Shown here one piece after another: positions 1-49,805 of a stretch of 49,805 nt of DNA (positions within the stretch are counted from its first letter, which is position 1; every line of letters starts with the position of its first letter). The position numbers and the translations under genes are program-made. The DNA is from an uncultured Chlorobiaceae bacterium (GTDB lineage: Bacteria; Bacteroidota; Chlorobiia; Chlorobiales; Chlorobiaceae), in the NCBI GenBank assembly GCA_903939765.1, contig CAJAIK010000029.1:1-49805 (forward strand). The letters run 5' to 3'. Under the pieces are notes generated by a model that saw only the letters and a list, made by a program, of their open reading frames with translations, searched no databases and was not told the origin of the DNA.

Positions 1-222
1 CCCCGCGAAGTCTACAAAGGCGCCCTCCTCGCCAACGCAAACGCCATCATGGTCGTCCACAACCACCCATCCGGCAACCCCGAACCCAGCCGCGCCGACA
101 AAGAAGTAACCACCAAACTCATCCAAGCCGGCAACATCCTCGACATCAACCTCCTCGATCATCTCATCATCGGCAACAACCAACACTACAGCTTCTTCGC
201 CCACGGCCTCATCCCCAAATAA
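1..222 (+). CDS. radC: RadC/JAB-domain protein, C-terminal part (gene enters from the left edge)
   Basis: The frame is open from base 1 and stops at 220-222, giving the last 73 residues. It contains the JAMM/MPN metal-binding signature of RadC proteins, HNHPSGNPEPSRAD at about residues 20-33 (two His, the Ser and the Asp of HxHPSG-x5-SxxD), followed by the usual LLDHLIIG segment. RadC-family proteins carry a JAB1/MPN-like fold of uncertain function; they are common in genomic islands and near phage genes. By my count 58 of the 73 codons end in C and only one (the ATG) ends in G, unlike most genes further right. The N-terminal half, with any helix-hairpin-helix region, lies outside the window. 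Confidence 0.9.
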   Translation, partial: PREVYKGALLANANAIMVVHNHPSGNPEPSRADKEVTTKLIQAGNILDINLLDHLIIGNNQHYSFFAHGLIPK

Positions 223-238
223 CCCTCACCACTAAAAA

Positions 239-260
239 GGGCACGGAACCACCCGTGCCC
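239..260. terminator. GC-rich hairpin after radC
   Basis: A perfect 8-bp stem, GGGCACGG (239-246) with CCGTGCCC (253-260), has a 6-nt loop and lies 17 nt after the radC stop. A run of five A precedes it and no T run follows, so it would work as a classical terminator only on the minus strand. For radC it may simply be a 3' stabilising hairpin. Confidence 0.5.
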
Positions 261-600
261 AAATCATCCACCCCCGCAAACCCCAGCGCCCTCATGACGC
301 CCTCCGCTCCGCCTACCAATAGACCAAAAAACATACCATCAACAGAGGAATACTCAAAATCCCTGCTTACATTACTTTTTTAAATGCCGCGCAACAGACG
401 TAGGTATCTGTGTTGTTATGCAGATCAGTATAAGACGCAGAAATAAAATGCAATACATCGTATAAGCTCGTTCTATTTGAGAGATTAATAGCGTTTTGAT
501 GTGCGTTAATGTTGTGTTTTATGAGGTTTACAATTCAAAAATCCGCAGTTTAGGCGGGTCAATCTAATTATTGTTGGGTATTTTCAAGGAGGTAACAAGG
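261..600. other. Intergenic region without a recognisable gene
   Basis: The first 60 bases are C-rich like radC, and the remainder is AT-rich. I see no coding frame with a plausible start. The last bases hold a strong ribosome binding site (AAGGAGG, about 588-594) for the lipoprotein gene that starts at 601. Confidence 0.5.
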
Positions 601-1221
601 ATGAAGAAGATTTACATCAAATTCGCTACGTTAGTCACGTTTATTGGTATTGCAGGATGCGCGCCAACAATCAGTGTTGTACCGTTAAGCAAAAAAGCAA
701 TGGAAGAAAGTGAGAAATCTGGCATACCGTATTACCTTCCCAGGCCATATCTTTTAATAACAAAAAACTTTAACGGGTCGAAGCAAACGACGACAAAAAC
801 GAAAGAGGAAAAGAAGAAAGGGGACGAAACATCTACGACTACAACCGAAGCCACAGCCACTGAGCCTGTTTTGAAAAATGAATCAGACAGCTATTCGGTG
901 CAAGTGATCTATTTGCCCGATCTAAAACGCAGATATGGAATAAATATCGACAAGGGCACGGGTACATTTGACAGTATGATTACGCTTGTGGATGGATGGA
1001 AGCTAACGGGTATTAATGTTAAAAGCGATAGTAAGACTGCTGATATTATATCTGCTGTAGGAGGTGTGGCGAAAAATATAGGTGAATTGATGGAGCTTAC
1101 TCCTGAATTGGCGAATATATCAGGAGCCGACATTGCTAAGCAACCAAACGCAGAATTATGGCTGTATGAGCTTGGAGATGATCTGCAGTGGAAGTCAGTT
1201 CTTCAATGGCCAAGCAAATAG
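601..1221 (+). CDS. Putative lipoprotein of unknown function
   Basis: I start at the ATG at 601 because AAGGAGG sits seven bases upstream and the protein then begins with a lipoprotein signal: MKK, a hydrophobic stretch and the lipobox IAGC. Cys20 would be lipidated and the 206-residue product anchored in a membrane, in Chlorobi probably the outer one. After about 45 residues a low-complexity Thr/Lys/Glu tract (about residues 60-90) looks like a flexible linker. The rest is a soluble domain with no motif I recognise. Base composition is A-rich, unlike the C-rich genes on both sides, so the gene may have a different origin. A longer frame opens at 571 but would bury the signal peptide. Function unknown. 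Confidence 0.75.
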   Translation: MKKIYIKFATLVTFIGIAGCAPTISVVPLSKKAMEESEKSGIPYYLPRPYLLITKNFNGSKQTTTKTKEEKKKGDETSTTTTEATATEPVLKNESDSYSVQVIYLPDLKRRYGINIDKGTGTFDSMITLVDGWKLTGINVKSDSKTADIISAVGGVAKNIGELMELTPELANISGADIAKQPNAELWLYELGDDLQWKSVLQWPSK

Positions 1222-1312
1222 TCAGGTTTAGCACGGAGTCCGTTTGACGCTACGCCGCCCAACCTCTCATTCCATCGGACCCACGCGAGGGGCCGCGCAG
1301 GCTAGCACCCCT

Positions 1313-1669
1313 CTACCCAATCATCACAACCTCATCCCGCTCCCGATCATCCGCCGGAGGAGCCTCACGCTTGCCCCACCGCTCAGGATGCTTCCGCTCC
1401 AGAAACCACGCCGACGCAAACCAGCTCTTCGCCGAAGCCGTCTCAATATTCTTCAGGTGAAACACCTCAGCCTTGGCCTCCGCCCGCTCAACCGCTAGGT
1501 ACAGATCCCGATACACCCCCGACCGTTCCCGCTCACCCCGCTTCAACCAGTTCAACAACGTCCGCCGATCAATCCCTGCAAGCTTGCAAGCTACCTCCCG
1601 GTAATGCCCCGCACCAATCGCATCAACGATGCACAGGGTAATCTCCTCCGTAATCTTCGCCGCAGGCAT
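1313..1669 (-). CDS. Phage-like helix-turn-helix protein (phBC6A51-type homeodomain / small-terminase-like)
   Basis: A 118-residue protein that I start at the ATG at 1669; a GTG three bases upstream is equally possible. The N-terminal 45 residues form a helix-turn-helix: a run beginning EEITLCIVDAIGAGHYREVA, then CKLAGIDRRTLLNWLKRG. It continues with SGVYRDLYLAVERAEAKAE and a typical WFLERKHPERWGKRE tail. This order of HTH, Ala/Glu-rich helix and ERxxPERWG is what I know from phage and prophage small-terminase-like proteins. No large terminase or other phage gene is visible nearby, so it is probably an orphan or island gene. Codons end mostly in G, mirroring the C-rich plus strand. Confidence 0.65.
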   Translation of the reverse strand: MPAAKITEEITLCIVDAIGAGHYREVACKLAGIDRRTLLNWLKRGERERSGVYRDLYLAVERAEAKAEVFHLKNIETASAKSWFASAWFLERKHPERWGKREAPPADDRERDEVVMIG

Positions 1670-1855
1670 CACACACTCTTTTTATACGGGAAAATGGGAA
1701 AATAGAAAACCACCACCCGCTACATTCCTCTCCATCACAAACACAACTTCACCTCTCATTCTCTTTTCGTTACCTTTCCATAGTTGTTTATATCTTACAT
1801 GTTAGATATATTTATCTTTATAAGTAAGCATTAATATATAATAAAATAAGAACAA

Positions 1856-2239
1856 ATGCCTATATCAGGAGCGTACACCGACGAAGCCAAGCGCCTCAGA
1901 GCAGAGATCAAAAAGAAATTCAAAACCCAGGTAGCCCTCTGCCAGGCAATCGGCGCCAAAGACGCCTCCTACATCACCGCCTACGTCACCGGCAAAAATC
2001 GTATTGGCAACATCCTCCGCGAAAAACTCGAAGCCGTCGGCATCGACGTCAACTACATCCTCTACGGCAAAAAAGGCACCCCCCAGCTCCCGCCACCACC
2101 GCCCGACCCCACCCTGACCCTCATTCTCACCGACTGCACCCAAAAAATCCAGCAGCTCCAAACCGCCGCGCTCGACATGAACAAACAACTCCTTGAACTC
2201 AACAAACTCCTCGGCACCATCAAAAAAAGACTACCCTGA
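1856..2239 (+). CDS. Small putative DNA-binding protein with C-terminal coiled coil
   Basis: A 127-residue protein starting at the ATG at 1856 after an AT-rich leader, with only a weak ribosome site (AAGAAC). Residues 10-60 resemble a degenerate Cro/XRE-like helix-turn-helix (TQVALCQAIGAKDASYITAY, then RIGNILREKLEAVGIDVNYIL), the kind of fold that ends in 'LEKALGINPNYLL'. A proline run follows (about 77-85), then a heptad-like helix with Leu, Ile and Gln (about 95-125) that could oligomerise. Codons end very often in C, as in radC at the left edge, which suggests the two belong to the same compositional block. It may be an island regulator. The HTH call is tentative. Confidence 0.6.
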   Translation: MPISGAYTDEAKRLRAEIKKKFKTQVALCQAIGAKDASYITAYVTGKNRIGNILREKLEAVGIDVNYILYGKKGTPQLPPPPPDPTLTLILTDCTQKIQQLQTAALDMNKQLLELNKLLGTIKKRLP

Positions 2240-2872
2240 TGCGTCATGCTGCCCAAAAACGCACCATTCGCCACAGCCCAATCAAGCCGGTTACTCTGTT
2301 GAAAAACAATCAGCATTCCCCGGTACAGATCTCAAAAGCACTTATATTGCCAAAGATTAAAAAAATAATACGGTAATTATTATTTGATATATTTCTTCTA
2401 TTATATGCTATTTTAACGCCGTATAACAGTACTCTTTATTTTTATAAATACACACTGTAAATACGATCTAAAACATAGTAATATATTATTTTATTTCTTT
2501 TTCTTTTGATGCAAAGATATATCGGCAAAACCCTATTTTATCGATTAAAAACGTATCAATATATGATTGATATTCTACTCAAAAAAGAAAAAATATAGAT
2601 GAGTTTATCTTATAAAAACAGCTCTTTACCGGCGGTGCGGTTACCATTGACGACTGCGCAAAATTGCGCTCTCATACCTCGGCCAGGCACGCAGCTCAAA
2701 AATGAACCTTCCGGCAGACGACAAACCCAGCCAAGTTCCCGGCTTTCTGCAATGGAGAAGAAAAATTTACCCTTCAAAAGTTTATTCACTCTATTTCCTT
2801 ATCTTCTATAACTTTTCAGAACATTTTCCACGTATACAGAAAGACCAAAAAACAGAGATATTGAGCAATTCA

Positions 2873-2926
2873 TAAAGTTTTCAAATTTGTAAAGTTTTGA
2901 TTTTCGTAAAGTTTTCGTAAAGTATT
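2873..2926. repeat. Direct repeats of TAAAGTTTT at 17-bp spacing
   Basis: TAAAGTTTT occurs at 2873, 2890 and 2907 (exactly 17 bp apart), and a fourth variant TAAAGTATT starts at 2918. A short periodic array in an AT-rich leader could be an array of protein-binding sites or just a local tandem duplication. It lies 80-130 bp upstream of pgsA. Confidence 0.6.
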
Positions 2927-2950
2927 AGCTGTTTTTGTTGATTTTTCTTG

Positions 2951-2983
2951 CCAGTATCTCATTATAAAAATAAGAGATACTGG
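2951..2983. promoter_or_regulatory. Perfect 10-bp inverted repeat just upstream of pgsA
   Basis: CCAGTATCTC (2951-2960) and GAGATACTGG (2974-2983) are perfectly complementary across a 13-nt AT-only spacer, ending 20 nt before the pgsA ATG. It could be an operator for a dimeric regulator or a hairpin in the leader. There is no T run after it, so a terminator is less likely. Confidence 0.55.
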
Positions 2984-3003
2984 AATTTTACAAAAAACTG
3001 AAC

Positions 3004-3558
3004 ATGAAAGGTCGTATTTTCAATCTCCCGAATTTTCTCAGTTTTCTGAGAATACTCCTGATACCCTGGTTTCTCTATTATTTTCATACCGGCCATCTTG
3101 ACATAGCTATTGTGATCATGATTGTGGCAGTCTTGACCGACTGGTTTGACGGGCAGGCGGCCCGATGGACGAACGAGGTTTCCGAGATGGGAAAAATTCT
3201 TGATCCTCTTGCCGACAAGCTCTGTCTTGCCAGTGTCGCACTCTATTTTCTCTGGATGGGCCAGCTTCCCTTGTGGTTTGTGCTTTTTGCGGTGCTCCGT
3301 GATATCCTGATTTTTATTGGCGCGGGGTATGTAAAATTCCGCCATTCAGTTGTGACAACGTCACTCTGGCCGGGAAAATGGGCAGTGGGTTTTGTCTCCA
3401 TGATGTTTATTGCCATGGTCTGGCCTCATCCCTTTTTCCGCCACTATCCGGTGAAGGAGTTTTTTTTGTATCTCTCTACCGTCATGCTTTTTTACTCGTT
3501 TCTCCTCTACTGTGTCAGATTTTTTAAAATTCATAAGGGACTGGAGTTCAAGGCCTGA
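3004..3558 (+). CDS. pgsA: CDP-diacylglycerol--glycerol-3-phosphate 3-phosphatidyltransferase
   Basis: An integral membrane enzyme of 184 residues that makes phosphatidylglycerol phosphate from CDP-diacylglycerol and glycerol-3-phosphate, the first step to phosphatidylglycerol. The CDP-alcohol phosphatidyltransferase signature D-x2-DG-x2-AR-x8-G-x3-D-x3-D is complete: D46, D49, G50, A53, R54, G63, D67 and D71. Hydrophobic segments lie at about 10-27, 33-45, 75-110 and 120-170, as expected for a multi-helix membrane protein, and the length is typical of PgsA. The N-terminal NLPNFLSFLRILLIP is characteristic of the family. It stands alone, convergent with lpxC-fabZ. A related CDP-alcohol transferase with another acceptor cannot be fully excluded. 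Confidence 0.9.
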   Translation: MKGRIFNLPNFLSFLRILLIPWFLYYFHTGHLDIAIVIMIVAVLTDWFDGQAARWTNEVSEMGKILDPLADKLCLASVALYFLWMGQLPLWFVLFAVLRDILIFIGAGYVKFRHSVVTTSLWPGKWAVGFVSMMFIAMVWPHPFFRHYPVKEFFLYLSTVMLFYSFLLYCVRFFKIHKGLEFKA

Positions 3559-3882
3559 GTTTCGACGGACATTTTTCACTCTTTGAAAACGTTTTTCCTC
3601 TTTTTATCCCTTCCGTTACACACGGTTCTGCTGTAGATCAATAACTCCTGTCCTGATATGGACAACTTTCCCGCAGTAAAATGAATTTTAGAGAAAATTA
3701 TTTATAAACTGTTATTTTATAAATAATTAAAAGCGTTCGACTACCTCTGGTTGCGGTTGGCGGGATGTTGATAACTTGTTGATGAAATGTGGAATGGGCG
3801 ATTCCGGGCAGCTCTTTGCAAGCTGTTTTATTGCAGGTCAACGAAGGTGCCGGGTTGCACCCTCGTTTCGGACCATCTTCTC
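3559..3882. other. Convergent intergenic region with two hairpins
   Basis: No gene is seen. A 13-bp AT-only hairpin (3696-3708 with 3716-3728) and a hairpin of 11 positions with one mismatch (3840-3850 with 3857-3867) lie between the convergent pgsA and lpxC-fabZ genes. The second is 16 nt beyond the lpxC-fabZ stop and may end that transcript, although no T run follows. Confidence 0.55.
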
Positions 3883-5286
3883 TTACTTGTTTTTCGGCGC
3901 AACTGTTGCCATAAGTGACGCTTCGCAGACAAGCTCACCTCTCACATAAGCCTTTGCGTCAAACTGGCAGACGCTTCTGCGTTTATTGGTCAAGGTTGCT
4001 TCAATGACCAGTGTGTCGCCAGGAAGCACCGGTTTGCGGAAACGGGCCTTGTCGATACCCATGAAGTAGACAACGCTCTCCTGAATATTGTCGTTACCGT
4101 TGAGCATCATGATGCCGCCGGTTTGGGCCATGGCTTCAAGAATGAGCACGCCGGGCATGATGGGATTTCCAGGAAAATGGCCCTGGAAGAAGGGTTCGTT
4201 AATCGTGACGTTTTTGATTGAAACAATTTTTTCATCAAGTTTGAACTCCACAATCTTGTCGATCAAAAGGAAGGGATAGCGATGGGGAAGAATCTTTTGA
4301 ATCGCGTTGATGTCAAAAATGACGCCCGCCTTTTTTTCGTGCTGGTACTGTCGGGCAAGTTTGTTGCGGTCGGCATATTTTTTAAGCTGCTTGACGAACT
4401 CCACATTAGATGCATGGCCGGGACGGGCTGCGAGTACCTGCGCCCTGAGTGGCATACCGAGGAGTGCAATGTCGCCGAGAAGGTCGAGCAGTTTATGGCG
4501 TGCAGGCTCATTCTTGAATCGCAGTTCGCGGTTGTTGAGGATGCCGTTTTCACCAATCACAAGATTGTCGCTTTCCAGACCAAGTTTTTTGCCAAGTTCG
4601 GCAAGTTCCTCTTGCTTCATGGCTTTATCGATAATGACAACAGCATTGTTTATATCGCCACCCTTGATGATCCCCTGGTTTGCAAGAGCCTCAACTTCGC
4701 TGAGAAAACAGAAAGTTCTGGAGGATGAGAACTCTTTGACAAATTCCTTGTCAAGATCAAAAAGGCCGGAATGCTGTGAGCCGAGTGCCGGATTTTTGTA
4801 ATCAACCATCACGGTTATCCTGAAGCTGTCAAGTGGCAGCGCGACAATATCCACGCCGTTTTCAGCATCATGGTATTCAATGGTGTCATCAATGACGAGG
4901 TAATTCTTCGGTTCATCCTGTTCCTGGAAACCGGCTTCGATGAGTGCTTCGGCAAAAGGGTGCGAGCTTCCGTCCATCACCGGTGGTTCGGGACCGCTCA
5001 GTTCAATGCGGCAGTTATCGATTTGGAGACCGTAAAGGGCACCAAGAACGTGTTCGGTAGTATGAATTTTCACTCCGTCAAGTGCAATGGTGGTGCCACG
5101 CAGAACATCAACAACATTTTCGATCAGGGCGGGTATTTCCGGGCTGTTGTCGATATCGGTACGTACAAACCGATATCCGTAGTTGACTGGAGCCGGTTTA
5201 AAAGTGATCACGCACTCTTTACCGGTGTGCAGTCCTGTACCACAGAGAGAAGCTTCTTTTTGAAGCGTACGCTGGTGAATAAGCAT
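3883..5286 (-). CDS. lpxC-fabZ: Bifunctional UDP-3-O-acyl-N-acetylglucosamine deacetylase / 3-hydroxyacyl-ACP dehydratase
   Basis: A 467-residue fusion. Residues 1 to about 300 are LpxC, the zinc enzyme for the committed deacetylation in lipid A synthesis: zinc/catalytic motif HTTEH (H75, E78, H79), MDGSS at 104-108, and a later HKLLDLLGD motif carrying the other metal ligands. Residues from about 320 are FabZ, the fatty-acid dehydratase: [11 protein letters not shown], then [11 protein letters not shown] with the catalytic His, and LEAMAQTGG with the catalytic acid. I start at the ATG at 5286 ([12 protein letters not shown]); an open frame extends 84 bases upstream but the family begins here. 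The fusion is known from Bacteroidetes and Chlorobi and links lipid A to fatty acid elongation. Confidence 0.95.
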
Positions 5287-5401
5287 AGTGGAATCTCGTT
5301 GCTCCTGCCCGGATTTGATCCTTGCAGGAAATGAAGACAAATTGTAATGACGAAAAACTATTGAAACCAAAGATAATAAAGAACCATTTCCTGTTCAAAT
5401 C

Positions 5402-5419
5402 AGGCTCACCATTGAGCCT
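5402..5419. terminator. Hairpin between suhB and lpxC-fabZ
   Basis: AGGCTCA (5402-5408) pairs with TGAGCCT (5413-5419) over a 4-nt loop, about 65 nt beyond the suhB stop and 115 nt before the lpxC-fabZ start. On the minus strand only a short T stretch follows, so this is a weak terminator or attenuator candidate. Confidence 0.4.
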
Positions 5420-5483
5420 CTTTTGTCACCCAGGCGTATAACCTCTCTTTCCTGCTTTATTGTAAAAGGTAAATCAGGTCAAC

Positions 5484-6305
5484 TCATTTCGCCCCTTTTG
5501 ACTGTTTCTGTGGTGTGAAGTGTTTCAGTGCTTTTTCAAGAAGGAGTGGATGGGTTGTGTTGCTGCCGGCAATAATGCTCTGCCGTTGAAAAACATCAGG
5601 ATCACCGCTGAAGTCGGTAACCGTTCCTCCAGCTTCGCGGACAAGCAGGACGCCAGCGGCAAAATCCCATGGATAGAGCTTGTATTCCCAAAAGCCGTCA
5701 AAGCGGCCGCATGCGGTATAGGCAAGGTCGAGGGCTGCCGAGCCTGCTCGTCGGATACCGGCAGAATCGTGAATGACTTCTTTGAGCATGCCGATATACG
5801 ATTCCAGATAGTGGTAATCCTTGAACGGAAGCCCGGTTCCCATGAGAAAACTCTCCTTCTCGGTGCGGCTTGAGATGGTAATCTGTTTTCCATTCAGATA
5901 AGCGCCTCGATTGCGTTCAGCGGTAAAAAGCTCTTTCAGGACAGGCTGATAAACAACGCCTGCGAGAAGTTCATTCTGCTCTTTCAGCGCAATGCTTATG
6001 GAGAAAACAGGAAAGGAGTGGATAAAGTTAAGAGTACCGTCAAGAGGATCAACAATCCAGGTTCTTCCTGAAGTGCCGTTTATGATCGTGCCCTCTTCGC
6101 AGAGCATGCTGTCTTCGGGGAAGCTTTCGGTGATTATTGAACTGATTGACGCTTCACAGGCTTTGTCGACGTCAGTAACAAAATCCTTGAAATCTTTTGG
6201 CTGGATTTCAGAATGAGTGAGTTCGCCGAATTTTTCAAGAGTGATTGCTCCTGCAGCATGAGCCGCCCTGATGGCGGTTTGCAACTCGTTACTTTGTTTT
6301 CCCAT
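5484..6305 (-). CDS. suhB: Inositol monophosphatase family protein
   Basis: 273 residues, the normal length for the Mg-dependent, Li-sensitive phosphatase family (inositol-1-phosphatase, SuhB, CysQ-like). Visible motifs are the acidic pair E70-E71 (CEEGT), the metal/substrate site DPLDGTLNF at 86-94 and the C-terminal WDFAAGVLLVREAGG signature with the third metal Asp. It would hydrolyse a small phosphomonoester such as inositol phosphate or, for SuhB-like members, also act on RNA polymerase; which applies cannot be told from sequence. The ATG at 6305 gives a complete N-terminus. It lies upstream of lpxC-fabZ with a 200-bp gap and is divergent from tspO. Confidence 0.88.
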   Translation of the reverse strand: MGKQSNELQTAIRAAHAAGAITLEKFGELTHSEIQPKDFKDFVTDVDKACEASISSIITESFPEDSMLCEEGTIINGTSGRTWIVDPLDGTLNFIHSFPVFSISIALKEQNELLAGVVYQPVLKELFTAERNRGAYLNGKQITISSRTEKESFLMGTGLPFKDYHYLESYIGMLKEVIHDSAGIRRAGSAALDLAYTACGRFDGFWEYKLYPWDFAAGVLLVREAGGTVTDFSGDPDVFQRQSIIAGSNTTHPLLLEKALKHFTPQKQSKGAK

Positions 6306-6363
6306 TCAACAGCAAAAGATTGAAATTTAAGAGGCGGCTAATATAGCATTTCTTCGAGAGAGT

Positions 6364-6462
6364 ACCTATAACGGCCATGAGTCTCATCATTGCTGTTACC
6401 CCCTCTGTAACAAACATCTTTTTCTTAAGGGGAATTATCGGTAACACATACCGGTTATAGGT
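6364..6462 (+). promoter_or_regulatory. Potential structured leader upstream of tspO
   Basis: ACCTATAACGG (6364-6374) is complementary to CCGGTTATAGGT (6451-6462) apart from one extra G, so about 100 nt could close into a long stem. Inside are smaller hairpins: TGTTAC (6394-6399) with GTAACA (6406-6411), and CGGTA with TACCG around 6439-6453. The block ends 45 nt before the tspO ATG. This layout suits a 5' UTR RNA element or paired operators. I do not recognise a known riboswitch class in it. Confidence 0.4.
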
Positions 6463-6506
6463 GTTATGGAAATGTGTGCTATTTGATAACCGTAATTCAG
6501 ATTATA

Positions 6507-6983
6507 ATGAAACTCAACATTCCAAAGCTTGCACTCTGCATCGGTTTGTGTTTTGTGTTTGCCTGGGCTGGCACCATCTTTACACCACTGCCAGGTTCAG
6601 AGTGGTATTACCATGTACTCCAAAAGCCCTCATGGAATCCGCCAGACTGGCTCTTTCCTCCGGCTTGGAGTCTGCTTTTTCTTCTCATGGGTATTGCCCT
6701 CTATGTCGTCGTTCAGCAGAGGTCTGAAACAGTAAAGACTTTGGGAGCTCTTACCCTCTTTGGTGTTCAGCTCTTGCTGAATCTTGGCTGGTCAGCCGTC
6801 TTTTTTGGATTTCATTCACCATTACTTGCTCTGGTGGTGATTGTTATGCTCTGGCTGGCGATTGTGTTGACTATCCTGAAGTTTAAAGCGGTTTCTCCGC
6901 TCGCAGGGTATCTCCTGATTCCCTATCTCATGTGGGTAACGTTTGCTTCCTGTCTCAACTTTACGATCTGGCAGCTTAACTGA
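6507..6983 (+). CDS. tspO: TspO/MBR (translocator protein) family membrane protein
   Basis: About 158 residues with five hydrophobic segments, as in bacterial TspO. The family pattern is clear: a W-Y-x-x-L-x-KPSWNPPDWLFPPAWSLLFLLMG block, then NLGWSAVFFGFHSPLLAL and a final helix. TspO proteins bind porphyrins and help regulate tetrapyrrole traffic or degradation, which fits a chlorophototroph. The ATG at 6507 gives the compact N-terminus usual for the family; an in-frame ATG at 6474 would add eleven residues and cannot be excluded. The gene is divergent from suhB and has a possible structured leader. No tetrapyrrole gene lies next to it. Confidence 0.88.
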   Translation: MKLNIPKLALCIGLCFVFAWAGTIFTPLPGSEWYYHVLQKPSWNPPDWLFPPAWSLLFLLMGIALYVVVQQRSETVKTLGALTLFGVQLLLNLGWSAVFFGFHSPLLALVVIVMLWLAIVLTILKFKAVSPLAGYLLIPYLMWVTFASCLNFTIWQLN

Positions 6984-7028
6984 TCGGATTGCTGGATGTT
7001 GTCCACATACTGAGAGTCTTCTGTTAAT

Positions 7029-7073
7029 AATGAGTAACGGGATGTGCCGGGCTTGGGTATCCCTTTACTCATT
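7029..7073. terminator. 15-bp hairpin between tspO and a convergent lipoprotein gene
   Basis: AATGAGTAACGGGAT (7029-7043) pairs with ATCCCTTTACTCATT (7059-7073) with a single non-Watson-Crick position and a 15-nt loop. It sits between the convergent stops at 6983 and 7100, so it probably separates both transcripts, although no long T run follows. Confidence 0.6.
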
Positions 7074-7099
7074 GCAATTATTCGATAAAAAGCTCAGGG

Positions 7100-7654
7100 T
7101 TATCTGACCTTTTCGAGTTTGTCGAGTTTGTCGAGTGCTGTTTTTCCAGCCTCCTTGAGCGTAGCGATTGTTTGATCGTTTGTGATCGTATTGCCTGAGG
7201 AGATCATGATGTAGTAACCATCCTTAAAGAGATACAACCCACCGGTGGCAATGAAGGCGTCATTGCCGAGCTCCTTGACCTCTCTTTTCGAACCTCCGAA
7301 CATTTTCTTGAGTTCACGATATATCGTTTCAGAGTTTACACTTTCGCGGGGCATAAAGGAGTCCTGGGTGATTGATACCTGTATATAGTGTCTCGATGAG
7401 GGGTTTACGGCACTGTACATACAGAGTTTCATGCCGACAATCGGGGTTTCACTTTTTTTCCCATCCTGAACTTCCTCACCAAGGAGCTTTGCGGCATCAT
7501 TCTTGCTGATCAGCTCTTCCGGTTCCAGGACTTTTCCCGCTTTTAAAAGCTCTGTGGCAGGAGCACCTGTTTTGTCCTCTTGTTTGTCACTCTTGCAGGC
7601 GCCGAGGGTAAGAGCAAAAGCGAGCAGCGTGACGGCAATATTTCTTGTTTTCAT
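7100..7654 (-). CDS. Putative lipoprotein of unknown function
   Basis: A 184-residue protein beginning MKTRNIAVTLLAFALTLGAC: a short lipoprotein signal with lipobox LGAC and Cys20 as the lipidation site. A charged linker follows, then a domain of about 120 residues with mixed beta/alpha character (ISKNDAAKLLGEEVQDGKK, later LFKDGYYIMISSG). This resembles periplasmic DUF3558-like lipoproteins that begin their domain with 'sxxdAaxllGxxv', but I am not sure of the family. It is a single gene between tspO and acs. Its role is unknown. Confidence 0.7.
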   Translation of the reverse strand: MKTRNIAVTLLAFALTLGACKSDKQEDKTGAPATELLKAGKVLEPEELISKNDAAKLLGEEVQDGKKSETPIVGMKLCMYSAVNPSSRHYIQVSITQDSFMPRESVNSETIYRELKKMFGGSKREVKELGNDAFIATGGLYLFKDGYYIMISSGNTITNDQTIATLKEAGKTALDKLDKLEKVR

Positions 7655-7790
7655 AAGCGTTTTTTTATTGGGAGATACAGAGAAGCGCCCAATCTACAGT
7701 TAACTTAAAAATTACCCCAACGGCATTCATCTTTTTTTATGAGAAAATCCTGTATATCAGAGTGATGGCGGCTGTGAAAGGGTAAAAAAT

Positions 7791-7820
7791 CATAAAGCGC
7801 AGTCCAGACTGCGCTTTATG
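7791..7820 (-). terminator. Rho-independent terminator of acs
   Basis: CATAAAGCGCAGT (7791-7803) and ACTGCGCTTTATG (7808-7820) form a perfect 13-bp stem with a 4-nt loop. On the minus strand it is followed at once by ATTTTTTACC. It starts 41 nt after the acs stop: a textbook intrinsic terminator. Confidence 0.9.
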
Positions 7821-7860
7821 ATGGTTGTAAGGCGATGAGAGTGTGAAAAAGCGCCAGGGC

Positions 7861-9861
7861 TTAGTCGTTTTCCTGATCGCGAAGGTTTTCAAGCACACCG
7901 AAATCCTCAAGTGTGGTGACATCTCCCTTGATCTCATTGCTGGTGGCAAGTTCACGAAGGAGACGGCGCATGATTTTCCCGCTGCGGGTTTTTGGAAGTC
8001 CTTTGGCCCATCTGATTTCGTCAGGCTTGGCAATCGGTCCGATCTCCTTGGCAACGTGGTTGCGCAACGCTTCACGGAGTGTCATGTCGCCGACATATTC
8101 ATCTTTCAGCGTTACGAAGGCAACAAGGGCATTACCTTTCAGCTCATCGGGACGGCTGACAACAGCGGCCTCTGCAACGGCTTCGTGCGATACCAGTGCG
8201 CTTTCAACCTCACTGGTGCCAAGGCGATGTCCTGAAACGTTGACCACATCATCGACACGTCCCATGATCCAGATATAGCCGTCCTCATCCTTGCGGGCGC
8301 CGTCACCGGTAAAGTACATGTCGTTGAAGTCTGACCAGTAGGTTTTTTCGTACCGTTCGTTATCACCGTAGATGGTGCGGAGCATGGATGGCCATGGTTT
8401 TTTGATAACGAGATATCCACCTTCGTTGGCTGCGCATGGCGTGCCATCCTTGTGCACCACATCGACCGCGATGCCGGGTAGTGGACGGGTTGCCGTGCCG
8501 GGTTTTGTCGGTGTCGCACCAGGAAGAGGGGAGACCATGATGCCGCCGGTTTCGGTTTGCCACCAGGTGTCGACAATCGGGCATCTTCCCTGTCCGACAA
8601 CCTTGTGATACCACATCCACGCTTCAGGATTGATTGGTTCACCGACAGTTCCAAGCAGGCGGAGCGAGCTGAGGTTGTGTTTGGTGACCCACTCGTTTCC
8701 TGCGCGGATAAAGGCGCGGATAGCAGTTGGCGCAGTATAGAGAATCGTAACTTTGTGGCGGTTGATGATATCCCAGAACCTGTCCCACTGCGGGTAGTTT
8801 GGAGCACCTTCATACATCAGCATGGTTGCGCCGCAGAGCAGAGGACCGTAAGCCATGTAGGTGTGTCCGGTAATCCATCCGACATCGGCTGTACAGAAGT
8901 AGATATCCTCGTCCTTGATATCGAAAACGTATTTGAATGAACTTGCTGCATGGATCATGTAGCCGGCGGTGGTGTGCAGGATACCTTTGGGTTTTCCGGT
9001 GGAACCGCTGGTGTAGAGTACGAAGAGCGGATGTTCTGCATCGAGTTCTGCTGGTTCTGATTCATCAGCGGCAAGGCCCATAAGATCGTGCCACCAATGG
9101 TCCATCCCGTTATGCATGTGGATCTCTTCATTGGTGACTTTCAGGACGATGACACTGCGAATTGAGGGGGTGTTGACGATCGCCTCATCAACAATATTTT
9201 TCAGGTTGATGGAGCCGCCACGGCGTCTTGTGCCATCTGCGCAGATAACCATCCTGGCACGTGAATCATTGACACGCTCGGTAATGGCGTGGGCGGAGAA
9301 ACCGGCAAAAATAACGTTATGAACTGCACCAACGCGTGCACAGGCAAGAACGGCGATAATCAGTTCAGGAACCATGCCCATGTAGATCGCAACCCTGTCG
9401 CCAGGTTTGATACCGGCGATTTTCAGTACGTTCGCAAATTTGCAGACCTGACGGTGCAGTTCACCGTAGGTCAGAACCCGCTGATCACCCTCTTCGCCTT
9501 CCCAGATAATGGCGGCCTTATTCTTTCTCCAACTGTTGACATGGACATCGAGAGCGTTGTAGCAGATATTGGTTTTACCCCCGCTAAACCATTTTGCATA
9601 AGGAGTATTCCACTCCAGAACGCTATCCCATTTCTTGAACCAGTGAAACTTTTCAGCAATGCCTCCCCAGTAAGCATCCGGATCAGCGTCAGCGGCAGCA
9701 TAGAGTTTCTCATACTCTTCCATGGAGGAGACATGGGCATTAGCTGCAAACTCGGCTGGAGGCGGAAATTTCCGCTTTTCAGACATAACAGAGCTGATTG
9801 ATACTTCTGCAGTGGGGGTTACGGTGTGCTGTGCGGTGGATGTTGTTTCGTCTGTAGCCAT
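7861..9861 (-). CDS. acs: Acetyl-CoA synthetase (AMP-forming)
   Basis: 666 residues, the usual length for Acs. It activates acetate with ATP and CoA through acetyl-AMP, letting the cell assimilate acetate alongside autotrophic CO2 fixation; the acetyl-CoA can be carboxylated by the PFOR encoded at 40256. Motifs: the adenylate-forming core YTSGSTGKPKG (about 280-290), the DTWWQTETGG substrate site, the YFTGDGARKDEDGY hinge region and the C-terminal KTRSGKIMRRLLREL, where K629 is the catalytic lysine usually controlled by acetylation. The start at 9861 adds about 25 unusual residues before MSEKRKFPPP; the shorter start at 9786 is possible. A strong terminator follows. Confidence 0.95.
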   Translation of the reverse strand: MATDETTSTAQHTVTPTAEVSISSVMSEKRKFPPPAEFAANAHVSSMEEYEKLYAAADADPDAYWGGIAEKFHWFKKWDSVLEWNTPYAKWFSGGKTNICYNALDVHVNSWRKNKAAIIWEGEEGDQRVLTYGELHRQVCKFANVLKIAGIKPGDRVAIYMGMVPELIIAVLACARVGAVHNVIFAGFSAHAITERVNDSRARMVICADGTRRRGGSINLKNIVDEAIVNTPSIRSVIVLKVTNEEIHMHNGMDHWWHDLMGLAADESEPAELDAEHPLFVLYTSGSTGKPKGILHTTAGYMIHAASSFKYVFDIKDEDIYFCTADVGWITGHTYMAYGPLLCGATMLMYEGAPNYPQWDRFWDIINRHKVTILYTAPTAIRAFIRAGNEWVTKHNLSSLRLLGTVGEPINPEAWMWYHKVVGQGRCPIVDTWWQTETGGIMVSPLPGATPTKPGTATRPLPGIAVDVVHKDGTPCAANEGGYLVIKKPWPSMLRTIYGDNERYEKTYWSDFNDMYFTGDGARKDEDGYIWIMGRVDDVVNVSGHRLGTSEVESALVSHEAVAEAAVVSRPDELKGNALVAFVTLKDEYVGDMTLREALRNHVAKEIGPIAKPDEIRWAKGLPKTRSGKIMRRLLRELATSNEIKGDVTTLEDFGVLENLRDQEND

Positions 9862-9901
9862 TGATGCCCATGTTTTATGAGATTAAAAAAAACTACGCCC
9901 C

Positions 9902-9915
9902 CTCCTGCAAGGGGT
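9902..9915 (-). terminator. Possible terminator of leuS
   Basis: On the minus strand a short GC hairpin (CCCCT with AGGGG, core around 9899-9915) is followed after a few bases by eight T (9883-9890 on the plus strand read as A). It lies about 130 nt after the leuS stop and before acs. Moderate support. Confidence 0.45.
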
Positions 9916-10044
9916 TTGGTAACGTAGAAAATAACTGGTTGCAACGGAGATAAAAAACCGTATACCGAATTTTATAGAATATCTTATGATTTTACATGAA
10001 AAAAAAACGTTTAGGCCACAATTGTTCTTTTACAATCTTTTGGT

Positions 10045-12468
10045 TTATCCTTGTTTTACTACAAAATTGACCAGTTTGTCGATAACAACAATTTCACGGA
10101 GAATTGTTTGTCCCTCAATAAACTTGAGTACCGATTCCACCTTCTTTGCCTCAGCGAGAAGAGACTCTTTCGTGCTTTTGGCTGGAGCTGAAAAAGTGCC
10201 TCGCAGTTTTCCGTTGATCTGCACGGCAATGGTCGACATGCTCTCTTCGACAAGTTTTTGATCAAAGGCGGGAAAGGGGTTCTTGCTTATTGAGTGGCTG
10301 TGGCCGATGCTCTCCCAAAGTTCCTCGGTGATGTGCGGAGCGTAGGGCGCAAGCAGTGTGAGCAGCGTTTCAATGGCCGTGCGGTTGGTGCAGCCAGCTT
10401 TATGCAGCTCGTTGACAAAGACCATCATTTCGGAAATAGCAGTGTTGAATTTGAGCTGCTCGGTGTCTTCACCAACCTTTTTAATGGCTTTGTGCATACG
10501 TCGCAGTAATTCTTCCGGCATGGCGTCAACTGAAAGCTGTTTTGCCGGCCCCTCATGTTCCTGATAGACCAGTCGCCACACTTTCGACAGAAAACGGCTT
10601 ATGCCTTCAATACCATTGGTATTCCAGGGTTTGACCTGCTCAAGAGGACCTAAAAACATCTCATAGAGACGGACGGCATCGGCTCCGTATCGCTGAAGGA
10701 CGTGGTCTGCCGGAATGACGTTGCCGCGCGATTTCGACATTTTCTCATTGTCTTCGCCAAGAATCATCCCCTGGTTGAAGAGTTTTTTGAAGGGCTCCCT
10801 TGTGCTGACGACACCGAGGTCGAAGAGAACCTTGTGCCAGAAGCGTGCATAGAGCAGGTGAAGGACGGCATGTTCAGCGCCGCCGATATAGAGATCGACA
10901 TTCATCCAGTAGCGCTCTTTTTCAGGATCGATTAACTGGGCGCTGTTTTCAGGGTCGATGAAGCGCAGGTAGTACCAGCAGCTTCCCGCCCACTGGGGCA
11001 TGGTGTTGGTTTCGCGCCGGAATGCTCCGTGCTCATCGTTTCCGTAGAGCCAGTGCGGAATGTTGGCAAGGGGCGACTCCCCGGTTGAGGATGGATGATA
11101 AGCCTCTACGTCAGGAAGAGTGAGCGGCAGGTCGGTTTCCGTGCGAAGGGTGCCATCGTCATAATGCTTGATCGGAATTGGTTCTCCCCAGTATCGCTGG
11201 CGGCTGAAAATCCAGTCGCGGAGCTTGTAGTTGACCTTTCTCTGGCCAACTTTTTTTGTTTCAAGCCATGATGCCATCCGTTCAAATGCTTCACTGAACG
11301 CGAGTCCGTTGAGTGATATTTCATCGTTTGAAGAGTTGACCGGGTAGCTCTCTTTGCCTTCAAAAACCTTTTCCTGAACATCATGCGGGCTTTTGACCAC
11401 CTCGATGATGGGGAGGTTGTACTGTCGGGCAAACTCCCAGTCGCGGCTGTCATGTGCCGGGACGGACATGATGGCTCCTGTTCCGTAACTGGTAAGGACA
11501 AAGTCGGAGATCCAGACAGGAAGGGGCTCGCCGGTTGCAGGGTTTATGGCATAAGAGCCGGTAAAAACGCCGCTTTTTTCTTTTTGCAGTCCAGTTCGCT
11601 CAAGCTCTGTTTTCAGCCTTGCCTGGTTGATATACTCTTTCACTGCAACCAACTGCCCGGCGGTGGCAAGCTTTTCTGCAAGGGGATGCTCAGGAGAAAT
11701 AACAAGATAGGTTGCTCCAAAGAGCGTGTCGGGTCTTGTGGTATAGACTCTCAGTTTTTTGTTGTGGCAGCGGAGTTCAAAATCAATTTCAACACCTTCC
11801 GAGCGACCAATCCAGTTGCGCTGCATCTGTTTGACATTTTCCGGCCAATCGACTTCATCGAGGTCGGCAAGCAGGCGGTCGGCATAAGCGGTGATTTTCA
11901 GCACCCACTGCCGCAGTGGACGGCGGACAACGGTGTAACCCTCAGCAATTTTTTCATCAACCTCTTCGTTTGCCAGAACGGTCTTGAGCTCTTCGCACCA
12001 GTTGACGTCCACTTCCGACATATAGGCCAGCCCACGCTCATAGAGCTTGAGAAAAATCCACTGTGTCCATTTGAAATACCCGGGATCGGTGGTGTTGATC
12101 TCCCTCGACCAGTCGTAGGAAAAGCCCATCGCCTGAAGGGTTCCCTTGAAGCTTCGGATATTCTCTTCTGTGGTGGTTTTCGGGTGTGTTCCTGTTTTGA
12201 TGGCAAACTGTTCTGCGGGCAGTCCAAAGGCGTCCCATCCCATCGGGTGGAGCACATTGCAGCCGCAACTTCTTTTGTATCGGGCGATAATGTCTGATGC
12301 GGTGTATCCCTCAAGATGGCCGACATGGAGCCCGGTACCACTGGGGTAGGGAAACATGTCGAGGACATAGTATTTTGGCTTGCCGCTCCCTTCAGTGGTT
12401 GAAAAGGTATTTTGCTGCTGCCACCGGGCCTGCCATTTCGCCTCTGTGTTTGAAAAATCGTACCTCAT
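10045..12468 (-). CDS. leuS: Leucyl-tRNA synthetase
   Basis: 807 residues, a class I synthetase of normal bacterial length that charges tRNA(Leu). The N-terminal nucleotide site is [20 protein letters not shown], with the HIGH-type HVGH at 48-51. The editing domain (CP1) lies at about 220-410 with [13 protein letters not shown] and [15 protein letters not shown], which contains the conserved editing Asp. The [14 protein letters not shown] segment is typical, the KMSKS loop is [10 protein letters not shown] at about 580, and the C-terminal anticodon-binding and LeuS-specific domain ends in VQINGKLRG. The ATG at 12468 is the conserved start ([13 protein letters not shown]). It lies downstream of pnp, separated by a terminator-like hairpin. 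Confidence 0.97.
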
Positions 12469-12503
12469 GGTGTGTTGATGAATGAGCGTTGTTTTCCTTA
12501 AAA

Positions 12504-12537
12504 AAAAAGCAGCACAGTGTTACCTGTACTGCTTTTT
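12504..12537. terminator. Terminator between pnp and leuS
   Basis: AAAAAGCAGCACAG (12504-12517) pairs with CTGTACTGCTTTTT (12524-12537), 14 positions with one mismatch and a 6-nt loop. A/T runs on both sides make it work in either direction. It lies just after the pnp stop at 12553 on the minus strand. Confidence 0.75.
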
Positions 12538-12552
12538 GACTCTTGTTGCGAT

Positions 12553-14739
12553 TCAGTTGTTTTCTGCGCTGCTTTCTTTTGCAGCATCCTGTTCAACTGC
12601 TTTTATTGAAAGGGCAAACTTGGTTTTTCCGGTACGGGGATCCTTGCGGACATCCACCAGCTTGACCTTTACTTTCTCTCCGATCTTCAGGTGATCGCTC
12701 ACTTTTGTCACTCTTGTGCTTGATATCTCGGAGATGTGGACCAGGCCGTCAGTTTTGGGCAGGAATTCCACAAAAGCGCCGAGCTCATCACGAATGTCGC
12801 GCACCTTTCCAATATAGATCGTGCCGACCTCAGGTTTGGCGGTGAGACTTTTTATGGTAGCCAGCGCGGCGTTTGTGCCCTCACTGGTGGAGCAGGCGAT
12901 GGTGACGGTGCCGTCATCTTCAATGTTGATTTCTGCACCAGTCTCTTCGGTGATGCTGCGGATGGTCTCTCCACCCTTGCCGATAATCATACCGATACAG
13001 TCAACCGGCACCTTGATGGTTGTCAGCTTTGGTGCAAAGTTTGCAAGCTCCTGGCGGGTTGAAGGTATCGCTTTTTCCATTTCGTCGAGAATGTGGAGGC
13101 GGCCCCTGCGTGCCTGCTCAAGGGCGGTTTCAAGGATGTGATAGTCGAGCCCGTCAATCTTGATATCCATCTGGCAGGCGGTAATACCATCCCTGGTACC
13201 TGACACCTTGAAATCCATATCTCCAAGGTGATCTTCATTGCCGAGGATATCGGAGAGCACGGCATAGGAGGCTCCCTCCTTGATCAGTCCCATGGCAATG
13301 CCTGATACCGGCTTTTTGAGGGGTACGCCACCATCCATAAGGGCAAGCGTTCCTCCGCATACCGAAGCCATTGATGAAGAGCCGTTTGACTCAAGAATGT
13401 CTGAAACGATACGGATGGTATAGGGGAACTCCTCCTCGGTCGGGGCAACCATCTTGATGGAGCGCTCCGCGAGGTTGCCGTGGCCGATTTCGCGGCGTCC
13501 GATACTTCCAAGCCGTCCGCATTCACCGACGCTGAAAGGAGGGAAGTTGTAATGGAGATAGAATCTTTTGTCGGCACTGCTGGTGAGGGTATCAACAGAC
13601 TGGGCATCCTTTTTGGTGCCGAGGGTTATGGTGACAAGCGCCTGGGTCTCTCCCCTGGTAAAAAGAGCCGAGCCGTGGGCTCTCGGAATGATGCCAAGTT
13701 CGATGCTGATGGGGCGTACCTGATCGAGGGCGCGGCCATCAAGGCGTTTTGCGTCGTCAAGAATCATGTGGCGCATCATCCTCTTTTCGACGGCATGAAT
13801 CTGTTCGTCAATGATATGCGGGTTCAGGCAGAGTGCTTTTGATGGGTCGGCGGCGATATCCTCGCTGCTGATTGACGCCTTGAAGTGCTCAATGGTTGCC
13901 TCTATGGTTTCGCGATAGATGTGGGCGGTCTGGTCGGCGCGCTCTTCTTTCTGGAGCGGGGTGTAGGCGAGCTCCTTGAGACGGCTTTCGCAAAGTCCCT
14001 TTACCGCTTCGGTAAGCTCTGCAGGAATGATGGTCGGGGCAAAGGGGCGGCTCGGTTTTGCAACTTCTGCCGCAATTTCGGTCTGGAGAGCACAGAGTTT
14101 GCGGATGGCTGCGTGGCCGAACTTGATGGCGTCAAGCATTTCAGCCTCGGAAATTTCTTTCATCTCACCTTCGAGCATGCAGATGGTATCTGCCGTGCCA
14201 CCGATACAGATGTCAAGATCGCTGCTGGCCAGTTCGTTGATATCAGGATTGATGATAAAGAGGCCGTTGATTCTGCCTACCCGCACTTCAGACATCGGGT
14301 TGTGGAATGGAATATCGGAGACCATGATGGCTGTTGATGCTGCCAGACCACCGAGGACGTCGCCGTCATTGATCTGGTCAGAAGAGATCACGGTTACAAT
14401 GATCTGTGTCTCATAGAGGTAGCCGTCAGGAAAGAGCGGACGGAGTGCACGGTCAATGAGCCTGGCTGAAAGGATCTCTTTTTCAGAGGGGCGGCTTTCA
14501 CGCTTGAAAAAACCTCCGGGGAATTTTCCTGCAGCCGAATATTTTTCGCGGTATTCAACCTGGAGGGGAAAGTAGTCCTGGTTGGGCGGAGGTGTTTTTT
14601 TGCTTGAAACAACCGTTGCAATGACCATAGTGTCGCCAAGGCGGACAACGACAGCGCCGTCGGCCTGTTTTGCCATTTTCCCGGTTTCAATCGAGATAAC
14701 CTTGCCCTGGCCAAGATCAATTTCTTTGTTGATAATCAT
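12553..14739 (-). CDS. pnp: Polyribonucleotide nucleotidyltransferase (PNPase)
   Basis: 728 residues. PNPase degrades RNA 3' to 5' by phosphorolysis as a trimer and is part of RNA turnover complexes. Domain order is standard: RNase PH domain 1 (about 1-210, with [25 protein letters not shown]), a helical linker, RNase PH domain 2 (about 320-545, with [14 protein letters not shown] and [21 protein letters not shown] holding the catalytic acids), a KH domain (about 555-615, [14 protein letters not shown] with the GxxG loop) and an S1 domain (about 620-695). The tail is short and acidic. It is a single gene with its own terminator; an S15 gene, often adjacent in other bacteria, is not present here. 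Confidence 0.97.
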
Positions 14740-14854
14740 GGATATCGTGTGATAGTAAGTGATGAAAATGTTGTCCGGTTGTTTTCAGGCAATGAACAAG
14801 TTCAGAAATATAACACAAAAAAATCTCTTCCGGTAAACTGATATCATGCTCTTG

Positions 14855-15706
14855 TCATGCCCGGATTTTGCAATTATCGATAAGACGGACTGCTCCGAAG
14901 CAGGCGGCAAGAAGCAGCCTGTACTCCTTGCCCTCTTCCGCCGTCTCTGCCAGTTCAAAGCGCTCTTCATCAACAAACGCGACATAATCGGGGCGGCATC
15001 CTGGTGTTGAGGCAATCATCTGCTCAATCTCTGCGGCAATTGCCGAAAGGTCTCTCTTCTTGCTGGTAATGCACGTTTCGGCATGGCAGATTCCCTGGTA
15101 AAGAATAGCCGCTGCGCTGCGCTCATGGCTTGAGAGGTAGATATTTCTTGAACTTACCGCCAGCCCGTTCTCTTCGCGGACAACAGGCGCAGCAACAACG
15201 GTTATGTCGAGATCAAGATCTTTAACAAGCTGACGGATAATGGCGAGTTGCTGCGCATCCTTTTCGCCGAAGATTGCTCTGTGCGGTTTGGTGATATGAA
15301 AAAGTTTTGTGACGATGGTGGCCATGCCGTTGAAATGACCCGGTCTTCGTTCTCCTTCAAGCCGTTTGCCGAGAGCACCGCAATCGATTGTGGTTTGATG
15401 GTTTTCGGGGTAGATGCTTTTGGTTTCAGGAGCGAAGAGGTAATCGACTCCTGCCGCTTTTGCAAGGGCGACGTCCTGCTCGAATGGTCTGGGGTATTGG
15501 TGAAGGTCTTCGCCGACCCCAAACTGCGAAGGGTTGACAAAAATGGTAAGAATAACGGTGCCGGAGCTTTGACGGGCAAGCTTGACAAGGCTCAGATGTC
15601 CTTCGTGCAGTGCCCCCATGGTCATGACGACGCTGATGAGCTGGCGGTTGAGCCGCAGCTTTTCGGCTATTGCCTGCATCTGGCAGGGTTCAGTGATGAT
15701 CTGCAT
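14855..15706 (-). CDS. panC: Pantothenate synthetase (pantoate--beta-alanine ligase)
   Basis: 283 residues from the ATG at 15706; a longer frame to 15751 would run into rsmI and adds a lysine-rich tail foreign to the family. A purine-rich AGAAGAAG ribosome site precedes the chosen start. PanC joins pantoate and beta-alanine with ATP to give pantothenate for coenzyme A. The ATP-binding motif [13 protein letters not shown] (HEGH at 34-37), the FVNPSQFG segment, [18 protein letters not shown] and the SSRNIYLS motif are all present. The start overlaps the end of rsmI by 17 bp, so the two are probably co-transcribed and translationally coupled. Confidence 0.95.
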
Positions 15707-16430
15707 CTTCTTCTTCTGGTTTGACTGTTTTTTTTCCGGAAGGGTGAACAATCACCACAAACTCTCCTCTCGCCTTGCCCTCGCCAAGATGCTGGCGGAT
15801 CTCTTCAATGGTGCCTGTAAGGTACTCCTCATGTATTTTGGTCATCTCCCGTCCAATAAAAATAAGGGCATCCGGGACGATGTTGCCCAGTTCATCAAGG
15901 AGCTTCATGATGCGGAAGGGTGACTCGTAGACAACAAAGGAGGTTTGCAGCGCGGCAAGGTATTCAAGACGGCTTTTGCGTCCCTTTTTATGCGGAAGAA
16001 ATCCCGCGAAAAAAAAGTTGTTGACCGGAAGCGGACAGGCTGAAAGTGCCGCGGTCAGTGCGCTCGGACCGGGAACGGGGATAACCTGAAGCTGGCGATC
16101 ATGCAGGGTGTGCAGGAGGGCGTAGCCGGGATCGCTGATGACGGGGGTTCCTGCGTCGGTAATGAGTGCGACATCGGTGCCCTCCTCAAGCAGGGCCAGA
16201 ATCTGGCTGATGGCCCTCGGCTCATTGTAGTTGTGGTAACTGATAAGCCGTTTGCCGGAAATATCGAAATGGCGCAGCAGAATTGATGCGCGACGTGTAT
16301 CTTCGCAGGCTATTGCCCCGGCTTCTTTCAAAATTCTTATGGCTCTCAGGGTAATGTCTTCGAGGTTGCCGAGCGGCGTCGCTACAACGTAGAGCGTTCC
16401 GGTATGTAACTGATCAGTGTGCAAGGGCAA
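15690..16430 (-). CDS. rsmI: 16S rRNA (cytidine-1402-2'-O)-methyltransferase
   Basis: 246 residues, of the tetrapyrrole-methylase-like SAM fold. RsmI methylates the 2'-O of C1402 in the ribosomal P site. Diagnostic motifs: [20 protein letters not shown] at 11-30, the ACEDTRR motif, the [13 protein letters not shown] block and [16 protein letters not shown]. It is shorter than the E. coli enzyme because the C-terminal extension is reduced to a charged tail. It overlaps the panC start. A YraL-type family name would be equivalent. Confidence 0.93.
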
Positions 16431-16523
16431 AAGAGGGACTTGAGCAAAAGGTTTGTTTATGGGAGATTCTCAATCGTTTTAGTATAATAATAAAAAATAC
16501 GATAAACAGCGTTCAGTCAAAAA

Positions 16524-17507
16524 ATGAAGGAACAACAGCGATTATTGTCGGTCAACGACTTGCGGGTCTATTTTCCCGGAAAAAAAAGCGGGTTTCTGGG
16601 CAAGCCATCTCCGATACGGGTGGTTAACGGGGTATCTTTCGATGTTTTTCAGGGGGAAACGCTCGGGCTGGTTGGCGAGTCGGGTTGTGGAAAAACCACT
16701 CTTGGCCGTGCGCTGATTCGCCTTGGTCATCCTGTTGTGAGCGGGAGCATTGCGTTTGAAGGTCGGGAGATCTCCACCATCGGCAACCGTGACTTTCGTG
16801 CGCTGCGCAAAGAGATGCAGATGATTTTTCAGGATCCGTTCGGTTCACTGAACCCCCGCTTGACGGTCCGCCAGATTCTTGGAGAGGTATTGAAGGTTCA
16901 CCGCATTGCCCGCGGCGAGGCCGCCCGTCGTCGGATTGATGAGTTGCTTGATGTGGTTGGTTTGAACAGGGAGTACAGCAATCGTTACCCGCATGAGTTT
17001 TCGGGAGGGCAGCGGCAGCGGATCGGTATTGCGCGAGCGCTGGCAATAAGTCCGAAATTCATTATCTGTGATGAGCCCGTCTCCGCACTCGATGTCTCAA
17101 TTCAGTCGCAGATCATCAATCTGCTCAAGGATCTCCAGCGGGATCTGGGCTTGACCTATCTTTTTATCGCCCATGACCTCTCGGTTGTTGAATACATCTC
17201 CGACAGGGTTGCGGTCATGTATCTCGGAAAAATTGTTGAGATTGCCGACTACGCCGAACTCTATGCCAATCCAAAACATCCCTACACCCGAGCGCTCCTT
17301 TCGGCCATCCCCAATCCTGAATTCGGAGGGAAAAAGGAGAGGATTCTGCTGCATGGAGATTTGCCCGGCCCGATGAATATTCCCGTCGGGTGCGGCTTTC
17401 ATCCACGCTGTCCTTCCGCAATGGCCGAATGCAGCACGCGTGAACCCAAACTTCAGGAACTCACTTCAACTCATCGTCACAAGGTAAGCTGTATCCTTTA
17501 TGAATAA
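16524..17507 (+). CDS. Oligopeptide/dipeptide ABC transporter ATP-binding protein (OppF/DppF type)
   Basis: 327 residues. This is the ATPase of a peptide importer of the Opp/Dpp class: Walker A GESGCGKTT at 51-59, signature FSGGQRQRIGIARAL, Walker B FIICDEPVSALD, and the C-terminal oligopeptide-transport extension GCGFHPRCPSAMAEC found in OppD/OppF, whose Cys residues can hold an Fe-S cluster in related ATPases. No permease or second ATPase lies next to it. A matching substrate-binding lipoprotein and one permease are at 34618-37386 in the same window, so the transporter may be assembled from scattered genes. It overlaps sppA by 8 bp. Confidence 0.9.
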   Translation: MKEQQRLLSVNDLRVYFPGKKSGFLGKPSPIRVVNGVSFDVFQGETLGLVGESGCGKTTLGRALIRLGHPVVSGSIAFEGREISTIGNRDFRALRKEMQMIFQDPFGSLNPRLTVRQILGEVLKVHRIARGEAARRRIDELLDVVGLNREYSNRYPHEFSGGQRQRIGIARALAISPKFIICDEPVSALDVSIQSQIINLLKDLQRDLGLTYLFIAHDLSVVEYISDRVAVMYLGKIVEIADYAELYANPKHPYTRALLSAIPNPEFGGKKERILLHGDLPGPMNIPVGCGFHPRCPSAMAECSTREPKLQELTSTHRHKVSCILYE

Positions 17508-19314
17508 TATGAACCCTGATACGACCACGCAAAAGAAGAAGCGTGGCTTTTTCCGCACCGGTTGCCTTGCACTCATTCTTCTTCCGGTTTTTCTTTTTGC
17601 CGGACTTTTCTGGTCTTATCACCGCTCACATGCCCTTGCCGACCGTTTTGTGCTGGTTCTTCCTGTCAGCGGAGGGATTGATGAAATTCGCGATGAAAGC
17701 AGCTCACTTCCTTTTTTGCCTTCGTCTCAGTCACTCTCTCTTCAGGAGTTGCTCTTTGTACTCAATCATGCTGTTATGGATGAGCGGGTCAGGGAGGTGC
17801 TGCTCGATATTCGGAGAGTAGAGACAACTCCGGCGAAGCTCGCTGAATTGCGGGCGGCGGTTGAAAAAGTTCGTAAAGGGGGGAAAAAGGTCACAGCTTT
17901 TCTGCGCTCTGCCGAGGATGCTGATTATCTCCTCGCGACGGCTTGTGACTCCATTATTGTAGAGCGCGGTGGTTATCTTCTGCTTGATGGCCTGAAGGCT
18001 GAAACACTCTTTTATACTACTCCGCTTGGAAAAATAGGGGTCACTGTGCAGGCCGCGCAATGGAAAACCTACAAGAGCGGTATTGAGCCATTTGTCAGAA
18101 CCGGGGCAAGCAAGGAGTACTTTGAGCAAATCAACGCCCTGCTTGATGAGGTCTATGATGACTATCTCGGTTATGTCTCGAAGCGGCGCGCTATGAGCCG
18201 CAGCACTTTTGAGGCGCTCATCAACACCGATCCCCTCCTCTCCGCCAAAAAAGCAAGAACGCTTGGGCTCGTGGATGGTATAGCCTCATACTGGGAGTTG
18301 CAGCGTACCCTGACCAAAAAAATAACCGGGCATGAGCTTACCAGCGATAATGATGCCTTCGTCAGCGCAGGCCGGTACCGCTCTGAGGTTGCATGGCCCC
18401 AAAAAGCGGAGAGTGATGAGCGCATTGCTGTGATCACCCTCTCTGGCACGATTGTCCGCTCAGCAGGGGAGATGGGTGAGGGGATTGATGTGGAGAGTGT
18501 GAAAAATTCTCTTAATGCTGCGCTTGAGGACCAGGCTGTCAAGGCTCTTGTGGTGCGCATTGACAGCCCCGGCGGTGATGCCCTTGCTTCGGCTGATATG
18601 CTTCAGATGCTCGACTCGGCTGCGGTGAAAAAACCTCTTGTGGTCTCCATGTCGGGTGTTGCGGCTTCGGGCGGCTACATGGCCGCGCTTGCCGGAAAAA
18701 CCATTTATGCCCAGCCGCTGACCATTACCGGCTCCATTGGCGTATTTGCCCTCAAGCCCAACATCAGCGGACTTGCTGAAAAAATCGGTCTTGGTCGTGC
18801 TGTGGTGACGCGCGGCCGCTACGCAGATGCCAGCAGCCCCTTCAAGCCGCTTGAGGCACAGGCCTATAGCAAATTTGTGGCCGCCTCAGGTGAAATTTAT
18901 GACGACTTTGTGGGGAAAGTAGCCACCTCAAGAAAAATGCGCGTTGCCGCCGTGGACTCGGTTGCCGGAGGAAGGGTCTGGACTGGAAGCCGTGCATTGA
19001 AGGCTGGTCTGGTTGACCGTATGGGCGGACTTTTTGATGCCATTCATGCCGCAGAGCTTCTTGCCAAAATGGACATGACAAAAAAGCCCCGAATCATGCT
19101 CTATCCTGTGGAGAAAAGCTGGCTGGAATCTCTCATGCAGTCAAAGGGCGCAAGCCTCTCCGCCAGAGTGGCCGCCGCCGTGAAACAACAGGTGTTGCAT
19201 GAGGTCATCCCCCAACGGCACTTCAGCTCTATGGCCGCCTTTTACCAAATGCTTGAGAGCTCAGGCCAATTGCAGATGCTGACCGTTATGCCCTCCGAAA
19301 TCATTATTGATTAA
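17500..19314 (+). CDS. sppA: Signal peptide peptidase SppA, 67K (long) type
   Basis: 604 residues with one N-terminal membrane helix (about 20-42, TGCLALILLPVFLFAGLFW) followed by two S49 peptidase repeats facing the periplasm. SppA cuts leftover signal peptides in the membrane with a Ser-Lys dyad. The first repeat has the lysine region QWKTYKSGIEPF, and the second carries the serine nucleophile in GVAASGGYMAALAG, following the ALVVRIDSPGGDALAS strand. Both repeats are of normal length, so this is the long E. coli-like form. It starts 8 bp before the end of the upstream transporter ATPase gene, suggesting one transcript; ATG at 17509 is an alternative start. A GC hairpin with a T run follows. 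Confidence 0.93.
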   Translation: MNNMNPDTTTQKKKRGFFRTGCLALILLPVFLFAGLFWSYHRSHALADRFVLVLPVSGGIDEIRDESSSLPFLPSSQSLSLQELLFVLNHAVMDERVREVLLDIRRVETTPAKLAELRAAVEKVRKGGKKVTAFLRSAEDADYLLATACDSIIVERGGYLLLDGLKAETLFYTTPLGKIGVTVQAAQWKTYKSGIEPFVRTGASKEYFEQINALLDEVYDDYLGYVSKRRAMSRSTFEALINTDPLLSAKKARTLGLVDGIASYWELQRTLTKKITGHELTSDNDAFVSAGRYRSEVAWPQKAESDERIAVITLSGTIVRSAGEMGEGIDVESVKNSLNAALEDQAVKALVVRIDSPGGDALASADMLQMLDSAAVKKPLVVSMSGVAASGGYMAALAGKTIYAQPLTITGSIGVFALKPNISGLAEKIGLGRAVVTRGRYADASSPFKPLEAQAYSKFVAASGEIYDDFVGKVATSRKMRVAAVDSVAGGRVWTGSRALKAGLVDRMGGLFDAIHAAELLAKMDMTKKPRIMLYPVEKSWLESLMQSKGASLSARVAAAVKQQVLHEVIPQRHFSSMAAFYQMLESSGQLQMLTVMPSEIIID

Positions 19315-19345
19315 TCTCATTCGGGGTACGTCCATTGCGATGGAG

Positions 19346-19381
19346 GGGCGGGGTTCTCCCGCCCTTGCCATCATCTTTTTT
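19346..19381 (+). terminator. Terminator of sppA (GC-rich hairpin plus T run)
   Basis: GGGCGGG (19346-19352) pairs with CCCGCCC (19358-19364) over a 5-nt loop, 31 nt after the sppA stop. A T run lies at 19376-19381. The stem core is shared with the palindrome at 19392. Confidence 0.6.
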
Positions 19382-19391
19382 GCACAATGCT

Positions 19392-19410
19392 GGGCGGGGT
19401 CACCCCGCCC
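19392..19410. repeat. REP-like GC palindrome
   Basis: GGGCGGGGT (19392-19400) and ACCCCGCCC (19402-19410) are perfectly complementary around one central base. Together with the similar hairpin 40 bp upstream this makes two related GC-rich palindromes in an intergenic space, the usual setting of dispersed extragenic palindromes. Only these two copies are seen in the window. Confidence 0.55.
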
Positions 19411-19504
19411 CTACGGTGATTGTTGCTGAAAAAACACTCAATTCCATCAGGGAGTCGTTCATTCCATCCAACATCCAATGAAAACATCCCCGCCCGGGAC
19501 CAGA

Positions 19505-20842
19505 TCAGAATTTATAGGTCACCGAACTCTGTGCGCGCACGGCATCGCTGCCGGCAGCATTTTTGTAGTCAGTCTTCCAATCCGAGAGCTGAAAGCCGAG
19601 AATGAAGTTCGGTGTAATCCTGGTGACGACATTGGCAAAGATGGTCTGGTTCCGTGAGCGTACACTGGCTGCCAGATCATTATCATTCGGATCATCAATA
19701 CCTGCACCAAAACTGAACGATGTTACCGGGTTGAGGGTGTACTTGAGCGCTCCCCATCCACCTTGAGCACGGATCTCCCTTGGGTCAGTTGCTACTGCAC
19801 TGTTGACTCCCTGCCCGATTCCACCAAGGTAGTCATCGAGATTGGAACCGGTAAAGTACTCACCTGCAAAGAGGACTTTTTCGCTGAGCGGCATTGAGAG
19901 TTCAAGGTTGCATGACCATGAGTCAAGCGTTTTGTAATTGCCAGTGCTATTGGTGTCCCACTCCTCCTGACCGTAATGGCCAGAAAGGGCAATGGTTGCC
20001 GGCTGGTTACTGACGATAAGCGGCTTTGAAAAGGCGACACGCCCCTGGATGGAAGGGATAGCGGCATCTTTGCCGGTGTCATTTTGAAGAGAACCGTTTT
20101 TCTCACCGATTGTTCTTGATGCGGCAACGGCCAATTCAAGGCGACCGTTGTTGCCGGTAGCAAATCCCTTGGTGAATCGTATCTGCGGGTGGCGTGCACC
20201 GATATTGCCGGCATCCCACATAAGGGCCGGGTCATCCACAAAGGGAATCAGCGAAGAGACCAGATCCCAGGTCTGACCGGCCAGCATGCTGAAGTCAGAG
20301 GCCGGCCAGTATGCTTTGACGTAGCCATGACGCAGGCGCGGGGTCTGGTTGTTTTCGGTTGAGACGCTGGTGAGAAAATCGAACTCAATGTTGCCGGTCA
20401 ATTTCATCCTCTCCGTATCAGGGCCGCTGATGTTCATCCCGATCCTTGTGGCACCTGCTGTGAGATTCCATTCTGAGTCATTTCGGCCGTTTTCAGGCAG
20501 AGCCCATAAAGCAATATTGCCCGGAGAAATTGGATTGGTATCGTACGATGCGTCAAAACGGGCAAAGCCGTAAAGCTGTACTTTTGCCCCTGACGTTGTT
20601 GAGAGCGTTACCGGGTTTGGGCTGTCGGTTTTTGATCCCGTTGCTGTTTGTGTCGTGCTGTTGGTCACTCCAGTGGTCGCAGGTCTGGTTTGTACCAGTG
20701 CTTTCAGCTCGGCAAGCTCCTGCTCAAGACGGCTGATGCGGGTTTCAACGGTTTCAGTCGTTTCGGCGGCAAAAGAGGGCGCAGCAGTGCAGAGCGAGCT
20801 GGCAAGCAGCAGGGTGTAACGGAATTTTCCCCTTGCATTCAT
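19505..20842 (-). CDS. Outer-membrane porin, DcaP-like
   Basis: About 445 residues from the ATG at 20842, which has GGAG nine bases upstream and gives a clean signal peptide (FRYTLLLASSLCTAAPSFA, cut before AETTE). A short coiled coil follows (VETRISRLEQELAELKALVQ), a linker rich in Thr and Ser, then a beta-barrel of about 370 residues with alternating aromatic and polar strands, ending in VTYKF; a C-terminal Phe is the usual BAM signal. Coiled coil plus barrel is the layout of DcaP-like trimeric porins. Substrate unknown. The longer frame upstream of 20842 would hide the signal peptide. It lies downstream of comM on the same strand. Confidence 0.82.
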   Translation of the reverse strand: MNARGKFRYTLLLASSLCTAAPSFAAETTETVETRISRLEQELAELKALVQTRPATTGVTNSTTQTATGSKTDSPNPVTLSTTSGAKVQLYGFARFDASYDTNPISPGNIALWALPENGRNDSEWNLTAGATRIGMNISGPDTERMKLTGNIEFDFLTSVSTENNQTPRLRHGYVKAYWPASDFSMLAGQTWDLVSSLIPFVDDPALMWDAGNIGARHPQIRFTKGFATGNNGRLELAVAASRTIGEKNGSLQNDTGKDAAIPSIQGRVAFSKPLIVSNQPATIALSGHYGQEEWDTNSTGNYKTLDSWSCNLELSMPLSEKVLFAGEYFTGSNLDDYLGGIGQGVNSAVATDPREIRAQGGWGALKYTLNPVTSFSFGAGIDDPNDNDLAASVRSRNQTIFANVVTRITPNFILGFQLSDWKTDYKNAAGSDAVRAQSSVTYKF

Positions 20843-20953
20843 GGATGTTCTCCGTGGGATGGTTTGGTTAAGAAATCTGACTGGATGTACAATTAAAGCG
20901 GAAATATAGGCAGTCAACAGCCAATTTCTCTGCCCTTTTTGCTGAGCCTTCGA

Positions 20954-22510
20954 TCAGAAACTCCAGAAGTCGCGATCGAGGTTGCGGTACTGGATGCCCT
21001 GGATGAGATGCTTCATGGCAATGTGCTCACAGCCGTCAAGGTCAGCGATGGTGCGGCTCACTTTGAGTATCCGGTCGTGTGCCCTTGCTGAAAGGTTCAT
21101 GCGGTTCATCGCATCCATCAGCTTTTGCGCGCTCTCACGGTCGAGCTGGCAGTACGATTTGATCTGGCGGGAGCTCATCTGGGCATTGGTATAGATCTTG
21201 GGCGATGTTGTGGTGGCAAACCGCTCCTGCTGGATTTTTCGGGCAGCAATCACCCGCTGGCGGATGGTCAGAGAGTTTTCGGCGCTTGATGCGGCAAAAA
21301 GGTCGCTGTTTTCAACTTTCGGTACGTCGATGTGTATATCAATGCGGTCAAGCAGCGGCCCGGAAATTTTTGAAAGATAGCGCTGAATCTGCTGGGGCGG
21401 GGCCGTCAGATTGCCATCAGAGTCTTTCAGGGCCCCCGCAGGGCTCGGATTCATGGCGGCAATAAGCATGAATCCTGCCGGATACCGGGTGGTAACGGAG
21501 ATCCTCGACACCGTCACCTCCCGCTCCTCAAGGGGCTGGCGGAGCACTTCAAGGGCGTTGCGGCTGAATTCGGGCAGCTCGTCCAGAAAGAGGATGCCGT
21601 TATGGGCAAGGCTCACCTCTCCCGGTTTAGCCGTTGAACCGCCGCCGATCAGCGCGATATTACTTGTGGTGTGATGCGGGCTGCGAAAGGGGCGCACCAC
21701 CATGAGTGGCCGCTCTTTGTCAAGCAGGCTGGCCACAGAGTAGATTTTTGTGGTTTCCAGCGCCTCTTCGAAGCCGAGGGGAGGAAGAATTCCCGGCAAC
21801 CCCTTTGCCAGCATGGTCTTGCCGCTGCCGGGCGGACCAATCATGATGACGTTATGCCCGCCTGCAGCCGCAATTTCAAGCGCTTTTTTTGCGGCACCCT
21901 GCCCCTTGATATCGGCAAAATCAACCAGATACTCCTGCTCGCCCTCAAAAAGCTCCGCAATATTGACCGTCACCGGGGTGAAGACTCTCTCTTTATTCAA
22001 AAGGGCAACCGTCTCGTTCAAGCTTTCAACCCCGTAAACCTCAATGGCCGATTTTGCGGCCGAGACCGCCACCGCCGCCTCCGCCGCATTTTCAAGCGGC
22101 ACTATCAGCCGCCTTATTCCCTCTTTTCCTGCCATGATGGCCACAGGGAGTGCGCCGTTGATTCTCCTGAGGGAGCCATCAAGCGCAAGCTCTCCCATAA
22201 TGAGTGTCTCCTCGAACCGGTTGCCAATCAGCGCAAGCGAACCAAGAAGTCCGATGGCAACGGGGAGGTCAAATGCCGTCCCCACCTTTTTGATATCGGC
22301 TGGCGCCAGATTGACCGTGATTTTTTTTGGTGGAATGGTAAAGCCCGAATTCCGGATTGCCGTAAGAATCCTCTCCCGGCTCTCCCTGACCGCATTATCC
22401 GGCAATCCCACAACCGTAAACGAGGGTATCCCGCCAGCCACATTGGCTTCAACCGTAACCTTCATGGCATCAATGCCAATCAGCGCAGCAGCATTCAGTG
22501 TCGAAAGCAT
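20954..22510 (-). CDS. comM: ComM/YifB family Mg-chelatase-like AAA+ ATPase
   Basis: 518 residues with the standard three parts: an N-terminal Lon-protease-like fold (1 to about 170, starting MLSTLNAAALIGIDAMKV and containing GLPDNAVRESRERI), a central AAA+ domain (Walker A GPPGSGKTMLAKGLPGILPP, Walker B NGILFLDELPEF) and the C-terminal Mg_chelatase_C domain (LSARAHDRILKVSRTIADLDG). ComM is a hexameric helicase that promotes branch migration during natural transformation; many non-competent bacteria keep it too. Despite the old name it is not part of bacteriochlorophyll Mg-chelatase. It lies upstream of the porin gene on the minus strand and is divergent from the restriction operon. Confidence 0.93.
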   Translation of the reverse strand: MLSTLNAAALIGIDAMKVTVEANVAGGIPSFTVVGLPDNAVRESRERILTAIRNSGFTIPPKKITVNLAPADIKKVGTAFDLPVAIGLLGSLALIGNRFEETLIMGELALDGSLRRINGALPVAIMAGKEGIRRLIVPLENAAEAAVAVSAAKSAIEVYGVESLNETVALLNKERVFTPVTVNIAELFEGEQEYLVDFADIKGQGAAKKALEIAAAGGHNVIMIGPPGSGKTMLAKGLPGILPPLGFEEALETTKIYSVASLLDKERPLMVVRPFRSPHHTTSNIALIGGGSTAKPGEVSLAHNGILFLDELPEFSRNALEVLRQPLEEREVTVSRISVTTRYPAGFMLIAAMNPSPAGALKDSDGNLTAPPQQIQRYLSKISGPLLDRIDIHIDVPKVENSDLFAASSAENSLTIRQRVIAARKIQQERFATTTSPKIYTNAQMSSRQIKSYCQLDRESAQKLMDAMNRMNLSARAHDRILKVSRTIADLDGCEHIAMKHLIQGIQYRNLDRDFWSF

Positions 22511-22780
22511 GGCGGAAAGGGTGATATAATTCCTGTATTTATACGTAAGGTAGGCAAATATTTGAAAGTTCCAGCATCAGCGAGTTCATGGCGGATCTGA
22601 CCATTCGTTATCAATCCTTGATCGAGCGTTATTTGCGGCAGCGTTCCAATCATCAGGCATGATGAAAGCTTTAGTAAATGCATTTGTGGTAAATCGAAAG
22701 GAAAGATTATACTTATTGAGGGCGTTGTGGAATTATCGGGATGGAAGAGGCCCTCTGCAATTGTTCTGCTGGAAACATTA
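22511..22780. other. Spacer between comM and the restriction operon, with a short coding fragment
   Basis: A frame at 22588-22662 encodes 24 residues (MADLTIRYQSLIERYLRQRS...), extended by an open stretch upstream to about 22549. It reads like the tail of a longer protein, but I cannot name a family. It may be a relic of the insertion that brought in the restriction genes. The operon promoter should lie between here and 22781. Confidence 0.35.
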
Positions 22781-24088
22781 ATGCAACAGGTCACATTGAA
22801 AACACACCATAAAATTGTTCGCGGCGATAGCCGAGAGATGAACCTTCTGCCCGGCAGGTCAGTGCATCTTGTTGTTACCTCACCACCTTACTGGCAGCTT
22901 AAGGACTACGGGACAGAGAACCAGATTGGTTTTCACGAGAGTTACGAGAGTTACATCAACAACCTGAACCTTGTTTGGAAGGAATGTGAAAGGGTTTTGC
23001 ATCCCGGCTGCCGTCTCTGCATCAATATCGGCGATCAGTTTGCCCGTTCGGTCTACTATGGCCGCTACAAGGTTATTCCCATTCGGACGGAGATTATCAA
23101 GTTCTGCGAGACCATTGGCTGCGACTATATGGGCGCGGTGATCTGGCAGAAGGTCACCACAACCAACACCACTGGCGGCGCCTCAATCATGGGGAGCTTT
23201 CCCTATCCCCGGAATGGCATTCTCAAGATTGATTACGAGTTCATTCTCATTTTCAAAAAGCAGGGCGATGCTCCAAAGCCAACCAAAGAGCAGAAAGAGC
23301 GTTCAGCCATGACCACCGAAGAGTGGAACACCTACTTTTCAGGCCACTGGAACTTTGCCGGAGCAAAACAGGAGGGGCATCTTGCCATGTTCCCCGAAGA
23401 GCTTCCGCATCGGCTCATTAAAATGTTTGCCTTCAGGGGCGATACCGTGCTTGATCCCTTCATGGGCAGCGGGACAACCTCACTTGCCGCAAAGAATCTC
23501 GGACGAAATTCGGTCGGGTACGAAATCAATCCGGAGTTTATCGAGATTGCCAAACAGAAGTTGAACACCAAGCAGCCCGATTTTATGGGCACGGAATACG
23601 AGTTTTTACACGACACGGTCAAGAGTGATTTTTCAGCAGCTATTGAGCATTTGCCCTACCAGTTCAGAGATCCCCATAAGCTCGATAAAAAAACTGATCC
23701 CCGAAAACTTACCTTTGGCTCCAGGATTGAGAAGGAGAGCCCGGCAGAGCGCGAAGAGTTCTTCACGGTCAAAGAGATACTCAGCCCCGAAAAAGTGAGG
23801 TTATCCAACGGGTTGACGGTAAAACTGATCGGCATCAAGAGCGAACCCTTCACGCACGACAAAGCTGTTGGCTATCTGACCGAAAAAATCAAGGGGAAGC
23901 GTATATTCCTGAAGTATGATAAGTTGAAGTATGATAATGAAAACGTCCTGCTCTGCTACCTCTATCTTGAGAACAAAACCTTTGTCAATGCGCATTTGAT
24001 CAAAAGCGGGCTGGTCGGGATTGACCGCAGCTATGAGTACAAGCAAAAAGTGAAGTTTCTAAACCTGTCCGAACAAGTCAATGGCTAA
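22781..24088 (+). CDS. DNA methyltransferase (beta class, SPPY) with C-terminal SNase-like domain
   Basis: 435 residues from the ATG at 22781, preceded by GGAAA; a GTG at 22727 would add 18 residues. Residues 1 to about 265 are an amino-methyltransferase with catalytic motif TSPPYW (33-38) ahead of the SAM motif DPFMGSGTT (225-233), the beta-class order. SPPY usually means N4-cytosine methylation. It should protect host DNA from the endonuclease encoded next. Residues about 327-430 resemble a staphylococcal-nuclease fold: TVKLIGIKSEPF, an Ala-x-x-x-Leu helix, GKRIFLKYDK, LLCYLYLENKTFVNAHLIKSGL. Positions matching the nuclease R35, D40, E43 and R87 are Lys, Lys, Pro and Val, so it is probably non-catalytic and may bind DNA. 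The stop overlaps the next ATG by 8 bp. Confidence 0.88.
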   Translation: MQQVTLKTHHKIVRGDSREMNLLPGRSVHLVVTSPPYWQLKDYGTENQIGFHESYESYINNLNLVWKECERVLHPGCRLCINIGDQFARSVYYGRYKVIPIRTEIIKFCETIGCDYMGAVIWQKVTTTNTTGGASIMGSFPYPRNGILKIDYEFILIFKKQGDAPKPTKEQKERSAMTTEEWNTYFSGHWNFAGAKQEGHLAMFPEELPHRLIKMFAFRGDTVLDPFMGSGTTSLAAKNLGRNSVGYEINPEFIEIAKQKLNTKQPDFMGTEYEFLHDTVKSDFSAAIEHLPYQFRDPHKLDKKTDPRKLTFGSRIEKESPAEREEFFTVKEILSPEKVRLSNGLTVKLIGIKSEPFTHDKAVGYLTEKIKGKRIFLKYDKLKYDNENVLLCYLYLENKTFVNAHLIKSGLVGIDRSYEYKQKVKFLNLSEQVNG

Positions 24089-24734
24089 AGAGTGGATTTT
24101 GAACAGCGTGATGAATCGCTTTCAGCTCAATTTCAAGAGAAACGTTGGAGCAACCTCTGAGTCTATCAGGAAGTGTGCTCCAAAAACCGTTGACGAGTGG
24201 CGCGACTATTACTTTTTGAATGTCAAGCCCGAAGAGCATATCACGGAGTTGGGGAGAAAGCTCTATGTCAAAATAACAGAGGTTATTGAAGCTGAAGTTG
24301 CTTCGGTTACGGAAGAGGATTGCATTGCATACATGATTCAGCTTGTCATTGACCGCACCTTTGACGGCTATATGACTGAAATCAAAACGGTTTATGGTCA
24401 GTTGCAGCGTCTTCTTGATGTAGCCATTGAACCGGCACCTGATGAGTGGGATCGGTTGTTCAATGTCGATTTTTTTATCAAAGTGGGTGAGAAATTTGTT
24501 GGTCTCCAGATCAAGCCGATCACGTTTGGAGGTGGAACGGTACAGCTTCCTGAAATTTTCAAGGAGAAATCCATACAGGAAAAAACGCACAGACAGTTTA
24601 CCGAGAAATTTGGTGGCAAGGTCTTTTACATTTACTCTTACAAAAGTGGGGAGAAAAAGGAGATTTATAACAAGGATGTTGTTGATGAGATCAAAGCGGA
24701 ATTAGTCCGGATTAATCACGATGGATTCGCATGA
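24081..24734 (+). CDS. MjaI-family type II restriction endonuclease
   Basis: 217 residues. The start MAKEWILNSVMNRFQLNFKRNVGA, the segment LGRKLYVKITEVIEAEVASVTEEDC and DRLFNVDFFIKVGEKFVGLQIKP are what I remember of the RE_MjaI family, whose founding member cuts CTAG in Methanocaldococcus. The catalytic core is probably the D-x(n)-QxK-like strand pair NVDFFI...FVGLQIKP (about residues 130-148), with Gln in place of the usual Glu. Specificity for CTAG is inferred from family and partner methyltransferase, not shown here. It overlaps the methyltransferase by 8 bp and the ATPase gene by 4 bp, so all three are probably one translationally coupled operon. If the family call is wrong it is still almost certainly the nuclease partner of this methyltransferase. 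Confidence 0.85.
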   Translation: MAKEWILNSVMNRFQLNFKRNVGATSESIRKCAPKTVDEWRDYYFLNVKPEEHITELGRKLYVKITEVIEAEVASVTEEDCIAYMIQLVIDRTFDGYMTEIKTVYGQLQRLLDVAIEPAPDEWDRLFNVDFFIKVGEKFVGLQIKPITFGGGTVQLPEIFKEKSIQEKTHRQFTEKFGGKVFYIYSYKSGEKKEIYNKDVVDEIKAELVRINHDGFA

Positions 24735-26134
24735 TCAAGGCAATAGAAATAGCATCCTATGGATCAATAAAGGGTACTATTAGAGTTCCACTTGGGAATG
24801 TAACTCTATTACAAGGCCCTAATGCAACAGGCAAGACTGTTATCTGCCGTGCGATTGCGACGGCGTTAACCACTGATGGTGTGTTTTCAGTGCAGTCGTG
24901 TGGGCAAGTTGCATCAAAAGTTGCCATAGAATTTGTACACCAAACGCTTGGTGTTATTAAATTAGAACGAGAATTTCGATTGACGCAGAATAATCCTGAG
25001 AGTGAAATCTTATTTGCTCAAAATGAAATTAGGGTCAATGGAACTACGCGTCCTGATTTAAGTATTCTTTCGGGATTGGTGAATGTTGTCTTCCTCTCAA
25101 GTCACGGTGATCCTTATTCAACGTCCTCAGGTGATCTTCGTGAAGAAAGATTCTTTCAGATTGCAGCAAGGTTTCTTGGTTATTTTGATGAAAGTTCAGA
25201 TGCGGCAAAAAATGCTGTTATTGGGATACTTACAAGGATAAATTATAGACAAGACAGAGCATTCCGAAAGATTGAGATAAGAGATAAAAGACTATACTTT
25301 CAACATTGGGACAAAGATGCGCTTTTTCAATATGAGAGTTCTGGTTCGGGAGATAAAGCTCTCCTTCTGTCAGATTATTTTATGGAAGCAGCAACTTTTG
25401 TAGGGCAATATCGTCATGTTCTCTTGATTTTGGATGATTTCCCGACTCTGCTCGTGTCTGAAAGATTTTTCGAACGCTACCGTCAGTTGTCTTCGCCAAA
25501 TGTCCAAGTAATTTTTACGACCGTTCGTGATGGATTAGATGAGATGCTAGGGGTTGATCAAATTATTGAATTAGATAGTGGATCTAACGGTATCAGTATT
25601 AGAAATATCCGGTCTATTAATTGCCCAATATTAACAACCATTGAACGAAAAATTGAATCCTATAAGTCCGGATCTGAGAATGATTTTTTAGAAGAATTTG
25701 TCTTGCCAGCCCTTCGTACTCTTGGTTTTTTGCAGGTTAGGCGAGTGCCTTATCATGGTGTTGGTGAGCTTGGTTTTGATATTCCATTATTCCATAAGCA
25801 GATTTTTGCGGGGAGATTAGCCTATTTTGGTGCACAGGTAAAAACTGGTAATGTGGGCTCCAAAAGTAGTGGAGTTGGAACAATCACGGAACTTATTGAT
25901 CAATTAAAAAAGATGCTAACAGTTCGTGCGATTGATCCGGCTACTCAGCTCAGGACTTCAGTTGATTATGCCTTGGCAATCATCTCTGGCAGCCTTTCTT
26001 CAGATGCGCAGCGTCTTTTTGATGATGCGTTTGAGGGTGACAGGAGAGTCGTTCTATGGGATACTCATCGTTTTGCAAGTGTTCTTTATGACGAGGGTGT
26101 TTGGCCAGCGATACTTGCGCCATTAAAGAGGTAA
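24731..26134 (+). CDS. ATPase fused to PD-(D/E)XK-like nuclease domain; third gene of the restriction operon
   Basis: 467 residues. Residues 1 to about 285 are a compact ABC/RecF-like ATPase: Walker A GPNATGKT (29-36), signature-like SSGSGDKA (203-210), Walker B VLLILDDFP (230-238, with Asp at the usual catalytic Glu) and a late FTTVRDG switch region. There is no long coiled-coil insertion as in SMC or Rad50. Residues about 315-455 look like a restriction-endonuclease fold: FLEEFVLPALRTLGF helix, GELGFD (D350), then YFGAQVKTG (Q369-x-K371), close to the Mrr-type QxK variant. The gene overlaps the MjaI-like gene by 4 bp and is visibly more AT-rich than its neighbours. I know no named family with this exact pairing; a DNA-sensing or accessory restriction role is inferred from context only. 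Confidence 0.75.
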   Translation: MIKAIEIASYGSIKGTIRVPLGNVTLLQGPNATGKTVICRAIATALTTDGVFSVQSCGQVASKVAIEFVHQTLGVIKLEREFRLTQNNPESEILFAQNEIRVNGTTRPDLSILSGLVNVVFLSSHGDPYSTSSGDLREERFFQIAARFLGYFDESSDAAKNAVIGILTRINYRQDRAFRKIEIRDKRLYFQHWDKDALFQYESSGSGDKALLLSDYFMEAATFVGQYRHVLLILDDFPTLLVSERFFERYRQLSSPNVQVIFTTVRDGLDEMLGVDQIIELDSGSNGISIRNIRSINCPILTTIERKIESYKSGSENDFLEEFVLPALRTLGFLQVRRVPYHGVGELGFDIPLFHKQIFAGRLAYFGAQVKTGNVGSKSSGVGTITELIDQLKKMLTVRAIDPATQLRTSVDYALAIISGSLSSDAQRLFDDAFEGDRRVVLWDTHRFASVLYDEGVWPAILAPLKR

Positions 26135-26226
26135 TCAAGGAGCTGAAAAAAGGATAGCGCCAGCCCGGCCGAAAAAGAGAATAATCTGCCTGGCTGGAGC
26201 TCGGCGCTCGCGGGAGAACCCAGTCG

Positions 26227-28995
26227 TTATCCCGTAGTCCGTAATCCCCCTGATATGGCGTTGACGGTCAAAAAGAGCTCCAGCAGCAGGCGCTCGGCTT
26301 CACTTTGCATGGCGGACTCCTTGAGGGCACGCCACTCTTTAAGAAGCTTGATCTGTTGCTTGTGGAGCATTTCGAGCCCTTCGCGGCGGGGGGCGATAAA
26401 TTTGTTGACGTTCATGCGCTGGATTTCGAGGGGCTCGGCGAAGAGCAGTTCGATATATTTTTTTGCACGCTTGTATTCCGCCTCAATCATGCCGAGGATG
26501 CGCTCCCGGATGGCGCTGTCGTTGACCAGTTCGGCGTACTGGTGCATGACGAGCAGGTCGGCTGATGCCATGCTGGTGTCGGCGTTGCTGATGATGTAGC
26601 GGAGCGGTGGCCAGGCGTGGCTGCGGAAGCGGATTTCATCAAAAGCTTCCGGGTTGGTGGTTTGCAGATGCTCAAGCGCCGAGCCGACGCCGTACCATCC
26701 CGAGAGCGAAAAACGGGCCTGGTTCCAACTGAACACCCAGGGGATGGCCCGCAGATCCTTGAGGCTTGTCTGGCCGCTTCTTCGCGAGGGGCGTGATCCT
26801 ATTCTTGATGATTCTATAACATCAATAGGGGTGGCTTCACGGAAAAAGGTGAGAAACCCTTCTGCTTCAATCAGCTCCCGGTAGGCAAGGTTGCTTTTTT
26901 GCGAGAGGATGTCCATGACGGGTTCAAGGGGGTGCGCTTTTTTAGGACTCCTCCGTTCTTTTGCCATTGCTCCGGTAACCGTGGCCATGAAGAGCTCAAG
27001 GTTGTAGACGGCACTGATGCGGTTGGCATATTTCTGTGCAATGGTCTCGCCCTGTTCGGTAAAGCACATACCTCCATTGATGGAGCCGTGAGGTTGCGCC
27101 TTGACAAAGCGGTGCGTCGGGCCAGCCCCGCGGCTGATGCTTCCGCCCCGTCCATGAAAAAAGAGAATGTCGGTATTGTGCCGTGCGGCGGTTTCAAGCA
27201 GAGCTTCCAGGGCGCGGTAGAGCATCCACGTACTTGCAAAAATTCCTCCATCCTTGTTGCTGTCGCTGTATCCGATCATCACCTCCTGCACCGCTTTTGT
27301 TTTGCCCGCCCGCTTTCTCCGGTATTCGAGGCTTCGCTGCGTGACGGGGTGGCTCAGGAAATCCTCAAGGATTGCCGGGCTTTTTTCGAGATCCTCAATG
27401 GTTTCAAAGAGAGGGACAACGGGGAGGATGCAGGCGTCTCCGTCACCCGAGGGGGTCATCAGGCCGACCTCACGGGCAAAGAGATAGATGGTGAGCAGGT
27501 CAGAGGCATTGCGGGTCATGCTGACAATGAGGGAGCCGATGCCGCCGGTGCCGTGCTCTTTGCAGTGGTTGAACAGTACCTTGTAGCAGGCAAGTACCGC
27601 ATCGGCTTCAGCTCCGACCTTCATGTCCGGATGGGTAAAGGGACGGGGTGAGAGCAGCTCCCGGTCGAGGAATACCCTTCTTGCGGGCTCATCCCACTCC
27701 AGAAAATCGTGGCCTGTCAGGCCGGAGGCCGCCATGAGCTGGGAGAGTGCAAGATCGTGAAAGTGGCTGTTCTGACGGATATCGAGTGCGCCAAGGTGAA
27801 AGCCGAAGGTTTGCACAATCCGGTAGACTGGTGCGACCTCCGTGTCGGCAATATGCTGCGCCCCAACGTCGAGGAGTGACTGGCGCAGGAGCGAGAGATC
27901 TTCAAGGAGTTCCTCAGAGCTGCTGTAATGGGCCGGTTCAGCGCATTTCTGACTGTTTTCTGATCTGCTGACTTCGAAGGGAAGAGAGGCAATCATCAGG
28001 TTGAGAAACTGGCGCCAGGGTTCATGGCGGTTTCGCTGGATAGCCTCCAGGCTTGTCTCTCCCAGTCTGAGGCAGAGGGTGTCGATGCGCTGCAGAAGCT
28101 CTTTGCCCGGAGTCTGGAGTCGCTCGCAAAAGCTGAGTTTTGAGGCGAGTTCCCTGAGATGACGCAGCACAAGGTTCAGGGCGCTGCGACGCATATCGCC
28201 GAGGGTCTCCTGAGTCACATTGGCGGTGACGAGCGGATGGCCGTCACGGTCGCCCCCTACCCAGCTCCCGAATCGGAGGCGGGGCAGGTTGCGGGGATCA
28301 GAGAGGCTGGAGCTGTCAAATCCCGCATCCCTCCATGCCTGCAAGAGTCGTTTGTCGAGCATCGGCAGCACTTCGGGAAAGATATTGAAGAGGTAGTGAA
28401 TGACATTGCGTCGCTCATCTGCTACTTCAGGTTTTTCGAAGAGGATCTCTCCCGTCCTCCAGAGCCTTTCCATCACCACCTTGATTTCATTGCGGATGTC
28501 AAGCTTTTCGAGCGGGGTCCACATCTGGTTTTCACGTTGTACCAGCAGCAAGTAGAGCTGGCGATGCTGCTCAAGCACCGTTTTTCGTTTGGCTTCGGTT
28601 GGATGTGCGGTCAAAACTGCGTTGATGGAAACCTCCGGCAGCAGTTGGAAAATCTCCTGCTCCGTGATTCCCCGTTCCCGAAAGCGCAGCAGGGTTCTCC
28701 CCCACAGACCGGTCAGATACCCTAGTCCCTGTTCAGCTTCGAGCATTCGTCGGTTCTGTGCTGCGGAGTTTTCCTCTGCCATGTTGAGCAGTTGAAAAAA
28801 AATGGAAAATGCCTGAAGGGCGCGTTCGCTGTTGGGATAGCGCTCAAGAGACATACCGGTATTTTGCCAGGGAAGGTGTTCTGCAAGTTCATGTTCTCCG
28901 AGGTCGTGGAGTACCTCCTGAAAGCAGAGGAGGAGATAGATAAAATCGCGTTCTGCCTTTTCAAAATCGATAACGCTGCTGGTTGTGGTGATCAT
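26227..28995 (-). CDS. ppc: Phosphoenolpyruvate carboxylase
   Basis: 922 residues, normal for bacterial PEPC. It carboxylates PEP with bicarbonate to oxaloacetate, feeding the reductive TCA cycle of green sulfur bacteria. Catalytic motifs: VLTAHPTEAKRKTV with the active-site H131, GGDRDGHP, the catalytic MIGYSDSNKDGG, and FHGRGGSISRGAGPTHRF, the mobile loop essential for the second half-reaction. The C-terminal end NAISGGLRTTG has the family tail ...G-x-R-x-TG. The ATG at 28995 is consistent with the family. It is convergent with the restriction operon and divergent from pscC. Confidence 0.97.
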   Translation of the reverse strand: MITTTSSVIDFEKAERDFIYLLLCFQEVLHDLGEHELAEHLPWQNTGMSLERYPNSERALQAFSIFFQLLNMAEENSAAQNRRMLEAEQGLGYLTGLWGRTLLRFRERGITEQEIFQLLPEVSINAVLTAHPTEAKRKTVLEQHRQLYLLLVQRENQMWTPLEKLDIRNEIKVVMERLWRTGEILFEKPEVADERRNVIHYLFNIFPEVLPMLDKRLLQAWRDAGFDSSSLSDPRNLPRLRFGSWVGGDRDGHPLVTANVTQETLGDMRRSALNLVLRHLRELASKLSFCERLQTPGKELLQRIDTLCLRLGETSLEAIQRNRHEPWRQFLNLMIASLPFEVSRSENSQKCAEPAHYSSSEELLEDLSLLRQSLLDVGAQHIADTEVAPVYRIVQTFGFHLGALDIRQNSHFHDLALSQLMAASGLTGHDFLEWDEPARRVFLDRELLSPRPFTHPDMKVGAEADAVLACYKVLFNHCKEHGTGGIGSLIVSMTRNASDLLTIYLFAREVGLMTPSGDGDACILPVVPLFETIEDLEKSPAILEDFLSHPVTQRSLEYRRKRAGKTKAVQEVMIGYSDSNKDGGIFASTWMLYRALEALLETAARHNTDILFFHGRGGSISRGAGPTHRFVKAQPHGSINGGMCFTEQGETIAQKYANRISAVYNLELFMATVTGAMAKERRSPKKAHPLEPVMDILSQKSNLAYRELIEAEGFLTFFREATPIDVIESSRIGSRPSRRSGQTSLKDLRAIPWVFSWNQARFSLSGWYGVGSALEHLQTTNPEAFDEIRFRSHAWPPLRYIISNADTSMASADLLVMHQYAELVNDSAIRERILGMIEAEYKRAKKYIELLFAEPLEIQRMNVNKFIAPRREGLEMLHKQQIKLLKEWRALKESAMQSEAERLLLELFLTVNAISGGLRTTG

Positions 28996-29326
28996 AAGAC
29001 GAACAGGTTCCCCCGGGTTATTGAAATATTTTTACCCAGTATTCTAAAAAATCAAGTGAGTTACAAATAAAGGCACTTTTTTTGAACCCGTACATTCCTC
29101 AAGGGTCGACTCCCCGTTGAAGAGAATCAGTGAAAAAGAAGAGCAATACAGCGGAGTTCTTGCAGGTTCTTTCGCCGCAATACAAAGAGTTCCTGACAGT
29201 GGATCAGAATTTTCCTGTTGCGGCCGGCAAGCTTTTTAAGCTTTCTGCTTGTCGTCTTTACTATTTATGCTTATCTTACTCCATAATTTTTAGGGTAAGC
29301 CACTAACACCTAATTCATTACCAGTC
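28996..29326. other. Divergent promoter region of ppc and pscC
   Basis: 331 bases with no gene. Both flanking genes start outward from here, so both promoters must lie in it. AT-rich stretches at about 29040-29080 and 29250-29310 are the likeliest sites. No convincing operator or riboswitch is seen. Confidence 0.5.
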
Positions 29327-29977
29327 ATGGACAACAAATCAAATGGTAAGCTTGCTGCTTTAGCCGCAGGCGGTGCTGCATCAATGGGTGCCTTGTTTTT
29401 CGCGGTATCGTTTTTAACCGGGTACAAGTTGCCTGCCGCGAACCTTAACGAGTACCTCACGCCTTTGCGTTCTTTTGCGGGGTGGATTTCGCTGATTACC
29501 TTTGCCTCGCTGGTTATCATGGGTCTTGGCAAAATGTCGTCGAGAATCAGTTCCAAGTGGTTTTTAAGTTTTCCGCTCAGCATTCTTGCCATTGTTGCGG
29601 TGATGTTTGCCTCTTTGGGGCTAAGGCCTTCGGGGATTTTGCATTCAACCACGGGCCGCACGGTGACGCTTGAGGGAAAGTATATCCGTTCAGTTGCTGA
29701 ATTGAAAGCCTATCTTGAAAAGCCGGTCTTGTCTCCCGGTGTACCTCTTGCTCCTGCCGGTTTTGATTTCAAGGCCGCGGAGAATCTTTGGGTAGCCAAA
29801 TGCAACATCTGCCATACTCAGCTTTCCGTCATAGACGTGCTCAAGACCAAGTACAAAAAGACCGGCAAGATTGATGTGGTTGTCAAGAGCATGGAGGACA
29901 AAGCGGGTGGCTTGATTACTCCGGCAGATGCAATAACAATCGAGCAGTTCCTTAACGAGGGGAAAATACCGCTCTGA
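29327..29977 (+). CDS. pscC: Photosynthetic reaction-centre cytochrome c-551 (cytochrome cz), PscC
   Basis: 216 residues: three membrane helices (about 10-31, 50-68, 78-97) followed by a C-terminal periplasmic monohaem domain with CNICH at 159-163; the Met in VVKSMEDKAGG (M189) is the likely sixth ligand. In green sulfur bacteria PscC is the membrane-bound donor that re-reduces P840 of the type I reaction centre and takes electrons from the cytochrome bc complex or soluble cytochromes. Helix number, length and haem position all match. It stands alone rather than with pscAB, as is known for this phylum. It is followed by a strong terminator and is the best taxonomic marker in the window. Confidence 0.93.
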   Translation: MDNKSNGKLAALAAGGAASMGALFFAVSFLTGYKLPAANLNEYLTPLRSFAGWISLITFASLVIMGLGKMSSRISSKWFLSFPLSILAIVAVMFASLGLRPSGILHSTTGRTVTLEGKYIRSVAELKAYLEKPVLSPGVPLAPAGFDFKAAENLWVAKCNICHTQLSVIDVLKTKYKKTGKIDVVVKSMEDKAGGLITPADAITIEQFLNEGKIPL

Positions 29978-30053
29978 CATGAACATTGTCCGGTGAAGGG
30001 ATGCAACGCAGTTCCTTAACGAGTGAAAATACTGAGATTCCAGGTTAAAGTTT

Positions 30054-30088
30054 AAAAAAGCCCCAGAGTGTTCCTCCGGGGCTTTTTT
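30054..30088. terminator. Bidirectional terminator between pscC and queF
   Basis: AAAAAAGCCCC (30054-30064) pairs perfectly with GGGGCTTTTTT (30078-30088). The A and T tails serve both the plus-strand pscC and the minus-strand queF, which ends at 30101. Confidence 0.9.
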
Positions 30089-30100
30089 AGTTGCCCGCTT

Positions 30101-30451
30101 TCAGCGAGACGCGCTGTAGCTGACCGTCACGGTTTCGGTTATTCCGCCCCGTGCTTTCCATTCCGAGGTAACGCTGAGCGATCTTGGCTGAAGCAGGTCG
30201 ACAAGATCGTCAAGGATCCTGTTGGTGACATTCTCGTAAAAGATGCCAGCGTTGCGGAACTCGAGAAAATAGTATTTCAGCGATTTCAGCTCGATACAGC
30301 TTTTATGGGGTATGTAGCGAATAATAATGGTGCCAAAATCGGGAAGTCCGGTTTTAGGGCAGACGGAGGTAAATTCAGGATTGACTATTTCGATGGTATA
30401 CTCCCGATCGGGGTAGCTGTTGCTGAAAAGTTCAAGGAGTTCTTTTTTCAT
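30101..30451 (-). CDS. queF: NADPH-dependent 7-cyano-7-deazaguanine reductase
   Basis: 116 residues from the ATG at 30451 (MKKELLELF); an open frame extends 69 bases upstream with no family similarity. QueF reduces preQ0 to preQ1 in queuosine biosynthesis. The nucleophilic Cys is C31 in FTSVCPKTGLPDFG, and the QueF motif is ELKSLKYY (54-61) followed by FRNAGIFYE. The position that is His in the common FHE variant is Tyr here (FYE). The short length fits the unimodular, tunnel-fold type. Its other pathway genes are not nearby. It converges on pscC across a shared terminator. Confidence 0.92.
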   Translation of the reverse strand: MKKELLELFSNSYPDREYTIEIVNPEFTSVCPKTGLPDFGTIIIRYIPHKSCIELKSLKYYFLEFRNAGIFYENVTNRILDDLVDLLQPRSLSVTSEWKARGGITETVTVSYSASR

Positions 30452-30581
30452 TATGCTCTTGGTGGCTGACTGGATTATTTGAAAGCGTTCATTTCGATGC
30501 AAAATAAAAATCCGTGGCAATTTTTTTGCTACCTTTCGTTTTGATTTTATGGTTGTTTGCCCAAGTAAATTGCAGGTAATT

Positions 30582-31292
30582 ATGGAGATATCCCGGGAAG
30601 GGGAGGGTTCGGAACTGACGCTGATCCACCAGGCATTAGCTGCGGAGTATGATCTTACTGAAACGGCCTATACCTTTGGAGGGCATTCGTTCAGTTTTTT
30701 GAGTGTGCTCGACAGTTATGCGCTTCTTGACCGGATCTCCCCCGAAGAGTTTGTCAAGGATGAGCAGATGCCCTACTGGGCGGAAATATGGCCATCTGCA
30801 ATAACGCTCTCCGCCTTTATCGCGGATGAACTTTCGCTTGAGGGGTTGCGCGTGGTTGAAATAGGCGCCGGTGTTGGCATGGCCTCGGTTGTTGCAGCCT
30901 GGAAAGGGGCGAGCGTACTGACTACAGATTACTCTCTTGAGGCGCTTCGTTTTGCCCGATATAACGCCCTGCTTAACAGCGTGGCACTTCGGTGCGAAAG
31001 GCTTGACTGGCGGCTTGTGCAGTGCAGCGAGCAGTTTGATCTGCTTTTTGCTGCCGATGTGTTGTATGAAAGGGTGAATCTGCTGCCTATTGTTACGGCG
31101 ATTGATAAATTGCTTAAACCCGGTGGTGCGGCCTACATTGCTGATCCCCGCAGGAGGCTTGCCGAGCAGTTTCTTGAACTTGCGGCGGAAAACAATTTTT
31201 CGATTACCCCATTTCAGAGGAGGTATGACGGGGGTTCCAAGAGTGTTGCGGTGACTATCTATAAAATGACAAGGCAATCAACCGCCCAATGA
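30582..31292 (+). CDS. SAM-dependent methyltransferase, Methyltransf_16/lysine-methyltransferase-like
   Basis: 236 residues from the ATG at 30582, which has AGGT upstream; ATG at 30549 lacks a ribosome site. The family pattern is MPYWAEIWPSAITLSAFI, then SAM motif I VVEIGAGVGMAS (91-102), the acidic motif II LTTDYS and motif IV LLFAADVLYE. This resembles METTL21/ETFB-lysine methyltransferase-like proteins, so a protein substrate is plausible but unproven. The stop overlaps the next ATG by 4 bp, forming an operon with the DUF4905-like gene and xerC. Confidence 0.8.
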   Translation: MEISREGEGSELTLIHQALAAEYDLTETAYTFGGHSFSFLSVLDSYALLDRISPEEFVKDEQMPYWAEIWPSAITLSAFIADELSLEGLRVVEIGAGVGMASVVAAWKGASVLTTDYSLEALRFARYNALLNSVALRCERLDWRLVQCSEQFDLLFAADVLYERVNLLPIVTAIDKLLKPGGAAYIADPRRRLAEQFLELAAENNFSITPFQRRYDGGSKSVAVTIYKMTRQSTAQ

Positions 31293-32146
31293 TGAATACT
31301 GGTGATGAACTTGCGGTTCGCTGGCGCTATCATGCAGGTACTGACGCTCTTGTCTGGCAGCTTATGTTTACACAAGGCGGGTGCCTTGTCGGGCAGAAGC
31401 GCTTTGCCGGGAGACGGCAGGCACTTTTTTTTTGTATTAATATCATGACCGGCAAGGTTTTTTGTGATGATTATCTTTTTGTGGATCATGCTCACCCTCT
31501 GGCAGAAGGGTGGTTTATCGTGCTCGAAACAACCCTTGGCGATCTTGTATACTGCTCTGCCTGTCAACCCGGCAGCCCGGAGCATCAGGGAATATGGGCG
31601 GTAGATTTCAGGGGTGCAGGGGTGGTGTGGTCACGGCCTGAACTTGTTTTTATCGCTAATCTTGAAGAAGAATTTCTTGCCTGCAGGCTTTCCTCTTTTG
31701 CCGGTTTTCCCGAGCGCAATTTTCTGCTGATTGATCCCGTTACTGGTGCTGACATTCGCAGGCTCGGCCTTGATAATATTGAGGTTAATGCTCTCAGGGC
31801 GGAGGTGGTGCAGGAGGAGGTGCGCCAGCAGGTCATCCTGCCGGAGTTTGTGACGGAAGGGATGGTGCCAGAGCACAGGGCATTGCAGAGAGCGGGTATT
31901 GGCGCCGCAATCCGCTGTGAATGCATCATTCACGGGTCATTGACCATTGCCGTTTTACATGAGCCTGTCAAGTTGACCGGTCTATGGGGCTCTTCACTCA
32001 AAGTATGGCGCGGCGATTCTCTTCTCTATGCTGAAACGCTGGAAGAGGGCGCGGAAAAACCAGCCCTGAACAATTTTCTGGTCCGAAACGATGCTCTCTT
32101 CTATATCAAGGGGAGAGAGGAACTGGTTTGTGTTGCACTCTCATGA
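31289..32146 (+). CDS. Conserved hypothetical protein, DUF4905-like
   Basis: 285 residues, no signal peptide and no membrane helix. The sequence is beta-rich with repeated W/F-containing strands ([46 protein letters not shown]), suggesting a beta-propeller-like or beta-sandwich fold. From memory it resembles the DUF4905 proteins of Chlorobi and Bacteroidetes, but I cannot confirm this. It overlaps by 4 bp both the methyltransferase before it and xerC after it, so translation is probably coupled. Function unknown. Confidence 0.7.
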
Positions 32147-33141
32147 ACGATTCATCATCCACTCCCACCCCTTTTCGGGAAGGCTCACTACCGATCGGTG
32201 ACTTTCTTGAAAAACTTCGCAGCTTGAAAAATCTGTCGCCCAATACCGTTATTGCTTACAGAACTGACCTGATTCAGTTTTTTTCCTTTCTTTCAGAGTA
32301 TTTTGGGCTGGCCGATTTGACCGGTTTTGATCCGGAACTGGTTACCTCTGTTGAAGTAAGGCTTTTTATGGGCGCATTGATTGAGCGTGGAGTTCAGCAG
32401 CGCTCAATTGCCAGAAAACTTGCCTCGGTTAAAAGCTTTTATCGATACCTGCATGAGAGCGGCCATATCAAGAGTTCCCTCTTTTCCGCTCTCGCCACTC
32501 CCAAATATCCGCGGCGTGTTCCCGGTTTTTTGACGGAACAGCAAACGGAAAAGCTTTTTGATAAGCTTCTTCCTGCTACGGCGCACGGGTTTCGCAAGCC
32601 GGAAAAAAACGAACTTGATGAATCTTTTATCCGTGAGCGTGACCGCAGTCTGCTGGAACTGCTCTATTGCAGCGGGCTCCGTGTTTCGGAGCTGATTGCA
32701 TTGACTGTGGAAGATATTGATCTTGAAGGAGGATATGTCAAGCTGACCGGTAAGGGAAGAAAGCAGCGAATTGTGCCAGTTGGAGAGCCTGCGGTTGCGG
32801 CGCTTAAAAAATATTTTGAAGTCCGGAGAAACTTCTTTAGAATGAAGAGTAAGGGTGAGGTTGAGCTGAATGTCTTTATAACTAAAAAGGGCAAAAAGCT
32901 TTATCCTGTGCTTGTTCAGAGACTGACGCGAAGGTATCTTCGTTCAGTGACTGATCAGAAAAAGAAAAATCCGCATCTTTTGCGCCACACGTTTGCCACA
33001 CATCTGCTTAACGGGGGGGCAGATCTTAACAGTGTCAGTGAAATGCTTGGACACAGCAATTTGTCAACAACTGAGATATACACGCATGTCACCTTTGAGC
33101 GTTTGAAGGAGGTTTACCGGAAAGCGCATCCCAAGGCATAG
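32143..33141 (+). CDS. xerC: Tyrosine recombinase XerC/XerD-like
   Basis: 332 residues from the ATG at 32143, which overlaps the previous stop as ATGA. All catalytic residues of a tyrosine recombinase are present: R180 (CSGLRVSEL), K204 (LTGKGRKQR), H278 and R281 ([10 protein letters not shown]), H304 ([10 protein letters not shown]) and nucleophile Y313 (EIYTHV). The N-terminal SAM-like domain (about 15-125) matches XerC/D ([20 protein letters not shown]). It probably resolves chromosome dimers at dif rather than moving an element: length, motifs and operon position are those of a housekeeping Xer. Whether it is XerC or XerD cannot be settled from one copy. Confidence 0.9.
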
Positions 33142-33220
33142 AGTTATCGCAGGCTTCGGAATTATTTTCACCGGAGTCTTGTTCCTTCATGACGTTCACC
33201 ATATTTAAAAGGAGTTTATC

Positions 33221-33541
33221 ATGACAAAAGTTGTCGTTAATGATGCGGTCAATGTTACCATTACCTTGCGCCATTCCAATAATCACAGCGATATAGAAGA
33301 GTATGCGCGCAATGCCGTGCTTGCTCTTACGCGGGTTTTTCCGGGCATTATCAGTTGTCATGTTATTCTGGATCATCAGAAAAATGATTTTGAAAAGAAC
33401 AAGCTTGCTGAAATAACCGTGCATGTGCCGCAGAATGTTCTTGTTGCCAAAGAGGGTGGTGCTAACTATGAGCAGTCCATCGACACTTGCATCGAGGCAT
33501 TGAGCCGACAGCTTAAGAAGTACAAGGAAAAATTGCAATAA
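33221..33541 (+). CDS. Short ribosome hibernation promoting factor (HPF/RaiA/YfiA)
   Basis: 106 residues with a strong ribosome site (AAGGAG) before the ATG at 33221. The beta-alpha-beta-beta-beta-alpha layout is visible: VNVTITLRHSNNHSDIEEYARNAVLAL, then the ISCHVILDHQKND strand and KLAEITVHVPQNVLVAKEGGANYEQSIDTCIEALSRQLKKYKEK. HPF binds the 30S decoding region and silences ribosomes in stationary phase. This is the short form without the C-terminal dimerisation domain. It sits just after xerC and before hprK, with a terminator following. Confidence 0.9.
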   Translation: MTKVVVNDAVNVTITLRHSNNHSDIEEYARNAVLALTRVFPGIISCHVILDHQKNDFEKNKLAEITVHVPQNVLVAKEGGANYEQSIDTCIEALSRQLKKYKEKLQ

Positions 33542-33560
33542 CAGCATAAGGGAGTCTGAG

Positions 33561-33596
33561 GGGCGTTCTAAAAGATACGCCCTGCAGATTTTTCTT
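33561..33596 (+). terminator. Terminator after the hibernation factor gene
   Basis: GGGCGT (33561-33566) pairs with ACGCCC (33577-33582) and a T5 run follows about 8 nt later, 20 nt beyond the stop codon. Confidence 0.6.
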
Positions 33597-33629
33597 GAGT
33601 TTATTCTCACCGATCTATTGCCGGAAGCC

Positions 33630-34625
33630 ATGAATCTTGATCAAAAAGGATTAAAAAAGCGATCAATAACGGTCGCCTATTTTTTTGAGACTATCGGCAA
33701 GAAGCACGATATCAAATTTCGTCGCTTGAACAATGTTGATGAGCAGAAACGGCGGATTTTTGAGCGTGACCTTCATCGTCCCGGGCTCGCTCTGGCGGGT
33801 TTTACCAATCTTTTTACCTATAAACGGATACAGATTTTTGGAAATACGGAAACCAGGTTTTTGAATCATCTGGATGAAGATGATCGAAATGAGCGCTTTG
33901 CAAACCTTGTCCGATTCAAAATGCCCTGTATTATTCTGACCAGCAACAACAAACTGCCTCAGAATCTGCTCGAAATGGCCACCCATGCGGGTATTCCGGT
34001 CTATATTACTCGATGTTCCTCAACAAAAACGATCTATCTGGTAACCGGTTTTCTTGATGACCAGTTTTCGTTCTACCAGCAGTATCATGGCTCAATGGTT
34101 GATGTCTATGGCGTAGGAGTGCTGCTTACCGGCAAGAGCGGTCTCGGAAAATCAGAGATTGCACTGGATCTGATTGAGCGAGGGCATGGTCTTGTAGCGG
34201 ACGATGTTGTTGTCATCCAGAGAAAAGGGGAGTCGATGGTACTCAATGCCAAAAGAAACCATATCATCGACCATTTCATGGAGATTCGGGGTCTTGGCGT
34301 TGTTGATGTGAAGGCGAATTTTGGTATCCGGGCAATCCGTGATGTGAAAGAGGTACAGGTTGTTGTTGAGCTGCTCGAATGGAACAAGGAGATCGTCTAT
34401 GAGCGGCTTGGCCTCGACACAAAATTTATCAAGATTCTTGGAGTTGATGTTCCACTGGTAGAATTACCTATATTTCCCGGTAAAAACATTACCGTTATCA
34501 TTGAGGTGGTTGCACTCAACTTCCTTTTGAAACGGTACTCGAACTATGTGGCCGCCGAGGCGCTGACCAGCAGGATAAACAACGTGATCAACAGTGATAA
34601 GAGTGAGGGGGGAAGTGATGATTGA
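33630..34625 (+). CDS. hprK: HPr kinase/phosphorylase
   Basis: 331 residues from the ATG at 33630; a TTG at 33618 in the same frame is a weaker alternative. HprK phosphorylates HPr on serine and can reverse the reaction. The N-terminal domain (about 1-130) includes the DRxFLNHLDEDDR-type region; the C-terminal kinase domain has Walker A GVGVLLTGKSGLGKSEIALDLI, the VADDVV motif and the family signature MEIRGLGVVDVKANFGI. Chlorobi are not sugar-PTS organisms in the usual sense, so the role may be in nitrogen or carbon signalling through a partial PTS; this is inference. The gene end overlaps the next start. Confidence 0.93.
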   Translation: MNLDQKGLKKRSITVAYFFETIGKKHDIKFRRLNNVDEQKRRIFERDLHRPGLALAGFTNLFTYKRIQIFGNTETRFLNHLDEDDRNERFANLVRFKMPCIILTSNNKLPQNLLEMATHAGIPVYITRCSSTKTIYLVTGFLDDQFSFYQQYHGSMVDVYGVGVLLTGKSGLGKSEIALDLIERGHGLVADDVVVIQRKGESMVLNAKRNHIIDHFMEIRGLGVVDVKANFGIRAIRDVKEVQVVVELLEWNKEIVYERLGLDTKFIKILGVDVPLVELPIFPGKNITVIIEVVALNFLLKRYSNYVAAEALTSRINNVINSDKSEGGSDD

Positions 34626-36414
34626 TATCTGTACAAAAAGGGTTTACGCAATGTTTCGGCTTGCGGCGTGCCTGATGGTTGTTCTGTTTGCACTCTCTTC
34701 CTGCAACCATCGCAATGGAAGTCAGGGAGTGGTTGTAAAGGGGGGGGGAGCCATGGATTCTACCCTTGTGATTGCCATGCTCGGTGACGCTGATTATCTT
34801 AATCCTGTGCTTGGCAGTACGGTTACCTCTGGAAATATTATCGGCCTTATCTATCCCTCCCTTTTGCAGAGTGAGTTTGATACGACGACAGGGCTTCTGA
34901 ATTATATGGCTCTTGAAAAAAAATTGCGTGAAGTGACGCCGGGTCAGGGGAAAAAAGATCCGAAGGGCGCTCTTGCAAAGAGCTGGACGATGTCGGAAGA
35001 TCAGCGATCCATCACCTATATTCTCAGAAACGATGCTTTCTGGAACGACGGGAAGCGGGTTGTATCGGGAGATTTCAAGTTTTCCTACCAGTTGTATGGC
35101 AATCCGGTGATTGCCAGCGCCCGTCAGCAGTATCTTGCGGAATTGATTGGTGCTGACAAGGGCAAGGTTGATTTTGACCGGGCCATTCTGACGCCTGACG
35201 ATACCACCCTTGTTTTCAGGTTTTACAAGCCCGTACCGGAGCATCTTGCACTTTATCATACATCACTGACGCCCCTTCCGGCACATCAGTGGAAAAATGT
35301 CAAGCCGGATGAGTTCCGTCACTCTCCGCTGAATCTTCAGCCGCTTGGCGCAGGCCCCTATAAACTGAAGAGCTGGCAGCAGCAGCAGGAGATCGTTCTG
35401 GCTTCAAGCCGGAGTTCGAACCTGCCCAAGCCCGGTACCATTCCGCTGATTACCTTCAGGGTGGTGCCCGACTATACGGTACGACTGGCGCAGCTTCAGA
35501 CTGGCGCGGTTGATGTGGTTGAAGGTATCAAGCCGGAAGATTTTACCCGTCTTTTGAAGGCGAACCGGCAGATTGAGATCAAAACAGTCGGTCTCAGGGT
35601 CTATGACTACGTCGGCTGGTCAAATATCGACCAGAATGAGTATCACAAGAGCGGCAAAATAAGGCCTCACCCCCTCTTCGGTTCTGCTCGGGTTCGTCTT
35701 GCCCTGACCGAGGCTATTGACCGCGAAGCGATCATTGACGGTTATCTCGGAGAGTATGGTGTGATCTGCAACACCGATATTTCACCATCCCTGAAATGGG
35801 CCTGTAATGAGCGCCTTGTGCCGCACTCCTTTGATCCTGCAGCCGCCACGGCCCTGCTCAGGGAGGAGGGTTGGTTGCCGGGGCCGGATGGTATTTTGCA
35901 GAAACAGGGCAGAAAGTTCAGTTTTGTGCTCTATACCAATGCGGGCAATGCGAGAAGAAACTATGCAAGTATCATTATTCAGCAGAACCTTCGATCAATT
36001 GGCATCGACTGCAAGCTTGAGGTTCAGGAATCCAATGTCTTTTTTGAGAGCCTTCAGCAAAGAAAATTTGATGCATGGATGGCCGGATGGTCGATCGGTC
36101 TTGAAATAGATCCTCTTGATGTATGGGGTTCAGACCTCAAGAAGAGCCGTTTTAATTTCACCGGTTACCAGAACCCTCGAATTGATGCACTGTGTGAGCT
36201 TGCCAAGCAGAAGATGGAACCGACCGGAGCAAGAGCCTACTGGCTTGAGTATCAGGAGATTCTTCATCGCGACCAGCCGATCACCTTTCTCTACTGGATG
36301 AAGGAGACTCAAGGTTTCAGTCGGAGAATCGAGGGAGAGGAGCTCAATATTTCCGGTACTTTTTACAATATTGACGACTGGAGGCTGCGCCCTTCAGCAA
36401 ATGTTGCCTTATAA
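34618..36414 (+). CDS. Peptide ABC transporter substrate-binding lipoprotein (SBP_bac_5)
   Basis: 598 residues from the ATG at 34618, which overlaps the hprK stop by 8 bp and has a GGGGGGAAG ribosome site; ATG at 34651 would give a shorter signal. A lipoprotein signal ends in ALSSC (C29). The mature protein has the DppA/OppA family features: ADYLNPVLGSTV, LAKSWTMSEDQRSITYILRNDAFWNDGKRVVSGDFKFSYQ, LGAGPYKL, VDVVEGI and RVRLALTEAIDREAIIDG. It delivers peptides, or possibly other ligands, to the permease encoded six bases downstream. Confidence 0.9.
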   Translation: MIDICTKRVYAMFRLAACLMVVLFALSSCNHRNGSQGVVVKGGGAMDSTLVIAMLGDADYLNPVLGSTVTSGNIIGLIYPSLLQSEFDTTTGLLNYMALEKKLREVTPGQGKKDPKGALAKSWTMSEDQRSITYILRNDAFWNDGKRVVSGDFKFSYQLYGNPVIASARQQYLAELIGADKGKVDFDRAILTPDDTTLVFRFYKPVPEHLALYHTSLTPLPAHQWKNVKPDEFRHSPLNLQPLGAGPYKLKSWQQQQEIVLASSRSSNLPKPGTIPLITFRVVPDYTVRLAQLQTGAVDVVEGIKPEDFTRLLKANRQIEIKTVGLRVYDYVGWSNIDQNEYHKSGKIRPHPLFGSARVRLALTEAIDREAIIDGYLGEYGVICNTDISPSLKWACNERLVPHSFDPAAATALLREEGWLPGPDGILQKQGRKFSFVLYTNAGNARRNYASIIIQQNLRSIGIDCKLEVQESNVFFESLQQRKFDAWMAGWSIGLEIDPLDVWGSDLKKSRFNFTGYQNPRIDALCELAKQKMEPTGARAYWLEYQEILHRDQPITFLYWMKETQGFSRRIEGEELNISGTFYNIDDWRLRPSANVAL

Positions 36415-36420
36415 GATCTT

Positions 36421-37386
36421 ATGCTCATTTATATTCTCAAGCGGCTCCTGATTGCCGTACCGCTCGTTTTCGGGGTGCTGACCCTCACCTTCTTTATTAC
36501 CAGGCTTGCTCCCGGTGACCCGGCAGCCTTTTTCATTCAGCCGGGGATCAGTCCGAACGTTGCCGAGCAGATCAGGGCGCAGTATGGGCTTAATGATCCT
36601 GTGCCGGTACAGTATGTCAAGTGGCTTGCCAATGTTCTGCAAGGGGATTTTGGACGCAGTTTCAGCCGTGCCCAGCAGCCGGTTTTCGATGTGATCGCCC
36701 AGGCGTTGCCCATAACGGTGACGATAGCCGGGCTGACTTTGGTTGCAAATTTTACCATTGGTATGCTTGTCGGGATTATTTCCGCAGTTCGTCAGAACAG
36801 TTTTCTTGATCGTTTTTTGACCGTGACCTTCCTCTTTTTTTATTCGATGCCGGAGTTCTGGTTTGCCTTGATGATGATTATTCTTTTTGCCCTCAAGTAT
36901 CCTCTTTTTCCGGCTTCGGGCCTGAATGAAATCGGAGCGGAAGGTTTCGGCCCGGTCGAATTTGTGCTTGATCGGTTGTGGCATCTTGTCTTGCCGCTTA
37001 CGGTGCTCAGCATCAACGGGGCTGCGGGTATTGCCCGTTATGTCAGGGGCAGCATGCTTGAAGTTATCCGGCAGGACTATATCCGCACAGCAAGGGCCAA
37101 AGGTTTACCTGAGAATGTGGTTATTTTCAAGCACGCCCTTCGAAATGCCCTTTTGCCGGTGATTACGCTTATGGGAAGTTCGCTTCCCTTTATTTTCAGC
37201 GGGGCGTTGTTTATTGAGGTGATCTTTGCGTTTCCGGGGATGGGCCGGGTAACGGTAGAGGCCATTTTTGCAAGGGATTATCCACTGATTATTGCCAGTA
37301 CCTTTGTAGCCGGTTCTCTGGTCGTGCTTGGCAATCTTTTTGCTGATGTGCTCTATGCCGTTGCAGATCCGCGGATAAAACTTTGA
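36421..37386 (+). CDS. Peptide ABC transporter permease, DppB/OppB type
   Basis: 321 residues, six hydrophobic segments. The N-terminal MLIYILKRLLIAVPLVFGVLTLTFFITRLAPGDPA is the classical DppB start. The EAA loop that contacts the ATPase is visible as RTARAKGLPENVVIFKHALRNALLPV. The C-terminal VEAIFARDYPLIIASTFVAGSLVVLGNLFADVLYAVADPRIKL is also canonical. It follows the binding-protein gene by six bases. The partner permease (DppC) and ATPases are not adjacent; one OppF-type ATPase is at 16524. Confidence 0.93.
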   Translation: MLIYILKRLLIAVPLVFGVLTLTFFITRLAPGDPAAFFIQPGISPNVAEQIRAQYGLNDPVPVQYVKWLANVLQGDFGRSFSRAQQPVFDVIAQALPITVTIAGLTLVANFTIGMLVGIISAVRQNSFLDRFLTVTFLFFYSMPEFWFALMMIILFALKYPLFPASGLNEIGAEGFGPVEFVLDRLWHLVLPLTVLSINGAAGIARYVRGSMLEVIRQDYIRTARAKGLPENVVIFKHALRNALLPVITLMGSSLPFIFSGALFIEVIFAFPGMGRVTVEAIFARDYPLIIASTFVAGSLVVLGNLFADVLYAVADPRIKL

Positions 37387-37411
37387 TAGTATAACCTGTA
37401 ATGATTTTTGT

Positions 37412-38446
37412 TTGAGAATTGAATTGCTCAATACACCTCCTGATGCCAGTGAATCGAGGATCGAGGAGCAGATACGGCCTCACCGTATGGATGCTTTTGC
37501 CGGACAGCAACGGCTGACTGATAATTTGAAAGTCTTTATTTCAGCGGCTAAAATGCGCGGCGAAGCGTTGGACCATGTCTTGTTGTCCGGTCCTCCGGGG
37601 CTCGGCAAAACGACGCTTGCCTATATTATTGCCTCCGAAATGGGGAGCAGTATCAAATCAACTTCTGGTCCTATGCTCGACAAGGCGGGAAATCTTGCGG
37701 GGCTTTTGACCGGTCTGCAGAAGGGCGACGTGCTCTTTATTGATGAAATTCACCGTATGCCGCCCACGGTTGAGGAGTATCTCTACTCAGCCATGGAAGA
37801 TTTTCGCATCGACATCATGCTCGACAGCGGCCCCTCTGCAAGGGCAGTGCAGTTGCGTATTGAGCCCTTTACGCTTGTCGGGGCGACAACACGTTCCGGT
37901 CTGCTTACCTCGCCTCTCAGGGCAAGGTTCGGCATTAACAGCCGTTTCGACTATTATGCACCGGAGCTTCTTGAGGGTATTATCGTAAGGGCTTCAGCCA
38001 TTCTCGGTATTGGCATTGATGCTGAGGCTGCGTCGGAAATTGCCGGTCGTTCACGGGGCACTCCCCGTATTGCCAATCGACTGCTCCGTCGAGCCCGTGA
38101 TTTTGCACAGGTTGATGGTTTGGATCTGATAAATCGGGCCATTGCCATCAAGACCCTTGACTCTCTTGAAATTGATGAGGAAGGGCTTGATGAGATGGAT
38201 AAAAAAATCATGGAGACCATTGTCAACAAATTCAGTGGTGGCCCGGTCGGGATTGCCTCTCTTGCTGTCTCGGTTGGCGAGGAGCAGGATACCATTGAAG
38301 AGGTGTATGAGCCATACCTTATCCAGGCAGGTTATCTGACAAGAACAACAAGGGGGCGCGTGGCAACCCGCCGCGCGCTTGCACGCTTTTCAACTGGTTC
38401 CGAAACTCATGAATGCCCCTTGTTTGATGTGGCGCCGAATTGCTGA
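37412..38446 (+). CDS. ruvB: Holliday junction branch migration DNA helicase RuvB
   Basis: 344 residues starting at a TTG (37412); there is no in-frame ATG near and the residues from MRIELLNTPPDASESRIEEQIRPHRMDAF match the family. RuvB is the AAA+ motor of RuvABC that moves Holliday junctions. Walker A GPPGLGKTTLA, Walker B VLFIDEIHRMPP, sensor 1 GATTRSGLLTSPLRARFG with the arginine finger, sensor 2 GTPRIANRLLRRARDFA and a C-terminal winged helix (RTTRGRVATRRAL) are all present. ruvA and ruvC are not next to it. Its end overlaps the start of the TPR gene. Confidence 0.96.
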   Translation: MRIELLNTPPDASESRIEEQIRPHRMDAFAGQQRLTDNLKVFISAAKMRGEALDHVLLSGPPGLGKTTLAYIIASEMGSSIKSTSGPMLDKAGNLAGLLTGLQKGDVLFIDEIHRMPPTVEEYLYSAMEDFRIDIMLDSGPSARAVQLRIEPFTLVGATTRSGLLTSPLRARFGINSRFDYYAPELLEGIIVRASAILGIGIDAEAASEIAGRSRGTPRIANRLLRRARDFAQVDGLDLINRAIAIKTLDSLEIDEEGLDEMDKKIMETIVNKFSGGPVGIASLAVSVGEEQDTIEEVYEPYLIQAGYLTRTTRGRVATRRALARFSTGSETHECPLFDVAPNC

Positions 38447-40160
38447 ATTGCCGTTATCGCGCAATAACGGGCAGGGTTTCAGCTCTCTGCGGCTTCTCGT
38501 GGCTCTTTTCAGCCAGCTTCTTGCAGCTTTTGCTTTCTCCACACTGTTACATGCTGCTCCTCCAGCGTCGGACTCTCTTTCTGAAGCGTCAAAACAAGAG
38601 TTTGTTGCGGCATTGCTGCAGAGCGCAAAAGGGGATGACCGGGGAGCCGTTGAGCGTTATGGGAGGCTTTTGACTGCTCAGCCCTCAAATGCAGCCATCC
38701 ATTATGCTCTCTCGAAATCCTGGAGCGCTCTCGGTAGGCTCGATTCCGCCCGTATTCACAGTGAAAAGAGCGTTTCACTCAATGCAGGCAACAAATATTA
38801 TCTGGAATTTCTTGCTTCGCTCGCTCATCAACAGCGTGATTTCATCCGTGCAATTGATCTTTACCGTCAGCTTGCCGCCATTGAACCGGGCAACGCCGAA
38901 CCACTCTCCTCCCTTGCAGTCGAATACCTTGCTGCTGATCAGCCAGAAAAAGCCATAGCGGTATTTCAGGAAATGTTAACACTTGATCCGAAAAACGAGA
39001 CAACCCTGGTACAAATGCTGCTGATTGAGATGAAGCTCTTTCATTATCAGGATGCGATAGACACGTTGATTAAACTCATTGATCAGGGCGATGTAAAAGA
39101 GCAATTGCGTCTTACTCTTGGTGAACTTTATCTGCAGACCCGGCAGTATGATCTTGCCTCAAAGACATTAAGGGGGCTGCTCAAGGAGAACCAGGGATTA
39201 GTTCCCGCCTGGCTGGCTCTTTTTGAGCTCTCCATTCAATCTGGAAATCATCCTGCGTTTCTTGAGGATCTAAACCGCTTTTTCAATACCAATCAGGTGA
39301 CTCTTCCGCAGACGGCAGAGCTTGCCAAGCTTTTTCTCGTGCGAGCTTCCAGTGAGAGCTCTTTTTTAGATCCCGCAATTGTCATGATCGGAGAAATTAT
39401 CCGGCGGCATCCTGGCAATGGCAAGCTTTATTCACTCCGAGGCATCGCTCAAATGCAGAAGCAGGATACCGCCGCAGCGTTGATCGATTTCAGGAAGGCC
39501 CTGCTTCTCGATCCAGGCAGTATTGAAATCTGGGAGGAGTTTGTTACCGCGTCCATTATTCAGAAAGAGTTCCGCACTGCCACTGAGGCGTTTTACAAAA
39601 TAAAAAAACGATTTCCTGCCAGCAGCTTCCGTCTTCAGGTGCTTGAAGGGGAGCTTTTATTTCAGACAGGGAAGCTCAAAAGTGCGGCAGTTCTGCTTGA
39701 AAAGGCGATGCATTCAAAACAGGCACAAAAAGAAAAAAAACTCTATCTTCGAGCCAGCAGCACTCTGGCACTCTGTTATGACACTCTTGGTTTTCGTGAT
39801 AAAAGTATCCACCTCTATGAGATTATTCTCGCCCTTGAGCCCGACAATATCCTTATGATGAATAATCTTGCCTACGTGCTTGCTGTGCAGGGAAAAGAGC
39901 TTCTGCGTGCTAAAGAGCTCGCGTTGAAGGTGGTCGCCCTGGAGCCGGCAAATGCTGGTTATCTTGATACGCTTGGCTGGGTGCTGTACAGGATGGCCGA
40001 GTATGAAGAGGCAAGGAAGGTTCTTGAAAAAGCTGCGGAACTGGAGCCTCGTGAAGCCGAAATAGTGGATCATCTCGGCAAGGTGTACGAGAAACTGGGA
40101 AATCTTGAGAAGGCGGCTGAAATGGAGGAAAAAGCAAAAAAACTCAGAGCGAAGCCGTAG
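38409..40160 (+). CDS. TPR-repeat protein, probably exported
   Basis: About 583 residues if started at the ATG at 38409 (overlapping ruvB by 38 bp); a TTG at 38379 and an ATG at 38427 are alternatives. An N-terminal hydrophobic stretch (LRLLVALFSQLLAAFAFSTLLHAA) ends in an Ala-rich cleavage site, so the protein is probably periplasmic or outer-membrane associated. The rest is a superhelix of tetratricopeptide repeats, about 14, with typical A-x(2)-Y/L-x(2)-AL-x-L-x-P spacing (for example YLDTLGWVLYRMAEYEEARKVLEKAAELEP). TPR proteins act as assembly scaffolds, for instance for lipoprotein or cell-envelope complexes; no partner is indicated here. A strong terminator follows. Confidence 0.85.
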   Translation: MNAPCLMWRRIAELPLSRNNGQGFSSLRLLVALFSQLLAAFAFSTLLHAAPPASDSLSEASKQEFVAALLQSAKGDDRGAVERYGRLLTAQPSNAAIHYALSKSWSALGRLDSARIHSEKSVSLNAGNKYYLEFLASLAHQQRDFIRAIDLYRQLAAIEPGNAEPLSSLAVEYLAADQPEKAIAVFQEMLTLDPKNETTLVQMLLIEMKLFHYQDAIDTLIKLIDQGDVKEQLRLTLGELYLQTRQYDLASKTLRGLLKENQGLVPAWLALFELSIQSGNHPAFLEDLNRFFNTNQVTLPQTAELAKLFLVRASSESSFLDPAIVMIGEIIRRHPGNGKLYSLRGIAQMQKQDTAAALIDFRKALLLDPGSIEIWEEFVTASIIQKEFRTATEAFYKIKKRFPASSFRLQVLEGELLFQTGKLKSAAVLLEKAMHSKQAQKEKKLYLRASSTLALCYDTLGFRDKSIHLYEIILALEPDNILMMNNLAYVLAVQGKELLRAKELALKVVALEPANAGYLDTLGWVLYRMAEYEEARKVLEKAAELEPREAEIVDHLGKVYEKLGNLEKAAEMEEKAKKLRAKP

Positions 40161-40208
40161 CCTTTGATTTTGCAGGAGCGCTGAGGGGGCATGTGGCGGC
40201 GGGCTACA

Positions 40209-40239
40209 AAAAAAACGGCGGGTGTTCCGCCGTTTTTTT
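40209..40239. terminator. Bidirectional terminator between the TPR gene and nifJ
   Basis: AAAAAAACGGCGG (40209-40221) pairs perfectly with CCGCCGTTTTTTT (40227-40239) around a 5-nt loop, between the convergent stops at 40160 and 40256. Confidence 0.92.
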
Positions 40240-40255
40240 GTTCCTGATGAATTTG

Positions 40256-43200
40256 TTATTTGATTTCATCGAAGGTGCGTGCTGCCAGATATTCGTAATG
40301 GGCCCACCGGGCATCTACCTCTTTCTGAATTGCTGCGTAGTACTCTTTCGCATGTTCAGGATGGCTCTTCTTGAGCATTCTGAAGCGGTTTTCCATATCA
40401 AGGAACTGGGCAACCGGAATTTTTGGCTTTTTCGAATCAAGTATCAGCGGATTCTTTCCTTCCAGCAAGCGGTCAGGATTGTAACGGTAAAGTATCCAGT
40501 GGCCGGAATCGACAGCAGCCTTCTGATTCTCGAGTGCGGTAGACATGTTGATGCCGTGAGCAATACAGTGTGAATAGGCAATGATAATTGATGGTCCGTT
40601 GTAAGCCTCAGCTTCGAGGAATGCTTTCAGTGTCTGCTCATCGCGGGCTCCAAAGGCAACCGAAGCTACATAGGCATTTCCATAACTCATTGAAATCAGA
40701 CCAAGATCTTTTTTCGTCACAGTTCTTCCGGCTGATGCAAATTTCGCCACAGCAGCTTTTGGCGTTGCTTTCGATGCCTGTCCTCCGGTGTTGGAATAAA
40801 CTTCGGTATCAAGCACAAGAAGGTTGATGTTTTTGTCTCCGGCTGTTACATGGTCAACGCCGCCGTAACCGATGTCGTATGCCCATCCATCACCACCGAC
40901 AGCCCATACACTCTTTTTTACAAACATATCGGCTACCGAAAGCAGGTTCTTTGCATCGGGAGAGTCCATCAGACGGAGCTTCTCCTTGAGAATCGAAACC
41001 CGTTTTCTCTGTTCAAAAATTTCGGGTTCATTAAGCTCAGTCGCCCCAAGTATTTCGCTTGTCAGTGTTTCGCCAATTTCGGAAGCCACTCGCCGTAAAA
41101 GCTCACCGGCAAACTCCCGCTGTTTGTCGATTGAAATCCGGAAGCCAAGTGAGAATTCGGCAGTATCTTCAAAAAGCGAGTTTGACCATGTCGGACCAAG
41201 ACCGTCAGCATTGGTCGTATAAGGAGTTGTTGGAAGGTTTCCTCCATAGATCGACGAACATCCAGTAGCATTACCAATGACCAGCCGGTCACCAAAGAGC
41301 TGGGTCATGAGTTTGATGTAGGGAGTCTCTCCGCAACCGGAGCATGCACCTGAAAACTCGAAGAGCGGCTCTTGAAGCTGCTGTTCCTTGATCAGTTTTA
41401 TGTTGATTTTGTTTCGGTCGTATTCCGGAATATTGAGATAATAGTTCCAGTTGTCAATCTCTGTTTCACGAATGGGCTGTTGCTCGTGCATGTTCAGTGC
41501 TTTTCTTCCAGGATTGTTTTTATCCCGTCCCGGACAGACATGGGCGCAGATTTCGCATCCGGTACAGTCTTCAGGAGCGATCTGGATGGTATACTTCATA
41601 CCCTGCCAATTGGTACCCTTTGCTTCAGCAGATTTAAAGGTGCGTGGTGCGTGTGCCAGATATTTCGGTTCATAGACCTTTGCCCTGATTACGGCGTGAG
41701 GGCATACCAAAGAACATTTGGCGCACTGGATACAGACATCAGGCTCCCATACCGGAATTTCATCTGCCAGGTTGCGCTTTTCAAATTTTGAGGTTCCACT
41801 CGGATAGGTGCCATCCGCAGGCAGTTCGCTGACCGCAATATCGTCACCCTCGCCGGCAATGATTTTTGCCAGAACGTTGCAGACAAACTCAGGCGCTTCA
41901 CCCACAATAGGCTGACGGAGTTTCTTTTTACTGTCAGCTACAGAACCGATCGTGACCTGATGCAGATTCGAGAGGGTATCATCGACAGCCTGTATGTTCT
42001 GCTTGACGACATCATCACCTTTTTTCCCGTAGGTAGTCCGGATGGAGCTCTTGATTTTTTCTATTGCTTCTTCACGGGGAAGGACTCCGGAGATGGCAAA
42101 AAAGCAGGCCTGCATAATCGTGTTGATGCGCTGGCCCATGCCGCTTGCCTGTGCAACTTTATAGGCGTCGATGGTAAAAAGCTTTGCCTTTTTGCTGATC
42201 AGGCGTTCCTGGACAATCTTCGGCAGTTTCTCCCAGAGTTCTTCCGGAGAGTAGTGCGTGTTCAGCAACAGGGTACCCTCTTGCTTGAGATTTTTGACAA
42301 GGTCAAGCATCTCAAGGAAAATCCAGTGGTGGCAACCAATAAACTGTGCTTCTGTGATCAGATAGGTTGAACGAATCTCATGTGGGCCGAAGCGCAGATG
42401 CGAGGTTGTAATGGACCCTGACTTTTTGGAGTCGTAGACAAAATAGCCCTGGGCAAAATTGTCGGTGTTTTCACCGATAATTTTGATGCTGTTTTTATTG
42501 GCGCCGACAGTACCATCCGATCCAAGGCCGTAAAAAAGTGCCCGGAACATCTCATCTGGTTCAATACAGAAAGTTCGGTCGTAGTCAAGACTGTTATTGG
42601 TCACATCATCGTTGATGCCAACCGTAAAATGGTTTTTCGGTTTTGCAGCAGCCATGTTGTCAAAGACGGCCTTGATCATTGCCGGGGTAAATTCCTTGGA
42701 TGAAAGGCCATATCTGCCGCCGCTTATGTTGGGGACTTTGGCTATCAATCCATTTTGCACTCCTTCAAGCAGGGCATTGACCGTATCAAGATAGAGTGGC
42801 TCTCCCGCACTTCCAGGTTCCTTTACCCGGTCAAGCACGGAGACCGATTTGACGGTGGAAGGGAACGCCTTGACAAAACGCTCGATATCAAACGGACGGA
42901 AAAGACGGGCATGGATAACGCCAACTTTTTCGCCTTGTTTATTGAGATACTCAGCGGTTTCACGGGCAGCTTCGACACCGGAACCCATCAAGACAATTAC
43001 CCGTTCAGCGTCTGGTGCACCGTAGTATTCGTAGAGGTTATAGTGGCGACCGGTGAGTTCCCCGAATTTCTCCATCGCTTTTTCGGTGATTCCGGCGCAG
43101 GCATTGTAATAGCTGTTAACAGTCTCCCTGCCTTGAAAATAGACGTCAGGATTCTGTGATGTGCCCCGGATAATTGGGTTATCGGGGCTCAAGCGGCGGT

Positions 43201-43813
43201 TGCGGTGCGCGATAACGAGATCATCGTTAATCATTGCCTTTATGACGTCGTCAGCAATGATCTCTATTTTTGAAATTTCATGAGATGTCCTGAAACCGTC
43301 GAAGAAATGAAGAAAAGGAATTCTTGATTCAAGGCTGGCAGCAGCCGTAATCAGTGCCATATCCATCACTTCCTGAACTGAGGCTGATGCGAGAAGGGCA
43401 AAGCCTGTTCCACGCACCGACATGACATCGCCATGATCGCCAAAGATTGAAAGTGCCTGCCCTGCCAATGCGCGGGCTGATACGTGGATGACACAGGGAG
43501 TGAGTTCCCCTGCGATTTTATACATATTCGGGATCATAAGCAAAAGACCCTGCGATGCCGTAAAGGTAGTCGTCAGCGCACCGGTCTGCAACGCTCCATG
43601 AACCGCTGCCGCAGCACCAGCTTCACTTTGTAGTTCATCAACTTTCGGTGTGGTGCCCCAAATATTTTTTTTCCCCTCTGCCGCCCATGCTTCCGAATAC
43701 TCACCCATTGGTGATGCTGGAGTAATAGGGTAAACACAGATGACTTCACTGGTGCGATAGGAGACATAAGCTAACGCTTCATTTCCTTCCATTGTTTTAT
43801 AAGTCCGGCTCAT
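40256..43813 (-). CDS. nifJ: Pyruvate:ferredoxin (flavodoxin) oxidoreductase, single-chain
   Basis: 1185 residues, a homodimeric-type PFOR. In green sulfur bacteria this enzyme runs as pyruvate synthase, joining acetyl-CoA and CO2 with reduced ferredoxin beside the reductive TCA cycle. Domains in order: the N-terminal pyrimidine-binding region (YPITPASPMGEYSEAW, about 28-43), domain II and the CoA-binding region, a ferredoxin domain with two 4Fe-4S motifs (CIQCAKCSLVCP and CTGCEICAHVCP, about 690-760), an extra Cys cluster region (FSGACSGCGETPY) and the TPP-binding GDGWAYDIGYGG with the later SNTGGQ. All expected cluster cysteines are present. The ATG at 43813 gives MSRTYKTMEGNEA, the normal start. 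It is divergent from rlmB. Confidence 0.97.
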   Translation of the reverse strand: MSRTYKTMEGNEALAYVSYRTSEVICVYPITPASPMGEYSEAWAAEGKKNIWGTTPKVDELQSEAGAAAAVHGALQTGALTTTFTASQGLLLMIPNMYKIAGELTPCVIHVSARALAGQALSIFGDHGDVMSVRGTGFALLASASVQEVMDMALITAAASLESRIPFLHFFDGFRTSHEISKIEIIADDVIKAMINDDLVIAHRNRRLSPDNPIIRGTSQNPDVYFQGRETVNSYYNACAGITEKAMEKFGELTGRHYNLYEYYGAPDAERVIVLMGSGVEAARETAEYLNKQGEKVGVIHARLFRPFDIERFVKAFPSTVKSVSVLDRVKEPGSAGEPLYLDTVNALLEGVQNGLIAKVPNISGGRYGLSSKEFTPAMIKAVFDNMAAAKPKNHFTVGINDDVTNNSLDYDRTFCIEPDEMFRALFYGLGSDGTVGANKNSIKIIGENTDNFAQGYFVYDSKKSGSITTSHLRFGPHEIRSTYLITEAQFIGCHHWIFLEMLDLVKNLKQEGTLLLNTHYSPEELWEKLPKIVQERLISKKAKLFTIDAYKVAQASGMGQRINTIMQACFFAISGVLPREEAIEKIKSSIRTTYGKKGDDVVKQNIQAVDDTLSNLHQVTIGSVADSKKKLRQPIVGEAPEFVCNVLAKIIAGEGDDIAVSELPADGTYPSGTSKFEKRNLADEIPVWEPDVCIQCAKCSLVCPHAVIRAKVYEPKYLAHAPRTFKSAEAKGTNWQGMKYTIQIAPEDCTGCEICAHVCPGRDKNNPGRKALNMHEQQPIRETEIDNWNYYLNIPEYDRNKINIKLIKEQQLQEPLFEFSGACSGCGETPYIKLMTQLFGDRLVIGNATGCSSIYGGNLPTTPYTTNADGLGPTWSNSLFEDTAEFSLGFRISIDKQREFAGELLRRVASEIGETLTSEILGATELNEPEIFEQRKRVSILKEKLRLMDSPDAKNLLSVADMFVKKSVWAVGGDGWAYDIGYGGVDHVTAGDKNINLLVLDTEVYSNTGGQASKATPKAAVAKFASAGRTVTKKDLGLISMSYGNAYVASVAFGARDEQTLKAFLEAEAYNGPSIIIAYSHCIAHGINMSTALENQKAAVDSGHWILYRYNPDRLLEGKNPLILDSKKPKIPVAQFLDMENRFRMLKKSHPEHAKEYYAAIQKEVDARWAHYEYLAARTFDEIK

Positions 43814-44088
43814 ACTGTCAGTCGCTTGAATTTGTAATTAGGGTATGTGCAGATCACCGATATGGAACGCGTGAAGGAACTGCAAGGGTTATAATCATAA
43901 GACAAAAAATACAGGCAAAAACCCACTCTAAGGTGGGAAGAAAGATATAAAAAAAAATGAATTTGATAAATTTAATTAGATTCCGGTTTTCCCCACAGAG
44001 AGCAGGAGTGCCGGAAAAAGTCCAGCATGGTGCTGCGTGACCCAAACCCCTGTTATTTTAAACCTACAGACCGAGGAAACAAGCTTTT

Positions 44089-44835
44089 ATGGACGCGGAA
44101 CATTCCGAAAACATTGTCTATGGCAGGAATGCCGTACTTGAGCTTCTCCAGCAAAAGCCTGATAGCATCGAGAAGATCTACTTCCAGTTTAATACGGCTC
44201 ACCCGAAACTCAAGGAAATTGTCATCACGGCAAGGCGGCTGAAGCTCGTGACTGGCAAGGCCCGGCTCGAAAAACTATCCCTGATTGCCGGAACAACAAA
44301 GCACCAGGGTGTTTGTGCCCTTATCAGCTCGGTCACCTATTATTCTCTGGAGGAGGTACTGGCTACCCCTCGCAACACATACCCGCTCTTTGTGGTTCTA
44401 CAGGGACTGGATGATCCTCACAATATTGGAGCCATTATCAGAACGGCTGAAGCTGTGGCGGCCGATGCCGTTATTCTGGTTGAAGGCAAGGGGGCACCCG
44501 TTAACGCCGTTGTGCACAAGGCTTCTGCCGGAGCGCTCTCACATATGAGAATCTGCAAGGTCAAAAGCCTTGTTCGTGCCCTCGAATTTCTTCATCAGTA
44601 CAATGTCCAGGTTCTTGCGGCTGATATGGATGCAGAACTTAACTATACCGATGCCGACATGAAAAAAGCAACGGCCATTGTGCTTGGTATGGAGGGAAGC
44701 GGGCTTGCGCCTGAAGCACTGGAGTTCTGCGACCATGTTGTCCGCATTCCCATGGCAGGCTGTGTTGAATCCCTCAATGTCAGCGTGACTGCGGGTGTGC
44801 TGCTCTATGAGGCCATGAGGCAGCGACTTGCATAA
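44089..44835 (+). CDS. rlmB: 23S rRNA (guanosine-2'-O-)-methyltransferase RlmB (SpoU family)
   Basis: 248 residues, a SPOUT methyltransferase with the deep trefoil knot. The N-terminal L30e-like domain (VYGRNAVLELLQQKPDSIEKIYF, THKHQG-type TTKHQGVCA) recognises RNA. The C-terminal SpoU domain has motif 1 DDPHNIGAIIRTAEA, motif 2 IVLGMEGSGL and motif 3 IPMAGCVESLNVSVTAGVLLYE, which build the SAM pocket. RlmB methylates G2251 of 23S rRNA in E. coli. The TrmH-family tRNA enzyme is a possible alternative, but the N-terminal domain favours RlmB. It is divergent from nifJ. Confidence 0.93.
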   Translation: MDAEHSENIVYGRNAVLELLQQKPDSIEKIYFQFNTAHPKLKEIVITARRLKLVTGKARLEKLSLIAGTTKHQGVCALISSVTYYSLEEVLATPRNTYPLFVVLQGLDDPHNIGAIIRTAEAVAADAVILVEGKGAPVNAVVHKASAGALSHMRICKVKSLVRALEFLHQYNVQVLAADMDAELNYTDADMKKATAIVLGMEGSGLAPEALEFCDHVVRIPMAGCVESLNVSVTAGVLLYEAMRQRLA

Positions 44836-44948
44836 CCGTTCATTCCCGGCTGATTTGAAGGGATTGCAAAAAAATAGTACCTTGTTTCTGACAAAGAGGA
44901 GCCGTTATTTCTGGCTCTACACTTAATCAACATTCTTTTTTCTCTGCC

Positions 44949-45332
44949 ATGACTATTCCTGAAGATCTCCGTTATACCAAAGACCATGAATGGATCAAAC
45001 TGCTTGCCGACGGCACTACCGCGCTGGTCGGTATTACTGACTTTGCCCAGCACGAACTTGGCGATATTGTTTTTGTGGAGCTGAAATCGGCTGGAACGGT
45101 GCTGAAGCAGCATGAGGTATTTGGAACAGTCGAGGCGGTAAAAACGGTTGCCGATCTTTTTGCGCCTGTTGCCGGTGAACTCCTTGAGGTGAACCCACTG
45201 CTTGACGACGCTGAAATTGTCAACCATGAACCCTACAACGATGGCTGGCTGGTCAAGATAAAGGTTGAGAGTCCGGAAGCTGTTCTCGCACTGCTTGACG
45301 CTGAGGCCTACCGTCAGCTTACCGGGGAGTAA
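44949..45332 (+). CDS. gcvH: Glycine cleavage system H protein
   Basis: 127 residues, the lipoyl carrier of the glycine cleavage complex. The lipoylated lysine is K65 in VFGTVEAVKTVADLFAPVAGE. The start PEDLRYTKDHEWIK and the conserved GITDFAQHELGDIVFVELP-type segment are typical. It shuttles the aminomethyl group between P, T and L proteins. It is four bases upstream of gcvPA, so they are co-transcribed. T and L proteins are not in the window. Confidence 0.97.
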   Translation: MTIPEDLRYTKDHEWIKLLADGTTALVGITDFAQHELGDIVFVELKSAGTVLKQHEVFGTVEAVKTVADLFAPVAGELLEVNPLLDDAEIVNHEPYNDGWLVKIKVESPEAVLALLDAEAYRQLTGE

Positions 45333-45335
45333 ACA

Positions 45336-46670
45336 ATGCCATTCATTGTCAATACCGCCAGTGAAAGGGAGGAGATGCTCAAGTCAATCGGTGCAAGCTC
45401 CTTTGACGACCTTATTGTGGATATTCCTGCAGAGATTCGCCTGAAGAGAGCCCTCGACCTCTTTCCTGCTTCAGATGAGCCCCAGGTTCGCCAACTGCTT
45501 GAGGCTCTTGCCGCGGCCAACCGGAGCACCGCCGACTATGTCAGTTTTCTTGGTGGAGGGGCATACGATCATTTCATTCCCGCAGCCATCAAGACCATCA
45601 CCTCCCGCAGCGAGTTTTATACCGCCTATACACCCTATCAGGCGGAGGTCTCCCAGGGGACATTGCAGGCCATCTATGAATACCAGAGCCTGATTTGCCG
45701 TCTCTATGAGATGGATGTTGCCAATGCATCAATGTATGACGGGGCGACAGCCTTGGCGGAAGCGGTCTTGATGGCCATGAACGTCACTGGTCGCAACGAG
45801 GTTGTTGTGGCAGGCAAGCTGCACCCCTGGAGCAGCTCAGTGCTGAAAACCTATCTGGAAGCGGCCGGTCACCAGGCCGTGATACAGAACACGCTTGAAG
45901 AGGGTATTGGCAGCATTACGGCACTCAGGGAGCTTGTCGGCCCGAATGTGGCCGCTGTGGTGGTTCAGCAGCCAAACTTTTACGGCTCTCTGGAAGAGGT
46001 TGAAGCAATCGGAGCCATTGCCCATGAAAAGGGGGCGCTTTTTGTTGTTTCTGCCGATCCGCTTTCACTCGGAGTGCTTGCCGCTCCCGGAAGCTACGGG
46101 GCCGATATTGCCGTTGGTGAAGGTCAGCCACTTGGCTCTTCGCAGAGTTTTGGCGGGCCATACTTTGGCATTTTTACGGTGAAGCAACAGTATGTTCGCA
46201 AAATTCCCGGGCGTCTGGTCGGTATGACCAAAGACCGGGACGGTGAGGATGGTTTTATTCTCACCCTTCAGACCCGCGAGCAGCATATCCGGCGCGAAAA
46301 AGCCACCTCGAATATTTGCAGCAACCAGGCACTCAACGCCCTTCAGGCAGCGGTTTACCTGTCGCTGCTTGGCAAAGAGGGGTTGCAGCAGGTTGCCGCA
46401 CAATCAGCACAGGGAGCACACTATCTGGCCGAAAAAATTGCCGCGATTCCAGGATTTTGCCTGAAGTACACGTCGCCATTTTTCAGGGAGTTTGTTGTTG
46501 AAACACCCGTTTCAGCGGGGGTCATCATTGAACGGATGCTTGAGCACAAGGTTTTTGCCGGCTATGACCTTGCGGCTCATGGAGAAACCGGGCTGCTTGT
46601 GGCTGTTACGGAGAAGCGGAGCCGCGAGGAACTTGATGATTTTGCCGTAAAGCTTGGTGAGATGGTGTGA
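45336..46670 (+). CDS. gcvPA: Glycine dehydrogenase (decarboxylating) subunit 1
   Basis: 444 residues, the alpha subunit of the two-chain P protein. It matches GcvPA across its length: [73 protein letters not shown] and [15 protein letters not shown]. The PLP-binding lysine resides in the partner GcvPB, which is not encoded here; the next gene (dapA) is on the other strand. A 16-bp hairpin follows the stop. Confidence 0.96.
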
Positions 46671-46685
46671 GATTACCTGAAGGCC

Positions 46686-46719
46686 ATTTGAAGCTGCTGG
46701 CGGGCCAGTAGCTTCAAAT
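46686..46719. terminator. Hairpin between convergent gcvPA and dapA
   Basis: ATTTGAAGCTGCTGGC (46686-46701) pairs with GCCAGTAGCTTCAAAT (46704-46719), 16 positions with one G-T pair; the core loop is short. It lies between the stops at 46670 and 46733 and probably ends both transcripts. Confidence 0.75.
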
Positions 46720-46732
46720 AGCTTAAAGAGGT

Positions 46733-47623
46733 TTAGATAAGGCCCAGTGACTTCAGCTCCTGGTCGATGAGCTGTTTGTTTTCTGCGGAGAGCGGTACCA
46801 GCGGCAGACGGTAGTTCTCTTCGATCATTCCCATTCTTGCCAGTGCGTACTTTACCGGCACCGGATTACTCTCAATAAAGTTCAGTTTTAACAGCTTGCG
46901 ATACTGGCGGTTGATGGAGCGGGCACCCTCAAGATCGCCCCGCCGGGCAGCCTCGATCAATTGCTTGATCTGCGTCGGAATCTGGTTTGCCGCAACAGAA
47001 ATAGCTCCGTCTCCCCCCATTGCCATGAAGGGCAGAATCAGTGAATCCTCACCGGTCAGCACGGAAAAATGTGCAGGCCTTTCCTCAAGAAGCTCAAAGA
47101 TCTGGCTGATATTTTCAGAAGCCTCCTTGACCGCCGCAATATTTTCAAAATCTCTTGCAAGCCGCAGAATGGTTGATGCAGCAACATTACACCCGGTTCT
47201 TCCCGGAACATTATAGATGATAATCGGTACCGAGACAGCCTCGGCGATATGGCGGTAGTGCTGATAAATCCCCTCCTGCGAAGGCTTGTTGTAATAGGGA
47301 GCAACGGACAGAATCGCTGCAGCACCGGCACGCTCAGCATTTTTTGCCAGCTCAACCGCATGTTTTGTATCATTGGTCCCGGCACCTGCCGCTACGATAA
47401 TATTGTTGCCTGCCTCCTCCTTTACGGTGCGGATAATAGCAAACTGCTCTTCCCCCGAAAGTGTTGGCGACTCACCCGTCGTTCCACAGGTTATGATAAT
47501 ATCGGTTCCAGCCTCAAGATGAAACTGCACCAGCCTTCTTAACGCATCGGTATCGATGGAACTGTCAGCTCTGAACGGGGTTACCAGCGCAACGGCAGAT
47601 CCTGAAAGGTATCGTGTGGACAT
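46733..47623 (-). CDS. dapA: 4-hydroxy-tetrahydrodipicolinate synthase
   Basis: 296 residues, a TIM-barrel class I aldolase that condenses pyruvate and aspartate semialdehyde on the way to lysine and diaminopimelate. The Schiff-base lysine is K166 in AAVKEAS, the catalytic Tyr is in [13 protein letters not shown] (Y137) and the GTTGESPTL motif (47-55) binds the pyruvate carboxyl. All expected residues are present and the length is normal. It is a single gene. Confidence 0.97.
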
Positions 47624-48095
47624 ACTTTTTTAATCCCTTGTTAGTAGAAATCGTGTTATGTTAATCCCTCGAACTCTTTTTATATCAATAAGTTGAAAGG
47701 AAAAATCCATACAAAGCCGGTTCCGGCTTTACATGAGAGTTACAGATTCTCAGGGAATTCTTCCTTTTGATTCCCGTCGATACTGTATGATCGAGAAAGA
47801 GAGAAGATAAATAAAGAAAGCAAATTTGCCGTTACGGAAATATTTTAAGCCTCTTTGTGTCTGAAAAAAATTCAGGCATCACTTCTTCCGCTTCTGGAGC
47901 TATCTCGGAATTGCAGGGCCGGAATCGTTAAACACGGTTTCTGATTCCGGCCCATAAGCTCTCTCCTGGTGGCTGGCGCCACTCTTTTCAGCGGCAGCAA
48001 TAGCTATCCGACGGGCAAGAGATAGCCAAACAATAAAATTTGCTGTGTCTGACAGGCATCAACAACAAAATCAGCTTCTTCTCATTGGTACTTGC
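47624..48095. other. Hairpin-rich intergenic region
   Basis: 472 bases with no gene that I can support. Three inverted repeats: AAAGCCGG/CCGGCTTT at 47713-47730, an 11-bp perfect stem GGGCCGGAATC (47916-47926) with GATTCCGGCCC (47943-47953), and a 6-bp GCTATC/GATAGC pair around 48003-48032. The density of stems suggests either a structured RNA or remains of mobile DNA; I do not recognise a family. Confidence 0.4.
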
Positions 48096-48806
48096 TTAAT
48101 GGCATGATGAACAACTCTTCCGTGTTTGGCGATGCAATGCATCATCAGGCGCCTGCACATCGCTCACGGGCCTGCTCTCCTCTTCCGTAATGTTGTTGCT
48201 TCTTCTGTTGGAGCTGTCTGGGCTGTCAGGGGCAGATTCATTTTCTTCCTCATTGAATGCAAGTTCCCTTGATGACGATGAGTTTGGAGTGTCAAAATTT
48301 CCCGTGTTCTGATCATCCGCTTCGTGATACTCCCCCGGATCTTTCTGCTGAGAAAGTTCCGCAAGGGACAAACGTTCAACAAAAGGTTTCGTCGCCTCTT
48401 TTTCTTTGGGTGCCCAGGAGTTTGAGATTTTTTTACCAAACTCAAGAATGCCCGAAAAAGGCTGGATATTGAAGTAGGTACCAAAACCAACAACCAGAGA
48501 AAGAATGGCTATTATCAGCAGTTCAACCGGGCGCTGTATCCCCCGGGTTGTTTTTGTTTTCAGATAGGAAAAGAAGGCGTGCCAGTTAACAAGAAATAGA
48601 TGGCCAAGAGAGAGCAGGGAAAAGGCAAATCCAAAAATGATATGCTGATTCTGCCATGCTGGTTTGGTAAGCCCGCCCAACTCCCAGATAACTCCAGGAG
48701 TTCTGGCGGGAAAAATATAGAGAACCACGCCTGAGACCAGAATCATGAAAAAAGAGAGAAAAAGCCCGAAGCTCGTAAATACCCGCCAACTGAAAGATTT
48801 TTTCAT
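48096..48806 (-). CDS. DUF4405-like membrane protein with a C-terminal CSSCH
   Basis: 236 residues. The N-terminal part has three membrane helices (about 8-31, 52-76, 92-113) with His residues on helix 2 (QHIIFGFAFSLLSLGHLFLVNWHAFF), as in DUF4405 proteins that resemble cytochrome b subunits, and the GTYFNIQPFSGILEFG segment is also characteristic. The next 100 residues form an acidic, Ser/Asn-rich tail that looks disordered. The protein ends in RKSCSSCH, a CxxCH haem c motif at the very last residues. In DUF4405 proteins I know the C-terminal part is a short folded domain, so this tail is unusual. It may take part in membrane electron transfer; that is inference. Confidence 0.7.
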   Translation of the reverse strand: MKKSFSWRVFTSFGLFLSFFMILVSGVVLYIFPARTPGVIWELGGLTKPAWQNQHIIFGFAFSLLSLGHLFLVNWHAFFSYLKTKTTRGIQRPVELLIIAILSLVVGFGTYFNIQPFSGILEFGKKISNSWAPKEKEATKPFVERLSLAELSQQKDPGEYHEADDQNTGNFDTPNSSSSRELAFNEEENESAPDSPDSSNRRSNNITEEESRPVSDVQAPDDALHRQTRKSCSSCH

Positions 48807-48934
48807 AATGTGCCGCTTTGAAATCCGTTATTGATGATCTGTCGTAACCTCAGACGCTCTTTTTTCCGATTTCCGGCGGTAGCGGCTTTTCCCTTAGCGA
48901 CAATCAGTTGGCCGGTAGCGTTTTCGATTGCCAT

Positions 48935-49057
48935 CTAAAGCACGCCCGTCGTTTTTCTTGCTTGGCGCGGCCCTGCAAGAAAAATGACGGGCGAGTCTGC
49001 CAGTGCTTCAGCAATGCGCATTTCAATCAGACGAGGGTAGAGAGATGATATATTCAT
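48935..49057 (-). pseudogene. Broken N-terminus of a DUF4143-type AAA ATPase
   Basis: The minus strand encodes 40 residues from the ATG at 49057: YPRLIEMRIAEALADSP, then VIFLAGPRQARKTTGVL and a stop. This is the start of the widespread ATPases with 'LxGPRQxGKTTL' Walker A; the Gly before Lys is Arg here and the frame then stops. Only the first tenth of the usual 380-400 residues remains. Downstream on the same strand a 43-codon frame (48934-48803) overlaps the DUF4405 start but shows no ATPase motif. A decayed gene. Confidence 0.65.
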
Positions 49058-49737
49058 AAGCACTTGTGTACGTAAAATATGGAATCAATGGCCGTAAATT
49101 ATGGAATCGACATCAGAAAATGCTTCTGTTTTCCAGCCATTCCGCTATTCCGAACACCTGATTGTTTATAAAGAGCAAGGAGGTCTCGATCATTGATACT
49201 TGTATATCACTCAACTATTTTGTATTTAATAAATTACATCACTGTTGCGCTTTAACGTGCTTTTGAGTACGGATTATTTTGTTGCACTGGTCACTCTTCC
49301 TTCATGATACCTCAACTGGCAGAACTTTGGGCTCATGCAAAAAAAGTCAGCATGGCCGACGGCGTAGATGGCGGTTTTACCCACTCTCATGCCCGGCAGA
49401 TCGTTTTGCTCAAAAAAGATCGAAACACCATTTTTGACTGTAACTCACTGGCAGGCCGAAAAGTCATCCGGAACATCAGATTCAACAACCCGACATTTGG
49501 CCTCTGCAAAGAGATCAAAACCAGAGAGCACAAACTGACCGTCACCAACTTCATTTTCAATGCTTAACCCTTACTGGAAAAAAAACTTAAGGAGATACTC
49601 AACTTCGATTGCTGTCAGGCGGGTCGCAAGGAATATTCTCTTTATGCAGGATGGAGGGGAGGTCTAAGCGCTTCATAGGAAATAATTCCGTAGTATAAGG
49701 GACAGACAGAAAACAGATACACATGCCCCTGTAAATC
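49058..49737. other. Decayed region without a supported gene
   Basis: A plus-strand frame of 87 codons (49304-49567) continues after one stop codon for another 34 codons or so (to about 49671), and the minus strand is also largely open across 49300-49600 with two stops. Neither frame shows a motif I recognise, so this is probably the remains of a mobile element or a broken gene. The bases just before 49738 may be the end of an insertion sequence. Confidence 0.35.
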
Positions 49738-49805
49738 ATGAAGTTAAGTCACTTGGAATTATCTGCCGATGAGCGTACAAAGCTACAAGAGATTGTGGCA
49801 AAGGG
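49738..49805 (+). CDS. Start of an IS630-like transposase or related HTH protein (runs off the right edge)
   Basis: Only the first 22 residues are in the window: MKLSHLELSADERTKL, then QEIVAK. This looks like the beginning of IS630-family transposases and their split HTH halves ('L-x-L-S-x-E-E-R-x-x-L-x-x-L-V'). If correct, the terminal inverted repeat should lie within roughly 49690-49730. Confidence is limited by the short stretch. Confidence 0.5.
   Translation, partial: MKLSHLELSADERTKLQEIVAK

What the first reader, a model, noticed from the sequence alone, without database searches (positions are those of the whole stretch)
48096..48119. Haem c motif at the extreme C-terminus of a DUF4405-like protein
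The gene ends with CSSCH and a stop. c-type haem motifs normally sit inside a small folded domain with a distal ligand. Here the motif follows a long acidic, disordered-looking tail, so a haem would hang on a flexible tether from the membrane part. It could be a tethered electron carrier, a thiol site that binds metal, or the remainder of a lost domain.
Basis: partly seen in the sequence, partly recalled or inferred. Interest (0 to 1): 0.55.

Follow-up and report, generated by a model that had tools for sequence, protein, structure and literature searches.

The report
Membrane cytochrome with tail-end haem site
A small membrane protein of green sulfur bacteria ends in a strongly conserved haem-attachment motif that looks like half of a multihaem cytochrome repeat, so it probably carries a c-type haem at the tip of a floppy tether next to its membrane haems; this is a new variant of a known kind of electron carrier.

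Summary
The 236-residue DUF4405 protein (window 48096-48806, minus strand) ends ...KSCSSCH-stop. It is not an error, a chance match or a decaying remnant: 36 distinct Chlorobiaceae homologues from two genera end in [A/V]P[D/N]D-x-LHR-x5-C-x-[S/A]-CH, with nothing (27) or five residues (9) after the His. The linker before it evolves fast (dN/dS 0.51); the last 19 codons are the slowest part (0.09). The element matches the second half of a dihaem repeat unit found in 10-18-haem cytochromes of the same family (28 tails 27-43 bits; best of 2,800 shuffles 20.5). Untailed long paralogues usually sit directly behind separate small c-type cytochrome genes (16 of 17; tailed 0 of 30). Another DUF4405 protein and the DUF4405-related FezC bind haem b (PMC11334425). 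Best reading: a b-type membrane cytochrome with one covalent c-haem on a flexible periplasmic tether, passing electrons between membrane and periplasmic cytochromes. Haem attachment, electron direction and physiological role are not shown. New variant of a known kind: a fused b/c membrane cytochrome is described (Cytbc, PMC5566968), and PscC has the same layout of three helices plus a mobile haem domain.

The parts
48096..48806 (-). Whole gene, 236 aa, three-helix DUF4405 protein with C-terminal CxxCH
   Evidence: ORF list; PF14358; 36 distinct tailed proteins including this one
48582..48779 (-). DUF4405 domain, residues 10-75
   Evidence: hmmscan E 1.8e-11
48471..48788 (-). Three predicted membrane helices (residues 7-31, 48-73, 93-112)
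   Evidence: AlphaFold2 helices, pLDDT about 65-81 in ten-residue blocks; hydropathy peaks centred at 22-23, 64, 105
48642..48644 (-). His55, candidate haem b ligand
   Evidence: invariant 35 of 35 rows with a residue there and invariant in the 39 rows of A1
48600..48602 (-). His69, candidate haem b ligand, 14 residues after His55 on the same helix
   Evidence: invariant 36 of 36 rows and in the 39 rows of A1
48156..48401 (-). Acidic, disordered-looking linker (residues 136-217)
   Evidence: net -12; pLDDT mostly <50; dN/dS 0.52 in own clade
48099..48155 (-). Conserved end module QAPDDALHRQTRKSCSSCH (residues 218-236), half of a dihaem repeat unit
   Evidence: entropy 0.65 bits (residues 216-236) vs 2.21 (136-215); HMM scores; dN/dS 0.11 in own clade
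48132..48134 (-). His225 in the LHR motif, candidate distal haem ligand
   Evidence: invariant 36 of 36
48099..48113 (-). CSSCH haem c attachment motif (C232, C235, H236)
   Evidence: C232, C235, H236 in 36 of 36, but rows were selected for CxxCH near the end

Best explanation
The gene makes a small membrane cytochrome. Three helices with two conserved histidines 14 residues apart on helix 2 would form haem b sites, probably by pairing two copies as proposed for FezC. An acidic, flexible periplasmic linker of about 80 residues (56-138 in the family) ends in one half of a class III/c7-type dihaem unit, which takes one covalent c-type haem. The haem tip swings between the membrane haems and periplasmic cytochromes and so does within one chain what separate small cytochromes seem to do for the long DUF4405 paralogues. 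Shown here: motif, conservation, selection pattern, match to multihaem units, lack of a cytochrome gene directly upstream. Published for relatives: haem b in another DUF4405 protein and in FezC. Inferred: haem attachment at this tail, periplasmic side, dimer, partners. Unknown: electron direction and physiological role.
For: 36 distinct tailed proteins; P220, D222, L224, H225, R226 invariant though not used to select them. dN/dS end 0.09, linker 0.51, membrane part 0.22 over all 36; the same order in each of three clades tested (30 of the 36 rows). An HMM from 46 dihaem units of 11 multihaem proteins scores 28 distinct tails 27.2-42.6 bits; 2,800 shuffles that keep CxxCH reach at most 20.5. 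Nine of 36 tails run on for five residues ending in W, like the units. One of the multihaem source proteins, scanned as an example, hits PF14522 Cytochrome_C7 at E 2.2e-25 (L189), and the own genome has a homologue. Long paralogues lie directly behind small c-type cytochrome genes, mono- or dihaem, in 16 of 17; tailed ones in 0 of 30. Positive charges favour the tail outside (mean K+R: N-term 2.6, loop1 1.8, loop2 4.5, after TM3 2.2; 31 of 36 rows). A ResB-type c-haem maturation protein (39 bits, partial match over the cut-off) and PscC are in the genome. PMC11334425 (sections 11-12 read): recombinant DUF4405 and FezC bind haem b; FezC modelled as homodimer.
Against: No haem data for this protein. 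The end module is far shorter than a normal cytochrome domain. In the repeat unit the LH histidine may serve another haem, so the tail haem may lack a sixth protein ligand. Foldseek found no meaningful PDB match (best E 1.1); the model is poor (pLDDT 63, pTM 0.37). No conserved gene neighbour across subclades. Fewer than half of the family's genomes carry the tail. Individual tails have been lost or broken (G074, G082), so it is dispensable in some lineages. Co-occurrence with the multihaem protein is not significant (34/36 vs 39/50, p 0.064). The multihaem proteins were found with a pattern drawn from the tail, so part of the match is by selection.
Confidence: 0.7

Rival explanations
1. The end is a thiol or metal site (for example a disulfide relay or a metal-binding CxxCH), not a haem site.
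For: CxxC-H can bind metal or form a disulfide; no further fold follows.
Against: Match over about 17 residues to a unit of 10-18-haem cytochromes; LHR invariant; small c-type cytochromes directly upstream of 16 of 17 long paralogues.
Confidence: 0.12
2. The haem tail is a docking or reconstitution element: it serves mainly to plug into the soluble dihaem or membrane-anchored multihaem cytochrome and complete a unit there, rather than to shuttle.
For: It resembles half of their repeat unit; the multihaem protein is found in 34 of 36 genomes counted as tailed.
Against: The multihaem protein is also in 39 of 50 genomes not counted as tailed; p 0.064. Linker length varies 56-138 in 33 rows, which favours a free tether.
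Confidence: 0.15
3. Non-functional remnant of a lost cytochrome domain or of a sequencing frameshift.
For: G082 and G074 show that the tail can break or be lost; G071 holds a stray motif without a DUF4405 ORF in that stretch.
Against: dN/dS 0.07-0.11 at the end; intact in 36 distinct sequences; no cytochrome remains after the stop.
Confidence: 0.03

Closest known systems
DUF4405 / FezC membrane cytochromes (PF14358; PMC11334425)
   Same: DUF4405 domain, conserved histidines; half-size form that could dimerise as the paper proposes for FezC (that paper's DUF4405 has six helices; three helices for FezC is my inference)
   Different: No CxxCH tail is mentioned in the sections and passages I read; no apbE or ferrosome genes were recognised among the neighbours listed (no dedicated search made)
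Class III / cytochrome c7-type multihaem proteins of Chlorobiaceae (PF14522, PF02085)
   Same: End module resembles the second half of their 46-50-residue dihaem repeat (P-x-D-x-LHR-x5-C-x-x-CH)
   Different: One CxxCH instead of 10-18; on a membrane cytochrome, after a disordered linker
PscC (cytochrome c-551/cz) of the green sulfur reaction centre (PF10643)
   Same: Three N-terminal helices and a C-terminal haem c part that is mobile (PMC9529944, passages); encoded in this window at 29327-29959
   Different: PscC has a folded haem domain with 53 residues after CxxCH; different family; no DUF4405
Cytbc: cytochrome b561 domain fused to a C-terminal dihaem cytochrome c, Gallionellaceae sp. of enrichment culture KS (PMC5566968, passage)
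   Same: Membrane b-type part fused to C-terminal c-type haem; small periplasmic cytochromes in the operon, as with the long DUF4405 paralogues
   Different: b561 not DUF4405; dihaem domain, not a half unit at the last residue; not compared by sequence here

Membership tests
DUF4405 (PF14358) b-type cytochromes | Match above the family cut-off | tested here: met
   44.8 bits, cut-off 26.7
DUF4405 (PF14358) b-type cytochromes | Conserved histidines in the membrane domain | tested here: met
   His55 in 35 of 35 and His69 in 36 of 36 rows
DUF4405 (PF14358) b-type cytochromes | Binds haem b | not testable with these tools
   Reported for an Oscillospiraceae protein and FezC (PMC11334425), not for this one
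Class III / c7 cytochromes | Sequence of the repeat unit (LHR...CxxCH) | tested here: met
   Second half only: 27.2-42.6 bits vs null maximum 20.5; caveat: the multihaem proteins were found with a pattern taken from the tail
Class III / c7 cytochromes | Two or more haem motifs | tested here: not met
   One CxxCH only; so not filed as a member, only as bearing half a unit
Class III / c7 cytochromes | Bis-histidine haem ligation | not testable with these tools
   H225 is a candidate only
PscC | PF10643 match | tested here: not met
   PF10643 finds only 29327-29959 in the own genome; no PF10643 row for this protein at E 1
Cytbc-type b561-c fusion | Cytochrome b561 domain | tested here: inconclusive
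   PF01292 E 0.011, below its cut-off; in the own long paralogue E 1.6e-5, also below

The most novel reading that the evidence does not exclude
In the homodimer, the two tails come together and rebuild a complete dihaem unit from two half units: each tail's LHR histidine ligates the haem of the other tail. The protein would then be a self-assembling two-b, two-c haem wire, whose c-type end forms only when two copies pair.
Probability: 0.15. Interest if true: 0.7.

Novelty: new variant of a known kind. Interest (0 to 1): 0.5.

Why it matters
It would be a very short natural haem c attachment module, placed at the very end of a protein without a cytochrome c fold of its own, and would give DUF4405 cytochromes a direct route to periplasmic c-type cytochromes in green sulfur bacteria. 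One carrier is probably the photoferrotroph Chlorobium ferrooxidans: L102 (G024:C37) lies on a contig of the same length, 68,231 bases, and with the same short paralogue as NZ_AASE01000011. How electrons pass its inner membrane is, as far as I recall, largely unassigned.

Tried and rejected
Frameshift or lost downstream domain: rejected, no continuation in any frame, intact in 36 distinct sequences. Conserved operon for the tailed gene: none across subclades; dapA follows only in the own subclade and L009. Solved-structure relatives of the tail peptide: none at E 10; of the family profile: nothing meaningful, best E 0.077, ATP synthase b. Fold search: no usable match. Link with the multihaem protein by co-occurrence: 34/36 vs 39/50, p 0.064, not significant; that script counted G082 as tailed although its motif is broken. 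Single origin of the tail: not resolved; the tree needs three changes (30 tailed rows of 62, with the divergent L179; seven of the 36 tailed rows were dropped by my trimming pattern); L120 there is the frame-broken G082 and L077 (G074) apparently a deletion. Charge counts dropped 5 of 36 rows. Clade-wise dN/dS used 30 of 36 rows. The HMM null used 28 tails, those of the 4,829-ORF set that passed a membrane-helix pattern. Not done: link with cyc2, because I had no Cyc2 sequence or model. Literature: 'DUF4405' gave 8 papers, 7 listed; the listings show no description of this CxxCH-tailed protein, but they were partly capped (15 of 37 shown, 10 of 111), only open-licence papers are held, and of most papers only title and abstract start were seen. 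Papers seen in passages: PMC11334425 (sections 11 and 12 in full), PMC8302410, PMC12727194, PMC9529944, PMC7762298, PMC5566968.

Full report
What is there. The finding's coordinates hold K-S-C-S-S-C-H-stop at the end of a 236-residue ORF on the minus strand, 48096-48806. The ORF matches PF14358 DUF4405 over residues 10-75 (E 1.8e-11). AlphaFold2 on 39 family sequences gives helices at 7-31, 48-73 and 93-112 with moderate confidence, and an unstructured linker (pLDDT mostly under 50); overall pLDDT is 63 and pTM 0.37, so the model supports little more than the helix count. The genome (99.4% complete) belongs with Chlorobiaceae by its relatives and has two more DUF4405 paralogues.

Is it real? 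Yes. One scan of reference genomes returned 52 loci, titled Chlorobiaceae, Chlorobiales or Chlorobiota; a search of 86 family genomes had matches in 80. Of 126 ORF rows matching the membrane part, 78 end in CxxCH followed by at most 12 residues and 48 do not; rows overlap because the two sources hold the same genomes in part. The 78 reduce to 36 distinct proteins, this one included. Twenty-seven end exactly at CxxCH; nine have five more residues. Residues P220, D222, L224, H225 and R226 are invariant in all 36, although only CxxCH was used to pick them. Mean column entropy is 1.07 bits in the membrane part (1-130), 2.21 in the linker (136-215) and 0.65 at the end (216-236). Nei-Gojobori dN/dS for membrane part, linker and end: own clade (11 rows) 0.20, 0.52, 0.11; NTSRW clade (8) 0.14, 0.62, 0.09; third clade (11) 0.27, 0.41, 0.07; all 36, 0.22, 0.51, 0.09 (six rows are in no clade group, and synonymous sites are near saturation in the last two sets). 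The end is thus the most constrained part of the protein.

Where the motif comes from. A DNA pattern for L-H-R-x5-C-x-x-C-H (one of the five and one of the two x narrowed) had 95 matches in 98 genomes of the order, spread over 56 genomes, against 2 for the reversed control. A stricter pattern matched in 32 of 394 genomes sampled from the phylum, all of the family Chlorobiaceae. I fetched 20 stretches. Eleven ORFs in them carry 10-18 CxxCH, with repeats of 46-50 residues holding CxxCH-x3-8-LH-x4-8-CxxCH-x3-4-W; the one scanned against Pfam together with a second, L180, hits PF14522 Cytochrome_C7 at 2.2e-25 and 5.3e-13. The own genome has such a protein too (G000:C8). An HMM of 46 units, from the multihaem proteins alone, was run against 4,829 ORFs of other loci: 37 tailed DUF4405 ORFs scored E 3.4e-10 to 1.7e-5, the broken tail of G082 2.4e-5, and the first match outside tailed, dihaem and multihaem proteins 0.026. 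Twenty-eight distinct tails scored 27.2-42.6 bits; 2,800 shuffles keeping CxxCH in place scored at most 20.5, mean 6.0. Caveat: the multihaem proteins were found with a pattern taken from the tail, so LHR agreement is partly by selection; agreement outside the pattern (P-x-D before LH, T-x-x-W after CH in nine tails) is not. Descent and convergence cannot be separated over so short a stretch; I favour descent.

Genes next door. Long paralogues (more than 215 aa, most about 278, with another C-terminal domain) have a c-type cytochrome ORF directly upstream in 16 of 17 cases with at least 800 bases of upstream sequence; in nine the stop overlaps the start by 4 bases. Ten of the 17 show a dihaem ORF, eight of these often with a monohaem gene before it; the dihaem proteins are 76-115 aa and hold one unit. 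Tailed genes: 0 of 30. Short paralogues: 2 of 19, one of which (L053) looks like a frame-broken long gene; this class also holds the fragments L030, L044 and L055. So DUF4405 in this family appears to work beside small periplasmic cytochromes, and the tailed form carries a half unit on its own chain. The tailed gene's other neighbours differ between subclades.

How it probably works. PMC11334425 (sections 11 and 12 read, other passages seen) reports that a recombinant DUF4405 protein binds haem b and that FezC, a relative, does too and could form its haem sites by homodimerisation. The present protein has two invariant histidines 14 apart on helix 2, enough for two haems in a dimer (inference). 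Charge distribution favours N-terminus inside and tail outside (mean K+R 2.6, 1.8, 4.5, 2.2 for N-terminus, loop 1, loop 2 and after helix 3; 31 rows). The genome has a ResB-type protein (one partial match, 39 bits, above cut-off), so covalent haem attachment outside the membrane is plausible. The linker, net -3 to -17 and 56-138 residues long in 33 rows, would let the haem swing. Electron direction is open.

What it resembles. PscC, also in this window (29327-29959), has three helices and a mobile C-terminal haem domain (PMC9529944, passages), but a folded domain and another family. PMC5566968 (passages) describes a b561-dihaem c fusion with small periplasmic cytochromes. The kind is therefore known; the DUF4405 basis, the half unit and the extreme C-terminal placement are new as far as the listings show, which are limited.

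Results against. Not all Chlorobiaceae have it: by my hand count, 36 of 86 genomes, of which G082 is frame-broken at the motif and G076 frame-broken in the membrane part (L030/L086); a divergent tailed protein in G040 (L179) comes on top, and contig-end fragments (for example in G059) cannot be scored. G074 has lost the motif, apparently by deletion. The tree does not show the tailed set as one clade. Co-occurrence with the multihaem protein is not significant. There is no structural match and no direct haem evidence.

Noticed in passing
window 29327-29959 (+): PscC, the reaction-centre cytochrome c-551/cz (PF10643, E 6.4e-92), lies in the same window.
   Followed up: partly
L176:1548-1790 (-), L175, L177, L182, and upstream of other long DUF4405 paralogues: Tiny dihaem cytochromes of 76-115 aa made of one CxxCH-LH-CxxCH-W unit, often overlapping the start of a 278-aa DUF4405 gene by 4 bases.
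   Followed up: partly
L170-L173, L178, L180, L183, L185, L187-L189; own genome L192: Multihaem cytochromes with a hydrophobic N-terminus whose haem number varies from 10 to 18 between genomes by repeat copy number; in L183, L188, L189 and L192 beside a gene that looks like a GlcD/FeS oxidoreductase (name from memory).
   Followed up: partly
L186:899-2157 (own genome, C115): Own long DUF4405 paralogue has a monohaem cytochrome c gene directly upstream, its ORF overlapping the DUF4405 ORF.
   Followed up: partly
L181 (G071:C3:32658-32702): Stray stop-to-stop stretch ending DELHRPTKASCATCH without a DUF4405 ORF in the fetched stretch; looks like a remnant.
   Followed up: partly
window 49304-49567 (+): 87-aa ORF with a relative beside the tailed gene in L008; perhaps a transposase remnant (guess).
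   Followed up: no
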